Source of the DNA: Flavobacterium collinsii
GTDB taxonomy: Bacteria > Bacteroidota > Bacteroidia > Flavobacteriales > Flavobacteriaceae
DNA length: 64,000 bases
NCBI RefSeq assembly: GCF_902804485.1
Contig: NZ_CADCST010000082.1
Coordinates: 1 to 64,000 of the forward strand
Reading direction: 5' to 3'
Of this stretch, positions 1-64,000 are shown one piece after another (position 1 is the first letter of the stretch; the number at the start of each line of letters is the position of its first letter). The notes beneath the pieces are model-generated. The model was not told the DNA's origin and did not search any database. It saw nothing but the letters and a program-made list of their open reading frames with translations. Both the position numbers and the translations under genes were made by a program.

Positions 1-184
1 GCTTTTAGAAGTCAATTCAGAGGAGTGAGGAATATAGATTTTTTCTTGTTCAGATTATCTAATCTTTTTGCCTAATCCCCAACTTTTGAACCTGATCCAT
101 TTTTACTTTAAAAATTACCTGAATATTACAAACAAAAAAAAGTCCTCAAAGAGGACTTTTATATTTTTAGGAAATTGCAATTAA
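1..184. other. Left edge of the window, no gene called
   Basis: No complete gene is visible. A plus-frame stretch open from base 1 stops at 73-75 and could be the tail of a gene that begins outside the window, but its 24 residues match nothing I recognise. The only structured element is the rpsT terminator hairpin at 141-165. Confidence 0.5.
141..165 (-). terminator. Rho-independent terminator of rpsT
   Basis: A seven-base stem (AGTCCTC / GAGGACT) with a three-base loop is flanked by A and T runs. Read on the minus strand it ends in a long T run, placing it directly after the rpsT stop. Confidence 0.8.
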
Positions 185-436
185 TTACAATTTAGCAACA
201 TGTTTAGTTAATTTAGACTTCAAGTTAGAAGCTTTATTATCATGAATGATATTCTTTTTAGCCAATTTATCAATCATAGAAATTACAGTTGATAATTTAG
301 AAGACGCATCAGATTTATCAGTAGCTAATCTTAATGCTTTAATAGCGTTACGAGTAGTTTTATGTTGGTATCTGTTAAGAACTCTTCTTTTTTCGTTACT
401 TCTGATTCTTTTTAATGCTGACTTATGATTTGCCAT
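185..436 (-). CDS. rpsT: 30S ribosomal protein S20
   Basis: Small-subunit ribosomal protein S20, which binds 16S rRNA early in 30S assembly. The 83-residue product begins MANHKSALKRIRSNEKRR, the hallmark S20 start, and is basic and helical throughout, at the usual family length. The ATG is the only sensible start. The gene reads in the same direction as the two tRNA-Glu genes and proS upstream, so it closes a small translation cluster, and a terminator hairpin follows its stop. No alternative assignment is likely. Confidence 0.97.
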   Translation of the reverse strand: MANHKSALKRIRSNEKRRVLNRYQHKTTRNAIKALRLATDKSDASSKLSTVISMIDKLAKKNIIHDNKASNLKSKLTKHVAKL

Positions 437-590
437 TTTGTTTTAATTTTAGATGTAATAATTATTATAAATACTAGTTAAAAAAGAAAAACCTCCCACA
501 ATTGCAAAACAATCACTTTGGTTTTAACTAATAAAACAAAAACCGAGACACCAATTTTCATTTTACAAAACTTATTTACAACTAATTTTG

Positions 591-662
591 TAGTCTGTAA
601 GGGAATCGAACCCCTGTTACCAGGACGAAAGCCTGGAGTCCTAACCCCTAGACGAACAGACC
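591..662 (-). tRNA. tRNA-Glu (anticodon UUC)
   Basis: The minus strand folds into a complete cloverleaf of 72 bases. It has a 7-bp acceptor stem that opens with a G1-U72 wobble, a D arm, an anticodon stem CCAGG/CCTGG around loop CTTTCGT (anticodon TTC, decoding GAA/GAG), and a T arm with loop TTCGATT. CCA is not encoded. It lies 44 bases from a second tRNA-Glu in the same orientation, and the two are probably co-transcribed. Confidence 0.95.
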
Positions 663-706
663 ATTATCGTTCTAAGTTTTTCTATACTTAAATAGAGGTA
701 TTATTG

Positions 707-778
707 TAGCCCGTAGCGGAATCGAACCGCTCTTACATGGATGAAAACCATGCGTCCTAACCGATAGACGAACGGGCC
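707..778 (-). tRNA. tRNA-Glu (anticodon UUC), second copy
   Basis: A second complete cloverleaf on the minus strand. The acceptor stem is GGCCCGT/ACGGGCT, again with a G1-U72 wobble. The anticodon stem CATGG/CCATG encloses loop TTTTCAT, giving anticodon TTC, and the T loop is TTCGATT. Acceptor, anticodon and T stems differ from the neighbouring copy although the decoding is the same. CCA is not encoded. Confidence 0.94.
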
Positions 779-855
779 TGCTTCTCTAATGCGGATGCAA
801 AAATACAACTATTTTTAAGATGTACAATACCTGATGCAAAAAAAATTAAAAAAAA

Positions 856-2334
856 TTAATATGCCTTTGCAAACAACACTCTTTTTGAGGAAGGATTACC
901 AGTAAACACACAGGTTCCCGCCTCTTCTTTACTATCTAAAGGAATACAACGAATTGTCGCTTTTGTCAAGTCTTTTATTTTTTCTTCAGTCGCAGCAGTA
1001 CCATCCCAGTGAGCTGATACAAATCCTGCTTTACCGTCTAAAACCTCTTTAAATTCCTCAAAACTATTCACTTCCGTAATATGAGTATCTCGGTAGTTTA
1101 AGGCACGATTGTATAAATCAGTCTGAATCTGCTCTAAAAGATCATTTACATAATTCACAATTCCTTCACCAGAAACCGTCTCTTTTGTCAATGTATCACG
1201 TCTGGCAACTTCAAAAGTTCCATTTTCTAAATCTTTTGGACCAACAGCAATTCTAACCGGCACCCCTTTCAATTCCCATTCCGCAAATTTGAATCCTGGT
1301 TTTTGAGTGGTTCGGTCATCATACTTAACGGAGATTTTCAATTTTCTCAATTTAGCCGTTAGCTCATTAACCGCAGCGGTAATTTCAGCCAACTGCTCAT
1401 CCGTTTTATAAATTGGAACAATCACAACTTGTATTGGCGCCAAATTTGGAGGCAATACCAATCCCTGATCATCTGAATGCGTCATGATCAACGCCCCCAT
1501 CAAACGGGTCGAAACTCCCCAGGAAGTTCCCCAAACATGTTCTTGTTTTCCTTCAGCATTCGCAAACTTAACATCGAATGCTTTTGCAAAATTCTGACCT
1601 AAAAAGTGAGACGTTCCAGCCTGCAATGCTTTTCCATCCTGCATTAAAGCCTCAATACAATAGGTTTCATCAGCACCAGCAAAACGCTCCGTTTCGGTTT
1701 TAAAACCTTTCACAACCGGAATCGCCATAAAGTTCTGTGCGAAATCAGCATAAACATGCATCATTTTTTCAGACTCTTCTAATGCTTCTGCTTTTGTTGC
1801 ATGCGCGGTATGCCCTTCCTGCCATAAAAACTCAGCAGTTCTTAAAAACAAACGCGTACGCATTTCCCAGCGCACCACATTGGCCCACTGATTAATTAAC
1901 AAAGGTAAGTCTCTATAAGACTGAACCCATCCTTTATAAGTAGACCAAATAATCGCCTCACTTGTTGGACGAACAATAAGCTCTTCCTCTAATTTAGCGT
2001 TCGGATCCACCATTAGCTTTCCGGGTTTATCCGGATCATTTTTTAATCTATAGTGCGTTACAATAGCACATTCTTTTGCAAATCCTTCAGCATTTTTTTC
2101 TTCTGCTTCAAACATGCTTTTAGGCACAAATAAAGGAAAGTATGCATTTTGATGTCCTGTTTCTTTAAACATTCGATCCAATTCCGCCTGCATTTTTTCC
2201 CAAATAGCGTATCCGTACGGCTTAATAACCATACAGCCTCTAACTCCTGAATTTTCAGCTAGATCCGCTTTTACAACCAGCTCGTTATACCATTTTGAAT
2301 AATCTTCTGATCTTGTAGTGAGGTTCTTACTCAT
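856..2334 (-). CDS. proS: Prolyl-tRNA synthetase
   Basis: Class II aminoacyl-tRNA synthetase that charges tRNA-Pro in the cytoplasm. The 492-residue length and layout are those of the short archaeal/eukaryote-like ProRS found in Bacteroidota, which lacks the large editing insertion of the E. coli type. Visible class II signatures are VRPTSE at about residues 121-126, the motif 2 region with VVRWEMRTR followed by [10 protein letters not shown] (about 153-178), and a motif 3 region with [13 protein letters not shown] near residue 290. The protein ends in the terminal tyrosine typical of this type. A strong promoter lies 50-85 bases upstream and the tRNA-Glu pair follows. Confidence 0.97.
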
Positions 2335-2387
2335 ATCGAATAGTTTGGCACAAATTTTGTTTTAATAATTTTAACTAAATAGTTTGA

Positions 2388-2418
2388 CAAAACTAACTAT
2401 TTTTGTAATGTGCAACAA
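2388..2418 (-). promoter_or_regulatory. Promoter of proS (TTG-N17-TAGTTTTG)
   Basis: On the minus strand TTGTTG (2413-2418) is followed after 17 bases by TAGTTTTG (2388-2395). This matches the Bacteroidota primary sigma pattern of a -33 TTG and a -7 TAnnTTTG. It overlaps the opposing box for the plus-strand lipoprotein. Confidence 0.7.
2398..2405 (+). promoter_or_regulatory. -7 promoter box of the 2436 lipoprotein gene
   Basis: TATTTTTG fits TAnnTTTG and lies 30 bases before the start codon. I see no well-placed TTG at -33, so the call is weaker than for the opposing proS promoter. The two would compete for the same DNA. Confidence 0.45.
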
Positions 2419-2435
2419 TAAAAAACACCACAGAT

Positions 2436-3470
2436 ATGAAAACTTCTATTTCTTTCCGCCAAAACTCAAGTCATTTTTACTTAATTGGATTATTGAGTTT
2501 TCTACTAGCATCGTGTGGTTCTTACCAAAACACTTCCTATCATGACAACGATGGAATTTACGGAGGTTCACCAAGAACGTATGCTCAAGCAAATACCACA
2601 AATAATCAATATAAAGATTACTTTAGATCCTTACAAGACGACAATCAGCCAACGGAAATTTTCACAGATGTTGACAGCTATGGCAATTATGCTGTAAATG
2701 ACAGCACAAAAACCGTTAGCAACTACCCTGCCTGGGGAAGTGCAACCACTGATGTTTCTGTAAACGTATATTCTAACCCTACATGGTCGTTAGGATTTGG
2801 TTTTGGCTACGGATCCCCTTACTATGGTTGGGGTTATGGAGGATACTGGGACAACTATTGGGGATACCCTGGCTACTGGGGAGGCGGATGGGGATACCCA
2901 GGATGGGGATATCCAGGATGGGGCTACCCTGGCTATTGGGGATCTGGTCACAGATATGGATACAACAACTATTCTTATAACTATGGAAGAAGAGGTTCAG
3001 CAGCTTATTATGGAGGAAGAAACTATTCTTCCGGAAACTATATCACAAACAGAGGCTACAGCACCAATAGAACTTACAGCTCTAACAGAGACTACACCAA
3101 CACTAACCGCAGCTATAACAGCAATAGAACCTATAGCACAAACAGAAGTGATTTCTCTGATTCAAGAAGAAATGCATCTGTAAACGGAAGAACATACAAC
3201 AACTCCTCACCTACCTTTACCAACAGAGGAAACACAACTCAATATAATAGCGCCGATTACAGCAACAGAAGATCATCAAGTAATTACTACAACAACACTA
3301 ACAGAAGTTACAACTACAACAATAACAATTCTGCACCAACAAGAAGCTACTCTCCTAGCCCATCCCGTTCTATGAATAGCGGCGGCAGCGGTGGAGGAAG
3401 ATCATATAGCGGTGGTGGCGGTGGTGGCGGCGGAAGATCATACAGTGGCGGAGGAGGCGGAAGAAGATAA
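2436..3470 (+). CDS. Low-complexity Gly/Tyr/Trp- and Asn/Arg/Ser-rich lipoprotein
   Basis: An exported lipoprotein of unknown function. A hydrophobic leader ends in the lipobox LASC with Cys27 as the lipidated residue. After about 90 ordinary residues comes a block with tandem repeats of WGYPG type (nucleotides about 2810-2970), then a long Asn/Ser/Arg/Tyr-rich section with repeated NRTYS/NRSYN units, and a C-terminal run of glycines with RSYS spacers (about 3380-3465). Such a composition suggests an intrinsically disordered or sticky surface protein; that is inference. The FadL-type barrel gene follows after 44 bases in the same direction. I do not recognise a named family. Confidence 0.8.
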   Translation: MKTSISFRQNSSHFYLIGLLSFLLASCGSYQNTSYHDNDGIYGGSPRTYAQANTTNNQYKDYFRSLQDDNQPTEIFTDVDSYGNYAVNDSTKTVSNYPAWGSATTDVSVNVYSNPTWSLGFGFGYGSPYYGWGYGGYWDNYWGYPGYWGGGWGYPGWGYPGWGYPGYWGSGHRYGYNNYSYNYGRRGSAAYYGGRNYSSGNYITNRGYSTNRTYSSNRDYTNTNRSYNSNRTYSTNRSDFSDSRRNASVNGRTYNNSSPTFTNRGNTTQYNSADYSNRRSSSNYYNNTNRSYNYNNNNSAPTRSYSPSPSRSMNSGGSGGGRSYSGGGGGGGGRSYSGGGGGRR

Positions 3471-3514
3471 TCGCCTCTTTCGTTAATCACAAAATCATAC
3501 TAAAAACTATCCAA

Positions 3515-5104
3515 ATGAAAAAAATATTATTCCTACTTATTACAGGACTAACTGCCAGCGTCTCACATTCTCAGGATGTATCAGATGCTGTACGTTATGC
3601 GCAAGACAATTTAACCGGAACTGCAAGATTTAGAGCCATGAGTGGCGCTTTTGGAGCTGTTGGAGGAGATTTTTCAGCCATTTCCGTAAACCCTGCAGGA
3701 TCGGCAATATTCTCTAATAATCAGGTTGGAGTAAGTTTTAGCAATCAAAACATCAAAAACAATTCAAACTATTTTGGAACAGAAATTAGCGATAGCAAAA
3801 ATTCTTTTACCCTAAATCAGGCGGGTGCTGTTTTTGTTTTTCACGATCACAACCCAAGCAACAACTGGAAAAAGATTGCTATTGGAGCTTCTTACGAAAA
3901 CACTAATAACTTCAACAACAGAATTGTTTCAGTAGGAACAAACCCAACAAATTCTATTGACGGTTATTTTTTATCTTATGCTAATAACGGAAACGGAGGA
4001 GCACCAGTGCCACAAGAATTTGTAAACCTGGCCAATAACGAATCAATTAGCGACCTTTATCGCTATTTAGGCTCGAACTTACCAAATGGTCAATACCGAA
4101 ATCTATCGGGATTCTCTGCTCAACAAGCCATGCTGGGTTATCAGGGATTCGTCATAAACGCTTCTGACCCGAATAACCCGAACAGTACATACACCACAAA
4201 TGTACCTGCAGGAAATACCCCGGGAAAAGGAGATTATTACCAAGAAAATGAAATTTTCACGAGCGGATACAATAGTAAATTAAGCTTCAACATAGCAACT
4301 TCCTACAAAGACAGACTTTATTTAGGTGCTAATCTAAATGTGCATATCACGGATTATAGAAGATCAAGTAGTTTTTACGAAGACAATGACAACCCAACGA
4401 TATCAACCCCAACGATATCAAGTTTACGCTTCAATAACAACCTTTACACCTACGGAAATGGCTTCTCTTTTCAACTTGGAGCTATCGCCAAAGTTACTAA
4501 AGAATTCCGACTTGGACTGGCTTACGAATCCAACACTTGGTACGAACTTTACGATGAACTTTCACAAAGTTTATACACAACCATGCGAGCAACTGGCGGA
4601 CAACCTATTAATAAGTCCGTTAATCCTGATGTAGTTAATATTTACGAACGCTACACCTTACAAACTCCGGGAAAAACCACTTTCAGTGCCGCTTATGTTT
4701 TTGGAAAATCCGCATTAATCAGTATTGACTATGCCATAAAAGACTATAGCAATACCAAATACAAACCTGGCCGTGATTTTACAGGAATCAACAATCAACT
4801 AAGCAATCAATTGACCAATGCAGGTGAATTAAGAGTAGGTGCCGAATATAAAATAAAACAATTAAGCCTGCGCGGTGGATATCGTTTTGAAGAGAGCCCA
4901 TACAAAGACGGAACTACAATTGGAGACTTAAACAGTTACTCAGGTGGTTTAGGGTATAATTTTGGAAGCACTAAAGTCGATTTAGCTTATTCCTATTTAG
5001 AAAGAAAATCGAACCAGGGATTTTTTGCAACCGGATTTAAAGATGGAGCAAATGTTACCTCAAAACTAAACAACGTTACGCTTACTTTATTATTTGAATT
5101 GTAA
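3515..5104 (+). CDS. OmpP1/FadL-family outer-membrane barrel
   Basis: A 529-residue outer-membrane protein of the OmpP1/FadL/TodX type, which in characterised members forms a barrel for hydrophobic molecules. It has a signal peptide (MKKILFLLITG, ending near SHSQ) followed by a conserved N-terminal region with RFRAMSGAFGAVGGDFSA and NPAGSA, the family signature. The rest alternates short beta strands and ends in the aromatic-rich strand NVTLTLLFEL expected for BamA-dependent insertion. It follows the low-complexity lipoprotein closely and is followed by a strong terminator. The substrate is unknown; such proteins are often labelled hemin receptors in flavobacteria without proof. Confidence 0.85.
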   Translation: MKKILFLLITGLTASVSHSQDVSDAVRYAQDNLTGTARFRAMSGAFGAVGGDFSAISVNPAGSAIFSNNQVGVSFSNQNIKNNSNYFGTEISDSKNSFTLNQAGAVFVFHDHNPSNNWKKIAIGASYENTNNFNNRIVSVGTNPTNSIDGYFLSYANNGNGGAPVPQEFVNLANNESISDLYRYLGSNLPNGQYRNLSGFSAQQAMLGYQGFVINASDPNNPNSTYTTNVPAGNTPGKGDYYQENEIFTSGYNSKLSFNIATSYKDRLYLGANLNVHITDYRRSSSFYEDNDNPTISTPTISSLRFNNNLYTYGNGFSFQLGAIAKVTKEFRLGLAYESNTWYELYDELSQSLYTTMRATGGQPINKSVNPDVVNIYERYTLQTPGKTTFSAAYVFGKSALISIDYAIKDYSNTKYKPGRDFTGINNQLSNQLTNAGELRVGAEYKIKQLSLRGGYRFEESPYKDGTTIGDLNSYSGGLGYNFGSTKVDLAYSYLERKSNQGFFATGFKDGANVTSKLNNVTLTLLFEL

Positions 5105-5132
5105 TTAAAAATAAATAGAATAAATTAAAATT

Positions 5133-5166
5133 TCCGTCAGGCCCTTACTTGACGGATTTTTTTTTA
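5133..5166 (+). terminator. Terminator after the FadL-type gene
   Basis: TCCGTCA and TGACGGA pair as a seven-base stem with a ten-base loop, followed by about ten Ts. It lies 29 bases after the stop codon. Confidence 0.85.
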
Positions 5167-5241
5167 GCCCGGATGGAAGCAACATCCTTTTGTGTCCGCC
5201 TTGGCCGACACAAAAGATATAACAAACAGCAGGATAAGCTT
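5165..5241 (+). repeat. Intergenic palindromic repeat, family E, copy 1
   Basis: The element begins TAGCCC(C)GAT-like, has a core TTTTGTGTCCGCC...GGCCGACACAAAA that can fold as a hairpin, and ends near GCAGGATAAGC. Related elements occur at 57190, 58615 and, inverted, 62542. It starts inside the T run of the preceding terminator. Confidence 0.7.
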
Positions 5242-5294
5242 CATAAAAATCACCTAAAAGAAACGGAAACAAGCGGTGTTTGAATAAAAAAGTG

Positions 5295-5302
5295 TAATTT
5301 TG
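5295..5302 (+). promoter_or_regulatory. -7 promoter box of rimO
   Basis: TAATTTTG matches TAnnTTTG and lies 20 bases before the rimO start codon. No clear TTG is seen at the ideal -33 distance. Confidence 0.5.
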
Positions 5303-5321
5303 CACTCCAATTTATAAAAGT

Positions 5322-6635
5322 ATGAGAACCAAGTCTTTAAAAAAGAACAAAATTAACGTAATCACTCTTGGGTGTTCGAAAAATGTATATGACAGCGAAG
5401 TGCTAATGGGACAACTTCGTGCTAATGGCAAAGAAGTACAGCATGAGGCACCTGCTAAAGAAGAAGGAAACATTATTGTGATCAACACTTGCGGTTTTAT
5501 TGACAACGCCAAAGCAGAGTCGGTAAACATGATTTTGGAATATGCTGATAAAAAAGACAAAGGATTAGTAGATAAAGTTTTCGTTACCGGATGTTTGTCT
5601 GAACGTTACAGACCGGATTTAGAAAAGGAAATCCCAAATGTCGATCAATATTTTGGCACAACTGAATTGCCTCAGCTGCTTAAAGCTCTTGGTGCTGACT
5701 ATAAACACGAGCTACTTGGAGAGCGTTTAACTACAACTCCAAAGAATTATGCTTATTTAAAAATTGCGGAAGGCTGCGACAGACCTTGCAGTTTCTGTGC
5801 TATTCCGTTAATGAGAGGTTCACATATTTCGCAACCTATTGAAAAATTGGTTAAAGAAGCTCAAGGTTTAGCTAAAAATGGCGTTAAAGAATTAATCTTA
5901 ATTGCTCAGGATTTAACATATTACGGTCTTGATCTCTATAAAAAACGAAATCTTGCCGAGCTTCTGGAAGCATTAGCCAATGTTGAAGGTATCGAATGGA
6001 TTCGTCTTCATTATGCTTATCCTACTGGTTTTCCAATGGATGTTTTAGAATTAATGAAACGCGAGCCTAAAATCTGTAATTATATAGACATACCGTTACA
6101 ACATATTTCTGATTCGATTTTAAAATCAATGCGCCGCGGTACTACTCAGGCAAAAACAACACAATTATTGAAAGATTTCCGTGCTGCGGTTCCGGGAATG
6201 GCTATTAGAACTACCTTAATTGTTGGGTATCCTGGTGAAACTCAAGAAGATTTTGAGATTTTGAAAGATTTTGTTCAGGAAATGAAATTTGACAGAATGG
6301 GTTGTTTCGCTTATTCTCACGAAGAAAACACCCACGCTTACTTATTGGAAGACAATGTTCCGGATGATGTAAAACAAGCACGAGCAAATGAAATAATGGA
6401 ATTACAGTCACAAATTTCATGGGATTTAAACCAGGAAAAAATTGGACAGGTTTTCAAATGTATTATTGACAGAAAAGAAGGAGCTCACTTTGTAGGCAGA
6501 ACAGAATTTGACAGCCCGGATGTTGATAATGAGGTTTTGATTGATGCGTCTAAACATTATGTAAAAACGGGAGAATTTGTTAATATAAGAATAATAGAAG
6601 CAACAGAATTTGATTTATACGGAGAACCTGCTTAA
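5322..6635 (+). CDS. rimO: Ribosomal protein S12 methylthiotransferase RimO
   Basis: Radical SAM enzyme that methylthiolates the conserved aspartate of ribosomal protein S12. The N-terminal domain carries the three iron-sulfur cysteines Cys18 (TLGCSKN), Cys57 (NTCGFI) and Cys91 (TGCLSER). The radical SAM domain has CDRPCSFC at residues 152-159 and the RimO-type sequence IPLMRGSHISQP after it. The C-terminal part is a TRAM-like beta domain. The sequence fits RimO rather than MiaB because of the NVYDSE and PLMRGSH signatures and the 437-residue length. The start ATG lies 20 bases after a promoter box. Confidence 0.96.
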   Translation: MRTKSLKKNKINVITLGCSKNVYDSEVLMGQLRANGKEVQHEAPAKEEGNIIVINTCGFIDNAKAESVNMILEYADKKDKGLVDKVFVTGCLSERYRPDLEKEIPNVDQYFGTTELPQLLKALGADYKHELLGERLTTTPKNYAYLKIAEGCDRPCSFCAIPLMRGSHISQPIEKLVKEAQGLAKNGVKELILIAQDLTYYGLDLYKKRNLAELLEALANVEGIEWIRLHYAYPTGFPMDVLELMKREPKICNYIDIPLQHISDSILKSMRRGTTQAKTTQLLKDFRAAVPGMAIRTTLIVGYPGETQEDFEILKDFVQEMKFDRMGCFAYSHEENTHAYLLEDNVPDDVKQARANEIMELQSQISWDLNQEKIGQVFKCIIDRKEGAHFVGRTEFDSPDVDNEVLIDASKHYVKTGEFVNIRIIEATEFDLYGEPA

Positions 6636-6670
6636 ATTTACGCTAAACAATTTTTAATAAATACACTTTT

Positions 6671-7243
6671 ATGAAACCTATACAATCTTTATTTATTTTG
6701 TTTTTCGCGTTATTGTGCTTTAACTCTGTTTCAGCTCAATACGGAAATGGTTACAATAATGGTTACGGTGGTGGCGGTTATGGTAATGGCTACGGACGAG
6801 GCGGCGGAATGGGTATGGACAGAAGCATGATGGGAGGTCCTCAGCCAAATACCAGTAAACCAAAAGAAATACCTGTTGAAGAGACTGTTGGTAAAATTGT
6901 AGAGCAAATGAAACCGGAAGTAAACCTTGACGAACTACAAGCCATAGCTATTGGAAATGTTTTAATAGACAGCATGAGAGAGCAGGGCATCTTATTAAAA
7001 AATGAAAGCAGTAATCAGGATCAAAAAATCGAACAGATTAAAGCATTAAGAGAAAGTACTACTAAAAAAATAACTGCTTTTTTAAATCCGGATCAGATTC
7101 CAAAGTATACTGCATTCATGGATAATTTTAAAGAGATCAAAAAGACCTCTAAATCAAAAAAGAAAAAAGACTTAAAAGATAAAGATTCAAAAGAAGTTAA
7201 AGAAGTTAAAGAAGACTCCGAAACAACCAAAACACAGGACTAA
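6671..7243 (+). CDS. Secreted protein with Gly/Tyr-rich N-terminus and Lys-rich tail
   Basis: A 190-residue exported protein of unknown function. A signal peptide ends near VSAQ. It is followed by a Gly/Tyr/Asn-rich stretch and a Met/Gly patch (GGGMGMDRSMMGG, about residues 43-55), then a helical region of about 90 residues and a highly charged Lys/Glu/Asp tail. The helical middle is reminiscent of small periplasmic Spy/CpxP-like proteins, but I cannot assign it. It follows rimO by 35 bases and precedes the amidase gene by 23, so the three are probably one transcript. Confidence 0.75.
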   Translation: MKPIQSLFILFFALLCFNSVSAQYGNGYNNGYGGGGYGNGYGRGGGMGMDRSMMGGPQPNTSKPKEIPVEETVGKIVEQMKPEVNLDELQAIAIGNVLIDSMREQGILLKNESSNQDQKIEQIKALRESTTKKITAFLNPDQIPKYTAFMDNFKEIKKTSKSKKKKDLKDKDSKEVKEVKEDSETTKTQD

Positions 7244-7266
7244 TTGTTTCAACCTCATCTAAAAAA

Positions 7267-8184
7267 ATGCAACTGGCCATGGCAAAAAAACATTTTTGTT
7301 ACCTGATTTTAGCAATTATTATTACTTCTTGCTCCACAAATCCTTATAAAAACACCGAAAAAGTTTACGATCAGCAGCTTAAAACTTTAGAGGGACAAAT
7401 TACGAGTAAAGAAGCCCAACCAATTCCAGTAGTAAGCCCTGTAGTTATCGACACTACTTATGCACAACAACTTGGCATAGTAAAAGATACTTTATCTAAA
7501 ACAGGATCAACTTCTTTACTAAATGGTATAAGCACCGAATGGATTGGAACAGTAAACTTCAACTTAAGAAAACCAAGTTTCATTATCCTTCATCATACCG
7601 CTCAGGATTCTCTTCAGCAAACGATCAATACTTTTACCAAGACCCGAACTCAGGTAAGTGCTCACTATATTATCTCTGAAAACGGAAAAGTAGTTCAAAT
7701 GCTAAACGATTATCTAAGAGCCTGGCATGCAGGAGCATCAACTTGGGGAAAAAATACAGATTTAAACTCTTCTTCTATCGGAATTGAACTTGACAATAAC
7801 GGCTTTAAACCTTTCACAGAAGCACAGATTAGTAGTTTAGTAGCGCTTTTAACAAAATTAAAAAAAGACTATAACATCCCTACTCAAAACATATTGGGAC
7901 ATTCTGATATTGCTCCGGGAAGAAAACGAGACCCAAGTGCTCTATTCCCTTGGAAAACCCTTGCTGAAAAAGGATTTGGAATCTGGCCAGACGAAGTTCT
8001 TGAGGAAGCACCTTTTGATTTTAAGATTGAGCCTGCACTGAGAATTATAGGATTTAATACCAAAAATCTTTCAGCAGCTATCATGGCATTCAAATTACAT
8101 TATATTCAAACTGACACAACTGCAACTTTAGATCGAAAAACAATAGATACTATTTATTCGATTTATAAAAAACAGCTTCAGTAA
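7267..8184 (+). CDS. N-acetylmuramoyl-L-alanine amidase lipoprotein (AmiD/AmpD type)
   Basis: Peptidoglycan amidase of the Amidase_2 fold, which cleaves between MurNAc and L-alanine. A short lipoprotein signal ends in ITSC (Cys22), so it is membrane-anchored in the periplasm. Catalytic features are ILHHTAQ (His109/His110), RAWHAG (His154), GHSDIAPGRKRDPSALFPW (His212 and Asp222) and the substrate-groove IGIELDN. This layout resembles E. coli AmiD, including a C-terminal extension with a peptidoglycan-binding-like segment. A second in-frame ATG at 7279 (MAKKHFC) is an equally good start and gives a more typical leader. A strong terminator follows. Confidence 0.88.
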   Translation: MQLAMAKKHFCYLILAIIITSCSTNPYKNTEKVYDQQLKTLEGQITSKEAQPIPVVSPVVIDTTYAQQLGIVKDTLSKTGSTSLLNGISTEWIGTVNFNLRKPSFIILHHTAQDSLQQTINTFTKTRTQVSAHYIISENGKVVQMLNDYLRAWHAGASTWGKNTDLNSSSIGIELDNNGFKPFTEAQISSLVALLTKLKKDYNIPTQNILGHSDIAPGRKRDPSALFPWKTLAEKGFGIWPDEVLEEAPFDFKIEPALRIIGFNTKNLSAAIMAFKLHYIQTDTTATLDRKTIDTIYSIYKKQLQ

Positions 8185-8204
8185 TACAATAACAATCAAG
8201 CACA

Positions 8205-8242
8205 AAAGTGCATTTCTAAAATTTAGAAATGCACTTTTTTTA
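8205..8242. terminator. Long symmetrical terminator hairpin after the amidase gene
   Basis: AAAGTGCATTTCTAAA and TTTAGAAATGCACTTT are perfect inverted copies of 16 bases, followed by a T run on the plus strand and A-rich on the other side. It could also stop minus-strand transcription. Confidence 0.85.
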
Positions 8243-8403
8243 TTGTAAAAAACCTGACGTCTTATAAAAGTGAAGCATTTTTTTCTAAGTATCCATTTCG
8301 GCATTTTGATACACCAAAAAAAATAGCACAACTAATCTAAATTACAATGTAAAAATACTTAGCTGAAAACCGTGAGAATAGTGCAATACAAAAAGACTCC
8401 CAT

Positions 8404-8443
8404 AAAAAAGCTGCCAAAACACAAGATAGGTTTTGACAGCTCC
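8404..8443 (-). terminator. Terminator of the porin gene
   Basis: On the minus strand GCTGTCAAAAC pairs with GTTTTGGCAGC (one mismatch) and is followed by a T run. It lies about 30 bases beyond the stop of the porin gene. Confidence 0.75.
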
Positions 8444-8472
8444 AAAAAAAAAAAAAATATCAATCTTTATCT

Positions 8473-9546
8473 CTAGAAAGAGTATGTTGTAGCGACTAAT
8501 CCGAAGAATGATCCTCCTGTTGGAGCAGCATCTTTATCCAAAAAAATATCCTGAGAAGCAGCGTCGTATCGTAATTCCGGGATAATTGTTAGTTTCCCTA
8601 CCTTGTAATTTAAAGAAACGGTGTTGGCAAAAACATTCGATCCTGTTAAGGTACCCAAACTGGCCGCAGCATCTTTCGCATCGAAATATTCCATACGGTA
8701 AGCCAAGCTCAATGATGGTTTAAAAGCATAATTTGCATATCCTACCAAAGCAAACCAATCACCATCTAGTGCACTGTCAATATCATTATTTGTTTTAGCA
8801 TAAGTAGCATTAAATCCTAAAGAAAAGGCATCCGTTATCGCTTTAGAGGCTACAAAATCAATTTGCGTTTTATTCTCCTCAGAAGCAGGATTACTGCTAC
8901 CTGAAGTAAAATTCAAATAAGCACTGCCTGTGTCTCCGATATACCCCACTTGTGCTATGTATGTTTTTTGACTCGAACCTGCATCCATTGCCGACTTAAA
9001 GTCGGTTGGGTTTGTGATACCAAACATCGCGGTGAACTTGCCTGATGTATATTGCGCTTTTAGTCCAGTATTAAAAAAAGGGCCATAAGAAAAAGCATAA
9101 GACATGCTGTAGTTTTTATTCCCGATCGCATCCAGTACTTCATACCCGATATGAGTTCCGAAACTACCTGCAACAAACTTAAATTTATCGGTAACCTGAT
9201 AGGTGAAAAATAATTGTTTAATTAAAAATTTTGCATTTATATCTTTATCTGTTGTTTCGTTATAGGAGAACTCCCCCGCTCTCTTCCCAAAGCCTAAATC
9301 GACAAAAACCGAAGCTTTTCCGAAGGTATGTCCAGCCTGAACAGAGGCCATCCCTAATTCGAATGAGTCCTGAGAATTTGTAAAACTTGTCAATCCATTC
9401 ATCTGTTTTGAAAAATCATATTTATAATACGCATCTGCTGATCCTCCCCAAGTGGTTGCCGGTGAAGTCGCAGCCTCAGTTTCCTCTTGGGCAAAAGCAA
9501 AAGAACTCGTTAACATCACGGCTAAAATGTGCAATACTTTTTTCAT
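8473..9546 (-). CDS. Outer-membrane porin (beta-barrel porin-2 type)
   Basis: A 357-residue outer-membrane barrel. A clean signal peptide (MKKVLHILAVMLTSSFAFAQ) is followed by alternating strands with periodic aromatic girdles and motifs such as SFELGMASVQAGHTFGK and VDLGFGKRAGEFSY. The chain ends in VATTYSF with the terminal Phe needed for barrel assembly. It resembles the OmpL-like porin-2 family common in Bacteroidota; the solute is not known. It is monocistronic, with its own terminator, and the large gap upstream (9547-10453) leaves ample room for regulation. Function beyond general porin is inference. Confidence 0.82.
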   Translation of the reverse strand: MKKVLHILAVMLTSSFAFAQEETEAATSPATTWGGSADAYYKYDFSKQMNGLTSFTNSQDSFELGMASVQAGHTFGKASVFVDLGFGKRAGEFSYNETTDKDINAKFLIKQLFFTYQVTDKFKFVAGSFGTHIGYEVLDAIGNKNYSMSYAFSYGPFFNTGLKAQYTSGKFTAMFGITNPTDFKSAMDAGSSQKTYIAQVGYIGDTGSAYLNFTSGSSNPASEENKTQIDFVASKAITDAFSLGFNATYAKTNNDIDSALDGDWFALVGYANYAFKPSLSLAYRMEYFDAKDAAASLGTLTGSNVFANTVSLNYKVGKLTIIPELRYDAASQDIFLDKDAAPTGGSFFGLVATTYSF

Positions 9547-10092
9547 GTTTTAATTGGTTTTGGTTATTAATTGATTCTGGTTAGTTAATCTTTTATATAG
9601 GTAATTGAATACTATAAGCCACTTTTAAAACCTCTTATTCCCTCTAAAACTCCTTCATTTTCAGTAGCGAATTTATTAACTTTTGTATGAGTAAAAGAAT
9701 CCAAATCTACTTTTCTACTGTTTTTAAAGAAGAATTATGGATTACAAAAATTAGCCTCTCTATAATCGTTATTTGGCATTATTAGTTATTCTTTTTTAAA
9801 AAATCAACAACTACATTTTAACAAAAACATTAAAAAATTAAAGGTAAAAACAAAACAACAAGTAAAAATTAGCCGAAAAACATCAAAATTTAAATCTTAA
9901 AAACAATACACCCATCAAAAAACAGGGTATATAATAAAATAATAAAAATAAAGGCAAAATTCAAAAAACACATATAACACGAAAAAGGATAATTTCAAAA
10001 AGTAAAAATTCCTACAAAAATTACAACCCAGAAAAGCAAGGGACACATCTAAAAACACAACCGCTTTACCCCTAAAACAGCTGTTACTAAAA

Positions 10093-10127
10093 ACAAAAAA
10101 AGCCTGTTCCATTTCGAACAGGCTTTC
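10093..10127 (-). terminator. Orphan terminator hairpin
   Basis: AGCCTGTTC and GAACAGGCT form a nine-base stem around a six-base loop. On the minus strand it is followed by seven Ts, the pattern of an intrinsic terminator. No protein gene ends here, so it may end a small RNA or a leader read from the right. Confidence 0.65.
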
Positions 10128-10305
10128 TCAAAAAAGCTTCACTATGCTTAACTAAAAATCAAATCACAATGTGCTATACTAAATAAAAGCTTCTATAACC
10201 GATCAGCTTAAGATCTATAGAAAATCCTTTTTAAGAATGCTGATAAGCTTGGCACAAAAAAAAGACGCACCAGGGGGCTATCGTGTTGACACAAGTATAA
10301 AAAAT

Positions 10306-10404
10306 AACACGAATTACACAAATCACCACTAATTTTTTTGTGAAAATAATTTCACAAACCAGGCTGACCAATTAAAATTTGTGCAAATTAGTGCAATTTG
10401 TGTT
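10306..10404. repeat. Palindromic intergenic repeat, family F
   Basis: AACACGAATT...CACTAATT on the left is mirrored by AATTAGTGCAATTTGTGTT on the right (10386-10404), giving an imperfect inverted repeat of about 19 bases around a 50-70 base centre. It lies just downstream of the aldo/keto reductase gene. Confidence 0.6.
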
Positions 10405-10453
10405 CAGACTGTAGCGAAGGGATATGTCTTTTTCCGGGAATCTAAAAATTGGC

Positions 10454-11410
10454 TTATGCTAAAATTTTCTCGATTGCATTTAATTCATCTTGCGTAAAAT
10501 CAAGATTTTGCAAACACTCTATATTATTATTCAATTGACGTACAGAACTTGCTCCGATCAAGACCGAAGTAATTCGTTTGTCTTTTTGGAGCCACGCTAA
10601 AGCCATTTGAGCCAAAGACTGGTTTCTGTTTTTAGCAATTTCATTCAACCGAACTAATTTTTGGATGCGTCCTTCCGTAACCTCATCTTCTTTCAAATGC
10701 CCGTTTGGATTATGTGCTCTGGAGTTTTCTGGAATTCCGTTTAAGTATTTATCCGTAAGAAGTCCTTGAGCCAAAGGAGAAAAGGCGATACACCCTACTC
10801 CTTTTTCGTCCAGAACATCAAGCAAACCGTTTTCTACCCAACGCTCCAGCATGGAATATTTTGCCTGATGAATCAAACATGGTGTTCCCAAGTGTTTTAA
10901 AACATCAACCGCAACACTGGTTTGCTCTGCCGAATAGTTGCTTATTCCCACATACAAAGCTTTTCCGCTTCTCACCGCATAATCTAAAGCCATCATGGTT
11001 TCTTCAATTGGAGTTTCCGGGTCAGGGCGATGCGAATAAAAAATATCCACATAATCAACTTTCATTCTTTTCAAACTCTGATCCAGGCTCGATAACAAAT
11101 ATTTTCGGGAGCCCCAATCTCCATAAGGTCCGTCCCACATCGTATAACCGGCCTTTGTTGAAATAATAATTTCGTCTCTTAAATTTCCCTGAAAATTATG
11201 CCAGAGAATCTTTCCAAAATTAGTTTCTGCCGATCCCGGAACTGGTCCGTAATTATTAGCCAGATCATAATGTGTAATTCCTTTATCAAAAGCCTCCACA
11301 GCAATGCATTCTGCAGTATCAAAATTATCTACTGATCCGAAGTTATGCCACAATCCTAAAGAAATCTGCGGCAGCAGCAATCCACTTTTTCCACATCTGT
11401 TGTATTTCAT
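10454..11410 (-). CDS. Aldo/keto reductase (YghZ/Gpr-like)
   Basis: NADPH-dependent oxidoreductase of the aldo/keto reductase superfamily. The sequence follows E. coli YghZ (Gpr, L-glyceraldehyde-3-phosphate reductase) closely over long runs such as KYNRCGKSGL, THYDLANNYGPVPGSAE, SRKYLLSSLDQSLKRM and IAFSPLAQGLLTDKYL. The catalytic tetrad is visible as Asp49, Tyr54, Lys86 (STKAGY) and His127 (YSHRPD). At 318 residues it is slightly shorter than the E. coli protein. It is cytoplasmic with no signal peptide and stands alone on the minus strand, upstream of a repeat and the orphan terminator. The physiological substrate here is inferred. Confidence 0.92.
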   Translation of the reverse strand: MKYNRCGKSGLLLPQISLGLWHNFGSVDNFDTAECIAVEAFDKGITHYDLANNYGPVPGSAETNFGKILWHNFQGNLRDEIIISTKAGYTMWDGPYGDWGSRKYLLSSLDQSLKRMKVDYVDIFYSHRPDPETPIEETMMALDYAVRSGKALYVGISNYSAEQTSVAVDVLKHLGTPCLIHQAKYSMLERWVENGLLDVLDEKGVGCIAFSPLAQGLLTDKYLNGIPENSRAHNPNGHLKEDEVTEGRIQKLVRLNEIAKNRNQSLAQMALAWLQKDKRITSVLIGASSVRQLNNNIECLQNLDFTQDELNAIEKILA

Positions 11411-11488
11411 TATTATATTTTAAAGGGTGTACATTTTATAATTTTAAAGGTAGAAAAAAAACAAATTCCTTTTGCGGCATTTCAACTT

Positions 11489-12832
11489 TCAATCGGTAAC
11501 AAAACAAGAAGCAGGCAGATTCACTTCATTGAAAAGATCAGACTGAATAGTATTTCCCCAAGCAAAACGAATTTTTACAGGGCTCGACACTTTTTTACTT
11601 GTCAAAATGACCTGATCCCTTAGTATAGAAGCTTCGGCTGGATAAAAAATTTCATCTGCTCCAGCCATTTCAAACTGACTGGAGTTTTTATTCTTAAAAT
11701 GCAATCCGTCAGCAGCATCGAAAGAAACTATTATTTCATTCTCTTCTACTATAAAATCCTTAAAGAGTGGTCCGTTTACCAAATTCGATTTGATTTTATA
11801 GGTTTCAGCCAAAGCCAAATTCGCCAGACGGATTCCTACTGATTTTTTATCTTTTGGATGAATCTCTTTCACGTCTGAGACATCACTGATTACGACCATC
11901 CCGGTTTTAGGAACTTTATCAAGCAATTTTCTTTGTGAGTCTCTTAAAATAACATTGAAGAAATTATTACTTCCGGTTTTATAGGGAGCAATTTGAACAT
12001 AATAAAAAGGGAATTCGTCTTTCCAGACTTCCCGCCAGGAGGCGATCAAAGCAGTCAGAATTTCATCATAAATCAGAGATCCCACATTTGACTCTCCTTG
12101 ATACCAAATAGTTCCGGCTATTTTAAATCCAGCAATTGGGTGAATCATTGCGTTATAGGCACGACCGGGTTTACGTGGCTCATATTCCTGCCCATTAAAT
12201 TTTCTGGCACTTTCAAGTAAGACAGGATCATTCTGAACAACTTCGCTTGGTATCCAGATTTCTGCCGTAGTTCCTCCCCAATTGGAAGATATCAATCCGA
12301 CAGGAACATTTTTCAAATCCTCACGCAAACGTTTCGCAAAGAAATAACCTATTGCGCTAAAATCTTTCATGGTTTCCGGAGTTGATTCTGTCCAGCTTCC
12401 TAAAAGGGTATACTGAAGTTCTGCCGATGTTAATTGAGGAACATTAAAAAAGCGAATAGCAGCGTCAGCAGCATTTTTCATTTCCTCTTCTCCATTATCG
12501 ATTCCCCAGCTAGCCGACATTTCCATATTAGATTGTCCGGTACAGAGCCAAACTTCCCCTATGAGAATATTGTTAAGCACAATCTCCCTGTTCCCTTTTA
12601 TCAAAATTGTATAAGGACCGCCTGCTTCGGGAGTTTCAATAATAATCTCCCATTGCCCCTGATGGTTTACAATCACCTGATACTTAATATTGTCCCAACT
12701 TGGAACTAGTGTAATTTCTTCTTTTGGATTCGCCCAACCCCAGATTTTTACTATGGAATTGCGCTGCAATACCATATTGTCGCCAAAAATATTCGGAAGT
12801 GTTAGGTTTGTTATCATGGTATGGAAAATCAT
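11489..12832 (-). CDS. Sialate O-acetylesterase (SGNH-type)
   Basis: Carbohydrate esterase that removes O-acetyl groups from sialic acids or related sugars. The nucleophile motif is TGQSNMEM (Ser101), the WGGTTAEIWIP and WYQGESNV blocks are the other family landmarks, and the DVKEIHPKDK segment near residue 330 supplies the Asp/His pair. The N-terminus NLTLPNIFGDNMVLQR is the usual start of the mature enzyme, but no signal peptide precedes it, whereas most relatives are secreted. ATG at 12817 is an alternative start and also lacks a leader. It lies 60 bases downstream of the L,D-transpeptidase gene in the same direction, so both concern cell-envelope glycans. Confidence 0.88.
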   Translation of the reverse strand: MIFHTMITNLTLPNIFGDNMVLQRNSIVKIWGWANPKEEITLVPSWDNIKYQVIVNHQGQWEIIIETPEAGGPYTILIKGNREIVLNNILIGEVWLCTGQSNMEMSASWGIDNGEEEMKNAADAAIRFFNVPQLTSAELQYTLLGSWTESTPETMKDFSAIGYFFAKRLREDLKNVPVGLISSNWGGTTAEIWIPSEVVQNDPVLLESARKFNGQEYEPRKPGRAYNAMIHPIAGFKIAGTIWYQGESNVGSLIYDEILTALIASWREVWKDEFPFYYVQIAPYKTGSNNFFNVILRDSQRKLLDKVPKTGMVVISDVSDVKEIHPKDKKSVGIRLANLALAETYKIKSNLVNGPLFKDFIVEENEIIVSFDAADGLHFKNKNSSQFEMAGADEIFYPAEASILRDQVILTSKKVSSPVKIRFAWGNTIQSDLFNEVNLPASCFVTD

Positions 12833-12892
12833 AAAAAAGAAAACAAACTTAAATCTATTATTTCCTATTTGCTATCTATTTAAACACTTCTT

Positions 12893-14473
12893 TTATTCTT
12901 CTGTCAGCAGTTTTATCAGACTTTCGTCTCTCTGATAAATGTCTTTATAAAAATTCAATTGTCCTTTGCGATCTACCCAGGCAGTAAAGTAGCCAATATA
13001 AACAGGCACCTTTCTTTTTAAAGTATACCAGTTTTCTTTACCGGCATGCATGGCTTTATCGATTCGTGCAGGGGTCCATGAAGGATCTTGCTTTAAGAGT
13101 TCGATTGCAAGTTCTCTAGGTTTCCCTACACGTACGCAACCGTGACTAAAAGCTCTATTTTCTCTTTCGAACAAACTTTTGGCAGGTGTATCATGCAGGT
13201 AAATGTTATTTGAGTTTGGAAACAGAAACTTTACCAAACCCAGCGAATTATTCTTTCCGGGTAACTGACGAACCGCACCGTTATTCCATTCAAGATTTTT
13301 CTCTCTCAGATAATTCTTGTTCTTAGCCATTCCGGGTTTGATCTCTTTATTGATTATACTAGTGGGTACATTCCAATACGGACTAAAAACAATATTGTTC
13401 ATCATTCCGCTAAAAATAACGGTTTGTGTCATCGCTTTGCCCACCACTACCGGCGACACAAAAACAATTTCCCCATTTCGGATTAAATACAATCTGAACT
13501 CAGGAATATTAACTTCTATATATTCTTTTCCTTTTTCAAGTTCCGGATCGATCCATCGACAGCGTTCCATATTGACAATAATCGTTTTGATTCTATCAGA
13601 AACAGGCACATTCAGTTCGACAATATGCTCTGGCAGGATTATATTTTTAGGTGTTAGGCCATGATGTGATTCAAAATTCTTAACCGCTGCAATTAAAACG
13701 GAATCACAGACATTACCGTTATTGTTTTCCTTTAAATCACCTGTTGCATAAAGTCTCGCCCTTATCTGTCCAATAGCGGCTACAGAGTCACCTGTTTTAA
13801 AACTTTTAAAACCTTCTTCTGTTTCAATGGTTTTCCATCCTCCTTTTTTCTCTATTTCTCTATATTGATGAAGTGCATCGCGAAGTTTATAGTACTGACT
13901 GAACATTTTGCTTTTCTTATCATCGCTAATCGTGGCCTTTTTATAAATTGAATCAGAAAACACCTGATAGTTTACTTTTTTTCGCGGTAAAAGCCATTCC
14001 AGGGACTTTGTGGTCTTCTCGTCTACTCCGGATACTTTTTTGACGTAGTAGAAATACAAATTAGTAATCATCAAATCGGTATCGACTTTCGATAGTTTAT
14101 TGTCAGCAGTGTGCTCAAATATTGGACTGATCTTTTCTTTATAAGGAAAATTAGCTTTCAGTCCTTCCTGATCCAGTCCTTTGTATTTGTTGAATAATAA
14201 ATTCCCAAATTCTACAACTCCTTTATTGTCGAGCCATAACTGAGTAGAATTGTGTTTTTTGTACAACGCCAGAACGTCCTCCTGAAACTTAATCAAATTG
14301 GGGTAGGCCTGATAAAAACCTACAATACCTGAGCTGTCAATTTTAATTTTAAGTTCCGGCACGATGTGCTGTGTTGCTTTTTTCGATTCTTCACCCTTTA
14401 CTTCCGATTTCTTATTACAGGAAACAACGCTAAAAAGAAGGACAACAGCAATAAGGGGGGACAAAAACTTCAT
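12893..14473 (-). CDS. L,D-transpeptidase lipoprotein (YcbB/LdtD-like)
   Basis: Cell-wall cross-linking enzyme that forms 3-3 bridges in peptidoglycan. A lipoprotein signal ends in VVSC (Cys19). The middle has a peptidoglycan-binding-like helical domain with ARLYATGDL and VKNFESHHGLTP. The C-terminal YkuD domain carries NVPTSI, the histidine of IYLHDTPAKSLF and the catalytic SHGCVRV with Cys446. The 526-residue length and the long inserted domain before YkuD match the YcbB/LdtD class rather than short periplasmic Ldt enzymes. It is read together with the downstream esterase gene. Assignment to the family is firm; the exact physiological class is inferred. Confidence 0.9.
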   Translation of the reverse strand: MKFLSPLIAVVLLFSVVSCNKKSEVKGEESKKATQHIVPELKIKIDSSGIVGFYQAYPNLIKFQEDVLALYKKHNSTQLWLDNKGVVEFGNLLFNKYKGLDQEGLKANFPYKEKISPIFEHTADNKLSKVDTDLMITNLYFYYVKKVSGVDEKTTKSLEWLLPRKKVNYQVFSDSIYKKATISDDKKSKMFSQYYKLRDALHQYREIEKKGGWKTIETEEGFKSFKTGDSVAAIGQIRARLYATGDLKENNNGNVCDSVLIAAVKNFESHHGLTPKNIILPEHIVELNVPVSDRIKTIIVNMERCRWIDPELEKGKEYIEVNIPEFRLYLIRNGEIVFVSPVVVGKAMTQTVIFSGMMNNIVFSPYWNVPTSIINKEIKPGMAKNKNYLREKNLEWNNGAVRQLPGKNNSLGLVKFLFPNSNNIYLHDTPAKSLFERENRAFSHGCVRVGKPRELAIELLKQDPSWTPARIDKAMHAGKENWYTLKRKVPVYIGYFTAWVDRKGQLNFYKDIYQRDESLIKLLTEE

Positions 14474-14564
14474 AACTATTATTTTTACAATAAAAGTAGA
14501 AAAGTTTTGCCGAAGATTAGCCTACAGCACAAAATATTACCGCTCCTTTAATCACTGAAATAAA

Positions 14565-14600
14565 AGCAAAAAAAAACTCCAGACATATGATATCCGGAGT
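14565..14600 (-). terminator. Terminator of the DUF1573 gene
   Basis: On the minus strand ACTCCGGATATC... pairs with ...TCTGGAGT around a central palindrome, followed by about nine Ts. It lies 27 bases past the stop. Confidence 0.75.
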
Positions 14601-14626
14601 CCCTGCTTTATAACTAACCTCTAAAT

Positions 14627-15043
14627 TTAAATCACTGTGCCTTTTAGAGTAAGGATTTTTGGAGTGCTTTCGGCACTTGTAGTCACAGTAACTGTTTTTG
14701 TAAAACCACCTTTGTTCGCTGCGTTGTAAGTAGCAGTTACTTTAGCTGATTTTCCTGGCAAAACCGGTTCTTTAGTATAATCTGTTGCTGTACAGCCACA
14801 AGATCCTTGTACGTTTGTAATGACAACAGCCGTTTTTCCCGTATTTTTAAATTCGTAAACAATTACTTTTGGAGTTCCCTGAGGAATTTCACCCACATCT
14901 ATAGTTTCTGCTTTCCATACCACAGCTGAAGCAGCTACTGCAGTAACTTTTGTTTCTGAAGTAATGGATTTTAGTGGTGCAATCGCCGAAAAAGACATTA
15001 AACATAATGCCAAAGACAACATCGAAATTTTAATCATTTTCAT
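14627..15043 (-). CDS. DUF1573 exported protein
   Basis: A 138-residue secreted protein with one DUF1573 (ASPM-SPD-2-Hydin-like, immunoglobulin-like) domain, very common in Bacteroidota and of unknown role. A leader of about 25 residues is followed by the family motifs VWKAETIDVGEIPQGTP, YEFKNTGKTAVVITNVQGSCGC and a C-terminal ILTLKGTVI. The CGC triplet is the conserved cysteine patch of this family. It has its own promoter box at 15074 and a terminator, and is transcribed away from the two-component genes. Whether the divergent sensor kinase controls it is not shown. Confidence 0.88.
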   Translation of the reverse strand: MKMIKISMLSLALCLMSFSAIAPLKSITSETKVTAVAASAVVWKAETIDVGEIPQGTPKVIVYEFKNTGKTAVVITNVQGSCGCTATDYTKEPVLPGKSAKVTATYNAANKGGFTKTVTVTTSAESTPKILTLKGTVI

Positions 15044-15073
15044 AGCTAAATATTTTATTGGTTAATGATATTT

Positions 15074-15081
15074 CAAAAGTA
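15074..15081 (-). promoter_or_regulatory. -7 promoter box of the DUF1573 gene
   Basis: TACTTTTG on the minus strand fits TAnnTTTG and lies 30 bases before the ATG. Confidence 0.5.
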
Positions 15082-15133
15082 CTCCCGAACTGAGCAAGAC
15101 GCTGTTAACCGCTTTCAAATCTTTGTTAACGAC

Positions 15134-15164
15134 TTGTTAATTGGTGTTTTTAACTATAAATTTG
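15134..15164 (+). promoter_or_regulatory. Promoter of the two-component operon (TTG-N20-TAAATTTG)
   Basis: TTG at 15134-15136 and TAAATTTG at 15157-15164 are separated by 20 bases, an excellent Bacteroidota promoter. Transcription would begin near 15171, which rules out the upstream TTG at 15141 as the kinase start. Confidence 0.65.
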
Positions 15165-15197
15165 ATTAATATTACACCATCAAAAAATACCTTTTTC

Positions 15198-16460
15198 TTG
15201 AAACTCAACAAACTCAATAGCATCATCATCTTAGGATTAATAGCCATTATAAGCATACTGGTGGCACAATTGCTTTGGACTAAAGAGGCTTTTACTTTAG
15301 AGCAAAAAAAACTCAATCAAAAAGCACATATCGCTTTACTCGAAGTAGCCAAAAAATTATACGAAGGAACCAATCATGAGCTGCCTGCACAAAGCCCCGT
15401 TCAAAAAATTGCCAACGACTATTATATCGTAAATATTGACAATGATTTTGAACCCGATATTTTAGAATTTTATCTGAAAAACGAATTCAAAAAAATGAAT
15501 ATCACCACCGACTTTGAGTATGCTATGTACAATTGCCAAAGCGACGAAATGGTGTATGGAAATTATATTTCTTTATCTGAAAAAACTAAAGTAAAGCAAT
15601 CGGTTTATTTTCCAAAACATAAAAATTTGGTTTATTATTTTGCCATACGTTTTCCAAATGAAACGACCTATTTGTTTAGTTCGATGCGATTTTGGTTCAT
15701 ACTTTCGATTGCTTTGATTCTTATTTTACTGATTTATGTGTATTCTATTTTTACGCTTTTGCAGCACAAAAAGTACTCGGAACTGCAGCGTGATTTCATC
15801 AACAACATGACCCATGAATTTAAAACACCCTTATCCTCTATTCTAATTGCCTCGAAATACTTAATTGAGCAAAAACCAATTAAAGACGATAAAAAACTCT
15901 ATACCTATACTGACATTATTATCAATCAAAGCCACAAACTGAACGGTCATATTGAGAAAATTCTGAATGTTGCCAAGTCAGATTATGCTCCTCTGGAATT
16001 ACAGAAAGAAACGGTTTCACTTGTTCCGATTATTGAAGAAATCATCCAGAACATTCTTTTAAAATATCCTGAAGCAAACATCAAAATTGAAACACTCTCC
16101 AATGAGTATAAAATAGAAACTGATGTTTTTCACTTCTCCAATTTAGTCTATAATTTACTCGATAATGCGGTTAAATATTGTTCTGAAAAGTCTCTGGTCA
16201 TAATTGGAATCGCGGTCGAAAATTCTGTTTTAAAGCTAACTTTTAAAGACAATGGAATTGGAGTTTCTCCTAAGAACATTTCCTTTATCTTTGATAAATT
16301 CTATCGCGCTCCAAACGAAAAAAGCAATGAGGTAAATGGCTTTGGACTTGGCTTGTATTATGTAAAAGAAATTTGCAACTTGCATAACTGGAAAATAAAA
16401 GCCGAAAACAATTCGGAAAAAGGCATCACTATAACTTTATCAATTCCCTATAAAAAATGA
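15198..16460 (+). CDS. Membrane sensor histidine kinase
   Basis: Sensor of a two-component system. I place the start at TTG 15198 (MKLNKLNSIIILGL), because the frame continues upstream only into the promoter; this gives 420 residues. A first membrane helix (about 8-27), an extracytoplasmic sensing segment of about 135 residues and a second helix (about 165-186) precede the HisKA domain with the phospho-accepting His206 in NNMTHEFKTPLSS. The ATPase domain shows the N box (NLVYNLLDNAVKY), the G1 box (FKDNGIGVS), the F box and the G2 box (GFGLGLYYVKEI). The stop overlaps the regulator start by four bases. The signal is unknown. Confidence 0.9.
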   Translation: MKLNKLNSIIILGLIAIISILVAQLLWTKEAFTLEQKKLNQKAHIALLEVAKKLYEGTNHELPAQSPVQKIANDYYIVNIDNDFEPDILEFYLKNEFKKMNITTDFEYAMYNCQSDEMVYGNYISLSEKTKVKQSVYFPKHKNLVYYFAIRFPNETTYLFSSMRFWFILSIALILILLIYVYSIFTLLQHKKYSELQRDFINNMTHEFKTPLSSILIASKYLIEQKPIKDDKKLYTYTDIIINQSHKLNGHIEKILNVAKSDYAPLELQKETVSLVPIIEEIIQNILLKYPEANIKIETLSNEYKIETDVFHFSNLVYNLLDNAVKYCSEKSLVIIGIAVENSVLKLTFKDNGIGVSPKNISFIFDKFYRAPNEKSNEVNGFGLGLYYVKEICNLHNWKIKAENNSEKGITITLSIPYKK

Positions 16461-17140
16461 AACAATTCAAAATACTTTATACCGAAGACGATGAGACCCT
16501 CGCGTTCCTGACCAAAGACAATCTGGAACAAAATAACTATGACGTACATCATTGTAGTGATGGAATAACGGGTTTACAAAACTTTAAAAAAGAGAATTTT
16601 GACATTTGTATCCTTGACATCATGATGCCTAAAATGGATGGTTTCGAGCTGGCTACTGAAATCAGAAAAAGCAACAGCGATATTCCGATTATCTTTCTCT
16701 CTGCCAAAACATTAAAAGAGGATCGCATAAAAGGATTGCGTTTAGGCGCCGATGATTATCTTGTAAAGCCTTTTAGCATTGAGGAATTGCTTTTAAAAAT
16801 TGAAATTTTCCTAAAACGTTCGCAGAAAAATATCCCCGTTGAAAAACTAGTCTATGAAATTGGAAAATATCAATTTGACACCAGCAACTTTGTTCTTTTC
16901 AATGAAAGCGAAAAAATTAGCCTTACGCAACGTGAAGCTGAATTATTGAAATTATTTTTGGACAACAAAAATTCTGTTTTAAAAAGAGAACAGATTCTTA
17001 CCTCGCTTTGGGGCACTGATGATTATTTTATGGGACGCAGTCTGGACGTTTTTATTTCACGTCTTCGTAAGATTTTAATCAACGAAAAAGACATCACTAT
17101 TGAAAATTTACACGGAATTGGATTTCGGTTTACCATGTAA
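16457..17140 (+). CDS. Response regulator, OmpR/PhoB type
   Basis: DNA-binding partner of the preceding kinase, translationally coupled through an ATGA overlap. The receiver domain has the acidic pair in YTEDDE (Glu10, Asp11, Asp12), the phosphorylated Asp54 in CILDIMMPKMDG, Ser/Thr at FLSAK and Lys in LVKPFS. The C-terminal winged-helix domain ends with ENLHGIGFRFTM, preceded by LTQREAELLKLFLDN and RSLDVFISRLRKIL, all typical of the OmpR family. It resembles the RprY regulators of Bacteroidota. Targets cannot be told from the sequence. Confidence 0.93.
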   Translation: MKQFKILYTEDDETLAFLTKDNLEQNNYDVHHCSDGITGLQNFKKENFDICILDIMMPKMDGFELATEIRKSNSDIPIIFLSAKTLKEDRIKGLRLGADDYLVKPFSIEELLLKIEIFLKRSQKNIPVEKLVYEIGKYQFDTSNFVLFNESEKISLTQREAELLKLFLDNKNSVLKREQILTSLWGTDDYFMGRSLDVFISRLRKILINEKDITIENLHGIGFRFTM

Positions 17141-17200
17141 TTTATCCCTTTTAATTCTTTTATATTTTTTGTATTTTAGTATCTATAATTTTTCCCCGAT

Positions 17201-17965
17201 ATGAAATTACATCATTTACGCAACGCCACTTTAGTTATAGAAACTGAAACCGATGTCATATTGGTCGATCCGATGTTAGGGAAAAGAAAAACGATCCAGC
17301 CCTTCACCATTTTTCGTTATAAACCTAAAAGAAACCCATTAGTTGCCTTGCCTAAAAACAGCAGAGATATTTTAAGCAAAGTAACAATTTGTCTGATTAC
17401 GCATTTGCACCCCGATCATATCGACAAGGCAGGCGAGATTTTCTTAAGACGAAAAAGTATTCCTGTTGTTTGCAGCAGTAAAGATGAAGATGCTTTATCA
17501 AAAAGAGGATTAAACATCATACAAACCTTAAACTATTGGGAGCCTCAGCCATTTTTTGGAGGCAAAATCACAGGAATCCCGGCCATTCACGGTTATGGTT
17601 TTATTGCAAAATTAATGGGAAATGTAATGGGTTTTCATATCGAATTACCCGATCAAAAATCGGTTTACATTAGCTCTGATACCATTTTTACAGAACATGT
17701 ACAAAAAGTACTGATTGAGTTTAAACCCGATATTTCGATTGTAGCTTGCGGAACTGCAAGGTTAGATATTGGTCAGCCCCTATTGATGCGAATGAATGAC
17801 ATTCTGAAATTTGCTGCACTTGCACCCGGAAAAGTTTTCGCCAATCATTTAGAGGCTTTAAATCATTGCCCTACAACAAGAACAGAGTTAAAGCAAGCTC
17901 TTTCTGATAATAATCTTCTGGACAAAGTTTCGATTCCAAATGACGGAACGAGTGTCGAATATTAA
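17201..17965 (+). CDS. MBL-fold metallo-hydrolase (UlaG-like)
   Basis: A 254-residue cytoplasmic enzyme of the metallo-beta-lactamase fold, in the Lactamase_B_2 branch. The metal site is visible as THLHPDH at residues 67-73, a later Asp in YISSDT and a C-terminal histidine in FANHLEAL. The N-terminus MKLHHLRNATLVIE with LVDPML after it is the usual start of this branch. It lies 60 bases after the response regulator, in the same direction, so it might share its transcript. The substrate is unknown; relatives include lactonases and phosphodiesterases. Confidence 0.85.
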   Translation: MKLHHLRNATLVIETETDVILVDPMLGKRKTIQPFTIFRYKPKRNPLVALPKNSRDILSKVTICLITHLHPDHIDKAGEIFLRRKSIPVVCSSKDEDALSKRGLNIIQTLNYWEPQPFFGGKITGIPAIHGYGFIAKLMGNVMGFHIELPDQKSVYISSDTIFTEHVQKVLIEFKPDISIVACGTARLDIGQPLLMRMNDILKFAALAPGKVFANHLEALNHCPTTRTELKQALSDNNLLDKVSIPNDGTSVEY

Positions 17966-17980
17966 TGATTTTTTTTCGAA

Positions 17981-20185
17981 TTACAACACCAATAATCCGA
18001 ACTCCCGTAAAGTATTAACCGGTTTGGAATACCAAAACAATTCAAAATCATCTAAATTTATCTCATAATCATTTTTCACTTCCTGAAAAGTGTAATTTTT
18101 GCTGTTTGAAATGGCAATTTTACTTAAAATTTCAACCAGCCACTCGCCTTCTTCTTTATTCGTCTGAATGTTGAAACTTTCTTTTTTATCATGAAAAGTA
18201 AAAGCCATCATTTCCCAGGTTCTTCCTTTTTTAGATTTTGTAAAAGCCTCCACAAAAGGTTTTCCGCCTAACCAAACTACTTTTGCATTGGGTTTTGTAT
18301 TGAAATCGTTTCCTTCTTCAAGTGCATTGAAAATAAAATCGGGATCAATTTTTGTCTTCGGAATTTTAAAATCAAACCAATCCTGCAATTCATAATCAAA
18401 GCAGATGCCATGCATGAAATTAAAAAGTGATTTCTTTAATCCAAAACTAAATTTATCGTGATTGATTCCTGTAGAATCGGTATAATCAATATCATTATTA
18501 GCAAAAGTTCCTATTGCTTCGGTCACTTTAATAACGCCGAATTTCTCCGGATACAATCCAACCGGACTGTGGGCTGTCATGGCAAATTGATGCCAAAATC
18601 CCGACTGTAAAATTCCTGCCTCAAACAACTGGCGTACCATTTCGAGACTATCCACCGTTTCCTGAACTGTTTGCGTAGGATATCCGTACATCAAATAGGC
18701 ATGAACCATAATTCCGGCTTCGGTAAAATTTCGAGTCACTTTTGCAACCTGCTCTACCGTAACTCCTTTATCAATCAATTTAAGCAATCGATCAGAGGCC
18801 ACTTCCAGACCACCGGAAACAGCAATACATCCTGAAGCTTTCAACAGCAGGCATAAATCTTTAGAAAAGCTTTTCTCGAATCGAATATTAGTCCACCAGG
18901 TTACCGCCAATTTTCGGCGTAAAATTTCTAACGCCAAAGCACGCATCAAAGCCGGAGGAGCCGCTTCATCGACAAAATGAAAACCATTTTGTCCGGTCTG
19001 CAGCATCAAATCTTCCATACGATCGCACAGCAAATTGGCTGCAACCGGTTCATAAACCTTTATATAATCAAGTGAAATATCGCAAAAAGTACATTTTCCC
19101 CAATAACAGCCGTGCGCCATGGTAAGTTTATTCCAACGGCCGTCACTCCACATTCTGTGCATTGGATTTACGATTTCGATTACCGAAATGTACTTATCCA
19201 AAGGCAAATCCGAATAATCCGGAGTACCTACGTAGGCTTGTTTATAATCGTGTTTTAACGAGTTGTTTTTGTAGACTACTGCTCCATTTTCCAGTAGAAA
19301 AGTTCTTTTATATGAATTGGAATTTGGATTTTCTAAATTGAATATTAATTCTTCAATTGGAACTTCACCATCATCTAAAGTGATAAAATCAAAGAATTCG
19401 AAAACACGGGCATCAGAGAGCGAACGCAATTCGGTATTCGGAAAACCTCCACCCATCGAAATTTTAACTTCGGGATGATGTTGCTTTATCCATTGGGCAC
19501 AGCGAAAAGCACTGTACAAATTACCTGGAAAAGGAACAGATATTAGAAAAAAAGTGGGCTTCACCGCTTCCATTTTTTCTTTTAAAATGGAAATTAAAAT
19601 AGAATCGATGTAGGTTGGTTCCTGCTGTAAAGCTTCGTACAATTCATCAAACGAATTGGCGCTTCGGCCTAAACGTTCGGCATATCGGCTAAAACCAAAA
19701 TTTTCATCGACACATTCTACAATAAAATCAGAAATATCCTCGAGATATAAAGTAGCCAAATGTTTGGCTTTATCCTGCGTTCCCATTGTTCCGAAAGCCC
19801 AATCGAGTTCTTCCAGTTGTGCAAAACGAGAAGCTTCGGGTAAAAAATCTTCCTGACAAATCTGTAAGGCCAAAGTTGGATTTTTCCCTTGCAAAAACTG
19901 AATTACAGCATCAATTGTTTTGATGTATTCGTCCTGCAAAGCAAAAATACGTTTTGAATTATCGGAAACTTCAGAACCTGAAACCTGAAACCTGAAATTT
20001 GAAAAATCAAACAAATCAATTAAACCCTTCTTCGAAAACAATTCCAGAATCACATCGATACCTAAATCAGCCTGAACCGATTCGATATTTTTGGTATTCA
20101 AAAAACCTTTTATATACGCTGTTGCCGGATACGGTGTATTCAGCTGCGTAAAAGGTGGCGTAACAATGAAGAGTTTCGTTTTCAA
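17981..20185 (-). CDS. B12-binding-type radical SAM protein
   Basis: A large radical SAM protein with a cobalamin-binding-like N-terminal domain (KLFIVTPPFTQLNTPYPATAYIKGFL; SMGGGFPNTELRS) and a radical SAM core. The cluster motif is HGCYWGKCTFCD, that is Cx4Cx2C instead of the canonical Cx3Cx2C. I take TTG 20185 as the start because the farther TTG at 20206 sits inside a promoter box; this gives 734 residues. Residues 64-71 are encoded by three copies of a seven-base repeat (19977-19997). Relatives include BchE-like enzymes and methyltransferases; the reaction here is unknown. A PduO-type cobalamin adenosyltransferase elsewhere in the window shows that the cell handles B12. Confidence 0.82.
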   Translation of the reverse strand: MKTKLFIVTPPFTQLNTPYPATAYIKGFLNTKNIESVQADLGIDVILELFSKKGLIDLFDFSNFRFQVSGSEVSDNSKRIFALQDEYIKTIDAVIQFLQGKNPTLALQICQEDFLPEASRFAQLEELDWAFGTMGTQDKAKHLATLYLEDISDFIVECVDENFGFSRYAERLGRSANSFDELYEALQQEPTYIDSILISILKEKMEAVKPTFFLISVPFPGNLYSAFRCAQWIKQHHPEVKISMGGGFPNTELRSLSDARVFEFFDFITLDDGEVPIEELIFNLENPNSNSYKRTFLLENGAVVYKNNSLKHDYKQAYVGTPDYSDLPLDKYISVIEIVNPMHRMWSDGRWNKLTMAHGCYWGKCTFCDISLDYIKVYEPVAANLLCDRMEDLMLQTGQNGFHFVDEAAPPALMRALALEILRRKLAVTWWTNIRFEKSFSKDLCLLLKASGCIAVSGGLEVASDRLLKLIDKGVTVEQVAKVTRNFTEAGIMVHAYLMYGYPTQTVQETVDSLEMVRQLFEAGILQSGFWHQFAMTAHSPVGLYPEKFGVIKVTEAIGTFANNDIDYTDSTGINHDKFSFGLKKSLFNFMHGICFDYELQDWFDFKIPKTKIDPDFIFNALEEGNDFNTKPNAKVVWLGGKPFVEAFTKSKKGRTWEMMAFTFHDKKESFNIQTNKEEGEWLVEILSKIAISNSKNYTFQEVKNDYEINLDDFELFWYSKPVNTLREFGLLVL
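19977..19997 (-). repeat. Triple seven-base repeat inside the radical SAM gene (family B)
   Basis: CCTGAAA occurs three times in tandem (21 bases, so the frame is kept). The same unit forms the terminator-like hairpin at 36390-36428. Confidence 0.75.
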
Positions 20186-20203
20186 GACGGCATTATTTTT
20201 TTG

Positions 20204-20211
20204 CAAAAATA
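20204..20211 (-). promoter_or_regulatory. -7 promoter box of the radical SAM gene
   Basis: TATTTTTG on the minus strand fits TAnnTTTG. It lies 18 bases before the chosen TTG start and contains the apparent upstream TTG. Confidence 0.5.
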
Positions 20212-20254
20212 CAGCATATTTAGAGACTTTTCAGGAAAAGATTGCGTTAACAAT

Positions 20255-20288
20255 AAAGCCTTTTGGAAACTGGTCTCAAAAGGCTTTT
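20255..20288. terminator. Hairpin between the MFS and radical SAM genes
   Basis: AAAGCCTTTTG and CAAAAGGCTTT form an 11-base stem with an 11-base loop. The T tracts on either side are short, so termination strength is uncertain. It lies just after the MFS stop. Confidence 0.55.
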
Positions 20289-20311
20289 AAAAAATTGCAA
20301 ATTATGATATA

Positions 20312-21589
20312 TTAAAACTGATGCACTTTCTTAGAAACCATCAAAAAGGAAACCAACGAAATCAACGCAGCTCCGGTCAGATAAAATCCTACATAACTTA
20401 AACCATAAGTACTGGCCAGCCAAATGGCAATCATTGGCGCAAATGCAGCTCCTAAAATTCCGGCCAGATTAAATGTTAAAGATGCTCCCGAATAACGAAC
20501 ATTTGTTGGAAACAATTCCGAAAGAAAAGTTCCCAAAGGTCCATAAGTAAACCCCATTAGAGCCATTCCGATACAGGCAAATGTGGTAATTAAAACCATA
20601 TTTGCAGCGCTCAGAAAATATGAAAACGAAAATCCGAAAATTGCAATAGCAATCGTAGCGATAATTAGTATTTTACGTCGCCCAATCTTATCTGCCACTA
20701 CTGCCGAAACCGGAATAAGAAATGCAAAAAACAAAACAGAGAATAACTGAACCAATAACGCATCTCTTTTGGTAATCCCTAAATCTGAAGTAATCCAGCT
20801 TAAGGTAAAAACAGTCATCAGATAAAAAACCAAAAAAGTGGTAACAGCCGCCAATGTTCCAAAAATTAATTGATTTCGATACGATTTAATCAAAGTCAAA
20901 AAAGGAACTTTAATTTCTTCTTGTTCTTTTTTAGCATTTTCAAATGAAGGAGTTTCTGTAATTTTTGTTCGAATATAAAATCCAACAACAACTAAAAGCG
21001 AACTTGCTATAAACGGAATTCTCCAGCCGTAATCCATAAAATTTTCGCTGGTCATAGTATCCGTCAAAATTAAGAAAGTTCCTCCCGAAAGCAACAATCC
21101 AATGGGAGCACCTAATTGCGGAAACATCCCGTACCAGGCTCGTTTACCAGGTGGAGCATTTTCAATCGCCAGTAAAACAGCACCCCCCCATTCACCACCT
21201 AAACCTACGCCTTGCCCAAATCGACACAGCATTAATAATAAAGGAGCGGCAACGCCAATACTGGCATAACCCGGCAAAAATCCAATCGCAACTGTTGAAA
21301 TACCCATCGTCAATAAAGCTGCTACTAAAGTAAATTTACGTCCAATTTTATCTCCATAGTGCCCAAAAAAAGCCGAACCTAAAGGGCGTGATAAAAAGGC
21401 AATTGAAAAAGTAGCTAAAGATTCAAGAGTCGCCGTAGTCGAATCTGAACCAGGGAAAAATAATTGAGGAAAAACCAACACAGCTGCGTTGGCATAAATA
21501 TAAAAATCAAAAAATTCAATGGTGGTACCAATCAAGGAACCAAAAAGAACATGTTTTAAAGAGTTCTTTTGTTTAGGGTTATTTTTCAT
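20312..21589 (-). CDS. MFS transporter, metabolite:H+ symporter (MHS) type
   Basis: A 425-residue inner-membrane carrier with about 12 hydrophobic helices. The MHS family (ProP, ShiA, KgtP, YhjE) is indicated by IGTTIEFFDFYIYA near the start, RPLGSAFFGHYGDKIGRK with the conserved loop 2-3 motif, and GLGGEWGGAVLLAIENAP. The second half carries the matching ADKIGRRKIL motif. Members import dicarboxylates, shikimate or osmolytes with protons; which one applies here is not known. It is separated from the radical SAM gene by a hairpin and from bshC by a divergent gap of about 340 bases. Confidence 0.88.
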   Translation of the reverse strand: MKNNPKQKNSLKHVLFGSLIGTTIEFFDFYIYANAAVLVFPQLFFPGSDSTTATLESLATFSIAFLSRPLGSAFFGHYGDKIGRKFTLVAALLTMGISTVAIGFLPGYASIGVAAPLLLMLCRFGQGVGLGGEWGGAVLLAIENAPPGKRAWYGMFPQLGAPIGLLLSGGTFLILTDTMTSENFMDYGWRIPFIASSLLVVVGFYIRTKITETPSFENAKKEQEEIKVPFLTLIKSYRNQLIFGTLAAVTTFLVFYLMTVFTLSWITSDLGITKRDALLVQLFSVLFFAFLIPVSAVVADKIGRRKILIIATIAIAIFGFSFSYFLSAANMVLITTFACIGMALMGFTYGPLGTFLSELFPTNVRYSGASLTFNLAGILGAAFAPMIAIWLASTYGLSYVGFYLTGAALISLVSFLMVSKKVHQF

Positions 21590-21933
21590 TTGGCTCTAAT
21601 ATCGTTTTTCTTTTAAACAGTATTACGAAAAACGAATCAATTCTTTTTTACGCAACAAACATTTGTCTGCAAAAATATAGTTTCATTATTAAAAACTCAC
21701 ACATAAGCGCAATACTTTTATATTACTCTTAAATTTTTAACAGAAATAACAAATCAAACATTTTATTGCTTCACAAAAAATTTCCTACTCTTTTTGAATC
21801 AACATAAAACTAAAACACTGAATTACAGTATTTTAAACAAAAACTAAAAAATCAAATCTTAAGCATTAGTTAAAAAATCTTTTAAGTATATATTTTGATT
21901 AAATTTACAGCTATCAAAAGTAAATCTAAAATT
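21590..21933. other. Divergent intergenic region, no gene
   Basis: About 340 AT-rich bases separate the MFS gene from bshC. No protein or RNA gene is seen. A TATATTTTG stretch at 21889-21897 is close to, but not exactly, the -7 consensus and may serve bshC. Confidence 0.5.
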
Positions 21934-23523
21934 ATGCCCACCGACTGTATCAGCTACCAAAACTCAGGATATTTCTCTAAATTGATACAAGACTATTTAA
22001 GTCAAAAAACCGAATTACAATCACTATACAATCACTTCCCTACGCTTGAAAATTTTGAAAAGCAAATAAGTGAAAAACAAGCCAATTTTGATCATGCAAA
22101 CCGCATACCTCTTGTCGAGACGCTAAAAAAGCAATATCAAAACATTCAAATTTCAAATTCAACAAAAGAGAATATTGAGCTCTTAGCGCTCTCAAATACT
22201 TTTACAATTACAACCGGACACCAGTTAAACTTATTTAGCGGTCCTCTGTATTTTTTATATAAAATTATTTCGACAATCAATCTGACCACAGAATTAAAAT
22301 CAAAATACCCTACTCATAATTTTGTTCCTGTTTACTGGATGGCAACGGAAGATCACGATTTTGAAGAGATTAATTATTTTAATTTTAAAGGAAAGAAATT
22401 TCGATGGAATAGAGAGAGCACAGGACCTGTTGGAAGACTTTCTACAGAAGGTTTAAACGATTTTTTAGAAATATATTCCAAAGAACTAGGCTCGAGTACA
22501 AACGCCGGTTTCTTAAAAAAGCTCTTTGAAGAAGCTTATTTAAAACATGAAAATCTTGCCGATGCGACACGTTTTCTGGCAAATCGTTTATTTGACACTT
22601 ATGGCTTAGTGATTTTAGATGCTGATGCTGCCGATTTAAAGCGCGCTTTCATTCCTTACATCAAAGAAGAACTGGAACAGCAAACAGCTTTCAAAGCTGT
22701 TCAGGAAACAATAGAAAAATTAAACGATTACACGATTCAGGTAAATCCACGCGAAATCAATTTATTTTATATTGAAGACAAACTGCGCGAACGAATTATT
22801 CTGGAGAAAGACAGATATGTTGTCAACCACACTAAAATTTCATTTTCAAAAGAAGAAATTCTTAAACTATTGGAAAGTAATCCGGAGAAATTCAGTCCAA
22901 ATGTAATTATGCGTCCGTTATATCAGGAAATTATTTTGCCTAACTTATGCTACATTGGCGGAGGCGGAGAAATTGCTTATTGGCTCGAACTAAAATCTTT
23001 TTTTGATGCTGTAAACATTACTTTCCCAATACTATTGGTTCGTAATTCAGTACTTTTAAGTACCGAAAAGCAAGCAAAAAAGGCTGACCAGCTTGGACTT
23101 CAGTGGAAAGATCTATTTACTCAGCCCGCTGATTTAGTCAATGCAGTTACGCATAAACTATCCACTTTTCCAATTGATTTAACGCCTCAAAAAGAAACGT
23201 TGATCAAACAATTTGAATATCTTTACGAATTAGCGCAACAAACTGATAAATCCTTTAGTGGAGCTGTAAAAGCTCAGGAAGTCAAGCAAAAAAAAGGTTT
23301 AGACAATCTTGAGAAAAGATTACTGAAGGCACAAAAACGAAAACTGGATTCGAAAATACAACGTGTTGTCGATTTGCAATTCGAGCTATTTCCAAATCAG
23401 AGTTTACAAGAACGTCAAACCAATTTCTCAGAGTTTTATCTCGAAAAAGGAGACCAACTAATTCCGCTTTTAGTACAAAACTTAAAACCTTTAGAAACTA
23501 ATTTTAATATTATCACGATATAA
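21934..23523 (+). CDS. bshC: Bacillithiol biosynthesis cysteine-adding enzyme BshC
   Basis: Putative cysteine ligase that completes bacillithiol, the low-molecular-weight thiol of Bacillota and many Bacteroidota. The 529-residue product shows the family blocks FTITTGHQLNLFSGPLYFLYK, PVYWMATEDHDFEEIN and IGGGGEIAYWLELK, and a Lys-rich coiled-coil C-terminal half. I start at ATG 21934 (MPTDCISYQNSGYFS), where homologues begin; an in-frame TTG at 21895 lies in promoter-like sequence. It stands alone here, with no bshA or bshB beside it. Family membership is firm. Confidence 0.93.
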   Translation: MPTDCISYQNSGYFSKLIQDYLSQKTELQSLYNHFPTLENFEKQISEKQANFDHANRIPLVETLKKQYQNIQISNSTKENIELLALSNTFTITTGHQLNLFSGPLYFLYKIISTINLTTELKSKYPTHNFVPVYWMATEDHDFEEINYFNFKGKKFRWNRESTGPVGRLSTEGLNDFLEIYSKELGSSTNAGFLKKLFEEAYLKHENLADATRFLANRLFDTYGLVILDADAADLKRAFIPYIKEELEQQTAFKAVQETIEKLNDYTIQVNPREINLFYIEDKLRERIILEKDRYVVNHTKISFSKEEILKLLESNPEKFSPNVIMRPLYQEIILPNLCYIGGGGEIAYWLELKSFFDAVNITFPILLVRNSVLLSTEKQAKKADQLGLQWKDLFTQPADLVNAVTHKLSTFPIDLTPQKETLIKQFEYLYELAQQTDKSFSGAVKAQEVKQKKGLDNLEKRLLKAQKRKLDSKIQRVVDLQFELFPNQSLQERQTNFSEFYLEKGDQLIPLLVQNLKPLETNFNIITI

Positions 23524-23670
23524 AAAATAATCACAGATTTAAAGCTTTCCACTTTAAATTGCAACAAAAAAGTAATAGTCATCAGAATAAATAACCACCT
23601 CTTCTGAAATTATTGCGGCTCTAACCAAATAGTAACCTTTTAAAAAAAAATTAACCTATTTACCAAAATT

Positions 23671-24942
23671 ATGACCAGAGAGCGCCTGATATCTTTAGAT
23701 GTCTTTAGAGGATTGACTATTTTATTAATGACTATTGTAAACAATCCCGGAGACTGGGGCCACGTTTACACTCCTTTGTTACACTCCGAATGGCATGGCT
23801 GCACGCCAACCGACTTAGTTTTTCCGTTTTTTATTTTCATTATGGGGGTTGCAGTTCCCCTGGCAATGCCAACGAAATCCTGGGACAATACCACTTTCAA
23901 CAAAATTCTGGTTCGTTCACTCCGAATGCTCTGTCTTGGAATTTTCTTTAATTATTTTGGAAAAATACAGCTTTTTGGTCTTGAAGGAATCCCACTCCTT
24001 ATTGGCCGATTAATCATTACTATTGCCGTTGGCTATGCTTTAATGGGTAATTTCAGCTCAAGAATTAAAAACATTCTGGCCTTCTCCATTCTGTTTATTT
24101 ATCTGTTTCTCGCTTACAGCGGTATCGAAGCTTACCACGATGTGAGATTACCAGGAGTTTTACAACGAATTGCTATTGTTTATTTTGTAGTTTCTTTATT
24201 GTACTTAAAAACAACTCAAAAAACACAAATCATAACCGGCATCGTTTTATTGTTAGGCTATTGGGCGATAATGACATTACTTCCTGTTCCCGGAATTGGA
24301 GCAGCCAATTTAGACAAAGAAACTAACTTAGCTTCTTGGCTTGATAGTGTTTTACTTGAAGGACATATGTATCGCGGAACCATAACCTGGGATCCTGAAG
24401 GAGTTTTAAGTACCATTCCATCAATCGTAAACGGAATCATCGGTTTATTAATTGGTCAGGTTTTACAACTTGAAATTTCGAAAAAACAAAGAGCTGCAAA
24501 AATGGCAATTGCGGGTATTGCGTTAATTATTGCAGGCTTATTATGGAATATCGTCTTTCCTATCAACAAATCACTCTGGACCAGCAGTTACGTTTTATAC
24601 ACTACAGGATTAGGAACAACGTGTTTAGCCTTTCTGTACTACATAATTGATATCGCCGAATACAAAAAAGGGCTCAAATTGTTCTTGATTTGGGGAGTAA
24701 ATCCGATGATATTGTTTTTCTTCTCACAAATTATCCCTCAGGCTTTAGTAATGGTTGAGTTTAAAAATCCGGATCATCCCGAGGAACAAATTAATCTTTT
24801 AAATTATTTGTATCATTTTGGGATCGCACCATTTTTCAACAATCCAATGACCGCTTCTTTGGCCGGAGCATTAGTGTATGTTGGAATCTGGACTTTTATA
24901 TTGTGGATTTTCTACAAAAACAAACTGATCTTCAAAGTTTAA
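23671..24942 (+). CDS. NagX-like membrane acyltransferase-family protein (DUF5009)
   Basis: A polytopic inner-membrane protein of 423 residues in the DUF5009/heparan-alpha-glucosaminide N-acetyltransferase-like family. The N-terminal signature RLISLDVFRGLTILLMTIVN, followed by TDLVFPFFIFIMGVAVPL, is diagnostic, and roughly ten hydrophobic helices follow. In Bacteroidota such genes often accompany N-acetylglucosamine or glycan use. A second family member lies at 37149-38339. It is monocistronic with a terminator. The acyl acceptor is unknown. Confidence 0.85.
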   Translation: MTRERLISLDVFRGLTILLMTIVNNPGDWGHVYTPLLHSEWHGCTPTDLVFPFFIFIMGVAVPLAMPTKSWDNTTFNKILVRSLRMLCLGIFFNYFGKIQLFGLEGIPLLIGRLIITIAVGYALMGNFSSRIKNILAFSILFIYLFLAYSGIEAYHDVRLPGVLQRIAIVYFVVSLLYLKTTQKTQIITGIVLLLGYWAIMTLLPVPGIGAANLDKETNLASWLDSVLLEGHMYRGTITWDPEGVLSTIPSIVNGIIGLLIGQVLQLEISKKQRAAKMAIAGIALIIAGLLWNIVFPINKSLWTSSYVLYTTGLGTTCLAFLYYIIDIAEYKKGLKLFLIWGVNPMILFFFSQIIPQALVMVEFKNPDHPEEQINLLNYLYHFGIAPFFNNPMTASLAGALVYVGIWTFILWIFYKNKLIFKV

Positions 24943-24975
24943 AAAACCATCAACTAAACAACATAAATCCTTACC

Positions 24976-25012
24976 AATAGAGACATGAAACATCGTGTCT
25001 CTATTTTTTTTT
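24976..25012 (+). terminator. Terminator after the first NagX-like gene
   Basis: AATAGAGACA and TGTCTCTATT form a perfect ten-base stem around a ten-base loop, followed by eight or more Ts. Confidence 0.85.
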
Positions 25013-25133
25013 CACAATTACAAAAAGAACTTACATTACTACCTGTCTTAATACTTTTCATTTTTGTTTACCAAAACATCATTTCCTACAGTTTTAATTA
25101 TGAATTTATTAAAATCAATTCATAAAAAAAGTA

Positions 25134-25141
25134 TACTTTTG
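25134..25141 (+). promoter_or_regulatory. -7 promoter box of ndk
   Basis: TACTTTTG fits TAnnTTTG and lies 26 bases before the ndk ATG. Confidence 0.55.
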
Positions 25142-25166
25142 CACAAAATTAAAAATAAGCAATAAA

Positions 25167-25586
25167 ATGGCAACTAATAGAACTTTTACAATGATTAAGC
25201 CGGATGCTGTTCAAAACGGACACATCGGAAACATCTTAGCAATGATTACTAATGGAGGTTTCAAAATCGTTTCATTAAAATTAACTCAATTAACTGTAGC
25301 TGATGCTCAAGCATTCTACGCAGTTCACGCAGAAAGACCTTTCTACGGAGAATTAGTTGAATTCATGTCTCGCGGACCTATTGTTGCTGCAATTTTAGAA
25401 AAAGACAATGCAGTAGAAGATTTCAGAACTTTAATTGGAGCTACAAATCCAGCTGAAGCTGCTGAAGGAACTATTCGTAAAGCATATGCTACTTCTATTG
25501 GAGAAAATGCAGTTCACGGTTCTGATAGCGACGAAAATGCTGCTATTGAAGGTGCATTCCACTTTGCTGGTAGAGAGCAATTCTAA
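25167..25586 (+). CDS. ndk: Nucleoside diphosphate kinase
   Basis: Transfers the gamma phosphate between nucleoside triphosphates and diphosphates, balancing cytoplasmic nucleotide pools. The 139-residue product starts [17 protein letters not shown] with the phosphate-binding Lys11, and the phospho-accepting His117 lies in [10 protein letters not shown], the family signature. Length is exactly that of bacterial Ndk. It has its own promoter box and a strong terminator at 25639, and is transcribed toward the minus-strand genes that follow. Confidence 0.98.
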
Positions 25587-25638
25587 TATAAGCTTTCAGT
25601 CTCAGTGGCAGTTTTTAGTCACAGAAACACATAAAAAA

Positions 25639-25671
25639 AACCTGTTTGTCAAACAAACAGGTTTTTTTTTT
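25639..25671. terminator. Bidirectional terminator between ndk and the 25670 gene
   Basis: AACCTGTTTGT and ACAAACAGGTT form a perfect 11-base stem with a three-base loop, with A and T runs on both sides, so it can serve both converging genes. Confidence 0.9.
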
Positions 25672-26143
25672 ATGATTTTTTTAAAAAGTCAGAAATATTA
25701 TCATGTCCTTTTATTTCTCCTAAATCAGTCAAATTTTCTTTTAAAACTAATTTTAAACTATTAAAATTAGTTAGATAATAACTACAAATACAAACAACTC
25801 TTTTTCCTTTTTCAAGAACAAAAAGAGACTCCGAAATACCCAATTTTCCACTTTCGAATAAAACTACAAAACCATCTAATTCACTAAAGCTATAAACTAT
25901 AGATCTACCTAATCCATAATAACGTTTAACTGTTATACTATTTTTTTCAACTATTACTTTGTGAATTCTGGTTCTCACTAAAGCAAACCAAAAATAAGCA
26001 ACAATGACAAAAACTACCAAAGGAAAAACCACGCTTTCATTTGGAGAAATAATAAACATATAAATAGCCAAAAATGGAAAAATACTTAACATCGAAACTA
26101 ACAAAATTGGCAGGAATTTAAATCTGGATCTCACAATAATCAT
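25670..26143 (-). CDS. Small membrane protein with PH-like C-terminal part, hypothetical
   Basis: A 157-residue protein I cannot name. Two adjacent hydrophobic helices lie at about residues 9-33 and 37-57, followed by a soluble part rich in beta strands (RIHKVIVEKNSITVKRYYG, then SELDGFVVLFES) that looks like the bacterial PH-type domains found after paired helices. It ends converging on ndk at the shared terminator. It lies 27 bases downstream of the DUF721 gene and may be the last gene of that operon. Confidence 0.7.
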   Translation of the reverse strand: MIIVRSRFKFLPILLVSMLSIFPFLAIYMFIISPNESVVFPLVVFVIVAYFWFALVRTRIHKVIVEKNSITVKRYYGLGRSIVYSFSELDGFVVLFESGKLGISESLFVLEKGKRVVCICSYYLTNFNSLKLVLKENLTDLGEIKGHDNISDFLKKS

Positions 26144-26170
26144 GATTCTTTTTCAAATACTTAAAAAAAA

Positions 26171-26467
26171 TTAACGTAAAACCACCTCTTTCACAACTTC
26201 ACGACCTAATTCTTCATTAATCATTTTAACGATTTTAGATTTTCCGTGACTTAACTCTTCCCGCAAAACTGCCGATCCGAGTTCTACATACAATGTACTG
26301 CCTTTTAAGACAACATTCTTGGTATAGGTATTCACACCATTTCCCATAAGCTGCCTCCAAGCTTCTTTTACATCAATTTGATCCATTCCGGGCTGTAATT
26401 TATTAACCTGAATGATCTGTTGCAAAACAGCCCCAATCGTACTTTGATTATTTAGTCTTTTTGCCAT
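26171..26467 (-). CDS. DUF721 (DciA-like) protein
   Basis: A 98-residue cytoplasmic protein of the DUF721 family, whose larger actinobacterial and proteobacterial relative DciA loads the replicative helicase DnaB. The N-terminal helix STIGAVLQQIIQVNKLQPGM, the WRQLMG motif and the beta segment STLYVELGSAVLREELSHGKSKIVKMINEELG match the family core. It starts 20 bases inside the end of the upstream lipoprotein gene, so the two are translationally linked. Whether it acts on DnaB in this organism is inference. Confidence 0.85.
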   Translation of the reverse strand: MAKRLNNQSTIGAVLQQIIQVNKLQPGMDQIDVKEAWRQLMGNGVNTYTKNVVLKGSTLYVELGSAVLREELSHGKSKIVKMINEELGREVVKEVVLR

Positions 26468-26888
26468 CGTCTAATAAATTTACCGGTCCTGTTTTTTTAT
26501 AGTGATATTCCTTATTCTGATCGTTTTTCACTACAAAATTCTCATCCGAAAGTGAAATCAATTCCTCGCTCCATTTTGCGTAATCTGTTTTATAATCCAG
26601 AAAAACCTGATCTCCTTTAAATCGAATTGATACATTCTCGAAAGTATCAGTTGTTAGAAAAGTTCCATCAAGCTGCGCCATAACCTTTGTTCGCGTTCCT
26701 TTGGTTCCTTTGAAATTAAAAAAATCGAAATTTTCATTCATTCCATAATCTTTCTCTTCACCTTTATCAAAAACCACTTTTTCAATTTCCCAGTAGCCAT
26801 TCAGCTTTGCAATATCCGTCGGTTTAATTTCCTGTTTACAGCTTACAAACAAAAGCGATAAAACCAAAATCATAAAAGTGTTTCTCAT
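26448..26888 (-). CDS. Lipocalin-like lipoprotein
   Basis: A 146-residue lipoprotein with a short leader ending in LFVSC (Cys17). The remainder, starting IAKLNGYWEIEKVVFDKGE and continuing in a regular beta pattern, has the form of the small lipocalin-like domains common in Bacteroidota lipoproteins. Function is unknown. Its end overlaps the DUF721 start by 20 bases, and a 59-residue membrane protein gene and ftsY lie upstream in the same direction. Confidence 0.78.
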   Translation of the reverse strand: MRNTFMILVLSLLFVSCKQEIKPTDIAKLNGYWEIEKVVFDKGEEKDYGMNENFDFFNFKGTKGTRTKVMAQLDGTFLTTDTFENVSIRFKGDQVFLDYKTDYAKWSEELISLSDENFVVKNDQNKEYHYKKTGPVNLLDDGKKTK

Positions 26889-26993
26889 AATAGGTGTATT
26901 AAATTCAAAAAAAATAAAAATTTGTAAAATGCCTATAAAGCAATTTTACAAATTTCAAATATTACAGGTAAAAATAAAATCTCAGAGAGATTT

Positions 26994-27173
26994 TTAACGT
27001 TTTGTTCGGATTCTTTTAAGCATGCCTGCAAAGAAAAGTACGAGCCCGAAAACCAATAAAATGTAATAAAAAGACAAACTGCTATCTTTCAAAACATTCG
27101 CCAAAACAAAACAGACAACACTCGCGAAATAAAAAGTAACCGGCGTTATATTTTTTAAAGAAGAAAAACTCAT
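26994..27173 (-). CDS. 59-residue membrane protein
   Basis: A small gene between ftsY and the lipocalin-like lipoprotein. The product starts MSFSSLKNITPVTFYFAS, has two hydrophobic helices separated by a short polar turn (VLKDSS) and ends in a basic tail (MLKRIRTKR), so it should sit in the inner membrane with a positively charged cytoplasmic end. It lies 18 bases after the ftsY stop and reads in the same direction, which supports translation as part of the operon. I know of no assigned function. Confidence 0.65.
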   Translation of the reverse strand: MSFSSLKNITPVTFYFASVVCFVLANVLKDSSLSFYYILLVFGLVLFFAGMLKRIRTKR

Positions 27174-27191
27174 TGAATGATCTAAAAAAGA

Positions 27192-28145
27192 TTACTTAAA
27201 AAAACTATCGACAAATTCATACTTATTAAAGACCTGTAGATCCTCAATTCCCTCTCCAACACCAATGTATTTTACAGGAATCTGAAACTGATCCGAGATA
27301 CCTATCACAACACCACCTTTAGCTGTTCCGTCTAATTTAGTTACAGCAAGCGATGTTACTTCGGTAGCAGCAGTGAATTGTTTAGCCTGCTCAAAAGCAT
27401 TCTGACCTGTAGAACCGTCTAAAACCAAAAGTACGTCATGAGGAGCATCGGCAACTACTTTTTGCATCACACGTTTTACTTTCGTAAGCTCGTTCATTAA
27501 ATTGATCTTATTGTGCAGACGTCCGGCAGTATCAATAATAACTACATCGGCATTTTGAGCTACCGCAGATTGCAACGTATCAAATGCAACAGAAGCAGGA
27601 TCACTCCCCATATTCTGTCTCACGATTGGAACATCTACGCGATCTGCCCAAACCTGCAACTGATCGATAGCAGCAGCACGAAAAGTATCGGCAGCTCCCA
27701 GAACCACTTTATAACCGGCTTTTTTAAACTGATATGCTAATTTACCAATTGTAGTAGTCTTACCTACTCCATTAACACCAACAACCATTAAAACATATGG
27801 TTTTTTATCTTTTGGAATCTCAAATTCTGTTGCCTCACCTGTATTAGTCTCAGACAATAAAGCACCAATTTCTTCACGAAGAATTTGATTCAACTCATCT
27901 GTTCCTAAATATTTATCTGCAGCAACACGTTTTTCGATTCTGGAGATTACTTTTAGTGTTGTATTTACTCCAACATCAGAAGCTACCAAAATTTCTTCCA
28001 GATCATCCAGAACGTCGTCATCAACTTTAGATTTTCCAGCAACGGCTTTGCTTAACTTTGAGAAAAAAGTAGTTTTTGATTTTTCAAGACCTTTGTCTAA
28101 AGTCTCTTTCTTATCAGTAGAGAATAATTTTTTAAAAAAACTCAT
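27192..28145 (-). CDS. ftsY: Signal recognition particle receptor FtsY
   Basis: GTPase that docks SRP-bound ribosomes at the inner membrane. The NG domain is complete, with the P loop GVNGVGKT at 123-130, DTFRAAA at 153-159, DTAGR at 205-209 and TKLDGTAKGG at 269-278. At 317 residues it lacks the long acidic A domain of E. coli FtsY and starts directly with a short amphipathic helix (MSFFKKLFS), as in many Bacteroidota. It follows rpmB, rpmG and the DUF4295 gene, a conserved flavobacterial order, though a terminator separates them. Confidence 0.97.
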   Translation of the reverse strand: MSFFKKLFSTDKKETLDKGLEKSKTTFFSKLSKAVAGKSKVDDDVLDDLEEILVASDVGVNTTLKVISRIEKRVAADKYLGTDELNQILREEIGALLSETNTGEATEFEIPKDKKPYVLMVVGVNGVGKTTTIGKLAYQFKKAGYKVVLGAADTFRAAAIDQLQVWADRVDVPIVRQNMGSDPASVAFDTLQSAVAQNADVVIIDTAGRLHNKINLMNELTKVKRVMQKVVADAPHDVLLVLDGSTGQNAFEQAKQFTAATEVTSLAVTKLDGTAKGGVVIGISDQFQIPVKYIGVGEGIEDLQVFNKYEFVDSFFK

Positions 28146-28262
28146 TTTTATAGGTTGTTAGTTTTTTAGATTATATGATTTTACAAACCAAATGATCTTT
28201 AATTTTTAAAGAAACCTAAAATTAGTCATGTTCCTTTAAATTTTAGACAAATATAAAAAATA

Positions 28263-28292
28263 AAAAAGCTACTTCCGAATGAAAGTAGCTTT
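28263..28292 (-). terminator. Terminator after the DUF4295 gene
   Basis: AAAAGCTACTT and AAAGTAGCTTTT form an 11-base stem with a short loop and end in Ts on the minus strand. Confidence 0.75.
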
Positions 28293-28312
28293 TCTATATA
28301 CTGTGATTGTTA

Positions 28313-28465
28313 TTATTTCTTTTTCAAGAATTCATCAACTTCTTCAGGAGCCATAATAGATTCTACGAATGTATATGCACCAGTTTTAGGAGATTTCACC
28401 ATTTTGATGGCTTTTGATAATCTCTTAGAAGATGTTTGTAACGATGCTACGGTTTTCTTTGCCAT
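28313..28465 (-). CDS. DUF4295 small basic protein
   Basis: A 50-residue basic protein beginning MAKKTVASLQTSSKR and ending EEVDEFLKKK. The sequence and its position directly after rpmG match DUF4295, a Bacteroidota-specific family encoded with L33 and L28. Its size, charge and context suggest association with the ribosome, which is inference. A terminator follows it. Confidence 0.88.
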   Translation of the reverse strand: MAKKTVASLQTSSKRLSKAIKMVKSPKTGAYTFVESIMAPEEVDEFLKKK

Positions 28466-28583
28466 GATTTAAATGTTATTGAAATTCAATAAATCTTTAA
28501 ATATTTTAATATTAACAGTATTACTAGTATTTCAAGTATTACTTAATAATTAACACTTAAGATTGTATTAAAATCTCTAATTA

Positions 28584-28766
28584 TTACTTAATTTCTTTAT
28601 GAACAGTTACACGTTTCAAGATTGGATTAAATTTTTTAATCTCTAATCTGTCCGGAGTATTTTTCTTGTTCTTAGTTGTTATATATCTAGAAGTACCTGG
28701 AACACCAGAAGTCTTGTGCTCAGTACATTCTAAAATTACCTGGATTCTATTACCTTTCTTTGCCAT
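28584..28766 (-). CDS. rpmG: 50S ribosomal protein L33
   Basis: Large-subunit ribosomal protein L33. The 60-residue product [18 protein letters not shown] followed by [22 protein letters not shown] is a textbook L33. The cysteine pairs of the zinc-binding form are absent, with only one Cys in LECTEH, so this is the C-minus type. It lies 27 bases after rpmB and upstream of the DUF4295 gene in the same direction. Confidence 0.97.
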
Positions 28767-28793
28767 CTTGCTATATATTTATTTAGGAAAAGA

Positions 28794-29030
28794 TTATTTG
28801 ATAAATCCTTCTGACTGTGCTTTTTTCAAAACAGCAGTGATTCCATTTTTATTAATTGTTTTTATCGTAGATGCTGCTACTCTAAGAGTAATCCATCTAT
28901 CTTCTTCTGGAAGATAAAAACGCTTTTTAACTAAGTTTACAGAAAACTTTCTCTTAGTTTTGTTCATAGCGTGAGAAACGTTATTTCCTACCATCGCTCT
29001 TTTACCTGTAAGGTCACAAACTCTTGACAT
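28794..29030 (-). CDS. rpmB: 50S ribosomal protein L28
   Basis: Large-subunit ribosomal protein L28, starting [23 protein letters not shown], continuing [18 protein letters not shown] and ending KAQSEGFIK, at 78 residues. Only one cysteine of the possible zinc ribbon remains. It leads the operon rpmB-rpmG-DUF4295, with a plausible promoter about 40-70 bases upstream. Confidence 0.97.
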
Positions 29031-29066
29031 TATACTTATCTTTTATCGTTATTCAAAATCAGGGTG

Positions 29067-29097
29067 CAAAGAAAAGAAAAATAAACCATTGTAGCAA
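29067..29097 (-). promoter_or_regulatory. Likely promoter of the rpmB operon
   Basis: On the minus strand TTG (29095-29097) is followed after 20 bases by TTTCTTTG (29067-29074), one base off TAnnTTTG. The position 37 bases before rpmB fits. Confidence 0.45.
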
Positions 29098-29101
29098 AAA
29101 A

Positions 29102-30355
29102 TTATCGCACAAATTTCAAAATTTCTTTCTGTAATATTTCTAAACTCTTGATAGTTGCTCTATCTATCACTTTTTCACGTGGTTGGCCAAAGTTAAATTC
29201 TTCGACAATTATTCCGTTCGGAGTAGCCAAAGCGATAAAAACAGCTCCAATTTCAGCATCAGAGTCTCCTTTTGTCGGTCCGGCATTCCCGGTTGTGGCA
29301 ATTGCATAGTCGGTTTTAAGTATCTCTTTCACATTCAAAGCCATAGCAGATGCAACCTCGGCACTTACGACCGAAAATCGATCAACCAAATCCTGCGAGA
29401 CACCGAGAACATTGACCTTTGCCTCTGTTGCATAGGAAACCACACTGCCTTTAAAATAATTAGACGATCCCGGAATTGCCGACAAAAGCGAAGCAATTTT
29501 CCCTCCGGTAAAACTTTCGGCCGTCGAAATCGTTTTATGCTGTTTAGTTAAAATCTTTCCGACTACAGATTCTATCGTTTCATTTTCCTCATAGCCCACT
29601 ATAATATCATTAATTATAGCATCCAAAGATTTCACATTCTCCTCAATTGCAGCTTCCAACACTTCTTTATTAGTTCCACGGGCAGACAAACGCAAACGTA
29701 CTCGTCCCGGATTTGGCAGATAGGCCAGCTTAATAAATTCAGGCAAGTTATTCTCCCAATCTTCGATACGTTCCGCAACTAGACTCTCGCCCTGACCATA
29801 GGTCAAAATTGTTTTATGAATGATATATGGACGTTTGTATTCGCGAACTATTTTAGGAATTATCTCTTCTTCGATCAAATATTTCATTTCATATGGGACT
29901 CCCGGAAGCGAAACAAATACTGTATTTTCTTTCTTCATCCACATGCCTGGAGCCGTGCCCATTTTATTATGCAAAACGGTACATTTAGACGGAACTAAGG
30001 CCTGATCTTTATTTAATTGTGAAATTGGACGCTTGTAAAAACCCTCGATCAATTCCGTCACATGAGCCAGAACTTCAGGATTCATCACCAGCTCATCATC
30101 AAAATAATCGCAGAACGTCTTTCTGGTAACATCATCTTTTGTAGGCCCTAGACCACCAGTCACAATCACCACATCAACTTTATTCTGCAACTGAGCAAAT
30201 GTGTCTAAAATATGCTTTTTATCATCACTTATCGAAATCATTTCATGAACTTCGACACCAATGCGATCCAGTGATTTTGCAATAAAACCTGAGTTTGTAT
30301 CGACTATCTGACCTATTAAAATTTCATCCCCGATAGTAATAATGGTTGCTTTCAT
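29102..30355 (-). CDS. cinA: CinA-family protein (competence/damage-inducible protein A)
   Basis: Two-domain protein. The N-terminal MoCF-biosynthesis-like domain begins [22 protein letters not shown] and has [16 protein letters not shown]; in characterised CinA proteins it hydrolyses ADP-ribose. The C-terminal CinA domain (about residues 260-417) carries [17 protein letters not shown] and [13 protein letters not shown], the nicotinamide-mononucleotide deamidase core. At 417 residues it is full length. The pyridine-nucleotide salvage role follows from the family. It lies upstream of rpmB in the same direction, with its own start and no overlap. Confidence 0.93.
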
Positions 30356-30560
30356 AGCTATAGAATATTTTCACTTACTTATCGTAAGTCATTATTATAA
30401 AACACAGATGTAGTTGTAGAGATTCGCAAAAAAACAGACGTGAGATGCCTTTACAAGAAAGAAATCAACTCTGACTAAGACCCTTAAAACAAACACCTTA
30501 ATCCACAGCAATTCCCTTCTTCTTCACCAACAAAAAAAGCAAAAAGATTACAGTAAAGAC

Positions 30561-30905
30561 TTATAAATCAAAGTCTTTCTTTATCTCCTTGATCGCCTCT
30601 TTCACCTGTACCTTTATACTTTTAAAAGTTTCGATAATTTCTTTTTTCTTGCCTTCGGCTTTGGTCCAGGCCTCAACTTGCAGAATTTCTTCAAAAGCCA
30701 CATTCAACCCCATTAAATCTAATGTAGGTTTTATTTTGTGCGCATATGAATAGGCATACTTATGATCCTTCTTTTTAATTCCTTCTTTGATTTGTTTCAA
30801 ATCCTCAGGAACTTCAGTAACAAATAATTTAAGAATTTCGTTTACAAATTCCGGATCATTGTCTGAAAGCGCATATACTTTCGAAAGGTTGTATTTTAAA
30901 GCCAT
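30561..30905 (-). CDS. Hpt (histidine phosphotransfer) protein
   Basis: A 114-residue stand-alone Hpt domain, which shuttles phosphoryl groups between receivers. The phosphorylatable His56 sits in YAYSYAHKIKPTLDLMG, the expected helix context, and the rest is helical with a C-terminal Lys/Glu-rich helix. Its start codon shares one base with the stop of the FAH-family gene, so the two are translationally coupled even though their functions look unrelated. The partner kinase is not in the window, or is the system at 15198. Confidence 0.85.
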   Translation of the reverse strand: MALKYNLSKVYALSDNDPEFVNEILKLFVTEVPEDLKQIKEGIKKKDHKYAYSYAHKIKPTLDLMGLNVAFEEILQVEAWTKAEGKKKEIIETFKSIKVQVKEAIKEIKKDFDL

Positions 30906-31516
30906 TATTTTACTTGTATTCTGAATAATTTTTTATCTTCTAAAAAGCCTTCTAAAACGTCGTTTGGTTTAACCGCAGCAACACCTTCCGGTGTTCCTGT
31001 AAAAATGATATCACCAATTTTTAGCGTGAAAAACTGCGACACATAAGAAACAAGTTCGTCAATTTTCCAAAGCATAAAACCAGTATTCCCTTTTTGAACA
31101 GTCTCAGAATTGTTTGTCAATTCAAATGTAAGATTTTCCATCGAAACAAAATCAGTCTTTGGCAAAAACTCTCCAATAACCGCAGAGCCATCAAAAGCTT
31201 TTGCTTTTTCCCAAGGCAATCCTTTTGCTTTTAATTTTTCCTGTAAATCTCTGGCGGTAAAATCAATACCCACGCTAATCTCATCGTAGTACTTGTGCGC
31301 AAACTTAGGCTCAATATACTTTCCTACTTTGTTAATTTTAACAATTATCTCTATTTCGTGATGAATTTCTTCAGAAAATTCCGGAATTACGAACGGATGC
31401 TGTTTCAATAAAACTGCCGAATCCGGTTTCATAAAAACCACCGGCTCAGTCGGACGCTCGTTTTTTAACTCCTCAATGTGATTGGTATAATTTCTACCGA
31501 TACAGATAATCTTCAT
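30905..31516 (-). CDS. Fumarylacetoacetate hydrolase (FAH) family protein
   Basis: A 203-residue cytoplasmic hydrolase or decarboxylase of the FAH fold, similar in length to FAHD1 (acylpyruvase/oxaloacetate decarboxylase). The N-terminus MKIICIGRNYTNHIEEL and VFMKPDSAVL are family marks. The metal ligands appear as HHEIEIIV (Glu54, Glu56) and VGIDFTARD (Asp85). GDIIFTGTPEGVA near the C-terminus is the conserved closing motif. It is followed without a gap by the Hpt gene and preceded by a repeat-rich gap after the exonuclease gene. Confidence 0.88.
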   Translation of the reverse strand: MKIICIGRNYTNHIEELKNERPTEPVVFMKPDSAVLLKQHPFVIPEFSEEIHHEIEIIVKINKVGKYIEPKFAHKYYDEISVGIDFTARDLQEKLKAKGLPWEKAKAFDGSAVIGEFLPKTDFVSMENLTFELTNNSETVQKGNTGFMLWKIDELVSYVSQFFTLKIGDIIFTGTPEGVAAVKPNDVLEGFLEDKKLFRIQVK

Positions 31517-31528
31517 TTTTATATAAGT

Positions 31529-31610
31529 TGCTAAGCTACTAAGATTCTAAGGTTCTAAGAAACTATGCTAAAACTTAGCCCCTTAGAACCTTAAACCCTT
31601 AGAACCTTAT
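31529..31610. repeat. CTTAGAACCTTA repeat cluster (family C), copy 1
   Basis: CTAAGGTTCTAAG at 31547-31559 is mirrored by CTTAGAACCTTA at 31582-31593 and again at 31598-31609, giving a hairpin with a spare arm. The last unit runs into the exonuclease gene and supplies its stop codon (31607-31609). A related cluster lies at 51189-51292. Confidence 0.7.
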
Positions 31611-32377
31611 TTTGTGTTTAACTTTCTTAATTTAATTGCCGTTAAGACTTTTTTGGTATACAAAGGAAAATCAGCATTTTGAATCCAGCTAAAATAGCCT
31701 GGCTCACTTTCTAAAATCTTATCCACTTTAGCTCCTTTATGCTTTCCAAAGGTAAAAATCTCTTCGTTATCTTTATCAAAAGCAATCATTCCGGCGAAAT
31801 CAGCGATTTTTTTACGTGTTGTAAATTCAGACAATGATTTCATATCATTTTCCAATTCCGGGTAACGGTCCAATTGCGCCTTTAAGATCTCGTAGGTCGC
31901 CATTGTATCTGCTTCTGCTGAATGCGCGTTCTCCAGACTTTTTCCGCAATAGAATTTTAGTGCCGCACTTAGAGTACGTTCTTCCATTTTATGAAAGATT
32001 GTTTGCACATCTACCGAAACTTTGTTCTTCATATCAAAATCAACTCCGGCACGCAGCAATTCTTCCGCTAACAACGGAATATCAAAACGATCTGAATTAA
32101 AACCGCCTAAATCACTGTCTTTAATCATATTATAAACCTGTGGTGCCAATTCTGCAAAAGTAGGCTCATTGGCCACTTTTTCATCCGTGATACCATGAAC
32201 AGCAGTTGTTTGTGGCGGAATTGGAATCGTAGGATTCACCAACCAGGTTTTACTTTCTTTATTTCCGTTTGGAAAAACTTTGAATATCGAAATTTCTACA
32301 ATTCGATCTTTACCGATATCAATTCCGGTTGTTTCAAGATCAAAAAAGCAAATTGGTTTGTTGAGTTTGAGTTCCAT
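31607..32377 (-). CDS. DEDDh 3'-5' exonuclease (DnaQ/epsilon-like)
   Basis: Exonuclease of the DnaQ superfamily. All five catalytic residues are in place: Asp13 and Glu15 (FFDLETTGID), Asp96 (GGFNSDRFD), His152 and Asp157 (NAHSAEADTMAT). After the nuclease domain a C-terminal segment with IFTFGKHKGAKVD and PGYFSWIQ matches the DUF3820-type helper seen in such proteins. At 256 residues it is a free-standing proofreading- or RNase T-like enzyme; the substrate is inferred from the family. Its stop codon is contributed by the repeat that follows. Confidence 0.9.
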   Translation of the reverse strand: MELKLNKPICFFDLETTGIDIGKDRIVEISIFKVFPNGNKESKTWLVNPTIPIPPQTTAVHGITDEKVANEPTFAELAPQVYNMIKDSDLGGFNSDRFDIPLLAEELLRAGVDFDMKNKVSVDVQTIFHKMEERTLSAALKFYCGKSLENAHSAEADTMATYEILKAQLDRYPELENDMKSLSEFTTRKKIADFAGMIAFDKDNEEIFTFGKHKGAKVDKILESEPGYFSWIQNADFPLYTKKVLTAIKLRKLNTK

Positions 32378-32534
32378 TTTTAATTTTTATAAGATTACAA
32401 ATGTAATTTTTAAAGCCGAATTTCCTCTTTTATTCTTGACTTTTTTAAACAAAAAGGGCTGTAATTGCTCGATTTTAACTTTTAAATTGATTCTAAAAGC
32501 GAGCTTCTGTTAGCTTTCTTAACCTTTTCTTACA

Positions 32535-32573
32535 AAACAAAAAACCCGGGAAATGTTTAAATTTCCCGGGTTT
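32535..32573 (-). terminator. Strong terminator of the E2 gene
   Basis: AAACCCGGGAAAT and ATTTCCCGGGTTT form a perfect 13-base stem with a six-base loop. On the minus strand a T run follows at once, 22 bases past the stop of the E2 gene. Confidence 0.92.
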
Positions 32574-32594
32574 GATTTTATTTTTAAAACAGAA

Positions 32595-33908
32595 TTAAAA
32601 ATCTCTGTTTACATCAAAAGCTTCTAAATATTCAGCTACTCTTTTTACAAAACTTCCTCCTAAAGCACCATCTACTACCCTGTGATCGTAAGAGTGTGAT
32701 AAGAACATTTTTTGACGGATTCCGATAAAATCACCTTCCGGAGTTTCGATAACCGCAGGCACTTTACGAATAGCACCCAAAGCCAGAATTCCAACTTGCG
32801 GCTGATTGATAATTGGAGTTCCAAAAACACTTCCGAAAGTCCCCACATTAGTCACCGTATAAGTTCCGCCTTGTGTATCATCCGGTTTTAGTTTTCCTGC
32901 TTTCGCACGGTTTCCTAAATCATTAACTGCTTTTGCCATTCCAACTAAATTCAACTGATCTGCATTTTTAATTACAGGAACAATTAAATTTCCATTTGGT
33001 AAAGCTGCTGCCATTCCTAAATTTATATTTTTCTTTTTGATGATATAATCACCATCAACAGAAATATTCATTCCCGGGAAATCTTTTAAAGCCTTCGCAA
33101 CTGCTTCCATCATAATTGGTGTAAAAGTCAGCTTTTCTCCTTCTCTTTTCTCGAAAGCGCTTTTCACTCTATCTCTCCATTTTACAATATTCGTTACATC
33201 GACCTCAATAAACGATTGTACGTGTGCCGAAGTTTGTACCGAAGCCACCATGTATCCTGAAATCAGTTTACGCATTCTGTCCATTTCGATGATTTCATCA
33301 CCTCCATTTACAGATACCGGAACTGCTTGCTGGCTTTTTTGAACTGGAGTCGCAGGCTGAACCGTTTTTGGTGCTTCTACAACTGCTTTTGGAGCCTGAA
33401 CACCCGATTTACGAGCTTCAATATATTTTAAAATATCTTCTTTTGTTACACGACCGTCTTTACCTGAACCAGCAATACTTTCTAATTCAGCAACAGAAAC
33501 CCCTTCTTCTTTAGCAATGTTTTTTACTAACGGAGAAAAGAATTTATCCGATCCTGAAAAATCTTGTGGCGCCGTTACAGCGTCTTTCGCAACTTCGATT
33601 GTTTTTTCGATTTCAGCGACTTCTGCCGGAGCAGCAGATTCTAATGCCTTAACAGCCGGCGCATCACCTTCTGTCTCAATAATTGCAATAGTTTGCCCTA
33701 CCTGAACCAAATCGTCTTTACCGAACAATTGCTCAATCAAAACTCCTGATACCTCGCTTGGCACCTCACTGTCAACCTTATCAGTTGCAATTTCAAGTAC
33801 TGCTTCATCAGCTTCAATTTTGTCTCCCACTTCTTTCAACCAGTTTGTAATAGTTGCTTCAGCGACACTCTCTCCCATTTTAGGAAGTTTCAATTCAAAT
33901 CTTGCCAT
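32595..33908 (-). CDS. Dihydrolipoamide acyltransferase, 2-oxo acid dehydrogenase E2
   Basis: Core E2 subunit of a 2-oxo acid dehydrogenase complex. An N-terminal lipoyl domain has Lys44 in ATDKVDSEVPS as the lipoylated residue. A peripheral subunit-binding domain (about 123-165, PLVKNIAKEEGVSVAELESIAGSG region) follows after an Ala/Pro-rich linker, and the catalytic domain ends with SHSYDHRVVDGALGG. The single lipoyl domain and sequence style suggest the branched-chain 2-oxo acid complex common in Bacteroidota; 2-oxoglutarate is less likely. E1 and E3 are not adjacent. A strong terminator follows, so it is monocistronic. Confidence 0.9.
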   Translation of the reverse strand: MARFELKLPKMGESVAEATITNWLKEVGDKIEADEAVLEIATDKVDSEVPSEVSGVLIEQLFGKDDLVQVGQTIAIIETEGDAPAVKALESAAPAEVAEIEKTIEVAKDAVTAPQDFSGSDKFFSPLVKNIAKEEGVSVAELESIAGSGKDGRVTKEDILKYIEARKSGVQAPKAVVEAPKTVQPATPVQKSQQAVPVSVNGGDEIIEMDRMRKLISGYMVASVQTSAHVQSFIEVDVTNIVKWRDRVKSAFEKREGEKLTFTPIMMEAVAKALKDFPGMNISVDGDYIIKKKNINLGMAAALPNGNLIVPVIKNADQLNLVGMAKAVNDLGNRAKAGKLKPDDTQGGTYTVTNVGTFGSVFGTPIINQPQVGILALGAIRKVPAVIETPEGDFIGIRQKMFLSHSYDHRVVDGALGGSFVKRVAEYLEAFDVNRDF

Positions 33909-33992
33909 ATTGTTAATCTAAAAGGTGATTTTGATTTTCAGATTGCGAAATTACTGAATATTTTAAATATAAATTACACTTAATATAATTTT

Positions 33993-35156
33993 TTACTCGA
34001 TTTTTACAATTTGCCCCCTGTCATTTCGCGAATTGCTCCCAATAATAAAATTTGCATTTTTGGGGAAAATCTTAAAAGTAATGTTCTTATCTTTAACAGT
34101 TTCTATGATTTTGATACATTTTTCGAACGAAACATATTGATTATCCAAAATAATCTCAACTCTTTTACCCTCAAAAACCTGGCACGAATTTACCATTTTT
34201 TCTTTTTTGAAATCTAAAAAGGTAACTTTATTTTTTAAAATTTTAGGTAATTTTTCAGACAAAATTCGATTTGAAGAGTAAAAAACGACTCTTTCCGGCA
34301 AAGGTTTTGATTTTGTTTTTCCTTGAAACATTTTCACAAATGAAAAGAACCAAATTCCGATTTGGATAAAAAATTCAAAAAACCATGATTTTCTAAAATG
34401 CTTCTGATAGAAAAAACTCATAGCTTCCTGAAAACGTTTCATATACTTTTCATCTTTTACCGTGCTTTCGCCTTTGTAATGCAGAACGGTTGTTTCATGA
34501 TAATAATAGTTACATTTCTTTCTTTGTAGTGCTCTATACGACAAATCAATATCATCGGCATACATGAAGCATTTTTCATCAAAACCTTCTAATTCCAAAT
34601 ACAAATCACGCGTCATCAACATAAAAGCCCCAACCAAAACATCAACTTTTCCGCTTTCGTTTGTACCTAAATGCTGTGCGTAGTACTGATTAAAAAGTTT
34701 CCATTTTGGAAAAATTTTATACAATCCGAAGATTTTAGTAAAAGCCACCCAGGGTGTCGGGATTCCCCGTTTGCTTTCGGGTAAAAAAGCTCCGGTACCA
34801 TCGATTAGTTTACAACCCACAATTCCTAAATTGACTTGCATTTCAGCGAAAGCTACAATTTTCTTAAACGTATTTTCGGCAACAACGGTATCTGGATTTA
34901 AGATACAAATATACTTTCCCCTAGCGGCTGCAACTCCAATATTATTCCCTTTTGGAAACCCAAAGTTGGTATCGTTTTGAATTAGTTTTACTCCCGGGAA
35001 CTTCGTTTTCATCATCAAACAGCTCTCGTCTGATGAATTATTATCCACTACAATGATTTCGGCATCAAGCGACGAAATAGCATCCTGAACACTTAAAACG
35101 CATTGTTCCAAAAAGTAACGTACATTATAATTAAGAATAATTACCGATAATTGCAT
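33993..35156 (-). CDS. Glycosyltransferase family 2 (WbbL-like)
   Basis: A 387-residue inverting glycosyltransferase with the GT-A fold, of the kind that adds rhamnose or similar sugars to surface polysaccharide. It starts MQLSVIILNYNVRYFLEQC and shows VVDNNSSDES (about 36-45), the DxD-like NPDT (87-90) and DDIDLSYR, all typical of WbbL-type enzymes. A hydrophobic helix lies about three quarters along and a C-terminal domain of about 100 residues is specific to the Bacteroidota form. It is alone, but other polysaccharide genes lie at 38455-40617. Confidence 0.87.
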   Translation of the reverse strand: MQLSVIILNYNVRYFLEQCVLSVQDAISSLDAEIIVVDNNSSDESCLMMKTKFPGVKLIQNDTNFGFPKGNNIGVAAARGKYICILNPDTVVAENTFKKIVAFAEMQVNLGIVGCKLIDGTGAFLPESKRGIPTPWVAFTKIFGLYKIFPKWKLFNQYYAQHLGTNESGKVDVLVGAFMLMTRDLYLELEGFDEKCFMYADDIDLSYRALQRKKCNYYYHETTVLHYKGESTVKDEKYMKRFQEAMSFFYQKHFRKSWFFEFFIQIGIWFFSFVKMFQGKTKSKPLPERVVFYSSNRILSEKLPKILKNKVTFLDFKKEKMVNSCQVFEGKRVEIILDNQYVSFEKCIKIIETVKDKNITFKIFPKNANFIIGSNSRNDRGQIVKIE

Positions 35157-35340
35157 GAAAAATAAGGGAATTGATTTTTTTGGAAAGTTAGAAATTTTCG
35201 GCCAAACCTAGCCTTAATGACCAATCGTTTTTACTGACCCCAAAATCCAGCACCAGATTACTGTTATTTTATTTGCTTCATTTAATCTTAATTTGGTTCC
35301 AACAATAGGATTCCATTTCCTCAAATTATAGGTATCTAAT

Positions 35341-35370
35341 TTGAATACAAGACAAAAAAGCATATTTTTG
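35341..35370 (+). promoter_or_regulatory. Promoter of the 35389 gene (TTG-N19-TATTTTTG)
   Basis: TTG at 35341-35343 and TATTTTTG at 35363-35370 are 19 bases apart, a near-ideal Bacteroidota promoter. The start codon follows 18 bases after the box. Confidence 0.7.
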
Positions 35371-35388
35371 AGTTGAAAAAACCTTTGT

Positions 35389-35970
35389 ATGAAAATCAAA
35401 ACCAAGATTGGGACTCCTTTTATACTTTTATTATTAAGCATTGGATTTCTCTTCTTTGGCTTTACTTTCTTTAAGGGACCAGATAAAGACTTAGTCAAAA
35501 CCTCTGTCTGGTATATTGCAGGTCCCGCTGTAGAAAGTCAGAACATGATTAATGAGGTTCGTGAGAAAAAAGGAATCGTGAAAGTCACCGCAAAAGAAGA
35601 ACCTTCGGGTGAAATTGAACTAAATGTCCTGATAACAAATTCTAATTCAAATGATGGCCCTCCGACCAATTTATCGGATGATTCTAAATTTGTAAGCATC
35701 ACTTATAAATCTTCGCACCTCATCAAAATACAGGCACGCGAAGGGAACGAAGAAGGAACCGGTTGCATACATGGCGGATCTCACCCAAGAGTTGATTTAC
35801 CAGCTTCTCCCAATAAATTCAAAACAATCAAAATTAAATGGACGGATTTCAGACAGAACGGTCTTCCAAACGGAAAACTTCTGAACATTCATAATTTATG
35901 CAAATTCAACTTTGTGAACTACCATCCGGTTTCGGGAGCTTTTTTAGAAATAAAATCAGTTACTTTTTAA
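35389..35970 (+). CDS. Membrane-anchored extracytoplasmic protein, hypothetical
   Basis: A 193-residue protein I do not recognise. One hydrophobic segment (about residues 9-28) anchors or exports it, and the remainder is a beta-rich domain of about 160 residues with two cysteines (GTGCIHGGSH and HNLCKFN) that could form a disulphide. The fold looks like a small binding module, but no family can be named. It has an excellent promoter and is followed after 12 bases by another exported protein, so the two form an operon. Confidence 0.72.
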   Translation: MKIKTKIGTPFILLLLSIGFLFFGFTFFKGPDKDLVKTSVWYIAGPAVESQNMINEVREKKGIVKVTAKEEPSGEIELNVLITNSNSNDGPPTNLSDDSKFVSITYKSSHLIKIQAREGNEEGTGCIHGGSHPRVDLPASPNKFKTIKIKWTDFRQNGLPNGKLLNIHNLCKFNFVNYHPVSGAFLEIKSVTF

Positions 35971-35982
35971 ATTTTAAGAAAT

Positions 35983-36372
35983 ATGAAAACAAAACTTTGT
36001 CTTTTACTTTTTACTGTTCTATTCTTTTCAAATAACAGCTATAGCCAATCGAAAAAAATCGATATTAACGGCGTCTGGGAAGACATAAATCCTGGAGTAC
36101 AAAATGCTGTCGCAATTATATCAGAACAAAACGGGAAGGTTATTTTCTCTCACTACCTGGAATGGAAAGGACAGAAATTTGTAGAAAGCGGTACAGGAAA
36201 ACGAACCGGAAACACTATTGTATACACGGTAAAAGTCACATTACCCATTGAAGGCTGGGCAACACAAGGCACACATACTTTAACACTGTCTGAAGACGGC
36301 AACACGCTCGAAGGTACTTTTATTGACAATAAGAAAAGAACCGGACCGATTTCGTTTAAAAGGGTACGCTGA
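35983..36372 (+). CDS. Small secreted lipocalin-like protein
   Basis: A 129-residue secreted protein. A signal peptide ends near NSYSQ; the mature part starts KKIDINGVWEDINPG and consists of alternating beta strands ending TFIDNKKRTGPISFKRVR, the layout of small lipocalin-like or META-type domains. No ligand can be inferred. It is 12 bases after the 35389 gene and is followed by a terminator-like repeat hairpin. Confidence 0.72.
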   Translation: MKTKLCLLLFTVLFFSNNSYSQSKKIDINGVWEDINPGVQNAVAIISEQNGKVIFSHYLEWKGQKFVESGTGKRTGNTIVYTVKVTLPIEGWATQGTHTLTLSEDGNTLEGTFIDNKKRTGPISFKRVR

Positions 36373-36389
36373 ATTTTTATGTTGAAAAG

Positions 36390-36439
36390 TTTCAGGTTTC
36401 AGGTTCAAACTACACCTGAAACCTGAAATACTTTTTTTT
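36390..36439 (+). terminator. Terminator built from family B repeat units
   Basis: TTTCAGGTTTCAGGT and ACCTGAAACCTGAAA form a perfect 15-base stem with a nine-base loop, followed by eight Ts. The stem is made of the same CCTGAAA unit that occurs in the radical SAM gene. Confidence 0.85.
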
Positions 36440-36446
36440 CATTTAC

Positions 36447-37097
36447 TTATGTACTCATATCAACACTATCCCAATCATCAGCTCGATTAAAAATCCATTC
36501 TAAGGCCTTACGTCTTTCATATACTAATCCTTCATCCACTTTAGCTTCTCTTCCATTCAATCTTTCATCTACACAATACCAATGAAGGCGATAATAATAA
36601 TCAAGCATCTTATAAATCTCAATTTCGGGCTTTAAAGTTCGTAAAACTTCAATTTTATCATTATTATCTCCATTTTCCAAATCTGGCAAAAGAGAAGCTT
36701 GATTATCTCCAACATGCTTTTCAGCATCTAAGTTCTGAATCATATCACTTCCCCACATTAAAGCCCATAGCGACTCTAAATACCATTCTAGAGAATTAAT
36801 TTCAAATTCTGTCAAATCTTCATTTTCTTTATCTAACATATTCTTCTCTAAATCTGAGAGATACTTTGTTAGATTTTGACGATCAATCCATTCTTTGATA
36901 ATATAAGTTGGAGCTTGAAAAGCAATATTTATTAAAGCATTCATTACAGACATTCTGCCTTTGATTTCTTCAAGAGATCTTATTTTAAACGTTTCGAGAA
37001 TGGGTAACCAATCGTTAACTCGATATCCTTTATTCTTTATAAAAGAATCGTTTTCTAATTTAATATGTCTTTTCTGATTATCATCCATTGTTTTCAA
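36447..37097 (-). CDS. DUF4272 protein
   Basis: A 216-residue cytoplasmic protein of the DUF4272 family, found in varied bacteria without known function and sometimes seen in contact-dependent or immunity-like settings. Family marks are the central YLESLWALMWG segment and the C-terminal YERRKALEWIFN followed by DDWDSVDMST. The protein is mostly helical and rich in Glu and Trp. ATG 37088 (MDDNQKR) is an alternative start. No toxin-like gene lies beside it. Confidence 0.8.
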   Translation of the reverse strand: MKTMDDNQKRHIKLENDSFIKNKGYRVNDWLPILETFKIRSLEEIKGRMSVMNALINIAFQAPTYIIKEWIDRQNLTKYLSDLEKNMLDKENEDLTEFEINSLEWYLESLWALMWGSDMIQNLDAEKHVGDNQASLLPDLENGDNNDKIEVLRTLKPEIEIYKMLDYYYRLHWYCVDERLNGREAKVDEGLVYERRKALEWIFNRADDWDSVDMST

Positions 37098-37148
37098 TAT
37101 TCAAGAGCATAAACATAGTCCTTTTCTTTCAAATATTCTATTAAAAAG

Positions 37149-38339
37149 TTACAGATGCAATTGAATTTTAAACCTATTCATGATTTTCATCACATAAAGC
37201 ATAATAACAGAAAAAACTAAAGACCAGATAATCCCCGGAACTCCTTCTCTAAAATATCCCGGAATAATATGAATATTAATAGTCTTGCAGAAATAATAGA
37301 TAACACCCGGCAGAATATAAATCAATAACGGATTTGCAGCAGCGGGCATAAAGAAATTACTCCATTTGGTTTGTTTTTTAAGTTCCATAAGCCAATACAG
37401 AAAATAGAACAAAACGGTACAAATTGCCGCCGAAAACATTGTCCAGGATGGAGTTCCTTTTATTTTTGAAATTCCAAAATACGGTCGCAACAAATATCCC
37501 GTTACTAAAAATAAAACAACAAAACCTAATACTCCCCAATTGATTTTAGCAGGTATTTTTCGATCGAAAAACAGTAACGAAATTACTACTCCGGCAGCAA
37601 CTAAGGAAGCATGAGTTAAGTGTCCTGCAATAAAACTCAACCATTGTATTTGATGCAAAACGGATCCTTCAGTCAGATTTACCGAATTTGCTGCAACGCA
37701 TAGGACTAAAAAAGCAATCATTGCCCCCAATTTTCCACAAACCAGCCAGTAATACACCACTGTAAAAAGATAAGCCCAACCAATTAATCCCAGAATTCCC
37801 CACCATTTTGGCGTCATTCCAATGTTGCCGGTATCCTGAACATATAAAAAGTAGAGTGCTATTAAAACCACTATTCCACCATATTGCAGGCTATTTTTTA
37901 AACACAACGGAAAATCCTTAGCATATTTATTCCAAATTGGAATAGGCATTAAATAAGCTAAAAATCCCCAAAATGTCGGTGAAATAATCATCTTAGCGGC
38001 ATCGTAACCTTCAGCGGCATTGACCATAAAAACACCTATAATTATGAGAGCCAAAGCTCTTTTTAAAGTATGTGTCCAAATCGTTTTTACACTGTCTCCT
38101 TTGATCAATCGGGCATTAAAAGCAAACGGAACAGACATTCCCACAATAAATAAGAAAGCCGGAAAAACCAGGTCTACAAAAGTCATGGCATCAGCATCTG
38201 CAGGCATATGTTTCATCCATTGCGGCACATTGGTAATACTGGCCAGCTCATTTACAAAAATCATAACAAAAATTGTGATTCCGCGTAAAGCGTCTATCGA
38301 AATAATTCTTTTGTTGTACAAATTTTCTTTTATTTTCAT
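37149..38339 (-). CDS. NagX-like membrane acyltransferase-family protein (DUF5009), second
   Basis: A 396-residue polytopic membrane protein related to the one at 23671. The signature ISIDALRGITIFVMIFVNELAS and FVDLVFPAFLFIVGMSVPFAFN are clear, and about ten hydrophobic helices follow. It differs from the first copy in the loop after helix 1 and should not be a recent duplicate. The neighbouring polysaccharide genes suggest a glycan-related acyl transfer, but the substrate is unknown. Confidence 0.85.
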   Translation of the reverse strand: MKIKENLYNKRIISIDALRGITIFVMIFVNELASITNVPQWMKHMPADADAMTFVDLVFPAFLFIVGMSVPFAFNARLIKGDSVKTIWTHTLKRALALIIIGVFMVNAAEGYDAAKMIISPTFWGFLAYLMPIPIWNKYAKDFPLCLKNSLQYGGIVVLIALYFLYVQDTGNIGMTPKWWGILGLIGWAYLFTVVYYWLVCGKLGAMIAFLVLCVAANSVNLTEGSVLHQIQWLSFIAGHLTHASLVAAGVVISLLFFDRKIPAKINWGVLGFVVLFLVTGYLLRPYFGISKIKGTPSWTMFSAAICTVLFYFLYWLMELKKQTKWSNFFMPAAANPLLIYILPGVIYYFCKTINIHIIPGYFREGVPGIIWSLVFSVIMLYVMKIMNRFKIQLHL

Positions 38340-38442
38340 AAATCATTAGATTTTAAGGAATCTCAAATATAATATAATTCTGAAATGACGAGTTATATTC
38401 GATACATTAAAATTAAAGCATCACAAATTCTTCTTATTTACA

Positions 38443-38450
38443 TACTTTTG
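38443..38450 (+). promoter_or_regulatory. -7 promoter box just before the PHP phosphatase gene
   Basis: TACTTTTG fits TAnnTTTG and ends only four bases before the ATG at 38455, so the transcript would begin at or beside the start codon. Confidence 0.5.
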
Positions 38451-38454
38451 CAAC

Positions 38455-39192
38455 ATGTTATCCTTTTTAAAATCAAAACCTCTTTTAAAAGACCTGCTGT
38501 CGGATCATTATGTTGATATTCATTCGCATATCTTGCCCGGAATTGACGACGGTGCAAAAACGACAACCGATACAATAAAACTTGTCAATGCCTTTCGAGA
38601 AATGGGATTGTCGCAATTTATCACTACTCCTCACATTAATCATTATGTATGGAATAATTCGGCTCCGATTATTACAACAAAACAGCAGGAGACTAAGCTT
38701 TTATTAGAAGAAAATCATATTAAGATTCCTTTTCAGGCTGCCGCAGAATATTTTATTGACGATTGGTTTGAGAATCATTTCAAAAACGAAAAGCTTCTCA
38801 CACTAAAAGACAATTATGTATTAGTAGAAATCTCGTATCAAAATGCTCCTCTCCAACTGTACAAAACTCTTTTTGAATTACAGGTAGCCGGATACATTCC
38901 GGTTTTGGCACATCCGGAGCGCTATTTGTATTATCGAAAAGATTTTAATGAATATGAAAAGCTAAAAAAAGCAGGCTGTTTGTTTCAGTTAAATTTGTTG
39001 TCTATTGTGGGGTATTATGGAGAACGAATTAGCAAAACGGCAGAAGAACTTCTCAAAAAAGGCATGTATGATTTTACGGGAACCGATGCACATCACATGA
39101 ATCACATCAGAGCTTTTGATCAAAAAATAAAGATCAATAGTATTTCTAACCTAAAAGAAGTTATTTCCAACAATCAGTTTTTTAAATTCTAA
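38455..39192 (+). CDS. PHP-type tyrosine-protein phosphatase (CpsB/YwqE family)
   Basis: Metal-dependent phosphatase of the PHP fold that dephosphorylates the tyrosine kinase controlling capsule or exopolysaccharide export. Metal ligands are visible in YVDIHSHILPGIDDGA (His23, His25), ITTPHINHY, a central Glu, LAHPERY and GTDAHH. The 245-residue length is usual. It converges on the undecaprenyl-phosphate sugar transferase gene only six bases away, supporting a polysaccharide role. The matching kinase is not in the window. Confidence 0.9.
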   Translation: MLSFLKSKPLLKDLLSDHYVDIHSHILPGIDDGAKTTTDTIKLVNAFREMGLSQFITTPHINHYVWNNSAPIITTKQQETKLLLEENHIKIPFQAAAEYFIDDWFENHFKNEKLLTLKDNYVLVEISYQNAPLQLYKTLFELQVAGYIPVLAHPERYLYYRKDFNEYEKLKKAGCLFQLNLLSIVGYYGERISKTAEELLKKGMYDFTGTDAHHMNHIRAFDQKIKINSISNLKEVISNNQFFKF

Positions 39193-39198
39193 ACCTTA

Positions 39199-40617
39199 TC
39201 AGTACGCATTTTCTTCTCCTTTTGCAATATTGATGATCGTTTTTATAATGATTTTAATATCTAACATCAGACTCCAGTTCTCGATGTACCAAATATCATA
39301 TTCTACTCTATTTTCCATATCAACTAATTTTTTGGTTTCGCCACGGTAACCATTTACCTGTGCCCACCCAGTAATACCAGGCTTGGCATACTGACGCACC
39401 AAGTAATTATTAATCAAATCGCTATATTCTTTAGCTAGATTTATCATATGTGGTCTTGGCCCTACGACTGACATGTCACCTAAAAAAACATTAAAAAACT
39501 GCGGCAACTCATCGATACTGGTTTTACGAATAAACGAACCAAATTTCGTTACACGACTATCTCCTTTTTCGGCTTGTTTTCGATGCGCCAAACGATTGAC
39601 ATACATACTTCTGAATTTATAACACATAAACGACCGATTATCACGACCTGACCTTTCCTGCTTAAAAAATATTGGGCCCGGAGATTCAATTTTAATAATC
39701 AGCATAATTATAGGAAACAGCCACGGAAATACCAGCAAGATTACAGAAAGTGAAAAAACAATATCAAATGCTTTTTTCACCAGTCGGTTTACCGCAAACT
39801 CCAAAGGTTCGGTTCGAAACATCAAAACAGGTGTATTTTCATAGAATGCAACTTCGACTTTACTGGATTTTGTATACAATTGAAAATCCGGAATAAACTT
39901 AATACGCACCATGTTTTGCTCGCAAATCTGCGTCAGTCTATTTATGATTTCAATTTGATCGATGTGCAGTGCCACATACATTTCATCGACCTTACTTTGG
40001 ACAACAAATTCATGAATCTCATTAAAATCGCCTAATACAAGAGCTGAATCCACAATTGAAGCATCTATATCCTTATCGAAAAAGCCTAAAAACTTATACC
40101 CGTAAGTCAGGTCTTTTGCCAGTATCTTGCGCATTCTTTCTCCAGACTCATTGGCTCCAACAATCACAAATGTTTTAAAATTATAACCCTTAGCCCTGAT
40201 ATACTTTAAAAGCTTCATTGATAAATAGCGGGAAATCATCAATAATCCGAAAAAAATCAAATAAAAAGAAAGTAATCTGAGCCTTGAAATTTCATAGTAT
40301 TTGAGGTACACCACAAAAATTGAAATTAAGGCAGCGTGAATTATTAACTTCTTAACTGTTCTAACCAATATCGATTCGATAGGCTCAACCCTTACACTTC
40401 TGTTCGAATCATTTTGAAACAACAACCCTACCCAAATTAAAATCGCCAACAATGCAACTGTTCGTTCTTCTTTTGATAAAAGTTTATCTAAGCTACCAAA
40501 TCTTGTCAATGCAGACAACAGCGTTGCTAAATTCAGCAACACAACATCAACACAAACAAATAAAAGCTTGAAATAGCGCGAAAAACGATAATGCGACAGT
40601 TTCTGTAAAATTTCCAT
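39199..40617 (-). CDS. Undecaprenyl-phosphate sugar phosphotransferase (WcaJ-like)
   Basis: Initiating enzyme of exopolysaccharide synthesis that loads the first sugar phosphate onto undecaprenyl phosphate. About four to five N-terminal helices are followed by a nucleotide-binding-like domain (FVIVGANESGERM) and, after another helix, the bacterial sugar transferase domain with FKQERSGRDNRSF, CYKFRSMYVN, TSIDELPQFFNV, GDMSVVGPRPHM and KPGITGWAQVNGYRGET. At 472 residues it is the full-length polyisoprenyl-phosphate hexose-1-phosphate transferase type. The first sugar is often glucose in this family, not proven here. Confidence 0.93.
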   Translation of the reverse strand: MEILQKLSHYRFSRYFKLLFVCVDVVLLNLATLLSALTRFGSLDKLLSKEERTVALLAILIWVGLLFQNDSNRSVRVEPIESILVRTVKKLIIHAALISIFVVYLKYYEISRLRLLSFYLIFFGLLMISRYLSMKLLKYIRAKGYNFKTFVIVGANESGERMRKILAKDLTYGYKFLGFFDKDIDASIVDSALVLGDFNEIHEFVVQSKVDEMYVALHIDQIEIINRLTQICEQNMVRIKFIPDFQLYTKSSKVEVAFYENTPVLMFRTEPLEFAVNRLVKKAFDIVFSLSVILLVFPWLFPIIMLIIKIESPGPIFFKQERSGRDNRSFMCYKFRSMYVNRLAHRKQAEKGDSRVTKFGSFIRKTSIDELPQFFNVFLGDMSVVGPRPHMINLAKEYSDLINNYLVRQYAKPGITGWAQVNGYRGETKKLVDMENRVEYDIWYIENWSLMLDIKIIIKTIINIAKGEENAY

Positions 40618-40777
40618 ATCTGGGGTCTATGACTTATTCTGGACTAAATAAAAACTGATTAAAAATCCGTTAAAAATTAGTAGTGCAAAATAGTATTTTA
40701 ATTATATTTTTTGGCACTATTTAAAATCTATATTTAAAAGTTTACTTTTATGTTATGCAAATTTAATATTGCAGATC

Positions 40778-41743
40778 ATGATTAAGACTATTTTATTCTT
40801 TTGCTTCACTATCTCTTTTGCTAATGCGCAGGTTTTAGACTGTACCGATCCGCTTTCTAAAAATTATAATCCAAATGCAACAGTCAATGACGGAAGCTGT
40901 AATTATAAAAAAATCAAGTTAAAACCTATATATTCCAAACTCCTTAATGATTCGATCAAAGAAACCTCGGGATTAATTGCCTTCGATAATTTACTTTGGA
41001 CACACAATGACGATCATGACAAAACGATCTACGGCTTAGATTCATTGGGAAAAATTCGAAAAAAAATTGTTTTGGAGCAAGTCGTTAATCACGACTGGGA
41101 AGAGATCTCGCAAGACAGTTCTTATCTGTATGTTGGCGATTTTGGAAACAATCTGTCCGACAACAGAACGGATCTACACATTTTAAAAATAGAAAAAAAA
41201 TCATTCTTAGAAGGAAACCCAACGATTGAAAACATTTCGTTTCGATATGCTGATCAAACGGATTTCTCTCCTAAAAAACCGAACACAGCTCGCTTTGACT
41301 GCGAGGCCTTTATTGTATCTAAAGACAGTATCTATTTGTTTACCAAACAATGGAAGAGATCCAAAACAAATATTTATGTTTTGCCTAACCAATCCGGCAG
41401 TCACGTTGCACAGCTAAAACATAGCCTAAATACAAAAGGCCTGGTAACCGGAGCTACTTATGTAGCGTCTAAAAAACTAATTGTACTATGTGGTTATTCC
41501 AAATTTGGCAAACCGTTTCTGTACCTGTTATACGATTACAAAAACACTGATTTTGTATCGGGAAACAAACGAAGAATCAATTTAAAACTCCCTTTTCATC
41601 AAATAGAAGGAATCGCAACATTAGATGGTCTGCATTATTACTTAACAAATGAAGCTTTAGTTCGAAAACCAATCCTCAATGTACCACAGCAGATTCATTA
41701 TTTTGATTTGACTTCACTATTGAATTCCTATCTCCATAAATAA
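40778..41743 (+). CDS. Secreted beta-propeller-like protein with thrombospondin-type DPxxxNYNPxA motif
   Basis: A 321-residue exported protein. I choose ATG 40778 (MIKTILFFCFTISFANAQ), a good signal peptide, over the TTG at 40769. The mature N-terminus CTDPLSKNYNPNATVNDGSCNY is one copy of a calcium-binding-style motif common on flavobacterial surface proteins. The remainder, with WEEISQDSSYLYVGDFGNN, DCEAFIVSKDSIYLFTK and HQIEGIATLDG, has the repeating beta pattern of a propeller. It may be a surface or glycan-associated protein; the ligand is unknown. Confidence 0.75.
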   Translation: MIKTILFFCFTISFANAQVLDCTDPLSKNYNPNATVNDGSCNYKKIKLKPIYSKLLNDSIKETSGLIAFDNLLWTHNDDHDKTIYGLDSLGKIRKKIVLEQVVNHDWEEISQDSSYLYVGDFGNNLSDNRTDLHILKIEKKSFLEGNPTIENISFRYADQTDFSPKKPNTARFDCEAFIVSKDSIYLFTKQWKRSKTNIYVLPNQSGSHVAQLKHSLNTKGLVTGATYVASKKLIVLCGYSKFGKPFLYLLYDYKNTDFVSGNKRRINLKLPFHQIEGIATLDGLHYYLTNEALVRKPILNVPQQIHYFDLTSLLNSYLHK

Positions 41744-41794
41744 ACTTTTGCGGAATTTGATTTTATATTAAACCAAATTCCACAAAGCACATTT

Positions 41795-42631
41795 TTATTT
41801 TATTTTAGACAGCAATAAATTAAAATTATCGATCACCAAATTGGGTTCATCCTTCATAATGTAATGCCCTGATTTTGTAGTTGTAATGTGCATAAAATCA
41901 GAAACTCCTTCTTTTAATAATTCATGAGCCTTAAACCATTTTTGTTTATCTGATTCAGAAGTTGATGCATCGACTTTTAAGCTCGAAATTACAATTACAG
42001 GAATATTTGGCAAATGTGGAAGTGTCGCCATATACTGAGAATCTTCTATTATTTCTCTGGCTTCTAGTGTTCCTCCAAAATTTTCTCCAAAATTGGCCTT
42101 ATAAAGATTATAAAGCATATTCTCCTCCTCTTGCGAAGGCTGATTATAATATTCGTGCGATGGATCTATAAATAATAATCCGGCAACTTTAGAAGCATTT
42201 TTAACAGCATAATCTCTAATAACCATTCCGCCAAGCGAATGCCCGATAAGAATAACTTTTCTACCATTCGAAAAATTATTAATTACCGTTTCGAGTTCAC
42301 TTCCTAATTGATTTATATTTCTTGGTTTTGAATCTTTCTCAGATTTTTCATAACCGGCTCTGTCGTATGTTAAGACATCTGATTGGGTACTTAATTCTAT
42401 GGGTATTTTCTTTTCGTTCCAAACAGAATGTCCGTCTCCGAGTCCAGATTCAAAAACTACCAAATATTTTGAGTTGTGAATAATAGAGTAAGCGGCCAAT
42501 TTATGAGTTCCAACTTCTACTTTTGTTTCTGTTAAAGCTTCAGTATTATTATCACTGTCTTTATCGCACGAAACGAATGTAAAGAATAAACTTAGTCCAA
42601 TTTTTGCAATACTTTTTTTTGCTGATTTCAT
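41795..42631 (-). CDS. Alpha/beta hydrolase lipoprotein
   Basis: A 278-residue lipoprotein esterase or lipase-like enzyme. The leader ends in FVSC (Cys22). The nucleophile elbow is GHSLGG with Ser132, the oxyanion region is VVFESGLGDGHS, and a final catalytic His lies in TKSGHYIMKDEP, with an Asp in LFIDPSHEY. It lies 60 bases downstream of an AraC-type membrane regulator gene in the same direction, which may control it. The substrate is unknown. Confidence 0.85.
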   Translation of the reverse strand: MKSAKKSIAKIGLSLFFTFVSCDKDSDNNTEALTETKVEVGTHKLAAYSIIHNSKYLVVFESGLGDGHSVWNEKKIPIELSTQSDVLTYDRAGYEKSEKDSKPRNINQLGSELETVINNFSNGRKVILIGHSLGGMVIRDYAVKNASKVAGLLFIDPSHEYYNQPSQEEENMLYNLYKANFGENFGGTLEAREIIEDSQYMATLPHLPNIPVIVISSLKVDASTSESDKQKWFKAHELLKEGVSDFMHITTTKSGHYIMKDEPNLVIDNFNLLLSKIK

Positions 42632-42691
42632 TTCTTTAAGATTAAAATTTTCAGCAAAAATCCCTTAAAAACAAAGGCTGGTCGTTCGGGT

Positions 42692-43834
42692 TTATAAAGT
42701 AGTACCTATTTGTTTCTTATATTCTGACGGAGTTTGTCCTGTGACTTTTTTAAATGTGGTATTAAAAACCGTTTTTGAATTAAAACCTACAGAAAATCCA
42801 ATTCCGAGTAAACTTAAACGATCCGTTTCAAAATCAATCATTAATTTTTTAGCTTCTTCAATTCGGTACCTGTTTATAAACTGATAGAAATTTTCATCAA
42901 ATCCACTATTGATTACGTACGAAAGTATATGAGTAGAAATTTTCATCAAACCGGCCAGTTTTACCAAACTTAAACCAAATTCTAAAAAAGGCTTTTCGGC
43001 TTCCATTAATTGTAATAATCTGCTTTTTTGTTCTTCTAATTCTTCAGGAGTCAGCAATTGTTTTCGTTTACCTTCCGGCAGAGAAGTTTCTACAATAATA
43101 TTTTCTATTTCTTCTTTCTCTCTTAAACTATAGGGAAAAATTTCTTTTTGTTTCTGCCAATAATAAGTTATGTAGAGAATACTTAAAAAGTAAATCAAAC
43201 TTGTCAGGACATCGAAGGTTTTGTTTCCTTCGGATATTTGAAACACAATATCAAGAATCCAAAAAATTGTGATAAGAATAACGCCGACAATAATATTTTT
43301 CAGCCATTTTAAATCCAGATTCTCAGAAGTAGAATTTAAAAGTTTAATCGTTTTTTCATGTTTAACAATTTTTTGGTAAGCCAGAAAACAATAAATAAAA
43401 ACGTATAGGCTGAAAACAAAATTAAATATTGCTATAGTTTTCTGTACAATTTCCGGGCTTATGTCTTCAGGTTTATTGTTGTCGTCTATTACCCAGGAAC
43501 TAACAAGAAGAATAAAGATTAGGAAAGCGAAACTAAAATGCAAGTAATCAATTGCTTTCCATTTTCTAACTGGCTCGATATAATAGCTCACACTTAGATA
43601 AAATATTGGAGCAACAACAAAACTGGAAATGTTTATTAATTGATTCAGAATATCATCTTCTCCAAGTATTTTGGAGTCTACAATAACATTTTCAAGTAAG
43701 ATTAAAAAAATACAGCCGATAAAAAATCCAAACCAGCGATTGGCTTTTATGTTGATCTTATTTTGATTTACAAAAATTATAAATGTCAGTAAAAATGCTG
43801 CACCGCAAATTATTGCATTGAATATTGAGTACAT
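42692..43834 (-). CDS. AraC-family regulator with N-terminal membrane domain
   Basis: A 380-residue regulator with seven or so membrane helices in its first 240 residues and a cytoplasmic AraC-type DNA-binding domain at the C-terminus (INRYRIEEAKKLM, then LLGIGFSVGFNSKTVFNTTFKKVTGQTPSEYKK). Such proteins sense a signal in the membrane and act directly on DNA. An excellent promoter precedes it, and the alpha/beta hydrolase lipoprotein gene follows as the likely operon partner or target. The signal is unknown. Confidence 0.88.
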   Translation of the reverse strand: MYSIFNAIICGAAFLLTFIIFVNQNKINIKANRWFGFFIGCIFLILLENVIVDSKILGEDDILNQLINISSFVVAPIFYLSVSYYIEPVRKWKAIDYLHFSFAFLIFILLVSSWVIDDNNKPEDISPEIVQKTIAIFNFVFSLYVFIYCFLAYQKIVKHEKTIKLLNSTSENLDLKWLKNIIVGVILITIFWILDIVFQISEGNKTFDVLTSLIYFLSILYITYYWQKQKEIFPYSLREKEEIENIIVETSLPEGKRKQLLTPEELEEQKSRLLQLMEAEKPFLEFGLSLVKLAGLMKISTHILSYVINSGFDENFYQFINRYRIEEAKKLMIDFETDRLSLLGIGFSVGFNSKTVFNTTFKKVTGQTPSEYKKQIGTTL

Positions 43835-43850
43835 AAAACAATTTTGATCA

Positions 43851-43882
43851 CAAATCTAAGTAATTAAGTTTGTCTTAGTCAA
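43851..43882 (-). promoter_or_regulatory. Promoter of the AraC-type gene (TTG-N21-TAGATTTG)
   Basis: On the minus strand TTG (43880-43882) and TAGATTTG (43851-43858) are 21 bases apart, and the box lies 17 bases before the ATG. Confidence 0.65.
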
Positions 43883-43925
43883 CTTAAATTAAGATTAACA
43901 ATTCGCAAATCGTAAGATAAAAGTT

Positions 43926-43933
43926 TACTTTTG
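43926..43933 (+). promoter_or_regulatory. -7 promoter box of the ABC-F gene
   Basis: TACTTTTG fits TAnnTTTG. It implies a leader of about 50 bases before the GTG start at 43994. Confidence 0.5.
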
Positions 43934-43993
43934 CAAAAAGTTATGTTTTCTAAAATACTCATAACTCATAATTTATAACTTACAATATACAAA

Positions 43994-45856
43994 GTGAATT
44001 ACTTATCTGTAGAAAATATATCAAAGTCCTTTGGCGAAAGAACCTTGTTTGACAACATCTCTTTCGGGATCAATAAAGATCAAAAAATTGCCTTTATCGC
44101 AAAAAATGGTTCGGGGAAAACAACCATTATGAGCATTATCAATGGCTTGGACGAACCTGATACTGGACAGGTTGTTTTGAGAAAAGGAATCAGAATGGCT
44201 TTTCTTTCTCAGGATAACAACTTACAAGAGGAGTTGACTATTGAAGAAAGTATCTTTGCTTCAGACAATGAAACGCTTAAAATTATTGAGGCTTACGAAA
44301 AAGCACTTGAAAATCCGGACGATGAAGAAGCCTATCAAAAAGCTTTTGACGGAATGGATCAGCATAACGCCTGGGATTTTGAAACGCAATACAAGCAAAT
44401 TCTCTTCAAGTTAAAACTGGAAGACTTTAAACTAAAGGTAAAAAATCTTTCAGGAGGACAAAAGAAACGTCTTTCATTGGCGATCATTTTGATCAATCGT
44501 CCTGATTTATTGATTCTGGATGAGCCAACCAACCACTTAGATCTGGAAATGATCGAATGGCTGGAGAGTTATTTTGCCAAAGAAAATATTACCTTGTTTA
44601 TGGTAACGCACGATCGTTTCTTTTTAGAGCGTGTTTGTAACGAAATCATTGAACTTGACAACGGGAAACTATACCAATACAAAGGAAATTACTCTTACTA
44701 TTTAGAAAAAAAAGAAGAGCGAATTACCTCTGAGAACGCCAGTGTTGACAAAGCCAAAAACTTGTTTGTAAAAGAACTGGAATGGATGCGCCGTCAGCCA
44801 AAAGCGAGAACTACAAAATCGAAATCCCGTCAGGATGATTTTTATCTAATTAAAGAAAAAGCACAAAGTCGTCGTCAGGAAAATAAAGTAGAACTTGAAA
44901 TTAATATGGAACGTATGGGAAGTAAGATCATCGAACTTCACAAAATTTCTAAAAAATTCAAGGATCATGTGATTCTGGACAACTTTAGTTTCGATTTCCA
45001 ACGTGGAGCACGTATCGGAATTATTGGTAAAAACGGAACCGGAAAATCAACTTTCCTGAATCTGCTTACCGGAACACTCCCATTAGACAGTGGACGTGTC
45101 GTAAAAGGAGATACCATCAAAATTGGCTATTATACACAAACAGGAATTAACCCAAAACCCAACCAACGTGTAATTGATATCATTAAAGAATACGGAGAAT
45201 TTATTCCGTTGGCCAAAGGCCGAATGATCTCAGCTTCACAATTATTGGAACGTTTTCTTTTTGATGCCAAAAAACAATATGATTTTGTCGAAAAATTAAG
45301 TGGAGGAGAATTAAAACGTTTGTATTTATGTACCGTTTTGATTCAGAATCCGAACTTTTTAATTTTAGATGAGCCTACGAACGATTTAGACATTGTGACG
45401 CTAAACGTTTTAGAAAGTTTCCTTTTAGATTATCCGGGATGTTTACTTGTAGTTTCGCACGACCGTTATTTCATGGATAAAATTGTTGATCATTTATTTG
45501 TCTTCAGAGGAAATGGCGAAATTGAAAACTTCCCTGGAAACTATTCAGATTTCAGAGCTTATGAAGATAGCGCCGATGTGGCTCAAAAAGAAGAAAACAA
45601 AGCCGAAAAGAAAGACTGGAAACAAAATAATCCAACCGGAAACTTAACTTTCAACGAGCAAAAAGAATATCAAAAACTGGAAAGAGAAATCAAAGATCTC
45701 GAAATTGACAAAACCAAAATCGAACAATTATTCTCTGACGGAAAAGTGGCCGATACCGATATCGAAAAGAAAGCAAACGAATTGCAAAACATCATCAATA
45801 AAATAGATCAGAAAGAAGAACGTTGGTTCGAGCTTTCGGCTAAGATCGAGGGATAA
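43994..45856 (+). CDS. ABC-F ATPase (Uup-like)
   Basis: A 620-residue cytoplasmic ATPase with two ABC domains and no membrane part, of the ribosome-associated ABC-F class. The first domain has AKNGSGKTT (an alanine replaces the first glycine of the Walker A motif), LSGGQKKR and LLILDEPTNHLD; the second has GKNGTGKST, LSGGELKR and FLILDEPTNDLD. The inter-domain linker around residues 240-290 is Arg/Lys-rich, and a charged coiled-coil tail of about 90 residues (ending ERWFELSAKIEG) marks the Uup type. The start is GTG; the upstream ATG frame closes at once. Confidence 0.92.
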   Translation: MNYLSVENISKSFGERTLFDNISFGINKDQKIAFIAKNGSGKTTIMSIINGLDEPDTGQVVLRKGIRMAFLSQDNNLQEELTIEESIFASDNETLKIIEAYEKALENPDDEEAYQKAFDGMDQHNAWDFETQYKQILFKLKLEDFKLKVKNLSGGQKKRLSLAIILINRPDLLILDEPTNHLDLEMIEWLESYFAKENITLFMVTHDRFFLERVCNEIIELDNGKLYQYKGNYSYYLEKKEERITSENASVDKAKNLFVKELEWMRRQPKARTTKSKSRQDDFYLIKEKAQSRRQENKVELEINMERMGSKIIELHKISKKFKDHVILDNFSFDFQRGARIGIIGKNGTGKSTFLNLLTGTLPLDSGRVVKGDTIKIGYYTQTGINPKPNQRVIDIIKEYGEFIPLAKGRMISASQLLERFLFDAKKQYDFVEKLSGGELKRLYLCTVLIQNPNFLILDEPTNDLDIVTLNVLESFLLDYPGCLLVVSHDRYFMDKIVDHLFVFRGNGEIENFPGNYSDFRAYEDSADVAQKEENKAEKKDWKQNNPTGNLTFNEQKEYQKLEREIKDLEIDKTKIEQLFSDGKVADTDIEKKANELQNIINKIDQKEERWFELSAKIEG

Positions 45857-45862
45857 TTTTAG

Positions 45863-45897
45863 TTTTTCAGTCTCAGTTTTTCAGTCTCAGTTTTCAG
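45863..45897. repeat. CAGTCTCAGTTTT repeat (family A), left of the four-helix-bundle gene
   Basis: Two direct copies of TTTTTCAGTCTCAG are followed by TTTTCAG. The last 15 bases (45883-45897) are an exact inverted match to 46381-46395 on the other side of the four-helix-bundle gene. Confidence 0.8.
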
Positions 45898-45945
45898 CAC
45901 TGCTTATAATGAAAGAAAAATCTTAATTTAGCATAAAAACTAGTT

Positions 45946-46311
45946 ATGGATTTTAAAGATTTATTGGCCTATAAGAAATCATTTGAACTTGCAATGGAAA
46001 TTTTTGAATTGTCGAAAACGTTTCCTAAAGAAGAAAGGTTTTCTTTAACGGATCAAATACGTCGATCTTCGAGAAGTGTTAGTGCTAATATTGCTGAATC
46101 ATATAGAAAAAGAAGATATACAAATCATTTTATAAGTAAATTAACGGATAGCGATGCCGAAAACTCAGAAACAAGTACTTGGCTCGAATTTTCGTTAGAA
46201 TGCCAATACATTACAAAAGAAACATTTGACAAACTAAATATTAAAAATCTCGAAATTGGACGATTAATAAATTATATGATCAACAATCCAACTAAGTTTG
46301 GATGTGGATAA
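45946..46311 (+). CDS. Four-helix-bundle protein (23S rRNA IVS-protein family)
   Basis: A 121-residue cytoplasmic protein of the four-helix-bundle family first seen in 23S rRNA intervening sequences and related to the Avd accessory protein of diversity-generating retroelements. Marks are MDFKDLLAYKKSFELAM, FPKEERFSLTDQIRRSSRSVSANIAES, followed by the TYLEF-like STWLEFSLECQYI and LINYMINNP. Such genes are multi-copy in flavobacteria with unknown function. This one is flanked by perfect inverted repeats of family A. No 23S gene or reverse transcriptase is near. Confidence 0.88.
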   Translation: MDFKDLLAYKKSFELAMEIFELSKTFPKEERFSLTDQIRRSSRSVSANIAESYRKRRYTNHFISKLTDSDAENSETSTWLEFSLECQYITKETFDKLNIKNLEIGRLINYMINNPTKFGCG

Positions 46312-46330
46312 AACTAACTACCATTACAAA

Positions 46331-46395
46331 ACTGAAAACCGAGACTGAGACCGAGACTGAGACTGAGACCGAGACTGAGACTGAAAACTGAGACT
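46331..46395. repeat. Tandem GAGACY hexamers and CTGAAAACTGAGACT (family A), right side
   Basis: From 46341 to about 46382 the hexamer GAGACT/GAGACC repeats seven times, followed by CTGAAAACTGAGACT (46381-46395), the exact inverted partner of 45883-45897. Confidence 0.85.
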
Positions 46396-46431
46396 AATTC
46401 CTTATATTTACGACCTTAAAAAAACACCATA

Positions 46432-46893
46432 ATGAAAAAATTATTAGCTTCACTACTACTTGCTGTAATGCTTTTTGTTTCTTGCTCAAAAGATGAAAAA
46501 GAAAAAGATTACACAGCTCAAAACGAGAAAGAAATTGTCGATTATATTGCCAAAAACAAACTAACAGCGCAAAAAACCAATTCTGGACTATACTACTTTA
46601 TTGACGTTCCCGGAACCGGAATTCAGCCAACGGCAAAATCTAATGTAACCGTAGCTTACAGAGGTTCTTTTATCGATGGAACGGTATTCGATCAAAGTAA
46701 TTCAGATGGAATCTCTTTCAATTTAGATGAAGTTGTAAAAGGCTGGACAGAAGGTATTCCTTATTTTAAAACTGGTGGAAGCGGAATTCTTCTTGTTCCT
46801 TCGCATTTGGGCTATGGCAGCAAAGGAAATAAAAAAATCCCTGGAGGTTCAGTACTTATTTTTGATATTAAGTTAATCAAAGTAAACAAATAA
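46432..46893 (+). CDS. FKBP-type peptidyl-prolyl isomerase lipoprotein
   Basis: A 153-residue lipoprotein with a leader ending in LFVSC (Cys18) and one FKBP domain. The domain shows SNVTVAYRGSFIDGTVFDQS, VVKGWTEGIPYFKTGGSG and VPSHLGYGSKGNKKIPGGSVLIFDIKL, the usual isomerase core. It should assist folding of envelope proteins. It resembles the GldI-type FKBP lipoproteins of gliding flavobacteria, but this is similarity of type, not proof of that role. It follows the family A repeat by 36 bases. Confidence 0.92.
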   Translation: MKKLLASLLLAVMLFVSCSKDEKEKDYTAQNEKEIVDYIAKNKLTAQKTNSGLYYFIDVPGTGIQPTAKSNVTVAYRGSFIDGTVFDQSNSDGISFNLDEVVKGWTEGIPYFKTGGSGILLVPSHLGYGSKGNKKIPGGSVLIFDIKLIKVNK

Positions 46894-46974
46894 AACAGGC
46901 TTGCTCAATGACCATTCCCATTTTTAAAGCAGAGCAAATCACAACTTCAGAGCATCATTGAAAGATAAAACATC

Positions 46975-47766
46975 ATGTTATTTCAAATAAAGTCTTATTT
47001 AAAATTTCTTTGGAATTCCAAAAATGAACACGGAGTGCATTCGCCCTTCGTGTTTCATTTATTGACGAAATGTTTTTATGATAAGAAACCCAAACCGGAG
47101 TACAAAATCCTTAAGAACTACAGGAAATCACTTTTAGAAAATAAAATTTTCATTGAAGTAACCGATTTTGGTGCCGGTTCAAAAGTTTTCAAATCTAACA
47201 GAAGGCAAATTTCAAAAATTGCTTCCGCAGCCGGAATTTCTCCAAAACGAGCTGAATTGTTATTTAGAGTTACCCAATATTTCAAGCCCGAAAATGTGTT
47301 AGAAATAGGAACTTCGTTAGGTATGGCAACTGCAGCTTTGTCTTTAGGAAATACAAAAGCAAAAGTTATTACATTAGAAGGCTGTCCAAATACGGCAAAT
47401 GTTGCTCAAAATCAATTTACGAAATTTGATTGTTCTAATATAAATTCGATTGTAACAGAATTTAAAAACTATCTTCAGGATATTCAATTGAGACTGAAAA
47501 CAGAGACTGCAAACTTCGATTTAATCTATTTCGACGGTAATCATTCTAAAAAAGCAACTCTGGAATATTTTGAGCTTTTACTACCAACAATCAACAACGA
47601 TTCGGTTTGGATCTTTGACGACATTCATTGGTCAGAAGAAATGGAAGGAGCCTGGGAGATTATCAAAAATCATCCTAAAGTAACCGTTACGATTGATACT
47701 TTTCAATGGGGATTTGTCTTTTTCAGATACGAACAGGAAAAAGAACATTTTGTGATTCGCACTTAA
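46975..47766 (+). CDS. SAM-dependent methyltransferase
   Basis: A 263-residue class I methyltransferase, close to the Methyltransf_24/O-methyltransferase group. Motif I is VLEIGTSLGMAT (108-119) and the post-motifs include VITLEGCPN and FDLIYFDGNHSK, then WIFDDIHWSEEMEGAW. Residues about 171-180 (QLRLKTETAN) are encoded by a family A repeat that appears to have been inserted in frame. The N-terminus with FLWNSKNEHGVHSPFVF is the usual flavobacterial form. Substrate unknown. Confidence 0.87.
   Translation: MLFQIKSYLKFLWNSKNEHGVHSPFVFHLLTKCFYDKKPKPEYKILKNYRKSLLENKIFIEVTDFGAGSKVFKSNRRQISKIASAAGISPKRAELLFRVTQYFKPENVLEIGTSLGMATAALSLGNTKAKVITLEGCPNTANVAQNQFTKFDCSNINSIVTEFKNYLQDIQLRLKTETANFDLIYFDGNHSKKATLEYFELLLPTINNDSVWIFDDIHWSEEMEGAWEIIKNHPKVTVTIDTFQWGFVFFRYEQEKEHFVIRT
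47486..47510. repeat. Family A repeat within the methyltransferase gene
   Basis: Two units, GAGACTGAAAA (47490-47500 area) and CAGAGACTG, repeat the CTGAGACTGAAAAC theme seen between genes at 45863, 46331 and 51881. The reading frame is kept. Confidence 0.65.
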
Positions 47767-47790
47767 CAAATTTCAGTATACAATTTTTAT

Positions 47791-47798
47791 TACATTTG
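47791..47798 (+). promoter_or_regulatory. -7 promoter box of the 47817 hydrolase gene
   Basis: TACATTTG fits TAnnTTTG and lies 18 bases before the ATG at 47817, which supports that start over the much longer frame that would overlap the methyltransferase gene. Confidence 0.55.
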
Positions 47799-47816
47799 TT
47801 ACTATACGAAGTTTAT

Positions 47817-48668
47817 ATGAATGCAATCAAAATAGATACACCTTTAGAATACTCTATAGCCGTAACTGAATTTCTTTCAGACAATCCAAATGCCAATTGT
47901 GTTATTATTGCTTCTGCCACAGGAGTTAAGCAAAATTATTATCAGAATTTTTCAAAGTTTTTATCTAAAAACAATTACTCTGTTTTCACCTTTGACTATG
48001 GAGGAATTGGCGATTCTAAAATTCAATCACTTTCTAAGTTTTCTACAACAGCTTCAAATTGGGCACAAAACGACTTTGAAAGCGTAGTTAAATATGTCAA
48101 AAATAAAAATCCAAACAGCAAATTACTCATCATAACACACAGTATTGGCGGTCAACTTATTGGCTTAGTTCCTTCGAATAATTTATTTGACGGCGTTATA
48201 ATGGTTGCATCACAATCTGGAAGCTGGGTACATTGGAAAGGATTTGACAGATTAAAAATGAAATTTTTATGGTATGTAATAATCCCCTCTTTCTGCAGAA
48301 TTTTCAACTACCTGCCTTCCAGTCACTTCACGCGAATGGAAGATTTACCTAAGGGAATGGCACTCGAATGGGCTAAATGGTGCAAAAAACCGAACTATCA
48401 TTTTGACTCCATCAAAAATGTAAAAGAGAGCTACGACAAAATAAAATGCCAAATAAAATCCTACAGCATCGATAATGATTTTTATGCCACTGTGCCAGCA
48501 ATCAACTGGATTGCATCACAATTCAAAAATGCTGAAGTCACCAGAACGCATTTAAAAGCCGAAGAATTTGGCGTAAAAGATATTGGGCATTTTGGCTTTT
48601 TTAAAAAGATATTTAAAGAGAGTATTTGGGAACTCTTTTTAAAGGATTTAAGGAAATTCGAGAACTAG
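47817..48668 (+). CDS. Alpha/beta hydrolase, serine aminopeptidase-like
   Basis: A 283-residue cytoplasmic hydrolase. The start ATG 47817 (MNAIKIDTPLEYSIAV) fits its promoter box; the frame extends 37 codons upstream into the methyltransferase gene but has no support there. The nucleophile elbow is LLIITHSIGGQ with Ser109, the oxyanion site is near IIASATGVKQNYY, and the late catalytic His lies in DIGHFGFF. Relatives include predicted serine aminopeptidases and monoglyceride lipases. Substrate unknown. Confidence 0.82.
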   Translation: MNAIKIDTPLEYSIAVTEFLSDNPNANCVIIASATGVKQNYYQNFSKFLSKNNYSVFTFDYGGIGDSKIQSLSKFSTTASNWAQNDFESVVKYVKNKNPNSKLLIITHSIGGQLIGLVPSNNLFDGVIMVASQSGSWVHWKGFDRLKMKFLWYVIIPSFCRIFNYLPSSHFTRMEDLPKGMALEWAKWCKKPNYHFDSIKNVKESYDKIKCQIKSYSIDNDFYATVPAINWIASQFKNAEVTRTHLKAEEFGVKDIGHFGFFKKIFKESIWELFLKDLRKFEN

Positions 48669-48727
48669 CATCTTCTAAATTAAGGTATAATATCTGACAA
48701 AAACAGATGTTTTATGAGATGTTTTTT

Positions 48728-48771
48728 TATCTTTGAAATTTACACTTTTAGTACAGATAGCTTTATCTTTG
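48728..48771 (+). promoter_or_regulatory. Two identical -7 boxes (TATCTTTG) before the XRE gene
   Basis: TATCTTTG occurs at 48728-48735 and again at 48764-48771, 36 bases apart; the second is 25 bases before the ATG. Either could be used, and the sequence around them is duplicated (TTATCTTTGAA). Confidence 0.45.
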
Positions 48772-48796
48772 AACCTTCAGAAAAAAGACACTCATT

Positions 48797-49195
48797 ATGG
48801 AACAGAAAATTCATCAGGGAAGAAATGTAAAACGCTTCAGAGAAATGCTTGGCATCAAACAGGAAGCATTGGCTTATGATTTAGGAGAAGACTGGAACCA
48901 GAAAAAAATTTCTATGCTGGAACAGAAAGACATAATTGAAGACAGTTTACTAAGACAAATCTCTAATTCCCTGAAAATTCCTGTTGAAGCTTTTCAAAAT
49001 TTTGATGAAGAACAGGCGGTGAATGTTATTGCGAATACATTTAATACCAATGATAATGCAACTGGATTTGTAATTAATAATTATAATCCAATTGAAAAGA
49101 TTATCCAATTACATGAAGAAAAAATTGCACTATATGAACGTATGCTGAAAGAGAAAGATGAAATGTTGGCAAGGCTTGAAAAGTTAATCAAATAG
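48797..49195 (+). CDS. XRE-family helix-turn-helix regulator
   Basis: A 132-residue DNA-binding protein with an N-terminal XRE-type HTH (GRNVKRFREMLGIKQEALAYDLGEDWNQKKISMLEQ, about residues 8-43). The second half is an Asn-rich stretch (NTFNTNDNATGFVINNYNP) and a C-terminal coiled coil (EEKIALYERMLKEKDEMLARLEKLIK) that probably mediates oligomers. It sits alone. A partial copy of its last 14 codons lies 170 bases after its stop. Target genes are unknown. Confidence 0.85.
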   Translation: MEQKIHQGRNVKRFREMLGIKQEALAYDLGEDWNQKKISMLEQKDIIEDSLLRQISNSLKIPVEAFQNFDEEQAVNVIANTFNTNDNATGFVINNYNPIEKIIQLHEEKIALYERMLKEKDEMLARLEKLIK

Positions 49196-49213
49196 ACGAT
49201 CTAAAAAAATAAT

Positions 49214-49356
49214 TTAACACATAGAAACATAGATTCTAAGTGTGTAAAGAAGAATCCAAAAAGAAACACGTTTCTTAAACATAGTGCTCTCTGTGTGTTT
49301 TAAATTAAGTGAAACGCCTTTTTTAAGAGTGTTAAATCTATGTCTCTATGTGTTTA
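49214..49356 (+). repeat. Long palindromic element, family D, copy 1
   Basis: TTAACACATAGAAACATAGATT at the left (49214-49235) is mirrored with two changes at 49335-49356. The centre holds a second small palindrome (AAACATAG...CTGTGTGTT) and the core AAGTGAAACGCCTTTT. A second copy in the opposite orientation is at 58431-58564. Confidence 0.8.
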
Positions 49357-49364
49357 AAAATAGC

Positions 49365-49409
49365 ATGCTAAAAGAGAAAGATAAATTGATGGCAAGGCTA
49401 GAAAATTAA
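49365..49409 (+). pseudogene. Duplicated 3'-end fragment of an XRE gene
   Basis: The frame MLKEKDKLMARLEN stop repeats the tail of the XRE protein at 48797 (MLKEKDEMLARLEK) with about 36 of 42 bases identical by eye. It directly follows the right arm of repeat D1. It is too short to be a gene and is best read as the remnant of a lost second copy or a duplicated tail. Confidence 0.7.
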
Positions 49410-49450
49410 TTATCATATAACTTTCAGAATTACCACATTATTAGAACATA

Positions 49451-49481
49451 AAAAAGGCGATCATTAACTGATCGCCTTTTT
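49451..49481. terminator. Bidirectional terminator before the 49503 gene end
   Basis: AAAAAGGCGATC and GATCGCCTTTTT form a perfect 12-base stem with a seven-base loop. A and T runs on both sides allow use from either strand; it ends the minus-strand lipoprotein gene. Confidence 0.9.
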
Positions 49482-49502
49482 CGTTTCATTCAAAATAATT
49501 AT

Positions 49503-50162
49503 TTATTTTTTAGCAGCTGCCGTTTCTTCAGACTTCGCACCCATTCTATTTAAGGTGTACATTGGAGCAAATTTCAACTTCAAACCGGCAATTTTGCGAT
49601 TGTCTTCGCCTGTTAAGCCTTCTTTTTCAACTGTATTTTTTCGGCTGTCAAGTGCTTCATACATCAATTTAATTTCGTCCCAGTCTTCACGGGAATAACT
49701 GTCTTTATTTTTTTCCACCGTATGCACAAACTGTTGATATACACTATGAATGTTTTTAGCATTCACCCAGGCAAAACTCATATCTTCTCCAATCTTTCCT
49801 TCACCAAATAGAGCATTACGCAACTGTTGTTTTGGACTAGGCGCTGGAGGAGCAAGAATAGTTACCATATTATTTCTAAATTCTTCGTATTTAATCTTAC
49901 TCGTATTTATTTTCTCTGTTGCGGCACTATTTTCTTTAATATCAGCAAGTGCCAGTTGAGCATTAGCAGCTCTTGTTTCATACTCTGCCTCAACGGCTTT
50001 CCAATCAGCCTTTAAATCGTCAGCCTTAACATTTTTAACGGAGTCGACATAAGCAACATAAGAGTCGATTGTTTTTTGAGCCTGTTCCTGTTTTTCATCT
50101 TTACACGATACAAAACCTAATGCGATTAGCGCAATTCCGGACAACAATGGTATATTTTTCAT
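49503..50162 (-). CDS. Helical lipoprotein, function unknown
   Basis: A 219-residue lipoprotein with a leader ending in FVSC (Cys20). The mature part is charged and helical (KTIDSYVAYVDSVKNVK, AVEAEYETRAANAQLALADIKEN) with a Pro/Ala break (LAPPAPSPKQQLRNALFGEG) and an Ala-rich, Lys-ending tail. Similar unassigned lipoproteins are frequent in Flavobacterium. It is monocistronic, with its own promoter box and a strong terminator. Confidence 0.78.
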   Translation of the reverse strand: MKNIPLLSGIALIALGFVSCKDEKQEQAQKTIDSYVAYVDSVKNVKADDLKADWKAVEAEYETRAANAQLALADIKENSAATEKINTSKIKYEEFRNNMVTILAPPAPSPKQQLRNALFGEGKIGEDMSFAWVNAKNIHSVYQQFVHTVEKNKDSYSREDWDEIKLMYEALDSRKNTVEKEGLTGEDNRKIAGLKLKFAPMYTLNRMGAKSEETAAAKK

Positions 50163-50187
50163 AATCTGATTATTTAAAGTTAGATTT

Positions 50188-50195
50188 CAAATATA
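50188..50195 (-). promoter_or_regulatory. -7 promoter box of the 49503 lipoprotein gene
   Basis: TATATTTG on the minus strand fits TAnnTTTG and lies 26 bases before the ATG. Confidence 0.5.
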
Positions 50196-50459
50196 CCTCT
50201 AAAAACACTCGTAAAATTAATAATTACAAATATTTTAACATTATAAATAAAAATAAAATATAAAAAATGGCAATTATATAAATTTAATTTAAAATTATAC
50301 AACATTTTTTTTAGTCTTTAAGCATTTAGTCGAAAAAAGTTGAAACAACAACCGAATTTATATACAGCAATAGAACTTCTGTAACAAAAATCAATTTGAG
50401 GCTACTTATCGTTTATTGAAAAGTGTTTTGTACTTTTAAATCCAAAATTGTAAATCGAA

Positions 50460-51146
50460 ATGGCAAATCCATTAATTAAAATAACCAAGATCAAACGAGA
50501 TTTTGTGCTAGGTAACGAAATTGTTTATGTTTTGAAAGGAATCAATTTAGAAATCAACAAAGGTGAATATGTGGCTTTAATGGGGCCATCAGGATCCGGA
50601 AAATCGACTTTAATGAATCTGTTAGGTTGTTTGGACACGCCAACTTCAGGACATTATATTCTGAACGGAAAAGATGTCAGCCAAATGGGAGACGATGAAC
50701 TGGCAGGAATTCGAAACAAAGAAATTGGTTTTGTATTTCAGACTTTTAATCTATTGCCCAGAACAACTGCCTTAGACAATGTTGCATTACCCATGATTTA
50801 TGCCGGATATTCAAAATCTGAGCGCACCAAACGCGCTGAAGAAGTTTTAAAACAGGTAAATCTCGCAGACCGAATGGACCATCAGCCTAATCAGCTTTCC
50901 GGAGGACAACGCCAACGTGTTGCCATTGCAAGAGCTTTGGTAAACAAACCTTCGATTATTTTGGCCGATGAGCCAACCGGAAACTTAGACAGCAAAACCT
51001 CTGTAGAAATCATGAAGCTTTTTGGCGACATTCACGCGCAAGGAAACACAGTGATCCTTGTAACCCATGAAGAAGATATTGCAGCTTATGCACATAGAGT
51101 TATTCGTTTAAGAGATGGATTAATTGAAAGTGACACCACGAAATAG
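50460..51146 (+). CDS. ABC transporter ATP-binding protein (LolD/MacB type)
   Basis: A 228-residue ATPase of the class that powers LolCDE, MacAB-like or FtsEX-like membrane partners. It has Walker A GPSGSGKS (42-49), [16 protein letters not shown] in the Q loop, the signature [15 protein letters not shown], Walker [14 protein letters not shown] and the switch histidine in [14 protein letters not shown]. No permease gene lies on either side, so its membrane partner must be encoded elsewhere. About 300 AT-rich bases without genes precede it. Confidence 0.9.
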
Positions 51147-51188
51147 TTTAATCGTTTATTTGGTTAATTGTTTAATTGGAAAAGAAAC

Positions 51189-51292
51189 TTAGTAGTCACT
51201 TAGTATCTTAAAATCTTTAAAAAAATTCTGATTGTAAATTGGTTCAAACGTGAAAAACCTTAGAATCTTAGTGCCTCAGAACCTTAGCATCT
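51189..51292. repeat. CTTAG/CTAAG repeat cluster (family C), copy 2
   Basis: ACTTAGTAGTCACTTAGTATCTTAA on the left and CCTTAGAATCTTAGTGCCTCAGAACCTTAGCATCTTTAAA on the right share the units of the cluster at 31529. The block fills the gap between the ABC ATPase and the adenosyltransferase genes. Confidence 0.6.
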
Positions 51293-51301
51293 TTAAAAAA
51301 A

Positions 51302-51871
51302 ATGAAAGTATATACAAAAACAGGAGATAAAGGAACAACCGCTCTTTTTGGAGGTACACGTGTTCCTAAAGATCACATTCGAATTGACAGTTATGGTACT
51401 GTCGACGAACTAAACTCTTATATAGGACTTATTCGTGATCAGGAAATGGATGCCCATTATAAAACCATTTTAATCGAGATTCAGGATCGTTTATTTACCG
51501 TTGGTGCCATTTTGGCAACACCACAAGAAAAAGAAGTCTTAAAAAATGGTGAGCTACGTTTGAAGAATCTTGGAATAATTGATTCTGATATCGAATTGTT
51601 AGAGAACGAAATTGATCAAATGGAGGAAAGTCTTCCACAAATGACTCATTTTGTTTTACCCGGAGGACATCCCACTGTGTCACATTGTCATATAGCACGT
51701 TGTATTTGTCGTCGCGCCGAGCGTTTGGCAGTACATTTAAGCCATAATGAACCCGTTCCTGAAATCGCAATCCGATACTTAAACCGACTTTCTGACTACC
51801 TTTTTGTATTGGCACGGAAGTTGACCTCTGACTTACATGCGGAGGAAGTAAAATGGATTCCGAGAAAGTAA
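51302..51871 (+). CDS. Cob(I)alamin adenosyltransferase, PduO type
   Basis: Converts cob(I)alamin or its precursors to the adenosylated coenzyme. The 189-residue product starts MKVYTKTGDKGTTALFGG (the ATP-binding N-terminus of the PduO type), continues DSYGTVDELNSYIG and has CHIARCICRRAERLAV and YLNRLSDYLFVLAR, all family marks. The rest is a five-helix bundle. Other cobalamin genes are not adjacent, but the B12-type radical SAM protein at 17981 is a possible user. A repeat-derived stem-loop follows the stop. Confidence 0.93.
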   Translation: MKVYTKTGDKGTTALFGGTRVPKDHIRIDSYGTVDELNSYIGLIRDQEMDAHYKTILIEIQDRLFTVGAILATPQEKEVLKNGELRLKNLGIIDSDIELLENEIDQMEESLPQMTHFVLPGGHPTVSHCHIARCICRRAERLAVHLSHNEPVPEIAIRYLNRLSDYLFVLARKLTSDLHAEEVKWIPRK

Positions 51872-51880
51872 TTCAGTCGC

Positions 51881-51926
51881 AGTTTTCAGTTTTCAGACTG
51901 TAAACTGTCACAGAAAACTGAAAACT
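51881..51926. repeat. Stem-loop of family A units after the adenosyltransferase gene
   Basis: AGTTTTCAGTTTTC (51881-51894) and GAAAACTGAAAACT (51913-51926) are exact inverted copies of 14 bases with an 18-base loop. It starts ten bases after the stop and could act as a weak terminator. Confidence 0.7.
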
Positions 51927-51970
51927 AAATGAAACGTTCTTAAATTTTATTAAAATAAATCAAATTTTAC

Positions 51971-52000
51971 TTGTCTTTTTCGGTAAAAAATTTATTTTTG
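51971..52000 (+). promoter_or_regulatory. Promoter of the DUF2795 gene (TTG-N19-TATTTTTG)
   Basis: TTG at 51971-51973 and TATTTTTG at 51993-52000 are 19 bases apart, a near-ideal Bacteroidota promoter, with the ATG 22 bases after the box. Confidence 0.7.
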
Positions 52001-52021
52001 CACAAACTAAACAGATAACAG

Positions 52022-52243
52022 ATGTATTGGACATTAGAATTAGCATCTTATTTAAGTGATGCGCCATGGCCTGCTAACAAAGACGAACTTATTGACTACG
52101 CTATTAGAGCTGGTGCTCCATTAGAAGTAGTAGAAAACCTTCAGTCAATTGAAGACGAAGGCGAGATATATGAATCAATGGAAGAAATTTGGCCTGATTA
52201 TCCAACAGACGAAGATTATCTTTGGAATGAGGATGAATATTAA
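52022..52243 (+). CDS. DUF2795 small acidic protein
   Basis: A 73-residue acidic protein of the DUF2795 family. It begins MYWTLELASYLSDAPWPANKDE and contains YAIRAGAPLEVVENLQSIED, the family core, then a very acidic tail (YPTDEDYLWNEDEY). The family is widespread and uncharacterised. In Bacteroidota it commonly lies before secA, as here, 88 bases apart with a terminator between. It has its own strong promoter. Confidence 0.9.
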   Translation: MYWTLELASYLSDAPWPANKDELIDYAIRAGAPLEVVENLQSIEDEGEIYESMEEIWPDYPTDEDYLWNEDEY

Positions 52244-52258
52244 AAAATAAACCAAAGG

Positions 52259-52288
52259 AAAAAGTCTCATCACCGAGGCTTTTTTTTT
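52259..52288 (+). terminator. Terminator between the DUF2795 gene and secA
   Basis: AAAAAGTCTC and GAGGCTTTTT pair over ten bases with one U-G wobble and a six-base loop, followed by more Ts. Confidence 0.7.
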
Positions 52289-52330
52289 GGTTCAAATACA
52301 CATTTACATAAAATAGAAATACAATAAATC

Positions 52331-55300
52331 ATGAGTTTCATAAACAGTATTATAAAAGTCTTTGTAGGTGATAAATCACAGAAAGATGTCAAAGCTTTAC
52401 AGCCTTACTTAAACAAAATTAAAACATTCGAAACTAGCTTAATGAGTTTGTCTCACGACGAATTAAGAGCGAGAACCGTATTTTTTAAGGAGAAAATAAA
52501 AGAAGCCAGAGCTGATAAAGATGCTAAAATTGCTTCGCTTAAAGCAGAAGTAGAAAACATCGAAGACATCGACAAAAGAGAAGATCTTTATGATGCTATT
52601 GATACTCTTGAAAAAGAAGCTTACGAAATCTCAGAAAAAACTTTATTGGAAATCCTTCCTGAAGCTTTCTCTGTAGTAAAAGAAACGGCACGTCGTTTTA
52701 AAGACAATTCGTTTATTGAAGTTACTGCAACAGCAAAAGACCGCGAATTCTCTGCTGCAAAAACATATGTTACCATTGAAGGCGATAAAGCGACTTGGGC
52801 TAACAAATGGAATGCTGCCGGTAAAGAAATTACCTGGGACATGATTCACTATGATGTTCAGTTAATTGGTGGTATGGTTTTACACGAAGGTAAAGTTGCC
52901 GAGATGCAAACGGGTGAAGGTAAAACTTTAGTTGCGACGCTTCCACTTTACTTAAATGCTTTAACCGGAAACGGAGTTCACTTAGTAACTGTGAATGATT
53001 ACCTGGCAAAACGTGATAGTACCTGGAAAGCACCTTTATTTGAATTTCACGGTTTAACGGTTGATTGTATCGACAATCACCAGCCAAGTACAGAACAAAG
53101 AAAAAAAGCATACGACGCCGATATCACTTACGGAACCAATAATGAATTTGGTTTTGACTACTTAAGAGATAACATGGCACATTCGCCAAGCGATTTAGTA
53201 CAAAGAAAACACAATTATGCTATTGTCGATGAGGTCGATTCTGTATTAATTGATGACGCCAGAACTCCTCTTATTATCTCTGGACCAGTTCCACAAGGAG
53301 ACCGTCACGAATTTAATGAACTGAAACCAAAAATCGAAAACTTAGTAGCACAGCAACGTCAGTTAGCGAACGGTTTCCTGTCAGAAGCTAAAAAATTAAT
53401 TAAGGAAGGAAACACTAAAGAAGGTGGATTCTTATTGTTAAGAGCTTACAGAAGTTTACCTAAAAATAAAGCATTAATTAAATTTTTGAGTGAAGAAGGA
53501 ATCAAACAATTACTTCAAAAAACCGAAAATCAATACATGCAGGATAACAATCGCGAAATGCACAAAGTGGATGAAGCTTTGTATTTTGTAATTGAAGAAA
53601 AAAACAATCAGGTTGAATTGACTGACAATGGTATTCAATACCTTTCAGGAGATACTGATTCGGATTTTTTCGTACTTCCGGATATTGGAACTGAAATTGC
53701 CGCTATCGAAAAACAAAAACTGGACAAAGACGGTGAAGCAGAAGCTAAAGAAAGATTATTCCAGGATTTTGGAGTAAAAAGCGAACGTATCCACACCCTT
53801 ACTCAGCTTTTGAAAGCATACGCTCTTTTTGAAAAGGATGTAGAATATGTGATCATGGACAACAAAATTATGATTGTCGATGAGCAAACAGGTCGTATCA
53901 TGGACGGTCGTCGTTATTCTGACGGTTTACACCAAGCGATCGAAGCTAAAGAGAATGTAAAAATCGAAGCTGCTACACAAACTTTTGCAACAGTTACATT
54001 ACAGAATTATTTCAGAATGTACAGCAAATTAGGAGGTATGACAGGTACGGCTGTTACAGAAGCAGGAGAGTTATGGCAGATTTACAAATTAGACGTTGTT
54101 GAAATTCCAACCAACCGTCCGATCGCGAGAATAGACAAAGAAGATTATATCTATAAAACTACACGTGAGAAATTCAATGCTGTAATCGAAGATGTTACTG
54201 AACTATCAAACGCAGGAAGACCAGTTTTAATTGGAACAACTTCTGTAGAGATTTCAGAATTATTAAGCCGAATGTTAAAAATGAGAGGCGTTACGCATAA
54301 CGTTTTGAATGCTAAAATGCACAAACAAGAGGCACAAATCGTAGAAGAAGCAGGAAAAGCCGGAGTGGTAACTATTGCAACCAACATGGCTGGTCGTGGT
54401 ACCGATATTAAATTAACACCTGAGGTAAAAGCTGCCGGAGGTTTAGCCATCGTTGGTACTGAGCGTCATGATTCACGTCGTGTAGACAGACAGTTACGTG
54501 GTCGTGCAGGTCGTCAGGGAGATCCGGGAAGTTCTCAATTTTATGTTTCGCTTGAAGACAACCTAATGCGTTTATTTGGTTCTGAAAGAGTAGCTAAAGT
54601 TATGGACAGAATGGGACTTCAGGAAGGTGAAGTTATCCAACATTCTATGATGACTAAATCTATCGAGCGTGCTCAGAAAAAAGTAGAAGAAAACAACTTT
54701 GGTGTTCGTAAACGTTTATTAGAATATGATGACGTAATGAACTCTCAACGTGAAGTAGTATACAAACGTCGTCGTCACGCATTATTTGGTGAGCGTTTGA
54801 AACTGGATATTGCAAACATGCTTTATGATACTTGCGAATTAATCGTAAGCAACAATAAAATAGCTAATGATTTCAAAACATTTGATTTTGATTTAATTCG
54901 TTATTTCGGAATTACATCTCCAATTTCTGAAGCAGATTTTACAAAATTATCAGATATTGAAGTAACTGGAAAAGTGTACAAAGAAGCTTTAGCATTTTAT
55001 ACTGAAAAAACAGAAAGAAGTGCCAGAGAAGCTTTCCCAATCATTAAAGGAGTTTACGAAGAGCCAAACAATCATTTTGAGCGCATTGTAGTTCCTTTTA
55101 CTGACGGTATCAAAACGCTGAATGTTGTAACTGATTTGAAAAAAGCATACGACAGTGAAGGAGCTCAGTTAATTGCTGATTTCGAGAAAAACATCACACT
55201 TTCTATCGTTGATGAGGCTTGGAAAAAGCACTTGCGTAAAATGGACGAATTGAAACAATCTGTTCAATTGGCCGTTCACGAGCAAAAAGATCCATTGCTT

Positions 55301-55672
55301 ATTTACAAATTAGAAGCTTTCAATTTGTTCAGAGGAATGTTAGACAACGTTAATAAAGAGGTAATTTCATTCTTATTCAAAGGTGATTTACCAGCTCAAA
55401 ACGTTCCTGAAATTCACGAAGCTAAAGAAGTACGTCAAAAAGAAAACTTCAAATTAAGCAAAGACGAAATCGTAAACAGTGAGGAAATCAACCGTGAAGC
55501 GGGAGAAACACAACAACGTCAGGTTACAGAAACAATTGTGAGAGACATGCCAAAAATCAACCGTAATGATACTGTAACAGTTCAGGAAGTTGCAACCGGT
55601 AAAACAGAAACAATGAAATTTAAAAAAGCGGAATCTTTAGTAGCCTCAGGCGAATGGGTTATCGTTAAATAA
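52331..55672 (+). CDS. secA: Preprotein translocase ATPase SecA
   Basis: Motor of the Sec pathway that drives unfolded preproteins through SecYEG. The 1,113-residue length is the long Bacteroidota form. The first ATPase domain has [11 protein letters not shown] (about 192-202) and [24 protein letters not shown] (about 295-318). Further on are [21 protein letters not shown] and the [15 protein letters not shown] motif, then the helical scaffold and wing domains. An insert of about 100 residues after the DEVD region is typical of this group. The C-terminus lacks the cysteine zinc motif and ends in a conserved tail, [15 protein letters not shown] strong double hairpin follows. Confidence 0.98.
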
Positions 55673-55680
55673 AGTAAAGC

Positions 55681-55705
55681 CAACAGGTTTTTTAAAAACC
55701 TGTTG
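55681..55705 (+). terminator. First hairpin after secA
   Basis: CAACAGGTTTTT and AAAAACCTGTTG form a perfect 12-base stem around a single base. It lacks a strong T run, so it probably aids the next hairpin or protects the 3' end. Confidence 0.6.
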
Positions 55706-55722
55706 ACCTTATTATTCTGGAA

Positions 55723-55761
55723 ATATCCGTAGGTACAAAAAGTACCTACGGATATTTTTTT
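55723..55761 (+). terminator. Main terminator after secA
   Basis: ATATCCGTAGGTAC and GTACCTACGGATAT form a perfect 14-base stem with a five-base loop, followed by seven Ts. Confidence 0.92.
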
Positions 55762-55804
55762 ATAAAAAAATCAGTATTTGTTCGTTCAAAAAACGATTAT
55801 AATG

Positions 55805-55812
55805 TATTTTTG
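55805..55812 (+). promoter_or_regulatory. -7 promoter box of the metal-acquisition locus
   Basis: TATTTTTG fits TAnnTTTG. A TTG lies at 55778-55780, 24 bases upstream, slightly farther than ideal. Transcription would begin near 55819, so the TTG inside this box cannot be the start codon of the next gene. Confidence 0.5.
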
Positions 55813-55836
55813 CATTCGAAACAACGAAATCAACTC

Positions 55837-56214
55837 TTGAAGAAGTTATTTACCATATTTCTTTCCTGTATGCTCCTAGTGCCCTCATTCGGCAGTTTTG
55901 TTGTTTATACCTCTTTCAAATTAAATCAGGACGAAATATCAAAAACAATTTGTGTACAACGTAAAATGGTTTTTAATACCTGTAACGGTCGTTGTGAACT
56001 TCAAAAAAGTTTAAAAAAATACGCCGACAACGAAAAGAAAATGCAAAACAACCTGAAAGACAAATCAGAAGTAGTTTACATTCAAAATACAAGTACAGCA
56101 GATTTCAAACTGGTAACTCCAATAGCATCTAAAGCAAAAAATTATGCTTCTTTAGACAAAAAACCAATTTCGGTTTCTATTGCTACCTTCCACCCTCCAT
56201 CCTATTTTATATAA
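55837..56214 (+). CDS. Three-cysteine exported protein, copy 1
   Basis: A 125-residue protein I cannot name, starting at TTG 55837 (MKKLFTIFLSCMLLV). A hydrophobic leader or anchor (about 1-25) is followed by FKLNQDEISKTICVQRKM, then NTCNGRCELQKSLKKYADNEKKM, so the cysteines lie at 39, 49 and 53 (C-x9-C-x3-C), and a conserved C-terminal THFHPPSY-like end (TFHPPSYFI). It is about three quarters identical, without gaps, to the protein at 59818. Its position before an MbnP-family gene and the spaced cysteines suggest metal or thiol chemistry outside the cytoplasm, which is inference. Confidence 0.78.
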   Translation: MKKLFTIFLSCMLLVPSFGSFVVYTSFKLNQDEISKTICVQRKMVFNTCNGRCELQKSLKKYADNEKKMQNNLKDKSEVVYIQNTSTADFKLVTPIASKAKNYASLDKKPISVSIATFHPPSYFI

Positions 56215-56248
56215 TTTTTAAATCACATTTCAACATCAATTGAAATGA

Positions 56249-56277
56249 TTTTCATTGTACCCAGAAAACAATGAAAA
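56249..56277 (+). promoter_or_regulatory. Stem-loop before the MbnP-like gene
   Basis: TTTTCATTGT (56249-56258) and ACAATGAAAA (56268-56277) form a perfect ten-base stem with a nine-base loop, about 52 bases before the MbnP-like start. It could be an operator, an RNA processing site or an attenuator; nothing more can be said. Confidence 0.45.
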
Positions 56278-56329
56278 CGTGTCTACGCACACCTTACATT
56301 TAAAATTACAATTATATAAAATTCATAAA

Positions 56330-57130
56330 ATGAAAAATACTTTATACAAAGCCCTTGCTATTGTAGCACTATCTATATCCTTAATCTCATGTTCAAACGA
56401 TGACAACCAGGAAGTTTCCGGTAATGGAAAATTAATCCTGAAGTTTGACAACTCCTACGGCGCCAACGATCTTATCCTCAATACTCAACCCAATAAAACT
56501 TCAAATAACGAAGTATTAAAAATCAGTCTGGTTAAATATATCGTGAGCAATATTGTTTTAACGAAAGCCGATGGTACCACCTATACTTATCCAAAAAGCA
56601 AAAGCTATTTCATTGCAGATGAGGCAACTGCCGAAGGACGTGCGTTTGAACTGACCGATATTCCTGCGGGAGATTACGTCAAAGTAAAATTCGGAATTGG
56701 AGTTGATGAAGACCAGTGGAAACTTGGTGCTGCCGGACAGGGTAACTTTTTAGCTCAAGCCGACGCAGCAGGAATGATGTGGTCATGGGCAGCGGGTTAC
56801 AAATTCTTTGCTTTGGAAGGAACTTTCACCTCTGCAACCGTTACTAAAGCAACTCCGTTTATGATCCATACCGGTAAAACAGGAACTGACTACAACTATA
56901 CCGAAGTTGCAATTAATTTACCAACAAAAGCACTTGTTCGTACCACTATTACACCCCAAGTTCACTTTATAACCGACTTGTCTAAAATCATCGACGGAAC
57001 CAACAAAATTATCCTTTCCGACAACAATATGGGCGGCATGGGCGCTATGATTATGGGCGGTGCAAAACTGCCGTTAATCACTAAAAACATTTCAACAATG
57101 TTTAGAGTAGATCACGTACATAACGACTAA
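56330..57130 (+). CDS. MbnP-family copper-binding lipoprotein
   Basis: A 266-residue lipoprotein. The start ATG 56330 (MKNTLYKALAIVALSISLISC, Cys21) gives a proper lipobox; the TTG 75 bases upstream does not. It is beta-rich, with the family landmarks LKFDNSYG, KISLVKYIVSNI, GIGVDEDQWK and MMWSWAAGYKFFALEGTF. In methanotrophs MbnP partners MbnH, which oxidises a tryptophan of MbnP to kynurenine to make a copper site. Tryptophans 130, 151 and 153 are candidates here. The tail has FRVDHVHND, possible extra metal ligands. The next gene encodes the MbnH-like partner. Copper as the metal is inference from the family. Confidence 0.86.
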   Translation: MKNTLYKALAIVALSISLISCSNDDNQEVSGNGKLILKFDNSYGANDLILNTQPNKTSNNEVLKISLVKYIVSNIVLTKADGTTYTYPKSKSYFIADEATAEGRAFELTDIPAGDYVKVKFGIGVDEDQWKLGAAGQGNFLAQADAAGMMWSWAAGYKFFALEGTFTSATVTKATPFMIHTGKTGTDYNYTEVAINLPTKALVRTTITPQVHFITDLSKIIDGTNKIILSDNNMGGMGAMIMGGAKLPLITKNISTMFRVDHVHND

Positions 57131-57189
57131 TTTATTTTTAAGAAGTACAAACCTTAGGGGAAATAAAACCTGAGTTTTCCAACATGCCT

Positions 57190-57224
57190 TATCTTTTGTG
57201 TCCGCCAAAATGGACATAAAAGAA
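57190..57224. repeat. Core of a family E repeat, copy 2
   Basis: TCTTTTGTGTCCGCC and GGACATAAAAGA form an imperfect palindrome matching the centre of the element at 5165. The ends of the full element are not clear here. Confidence 0.55.
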
Positions 57225-57363
57225 TATTGGTAAGGAAAAACAACACTGCTGCTTCTACAAATCAAAGAGTAATCCCGATAAAAAAACTACTTGTTCTACT
57301 TGCATCAATTCGTGTAAGTAGTGGTAGAAAAATTCTCTTTACTCTTTTTATACTTTAAAAATC

Positions 57364-58404
57364 ATGCTGAAAATAAAACATTTTCTATGGTTACTGCTTC
57401 CGCTGATGTGGAGTTGCTCTAATCAGGAAGAAGAATACGTAAACATTCCTTTAGAATTTACTGTTCCCTCGAACTTTCCTGCTTTAGCGTATAACATTGC
57501 GCAGAATCCTCCGACTGAAAAAGGATTTGAACTGGGCAAAAAACTATTTTATGACGGACGTTTAGCGTCTGACGGCGTAGTTTCCTGTGGCTTTTGTCAC
57601 ATACAGGCCAACGCCTTCACCCATCACGGACACACCGTAAGTCATGGCGTGAATGATGCTCAGGGAACACGAAATACACCATCGATTCAGAATCTGGCTT
57701 ACCAGCCGATATTTATGTACGATGGAGCTGCAGACCATTTAGACCTGCAACCTATAGTTCCCTTAACGAGCATTATAGAAATGAATGGAGATCTGAATGC
57801 TATTCTGAAGATGATGAAAGGCGACAAAGAGTACAAAAAATTATTTGGACAAGCTTTTAATGACGGGGAAATCTCAACCGAAAATATGCTAAAAGCGCTT
57901 TCGCAGTTTATGGTTATGGTTACTTCTTCTAATTCAAAGTTTGACAAATACAGACGTAAAGAACCCGGTGGAACTTTAACAGCTGATGAATTGGCCGGAT
58001 ATGATTTATTCAAATCTAAATGTGCCTCCTGCCATGCCACCGACTTACAGACAGACAATTCTTTTCGCAACAACGGCCTGGCGGTAAACCCAATGGTGAA
58101 CGATGTTGGGAGATATAAAGTCACTGAGTTAGCGAGCGACTATTACAAATTCAAAGTACCTAGTTTACGAAATGTGGAAGTTTCAGGACCTTATATGCAC
58201 GACGGACGATTTGGCACTTTAGAAGGTGTTCTGGAGCACTACGCAAGTGGTATAGAATCTTCGCCAACACTGGATCCGATATTAAAGCAAAATGGAAAGT
58301 TTGGAATTCAACTTACGGATACCGAAAAAACAAAAATAATAGCGTTTTTAAAAACGCTAACAGATAATCAGTATTTGACAGATAAGCGTTTTGCAGAATA
58401 TTAA
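57364..58404 (+). CDS. MbnH-like di-haem cytochrome c peroxidase family lipoprotein
   Basis: A 346-residue extracytoplasmic di-haem enzyme of the MauG/CcpA superfamily. The leader ends in LMWSC (Cys18). Two c-type haem motifs are CGFCH (75-79) and CASCH (220-224). Following them come FTHHGHTVSHG, GTRNTPSIQN, LDLQPIVPL and VPSLRNVEVSGPYMHDGRFGTLEGVLEHY, all typical of the family. Directly after an MbnP gene the expected role is MbnH-like oxidation of an MbnP tryptophan rather than simple peroxide removal. It is separated from MbnP by a 233-base gap with a repeat, so co-transcription is likely but not certain. Confidence 0.9.
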   Translation: MLKIKHFLWLLLPLMWSCSNQEEEYVNIPLEFTVPSNFPALAYNIAQNPPTEKGFELGKKLFYDGRLASDGVVSCGFCHIQANAFTHHGHTVSHGVNDAQGTRNTPSIQNLAYQPIFMYDGAADHLDLQPIVPLTSIIEMNGDLNAILKMMKGDKEYKKLFGQAFNDGEISTENMLKALSQFMVMVTSSNSKFDKYRRKEPGGTLTADELAGYDLFKSKCASCHATDLQTDNSFRNNGLAVNPMVNDVGRYKVTELASDYYKFKVPSLRNVEVSGPYMHDGRFGTLEGVLEHYASGIESSPTLDPILKQNGKFGIQLTDTEKTKIIAFLKTLTDNQYLTDKRFAEY

Positions 58405-58430
58405 AGAAAGACATTAAACCGTTTTTTTTT

Positions 58431-58564
58431 AATACATAGAAACATAGATTCGTTTAATCACAAAAGGCGCTTCACTTACATTAACAAACATAGCTATGTG
58501 TAAATGATGTGTCATTTATTTTAACCTTTTTCAAGAGACTTTATTCTATGTTTCTATGTGTTAA
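58431..58564 (-). repeat. Long palindromic element, family D, copy 2 (inverted)
   Basis: AATACATAGAAACATAGATT (58431-58450) is mirrored by ATTCTATGTTTCTATGTGTTAA (58543-58564). The centre has ACATAGCTATGTG and the core AAAAGGCGCTTCACTT, the reverse of the core in copy D1 at 49214. Confidence 0.82.
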
Positions 58565-58614
58565 AATTAATTGTACCTAATGGCATAAAATAAAATTAAA
58601 ATAAAAACCGGAGT

Positions 58615-58804
58615 CCTAGCCCCGATTACTTCACCTAACTTTTATTTTCATAGGAGTTCAGTGAATTATATTTGAAGTGAAAAGTCTTTTTGAAAAAAGA
58701 CCTAATTTTTCCTGGGTTTATAAAGCGACCAGCGGAAGCTTTGTAAAAACATAGAAAAATTGGATTTTGAAAAAAGCTTGAAACGAAAAGCGGGATCAGC
58801 TCCT
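58615..58804 (+). repeat. Expanded family E repeat, copy 3
   Basis: It has the family E ends, TCCTAGCCCCGAT at the left and GCGGGATCAGCTCCT at the right, but about 160 bases of different sequence between them, including AAAAGTCTTTTTGAAAAAAGACC, which can fold. Confidence 0.6.
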
Positions 58805-58817
58805 AAAAACAATAAAA

Positions 58818-59783
58818 ATGAAAATAAAAAAAACAATAGTAATATTAATGCTTTTGGTTGGTTTTTCGGCCTTTAGTTTTACTGCAAAAGATAGCATTTC
58901 GGCCTTTACTTTTCAGCGTTTGGCAATGATGGAAGATTTTGATTGCGATGCGTGCGGATGTTCAGCAAGTGGTGGAAGTATGGGTTTTGGCTCGATGCTA
59001 AACAATAATTTTGTAGGCTTGAGATATATGAAACAAAGCTATACAAGTCGCGACGGAATCTTTGCCAATTCACCTTGGATCGATGAAAACTTCAATACGA
59101 TTCAGGCTTGGACGCGAGTTCCGGTGACGGAGAAAATTCAGATTTCGGCGTTAGTTCCGTATCATTTTAACGAAAGACAATTAACTGCCGGAACAGAAAA
59201 CATCGAAGGATTAGGTGATATTACTGTGATGGCTTTGTATACGGTTTTTGAAACCAAAAAAGACAGCACCTTTTTTACGCATAAAATAAATTTGGGTGGC
59301 GGTATAAAACTTCCTACCGGAAAATTTAAAGAAGCAAATAATTTAGGAAGCATTAATCAGAGTTTTCAGTTGGGAACCGGAAGCTGGGATTTTCCGTTAG
59401 TTTCTGAATATGTGGTAAAGCATAAAAACTTAGGCTTAAACACAACGCTAAACTACATTTTTAAAACTGAAAATAGTAAAAATTACCAATACGGCGATCA
59501 GTTTAATTATGCCGGAACGTTCTTTTATTTGTTCGATTTAAAATCAATTCAAATTGTTCCGCAAGCAGGTTTAGCGGGCGAGGTCTACCAAACCAACCAA
59601 CAACACGGATTGAATTTACCTAATACAGCCGGTGATATTTTGTTTGGCAAATTTGGCATCGAAGCCGGAAAAGATAAATTTTCGGTAGGAATTAATGCGA
59701 TGTTGCCTATTAACCAAAACTTATCAAGCGGTAATATGGAGGCAAATTACAGATGGAGCATCAACTTAAATTATACCCTGTAA
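58818..59783 (+). CDS. Outer-membrane beta-barrel protein with N-terminal CxxCxC cluster
   Basis: A 321-residue exported protein. After a signal peptide (about 1-22) the mature N-terminus carries FDCDACGCSASGGSMG with cysteines 43, 46 and 48 (CxxCxC), a likely metal site. The rest has the strand pattern of an outer-membrane barrel (FVGLRYMKQSYTSRDG, GGGIKLPTGKF, TAGDILFGKFGIEAG) and ends in WSINLNYTL. Similar transporter-like proteins occur beside MbnP/MbnH genes in Bacteroidota. The barrel together with the TonB receptor downstream may form the outer-membrane part of the system. Confidence 0.78.
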   Translation: MKIKKTIVILMLLVGFSAFSFTAKDSISAFTFQRLAMMEDFDCDACGCSASGGSMGFGSMLNNNFVGLRYMKQSYTSRDGIFANSPWIDENFNTIQAWTRVPVTEKIQISALVPYHFNERQLTAGTENIEGLGDITVMALYTVFETKKDSTFFTHKINLGGGIKLPTGKFKEANNLGSINQSFQLGTGSWDFPLVSEYVVKHKNLGLNTTLNYIFKTENSKNYQYGDQFNYAGTFFYLFDLKSIQIVPQAGLAGEVYQTNQQHGLNLPNTAGDILFGKFGIEAGKDKFSVGINAMLPINQNLSSGNMEANYRWSINLNYTL

Positions 59784-59817
59784 TTTTTAAAACAGAAGAA
59801 AAACAACGAAACAAGCT

Positions 59818-60195
59818 TTGAGAAAAATTGTCATCATATTTCTTTCCTTCATGCTTTTAATGCCATCATTTGGCAGTTTCTGCGTTTACACGGTATTTAA
59901 GCTCAATCAGGAAGAGATATCAAAGACTATTTGTGTACAACGCAAAATGCTTTTTAATAGTTGTAATGGTCGATGCGAACTTCAGAAGAGCTTGAAAAAA
60001 TATGATGATAACGAAAAAAGAATGCACGACAATTTGAAAGACAAAGCAGAGGTAGTCTACATTCAGAATATCATTATAGCCGATTTTAAAATAATCCCAC
60101 CAACAGAATCGACAGCGAAAATTTTTGCTCCCACGGATAAAAAACCTGTTTCGGTTTCGAATACTACTTTTCATCCACCGTCTTATTTGATATAG
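59818..60195 (+). CDS. Three-cysteine exported protein, copy 2
   Basis: Paralogue of the protein at 55837, equal in length (125 residues) and aligned without gaps at about three quarters identity. The start TTG 59818 (MRKIVIIFLSFMLLM) is at the same place, and the bases before it (AACAACGAAA...TTGA) are also shared. Cysteines 39, 49 and 53 and the FHPPSYLI end are kept, and it gains one more Cys at 22 in the anchor. It lies 34 bases after the barrel gene and 92 before the TonB receptor. Function unknown; linkage to metal uptake is inferred. Confidence 0.78.
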   Translation: MRKIVIIFLSFMLLMPSFGSFCVYTVFKLNQEEISKTICVQRKMLFNSCNGRCELQKSLKKYDDNEKRMHDNLKDKAEVVYIQNIIIADFKIIPPTESTAKIFAPTDKKPVSVSNTTFHPPSYLI

Positions 60196-60206
60196 ATTTT
60201 AGTCCC

Positions 60207-60258
60207 GCTTTTCAATTCTTTTGAAAAGCTTTTTCGGCATTCTGTCAAGAAAATGTCG
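60207..60258 (+). promoter_or_regulatory. Two stem-loops before the TonB receptor gene
   Basis: GCTTTTCAA/TTGAAAAGC (60207-60229) is a perfect nine-base stem, and CGGCATT/AATGTCG (60235-60258) a second with one G-U pair. They lie 30-80 bases before the receptor start. The flanks resemble a degenerate family E element, so these may be repeat remnants or regulatory folds. Confidence 0.45.
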
Positions 60259-60287
60259 GGTACTTTTTAAAATTTATATCATTTAAA

Positions 60288-62447
60288 ATGAAGAAAATAT
60301 ACTTCGCTCTATTCATTGTAGGGCAATGTGTCTTAGCACAAAACAAAGTCAAGCAAGATACAACACAATCTCAGGAACTGGATAATATTTTTATCACCGC
60401 AAATCGTACCGCTACCTTGCGTAAAGAAACTCCGGTTGCCATAAGCAAATTGACCGCTAAAACGATCAATGAAACTAAGGCGACAGCGGTTTATGAAATC
60501 ATCAACAAAACACCCGGAGTTTTGATGGTTAATTTAGGTAACGAGCAACACATGATGTCTATTCGTCAGCCTATGACAACCAATGCTTATTATTTATATC
60601 TCGAAGATGGTTTGCCTATTCGTCCAATGGGAATCTTTAACCACAATGCTTTATTAGAAATTAATCAGTTTAATATACAAAGTATCGAGGTTGTAAAAGG
60701 TCCTGTTTCGTCTTTGTACGGACCCGAAGCGGTTGGCGGAACGATTAATTTAATTTCGCAAAAACCTCCTGTTGATCCGGAATTTAAATTTGGCGTTCAG
60801 GCTGATAATTACGGATATCGAAGATTTCAGGCGGCTGGCGGCGCAACAATTGGAAAAGTCGGTTTTCATATTGCCGGAATTTCGAGTTTGCAGGAAAACG
60901 GCTGGATGACGTATTCTGACTATAGTAAAGACAATCTAAATGCGAGAATTGATTACAACATCTCCTCTTCGACCCGATTAATCAGCAATACGATGTACGG
61001 AAAATATTATTCGGACATGAGCGGAACTGTTAATGAAGCTGCTTTTAATAACAGAACTTACCAAAGCACCTCTAATTTCACTTATAGAAAATCTGACGCA
61101 TTAAGAACACGATTAACATTAGAACACGACTGGAACAGCAATTCGAGCAGTTATATTACAGCATATTTGCGCGATAATAAATTGGGACAAAATCCTTCTT
61201 ACGGAATTAGATGGAGCCCAACGGTAAATCCTACTACGGCAAAAGGCGAAGTTAACTCGAATAACTTTAAAAGTTATGGCGCGATTGGGCAGCATACTCA
61301 AAAATTCAATTTTTGGAACACCAAATTGGTTGCAGGAGCTTTATACGATTATTCCCCCGTGACCTATTGGTCGTATGTTATCGATCTAAAAGCCAATCTA
61401 AATCCTGGACAAGCTGGCAAACAAACCGTTAGTTCATACGAGATTGTTGCCCAACATCCGGACTCAAAATTAGCCAATTATACGGCAGATATTTTCAACT
61501 CCGCCGGATATGCGCAATTGAGTTTTAACCCGATCGAAAAACTAATTATTACCGTTGGCGGACGCTACGATAATATGAAAGTCAATTACAACAATGCGCT
61601 TGACAATTCTACAGGAAGTAAAGTTTATGATAAAATGACTTTTAAAGCCGGTGCCAATTACAATCCAACTGAATTTGCTGGTTTTTATGGCAATTATTCT
61701 CAGGGTTTTGCGCCTCCCGGAATTACGTCAATCTTTAGAACCAAACCCGGAACTGGCGGAACAACTGGCGTTCCTGCTGACTTTTATTATAATCTCGATC
61801 CCGCAACTTTCAACAATTACGAAATTGGCGGATGGCTTTCTTTTCTTGAAAACAAATTAAATTTTGACTACGCTTTATACTATATGGAAGGAAAAAATGA
61901 ACTTTTGAACATTAAACTTCCTGATAATTCGACAGATTATCGTTCGGCTGGAGAAACGCGTCATAAAGGCATTGAGTTTGGCGCTTCGTATAGTCCTTCA
62001 AAACAATTCAACATTCGTCTTGGCGGAACTTACGCACAACACACCTATATCGATTTTAAACTTTCTGACAAACCAAGCGATCCTGTTCAAAATCTGGACG
62101 GGAAAGAAATGCCGGCCGCACCAAAATGGTCTGGAAATTCTGAGGTAAGTTATTACCCAAACTGGCTTCCAAATTTTCGAACTTCTGTCGAATGGCAATT
62201 GGTTGGGAGTTATTACCAAGATCAGATTAATACCGTAAAATATAGTGGTTATAACTTATTCAACGCCAGAATAGGTTATCAATGGAAAAGCATTGAAGTT
62301 TACGGAAACGTACTCAATTTAACCGATAAATTATACGCTTATAATGTTTCGAGAGCCAATACCGCAAACGCTCAGCCCACTTATACAGCAGCAGCTCCAA
62401 GAACTTTTGTGTTTGGAATACAGTATAATTTTTCATTAAAAAAATAG
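60288..62447 (+). CDS. TonB-dependent outer-membrane receptor
   Basis: A 719-residue active transporter of the outer membrane. The signal peptide (about 1-18, ending VLAQ) is followed directly by the plug domain with no carboxypeptidase-like extension: NIFITANRTATLRKETPVAIS, VYEIINKTPGVLMVN, YLEDGLPIRPMG and VEVVKGPVSSLYGPEAVGGTINL-like motifs. About 22 strands follow, with a C-terminal FVFGIQYNFSLKK. Receptors with this plug type include copper and siderophore transporters. Its neighbours, an MbnP/MbnH pair, point to copper or a copper chelate, which is inference. Confidence 0.9.
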   Translation: MKKIYFALFIVGQCVLAQNKVKQDTTQSQELDNIFITANRTATLRKETPVAISKLTAKTINETKATAVYEIINKTPGVLMVNLGNEQHMMSIRQPMTTNAYYLYLEDGLPIRPMGIFNHNALLEINQFNIQSIEVVKGPVSSLYGPEAVGGTINLISQKPPVDPEFKFGVQADNYGYRRFQAAGGATIGKVGFHIAGISSLQENGWMTYSDYSKDNLNARIDYNISSSTRLISNTMYGKYYSDMSGTVNEAAFNNRTYQSTSNFTYRKSDALRTRLTLEHDWNSNSSSYITAYLRDNKLGQNPSYGIRWSPTVNPTTAKGEVNSNNFKSYGAIGQHTQKFNFWNTKLVAGALYDYSPVTYWSYVIDLKANLNPGQAGKQTVSSYEIVAQHPDSKLANYTADIFNSAGYAQLSFNPIEKLIITVGGRYDNMKVNYNNALDNSTGSKVYDKMTFKAGANYNPTEFAGFYGNYSQGFAPPGITSIFRTKPGTGGTTGVPADFYYNLDPATFNNYEIGGWLSFLENKLNFDYALYYMEGKNELLNIKLPDNSTDYRSAGETRHKGIEFGASYSPSKQFNIRLGGTYAQHTYIDFKLSDKPSDPVQNLDGKEMPAAPKWSGNSEVSYYPNWLPNFRTSVEWQLVGSYYQDQINTVKYSGYNLFNARIGYQWKSIEVYGNVLNLTDKLYAYNVSRANTANAQPTYTAAAPRTFVFGIQYNFSLKK

Positions 62448-62456
62448 AATCCTTTT

Positions 62457-62523
62457 TGCCACAGATTAAAGAATTTAAAAAGATTATTTTAAAAAATCAT
62501 TCTAATCATTTTAATCTGCGGCA
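62457..62523. repeat. Palindromic repeat, family G
   Basis: TGCCACAGATTAAA (62457-62470) and TTTAATCTGCGGCA (62510-62523) are inverted copies with one G-U-compatible change. It lies ten bases after the receptor stop and may act as a transcript end. Confidence 0.7.
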
Positions 62524-62541
62524 CAAAATAATAATTATTAG

Positions 62542-62622
62542 AAGCTAATCCCGCTCTCGGCTTTATCTTTTTATGTCCGCCGCGGCGGACATAAAAAGGA
62601 TATCGCCTCCATCGGGGCTAAA
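62542..62622 (-). repeat. Family E repeat, copy 4 (inverted)
   Basis: Read on the minus strand it starts TAGCCCCGAT, has the hairpin core TTTTTATGTCCGCCGCGGCGGACATAAAAAG-like centre (a perfect palindrome around GCGGCGGAC/GTCCGCC) and ends GCGGGATTAGC. It lies ten bases before the next start codon. Confidence 0.75.
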
Positions 62623-62632
62623 AAACCTAAAA

Positions 62633-64000
62633 ATGAGCAAAGAAATAAACAAAGACAAAAAATCTAAAAAGAAAGATTCAAAATTTGTCAAGAAAGTCAA
62701 GCAGCACATGTACAAATGGCATCGAACAATTGGCTTAATAACCATTGTTCCGGTTATTTTCTGGACTTTATCAGGATTAATGCATCCGTTTATGGCGCAT
62801 TTTTTTAAACCCGAAATTGCACGCGATAAACTAGAAATACCAATAATTGATAAAACCCAACTGCACTTTTCAATTCAGGAAGTTTTACAAAAAAATGAAA
62901 TCACACAATTCAAAAATTTCCGAATCGTTTCATTCAACAACGCTACTTTTTATCAGGTAAAAACAATCTTTGGTGAACTGATCTATTTCGATACTTCGAA
63001 TGCAAAGAAGCTGGAAAACGGAGATCAAAAATATGCCGAATGGCTTTCGCGCTATTTTCTGGACGATCAAAAAAGCGCCATTAAACAAAGCGAAGTCGTA
63101 ACCGAATTTACGTCGCAATACAAATATGTCAATCGTTATTTACCCGTATACAAACTAAGTTTTGATCGTCCGGATGCCATGCAGGTTTATGTCGAAACAT
63201 CATCAGGCAAACTCGCCACTTATAACCCAACTTCGAGACAAGCGTTTATCTGGTTCTTTGATACGTTTCATAATTGGTCGTTTATCGATGTAATATCAAA
63301 CAATAGTATCCGAATTATAACGATGATTTTTTTGTTATCTATCATTGGCTTTTCGGCCATAAGCGGAATCGTGATTTATGGTTTATTATGGAAACAATTT
63401 AAAAAAACAGACTCTTTACAACCTAAAAAAGGCATTAGAAAATACCATCGCCAAATTGGTATTTGGATTTCGCTTTTTACCTTGACATTTGCTTTTAGCG
63501 GTGCTTACCATGCCACTACAAAATGGAATCCGTATACTTTATCGCAAATGGTTTACGAACCAACTTTCAAAACCAAAGAAATTTCTATTGCCAATACTAA
63601 TCTGGATTTAGACTGGAGCCGTTTTCAGAATGCGAGCATTATTACTTTAAATGACACAACCTATTTCCGTTGTCAATTGCTTGAAAAACAAAAATTCAAA
63701 ACATCGAAATCAGATTCTAATTCAAAATGGAACAAAAAAGAAGATCCAAAATCTGAAGTCGTTTATATTAATACCGCAACCAATAAAGTTATACCAGATT
63801 TGGATTTTCAATACGCTGAATTTCTCGCTTATTATTTTACAGATGGAGCTCCAAAAGCCGCTTGTTGCGAAATGGATCAAAGTTCAGATGAAACCCACAT
63901 CTCTCTAGAAAACTTAAAATTACTGGATGCTAAACTCTTAACTGATTTTAATAGTCGCGAATATGGCTTTGTCAACAAAAGATTACCGGTTATAAAACTA
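62633..64000 (+). CDS. PepSY-domain membrane protein, cut by the window end
   Basis: At least 456 codons, open at base 64000. The product starts MSKEINKDKKSKKKD and has a first helix with KWHRTIGLITIVPVIFWTLSGLMHP, the hallmark of PepSY-associated membrane proteins. A soluble loop with PepSY-like repeats follows, then a helix near residue 240 and a second WHR-like KYHRQIGIWISLFTLTFAFSGAYHA. Such proteins accompany TonB receptors and are thought to work as metal or chelate reductases. The cysteines in AACCEMDQS lie in the second loop. It follows the TonB receptor after a repeat-filled gap of 185 bases. Confidence 0.85.
   Translation, partial: MSKEINKDKKSKKKDSKFVKKVKQHMYKWHRTIGLITIVPVIFWTLSGLMHPFMAHFFKPEIARDKLEIPIIDKTQLHFSIQEVLQKNEITQFKNFRIVSFNNATFYQVKTIFGELIYFDTSNAKKLENGDQKYAEWLSRYFLDDQKSAIKQSEVVTEFTSQYKYVNRYLPVYKLSFDRPDAMQVYVETSSGKLATYNPTSRQAFIWFFDTFHNWSFIDVISNNSIRIITMIFLLSIIGFSAISGIVIYGLLWKQFKKTDSLQPKKGIRKYHRQIGIWISLFTLTFAFSGAYHATTKWNPYTLSQMVYEPTFKTKEISIANTNLDLDWSRFQNASIITLNDTTYFRCQLLEKQKFKTSKSDSNSKWNKKEDPKSEVVYINTATNKVIPDLDFQYAEFLAYYFTDGAPKAACCEMDQSSDETHISLENLKLLDAKLLTDFNSREYGFVNKRLPVIKL

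Follow-up and report, generated by a model that had tools for sequence, protein, structure and literature searches.

The question raised by this locus is what two small cysteine proteins, 74% identical to each other, do at the heads of its two halves. The stretch of DNA analyzed here (the window, 64,000 nucleotides of Flavobacterium collinsii) carries at its end seven genes on the plus strand, all present and in the order and sequence given by a previous sequence-only reading, which had interpreted them as a complete copper-uptake machine with the small proteins as its undescribed component. The present analysis points to a different role for the latter. They are probably copper-responsive arrest-peptide leader ORFs, similar in action to CruR and CutF, with one for each half of the locus, and they look like sensors and not like uptake parts. 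The features of the locus are collected in the table.

Table. Features of the locus (positions in the window).
Feature	Position	Strand	Basis
Sigma-A -7 box TAnnTTTG (TATTTTTG)	55805..55812	+	Read in the sequence
Leader ORF 1 (small Cys protein 1)	55837..56214	+	TTG start, 125 aa
Candidate arrest site, the paired Pro codons of leader ORF 1	56194..56199	+	Sequence, family conservation
Stem-loop SL1, just 3' of the leader ORF 1 stop	56226..56247	+	95.4% of cells paired, 31 loci selected by eye out of 96 gaps
Stem-loop SL2	56249..56277	+	92.4% of cells paired, same 31 loci as SL1
MbnP-family lipoprotein, WSWAAGYKF and MIHTG motifs	56330..57130	+	PF20243, E=8e-42
MbnH-like di-haem lipoprotein	57364..58404	+	PF03150, E=3e-47
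Predicted outer-membrane barrel, CDACGC near the N-terminus	58818..59783	+	Without family match
Leader ORF 2 (small Cys protein 2)	59818..60195	+	TTG start, 125 aa, CNGRC and FHPP
Terminator-like hairpin GCTTTTCAA/TTTGAAAAGC then TTTTT, after the leader ORF 2 stop	60207..60234	+	Sequence, fold
TonB-dependent receptor	60288..62447	+	PF00593, E=2e-41; PF07715, E=5e-16
PepSY_TM membrane protein	62633..64000, ending at 64231 beyond the window (L002 2633-4231)	+	PF03929, E=4e-16

Leader ORF 1 precedes the MbnP half and leader ORF 2, which starts 34 nt 3' of the barrel gene, precedes the TonB half, so that each small protein does head one half, as had been claimed. The upstream neighbor of the locus is secA, and a TrmH-like gene (named by eye) lies downstream on the opposite strand. 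Across genomes the gene order is conserved as two modules, and the joined seven-gene order occurs only in a minority. Among 80 MbnP loci (the best 80 of 431 candidates, from Flavobacterium or Flavobacteriaceae and one "[Flexibacter]"), 14 carry the two halves together, TonB receptor and PepSY included, 15 have the first half only, between secA and TrmH, and 43 have the first half only in other surroundings; relatives below E=1e-10 would be missed in these counts, and a few loci were cut by contig ends. The first half is present in Flavobacterium johnsoniae CI04 (L068). The term "complete machine" was too strong, since the halves are found apart in other genomes and the TonB receptor of the window matches the sequence of a siderophore receptor (5FP1, E=5e-20) better than that of CrtA, a receptor for copper (9RVQ, E=7e-14).

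The proposed MbnP/MbnH pair proved to be real by sequence, by key residues and, for MbnP, by fold. The MbnP-family lipoprotein matches PF20243, the six best PDB chains for its predicted structure are all MbnP (7L6G), and it contains the WxW and His motifs, with W.W..GY.F found in 108 of 116 relatives; its score against NCBIfam TIGR04052 is 41.7 bits, under the curated cut-off of 140. The MbnH-like protein (best PDB chain 6E1C, E=6e-40) scores 213.9 bits against TIGR04039, also under the curated cut-off (362.85), and has two CxxCH haem sites, CGFCH at 75-79 and CASCH at 220-224 (C75, C78, H79, C220, C223, H224). Its Tyr293 occupies the peroxidase Met position, at which 6E1C also has Tyr and four peroxidase alignments show Met in three cases and a gap in the fourth. 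The corresponding column of 97 sequences contains Tyr in 88 and Phe in 9. This residue is presumably the axial ligand, of the MauG/MbnH type. With the known pair (7L6G, 6E1C; accessible part of PMC3621798) the window pair shares the MbnP fold, the WxW..GY.F and HxG motifs and a di-haem enzyme with Tyr at the peroxidase Met position. It differs in that the Trp before DG of known MbnH is a Tyr (Y 68, W 25, F 3 and gap 1 of 97), a barrel gene comes next and the genome contains no MbnB-family gene. The accessible part of the same paper reports the pair far beyond methanobactin producers. The earlier statement that methanobactin genes are lacking is supported as regards the MbnB family, for which no PF05114 match was detected in the host genome. 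The predicted barrel gave no Pfam or NCBIfam match at E<=0.1, and in a set of 84 relatives its C43, C46 and C48 are conserved in 95% or more.

The small-Cys family is present in 154 of 395 sampled genomes of the phylum (full-length model), and no Pfam or NCBIfam model covers it. Its members are built on a common plan, consisting of an N-terminal hydrophobic segment, a C-x9-CxGxC motif, a linker of variable sequence and nearly fixed length (62-73 residues from the Cys motif to PP) and, mostly, F[HR]PP placed 1-8 residues before the stop. In leader ORF 1 these elements are the hydrophobic segment, Cys39, CNGRC (49-53) and FHPP, with PP at residues 120-121, four residues ahead of the stop; in the alignment, as judged by eye, the hydrophobic segment follows MKK/MRK. 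Of 209 unique members, 207 have PP no more than 14 residues from their end, and 200 and 166 of these 207 contain Cys-x9-CxGxC and F[HR]PP, respectively, although family counts are not independent because the copies are related and partly duplicate. PP was likewise found in the last 14 residues of all 80 leaders at the MbnP loci, which are the best 80 of 431 candidates. An HMM without the C-terminal 34 columns detected 96 family ORFs, all of them with PP among their 12 final residues, and PP with a spacing of 62-73 was present in 64 of 64 ORFs from 60 loci of the wider phylum, which were hand-picked for diversity from a listing made with the full-length model. Two locus sets (40 and 60 loci) were picked by hand from listings, and the analysis covered the loci other than the short ones (L003-L022 and L143-L172). 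Among control ORFs, 6 of 1260 (at least 200 aa) had PP within their 12 C-terminal residues and none of 1209 (at least 300 aa; 2.2 expected) contained F[HR]PP; the latter result shows that the motif is specific and is not evidence of avoidance. The second Pro codon is CCC in 58 of 153 leaders and the first in 13 (24 and 6, respectively, in the phylum set of 64). Starts other than ATG were assigned to 44 of 55 leaders, with the start placed by rule. A TGF-beta-like fold was considered and rejected, the weak Pfam matches (best E 0.003; E<=1 in 9 of 28 members; 17.9 and 15.4 bits for the two small proteins of the window vs a cut-off of 27) being put down to Cys spacing.

The position of these ORFs is also constrained. 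In loci fetched by MbnP alone (best 80 of 431 candidates), the small protein is directly upstream of MbnP in 80 of 80, with 24-226 nt between it and the earliest in-frame ATG of that gene. Among the family members listed, one lies 0-900 nt upstream in 43 of 121 MbnP matches, none 0-900 nt downstream and none on the opposite strand within 6 kb. Within the genus a listed member is found just upstream in 21 of 21 matches and outside it, among the members listed, immediately upstream in only 22 of 100, so that a general tie between MbnP and leader through the phylum is only partial. When 20 of the 73 matches without a listed member within 6 kb were re-examined, 2 had a member; one of these two is broken by an in-frame stop. 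At 17 of the 20 MbnP loci examined for lacking a listed leader, no barrel relative was recognised in the stretch.

A promoter element accompanies the first leader. From the -7 box, the start of transcription is predicted to lie roughly 20 nt upstream of the leader ORF 1 TTG. The consensus and its location (-12 to -5) were taken from PMC9723704. Of 91 leader ORFs that head MbnP, 75 have TAnnTTTG between -110 and +9 of the start placed by rule, vs 10% of shuffled sequences. The box is present in only 8 of 24 leaders heading a TonB receptor, which speaks against the leader reading. The terminal PP, the near-fixed spacing between Cys and PP, the upstream position, the non-ATG starts and the close promoter element argue for regulatory leader ORFs and leave the proposal of a missing uptake component unsupported. 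A role of the small proteins as periplasmic copper chaperones, anchored in the membrane and passing metal between receptor, MbnP and inner membrane, is unlikely. Their three conserved Cys behind a hydrophobic segment and their vicinity to MbnP and copper-type genes would suit this role, and CutF itself was once conjectured to be a chaperone (PMC9426467), but the terminal PP, its spacing over a variable linker and the frequent non-ATG starts would remain unexplained, the small protein stands before MbnP and never just behind it among the members listed, and in another genome the slot upstream of MbnP is filled by a DUF2946 ORF with the end RGPPGLLA (L256).

The genes that follow the leaders bear on what is sensed. 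In 60 of 64 leader ORFs (the 4 without a first gene within 600 nt were excluded) the next gene encodes a TonB plug in 26 cases, MbnP in 12, YtkA in 3 and SCO1 in 2. The copper-TonB model TIGR01778 matches 18 of these 60 genes, as against 22-24 for models of haem and siderophore receptors; in the one next-gene case shown, the TIGR01778 match is below the cut-off. CrtA-type copper receptors are marked by a conserved His358 site. The best-scoring matches of the window receptor are siderophore receptors, with CrtA (9RVQ) among its PDB matches and not at the top. In the PepSY_TM protein, H30, H51, H56, H213, H272, H293 and H494 (L094 numbering) are conserved at 95% or more among 18 relatives, a set that excludes the window copy, cut by the window end. 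These receptor matches, together with the reduction of ferrisiderophores by known PepSY_TM proteins (PMC13038864), would fit leaders that sense another metal or the redox state (iron, zinc) in a general metal/siderophore locus. This alternative seems quite improbable, as MbnP/MbnH, SCO1 and YtkA genes come after leaders, copper genes follow most Cys-motif CutF-like leaders (PMC9973294) and three genes of the COX1 family in the host genome could be clients for copper. The copper-type nature attributed to the locus from the beginning is supported.

The sequences after the leaders were also analyzed. SL1 and SL2 are conserved in one clade with some compensatory and G.U changes (34 G.T vs 5 A.C among 493 cells). 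It is very unlikely that such stem-loops regulate alone, as attenuator or stability element with the small ORF as a passive translated leader, a possibility that these changes and the terminator-like hairpin 3' of leader ORF 2 favor and that would make protein-level constraint on the ORF unnecessary, whereas post-leader sequences vary by clade and conservation of Cys and PP extends across the phylum. Intrinsic-terminator attenuation after leaders was not supported as a general rule. Terminator-like ends (score <= -6) follow 28% of 145 leaders vs 38% of 99 MbnP genes, and they are found after MbnH (13% of 98), barrel (64% of 83), TonB receptor (8% of 25), PepSY (60% of 15) and secA (100% of 39). 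Stronger-than-usual folding was not supported either, since several other genes are followed by folding at least as strong as that in the 90 nt 3' of leaders (mean z -2.50 for leaders, MbnP -2.23, barrel -2.66, TonB receptor -3.64, MbnH -1.03, secA -5.25). The last 120 nt of leaders have C>G, Rho-type, which follows in part from the encoded motif and as a sign of Rho is suggestive only.

The mechanism proposed for the leader ORFs is as follows. The sequences show the plan of the leaders and how well it is kept, their place in the operons, the promoter element and, in one clade, the stem-loops; stalling, export, binding of copper, shut-off by copper and termination are inferred. Transcription would begin at the predicted start, and translation of leader ORF 1 would probably be weak given its TTG. 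The N-terminal hydrophobic segment would direct the nascent chain to the inner membrane. In the absence of copper, the ribosome would stall with one F[HR]PP proline in the P site and the other in the A site, a state in which the downstream operon would be transcribed and translated. At the stall the linker of 62-73 residues would place Cys39 and CxGxC past the membrane, where bound copper may pull the chain and relieve the arrest. The ribosome would then finish and leave, and the downstream genes would be turned off in the intergenic region via Rho or stem-loops. This shut-off step has little support because terminators are not enriched and intergenic folding is not stronger. Leader 1 would gate MbnP (a predicted kynurenine-type copper protein), MbnH and the barrel, and leader 2 may further gate the second half, with its TonB receptor and reductase-like PepSY_TM protein.

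A literature search, to which subscription papers, preprints and supplements were external, found no experimental work on the small-Cys family and no paper on this family or on MbnP with Bacteroidota leader ORFs. A 2025 survey of RAPP/RGPP leaders reports, in its accessible part, copper-related leaders in many lineages, with Bacteroidota among the named exceptions (PMC12992588). If the leader reading is true, the family would fill this gap with another terminal motif in the 154 genomes mentioned above, and would be the second example, seemingly of independent origin, of a nascent chain that senses copper. It would also provide a new arrest motif to try with ribosomes of Bacteroidota, a way into copper import in these bacteria and a setting for MbnP/MbnH pairs apart from methanobactin genes.

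One of the closest known systems is that of CruR (bp2923, DUF2946), the first-encoded small protein, with a predicted export signal, of the cruR-crtA-crpH operon of Bordetella pertussis (PMC9426467, PMC12914433, PMC13038864, PMC12992588). CruR and the window leaders have in common a Cys motif, Pro-Pro just before the stop and a long intergenic gap; the TonB receptor-PepSY half repeats the order of the Bordetella operon, and operons headed by CruR homologues also include MbnPH-like genes (same four papers). Toeprints of CruR locate its two Pro codons at the ribosomal P and A sites (PMC12992588). The systems differ in the terminal motif (RAPP in CruR, F[HR]PP in the window family), the Cys motif (CXXC vs Cys-x9-CxGxC), the distance between Cys motif and PP (45 vs 62-73 residues) and the presence of two leaders in one locus, and the Rho step described there is only proposed here. 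Homology to DUF2946/CruR was tested and none was detected: the DUF2946 profile had no match at E<=1 in 28 family members, PF11162 had none in the host genome and hhalign gave a probability of 0.1%, a weak test with 5 sequences on the DUF2946 side (L257, L258, L260 and L261 were left out of that alignment).

Bacteroidota leaders before sec genes (uA_NSP-stop, uDF_NAP-stop) share a conserved terminal Pro with the window family; they end in NSP or NAP at the very end and have protein-localisation targets, and the accessible part of the report does not mention a Cys motif (PMC10987492). CutF of Rhodobacter capsulatus and the CutF-like proteins are, as the window leaders, shorter than 150 aa, with an N-terminal hydrophobic segment, a Cys motif, PP within the 15 C-terminal residues, a same-strand gene less than 1000 nt downstream and stem-loops in the gap (PMC9973294). 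Both window leaders pass the filter of that study for length (<150 aa; 125 aa each), PP in the last 15 residues and a same-strand gene at most 1000 nt downstream (115 nt for leader ORF 1 and 92 nt for leader ORF 2). List D of the same paper includes unnamed Bacteroidota proteins, and the small-Cys family may already be one of its 29 CutF-like clusters. The output of the two systems differs, since CutF turns a multicopper oxidase on with copper (PMC9973294), whereas the window genes look like uptake genes.

The two small cysteine proteins of the locus, encoded by leader ORFs 1 and 2, share 74% identity and belong to a family that a single-sequence query detected in 109 of 150 Flavobacterium genomes, and an alignment query in 154 of 395 genomes and 68 of 170 genera of the phylum Bacteroidota. 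Ile34, Cys39, Cys49, Gly51, Cys53, Leu55, Pro120 and Pro121 are invariant across an alignment of 28 members. The C-terminal Pro-Pro pair (PP) was examined with a search model lacking the last 34 columns, which keeps the test non-circular; all 96 family ORFs that this shortened model found in 80 MbnP loci have PP in the last 12 residues. Among control ORFs of at least 200 aa, 6/1260 do. Among 209 unique members (window plus L023-L142 and L173-L232, loci fetched from other genomes for comparison), 207 carry PP no more than 14 residues from the end; one exception has FRPP followed by a longer tail and the other has no PP in its last 20 residues. The CxGxC-to-PP spacing is 62-73 residues (mode 66), Cys-x9-CxGxC is found in 200 of 207 members and F[HR]PP in 166 of 207. 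F[HR]PP is specific to the family: it was absent from 1209 other ORFs of at least 300 aa (588,637 residues), where the 2.2 occurrences expected are too few for zero to imply avoidance. For 28 diverse members, matches to Pfam and NCBIfam were scattered and weak (E 0.0008 or worse) and none was accepted as an assignment.

Since the leader copies are related and partly duplicate, the following counts are not independent: non-ATG starts were assigned by a simple rule to 44/55 leader copies, and to 32/64 in the phylum set; TAnnTTTG, the Flavobacterium -7 box (PMC9723704), lies close before or at the rule-placed start of 75 of 91 leaders heading MbnP (10% in shuffles) and of 8 of 24 heading a TonB receptor (2% in shuffles); and CCC encodes the second Pro in 58/153 cases, the first in 13/153 and Pro in neighbours in 492/5440, with 24/64 second against 6/64 first in the phylum set.

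The seven-gene plus-strand series described in the sequence-only reading is present, flanked by secA and a TrmH-like gene.

Features of the locus, in window numbering
Feature	Position	Strand
Leader ORF 1	55837-56214	+
MbnP	56330-57130	+
MbnP-MbnH gene gap	57131-57363	
MbnH-like	57364-58404	+
Barrel (predicted outer-membrane protein)	58818-59783	+
Leader ORF 2	59818-60195	+
TonB receptor	60288-62447	+
PepSY_TM gene (end beyond window)	62633-64231	+

The position of the leader was followed from MbnP. In 80 loci selected through MbnP alone (the best 80 of 431 candidates), a small ORF of this family lies directly upstream in 80/80, 24-226 nt ahead of the first in-frame ATG of MbnP. Among the 150 small-ORF matches listed for the phylum, same-strand family matches lay 0-900 nt upstream of 43 of the 121 MbnP matches (21/21 within the genus, 22/100 outside), 0/121 had a listed one 0-900 nt downstream and 0/121 had one on the opposite strand within 6 kb. 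At 73 MbnP loci no listed family match lay within 6 kb, and twenty of these loci were followed up; L249 has an intact member and L251 a member with an in-frame stop, no family member was recognised in the remaining 18, and a barrel relative was recognised in only three (L236, L249, L251). Because these loci mostly have neither, the leader seems to accompany the barrel-containing module rather than MbnP/MbnH generally. The L251 member (about base 2499, reverse strand) precedes MbnP, has its stop in the linker with FHPP encoded beyond it, and is either a pseudogene or a sequence error.

In a survey of 60 diverse loci, 60 of 64 leader ORFs were kept (gene within 600 nt), and the first gene encoded a TonB receptor (recognised by its plug domain) in 26 cases, MbnP in 12, YtkA in three and SCO1 in two. 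The TonB-copper receptor model TIGR01778 matched 18 of the 60 first genes at E<=1e-10 (best 7e-82); haem/siderophore receptor models matched 22-24 and SusC/RagA 11. By eye, the gene downstream of the leader is cupin/AraC-like in L053, L056 and L059 and SCO1-like in L033, which suggests that leaders of this sort head further operons.

Across 41 script-labelled loci the modules are leader-MbnP-MbnH-barrel and leader-TonB receptor-PepSY, as well as mixtures. In the window, leader ORF 2 starts 34 nt past the barrel gene with no TAnnTTTG box there, so the whole locus may be a single transcript carrying two leaders in series. The MbnP-MbnH gap is long, and terminator-like sites at 38% of 99 MbnP ends make partial termination or processing possible within it. 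No family model matches the barrel; each Cys of its CDACGC motif (Cys43, Cys46, Cys48) is conserved in at least 95% of 84 relatives, and a relative directly follows a leader ORF in L202, L204 and L217. PepSY_TM proteins of the locus conserve a CC pair (C411 C412, L094 numbering) and seven His in at least 95% of 18, and the window copy has the CC pair too (AACCEM). In the TonB receptor plug, E86, Q87, H88, M90, M114 and H119 are conserved in at least 95% of 24 sequences and are possibly metal-facing.

The MbnP/MbnH pair proposed from the sequence proved real. PF20243 (E=8e-42) and, weakly, NCBIfam TIGR04052 (41.7 bits, below the cut-off of 140) both hit the MbnP-like protein. The six best PDB matches of its ColabFold model (input alignment of 17 sequences, mean pLDDT 87.7) are the six chains of 7L6G, M. 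trichosporium MbnP (E 2e-8 to 2e-6, TM ~0.5); of 116 unique relatives, 108 keep W.W..GY.F and 108 the subsequent H.G. Two CxxCH sites are present in the di-haem protein, whose best match is 6E1C ('Di-heme enzyme', E=6e-40), which we take to be MbnH; against the NCBIfam MbnH model the window protein scores 213.9 bits, under the curated cut-off of 362.85. It shares Tyr293 with 6E1C, where three of four aligned peroxidases have Met and the fourth a gap; relatives have Tyr in 88/97 and Phe in 9/97. Residue 119, before DG, is Tyr (relatives: Tyr 68/97, Trp 25, Phe 3, gap 1), and Trp occurs only at positions 9 and 16, both inside the presumed signal, so electron or radical transfer may differ in this protein. 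No MbnB-family gene was found in this genome; three COX1-family genes are present and are likely copper clients. That MbnP/MbnH pairs occur far outside methanobactin producers is already known (PMC3621798).

Downstream of leader ORF 1, two stem-loops are common to 31 loci picked by eye among 96, with 95.4% and 92.4% of cells paired versus 35-56% in slid controls and 4/16 pairs changed on both sides. Non-Watson-Crick cells (of 493) comprise 34 G.T on the plus strand, 5 A.C and 26 other mismatches; the excess of G.T over A.C marks the plus-strand RNA as the structured one. Sequences after the leader differ in other clades, and terminator-like sites and folding after leaders were not enriched relative to other gene ends.

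About 30 residues occupy the ribosome tunnel and about 17 cross the membrane (PMC9973294). With the prolines at the catalytic centre, a linker of 62-73 residues would place CxGxC ~15-26 residues past the membrane, which suggests that the small proteins could sense in the periplasm. As the genes resemble those for uptake and copper-protein maturation, the locus would be expected to be on at low copper.

Among known leaders, CutF is reported to act with a sign opposite to CruR (PMC9973294), and its authors count Bacteroidota among carriers of CutF-like proteins (PMC9973294), so the phylum is already known, in outline, to have this kind of leader. Bacteroidota leader ORFs that end in Pro and precede sec genes have also been described (PMC10987492), and RAPP/RGPP copper leaders are reported missing from the phylum (PMC12992588). 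DUF2946 is rare in the phylum (8/296 genomes, five above cut-off) and absent from this genome; homology between DUF2946 and the small-protein family was not detectable with hhalign (five sequences on the DUF2946 side). The slot before MbnP is occupied by the classical kind of leader in L256, where a DUF2946 ORF ending RGPPGLLA immediately precedes MbnP (one genome), and in L252, where a short ORF ending RGPPAVA lies ahead of it. CruR is described as a small DUF2946 protein with a predicted export signal and with CXXC and RAPP 45 residues apart (PMC9426467); when the ribosome halts on it, the two Pro codons fill the P and A sites (PMC12992588); copper relieves the arrest and Rho terminates (PMC9426467). 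It heads genes for a TonB receptor, the copper-chelate importer CrtA (PMC12914433), and a PepSY_TM protein, CrpH, which supports haem-copper oxidases (PMC13038864); MbnPH-like genes are listed in CruR operons by Roy et al. (PMC9426467). The window locus shows the gene order of the CruR operon, leader-TonB receptor-PepSY_TM, in its second half.
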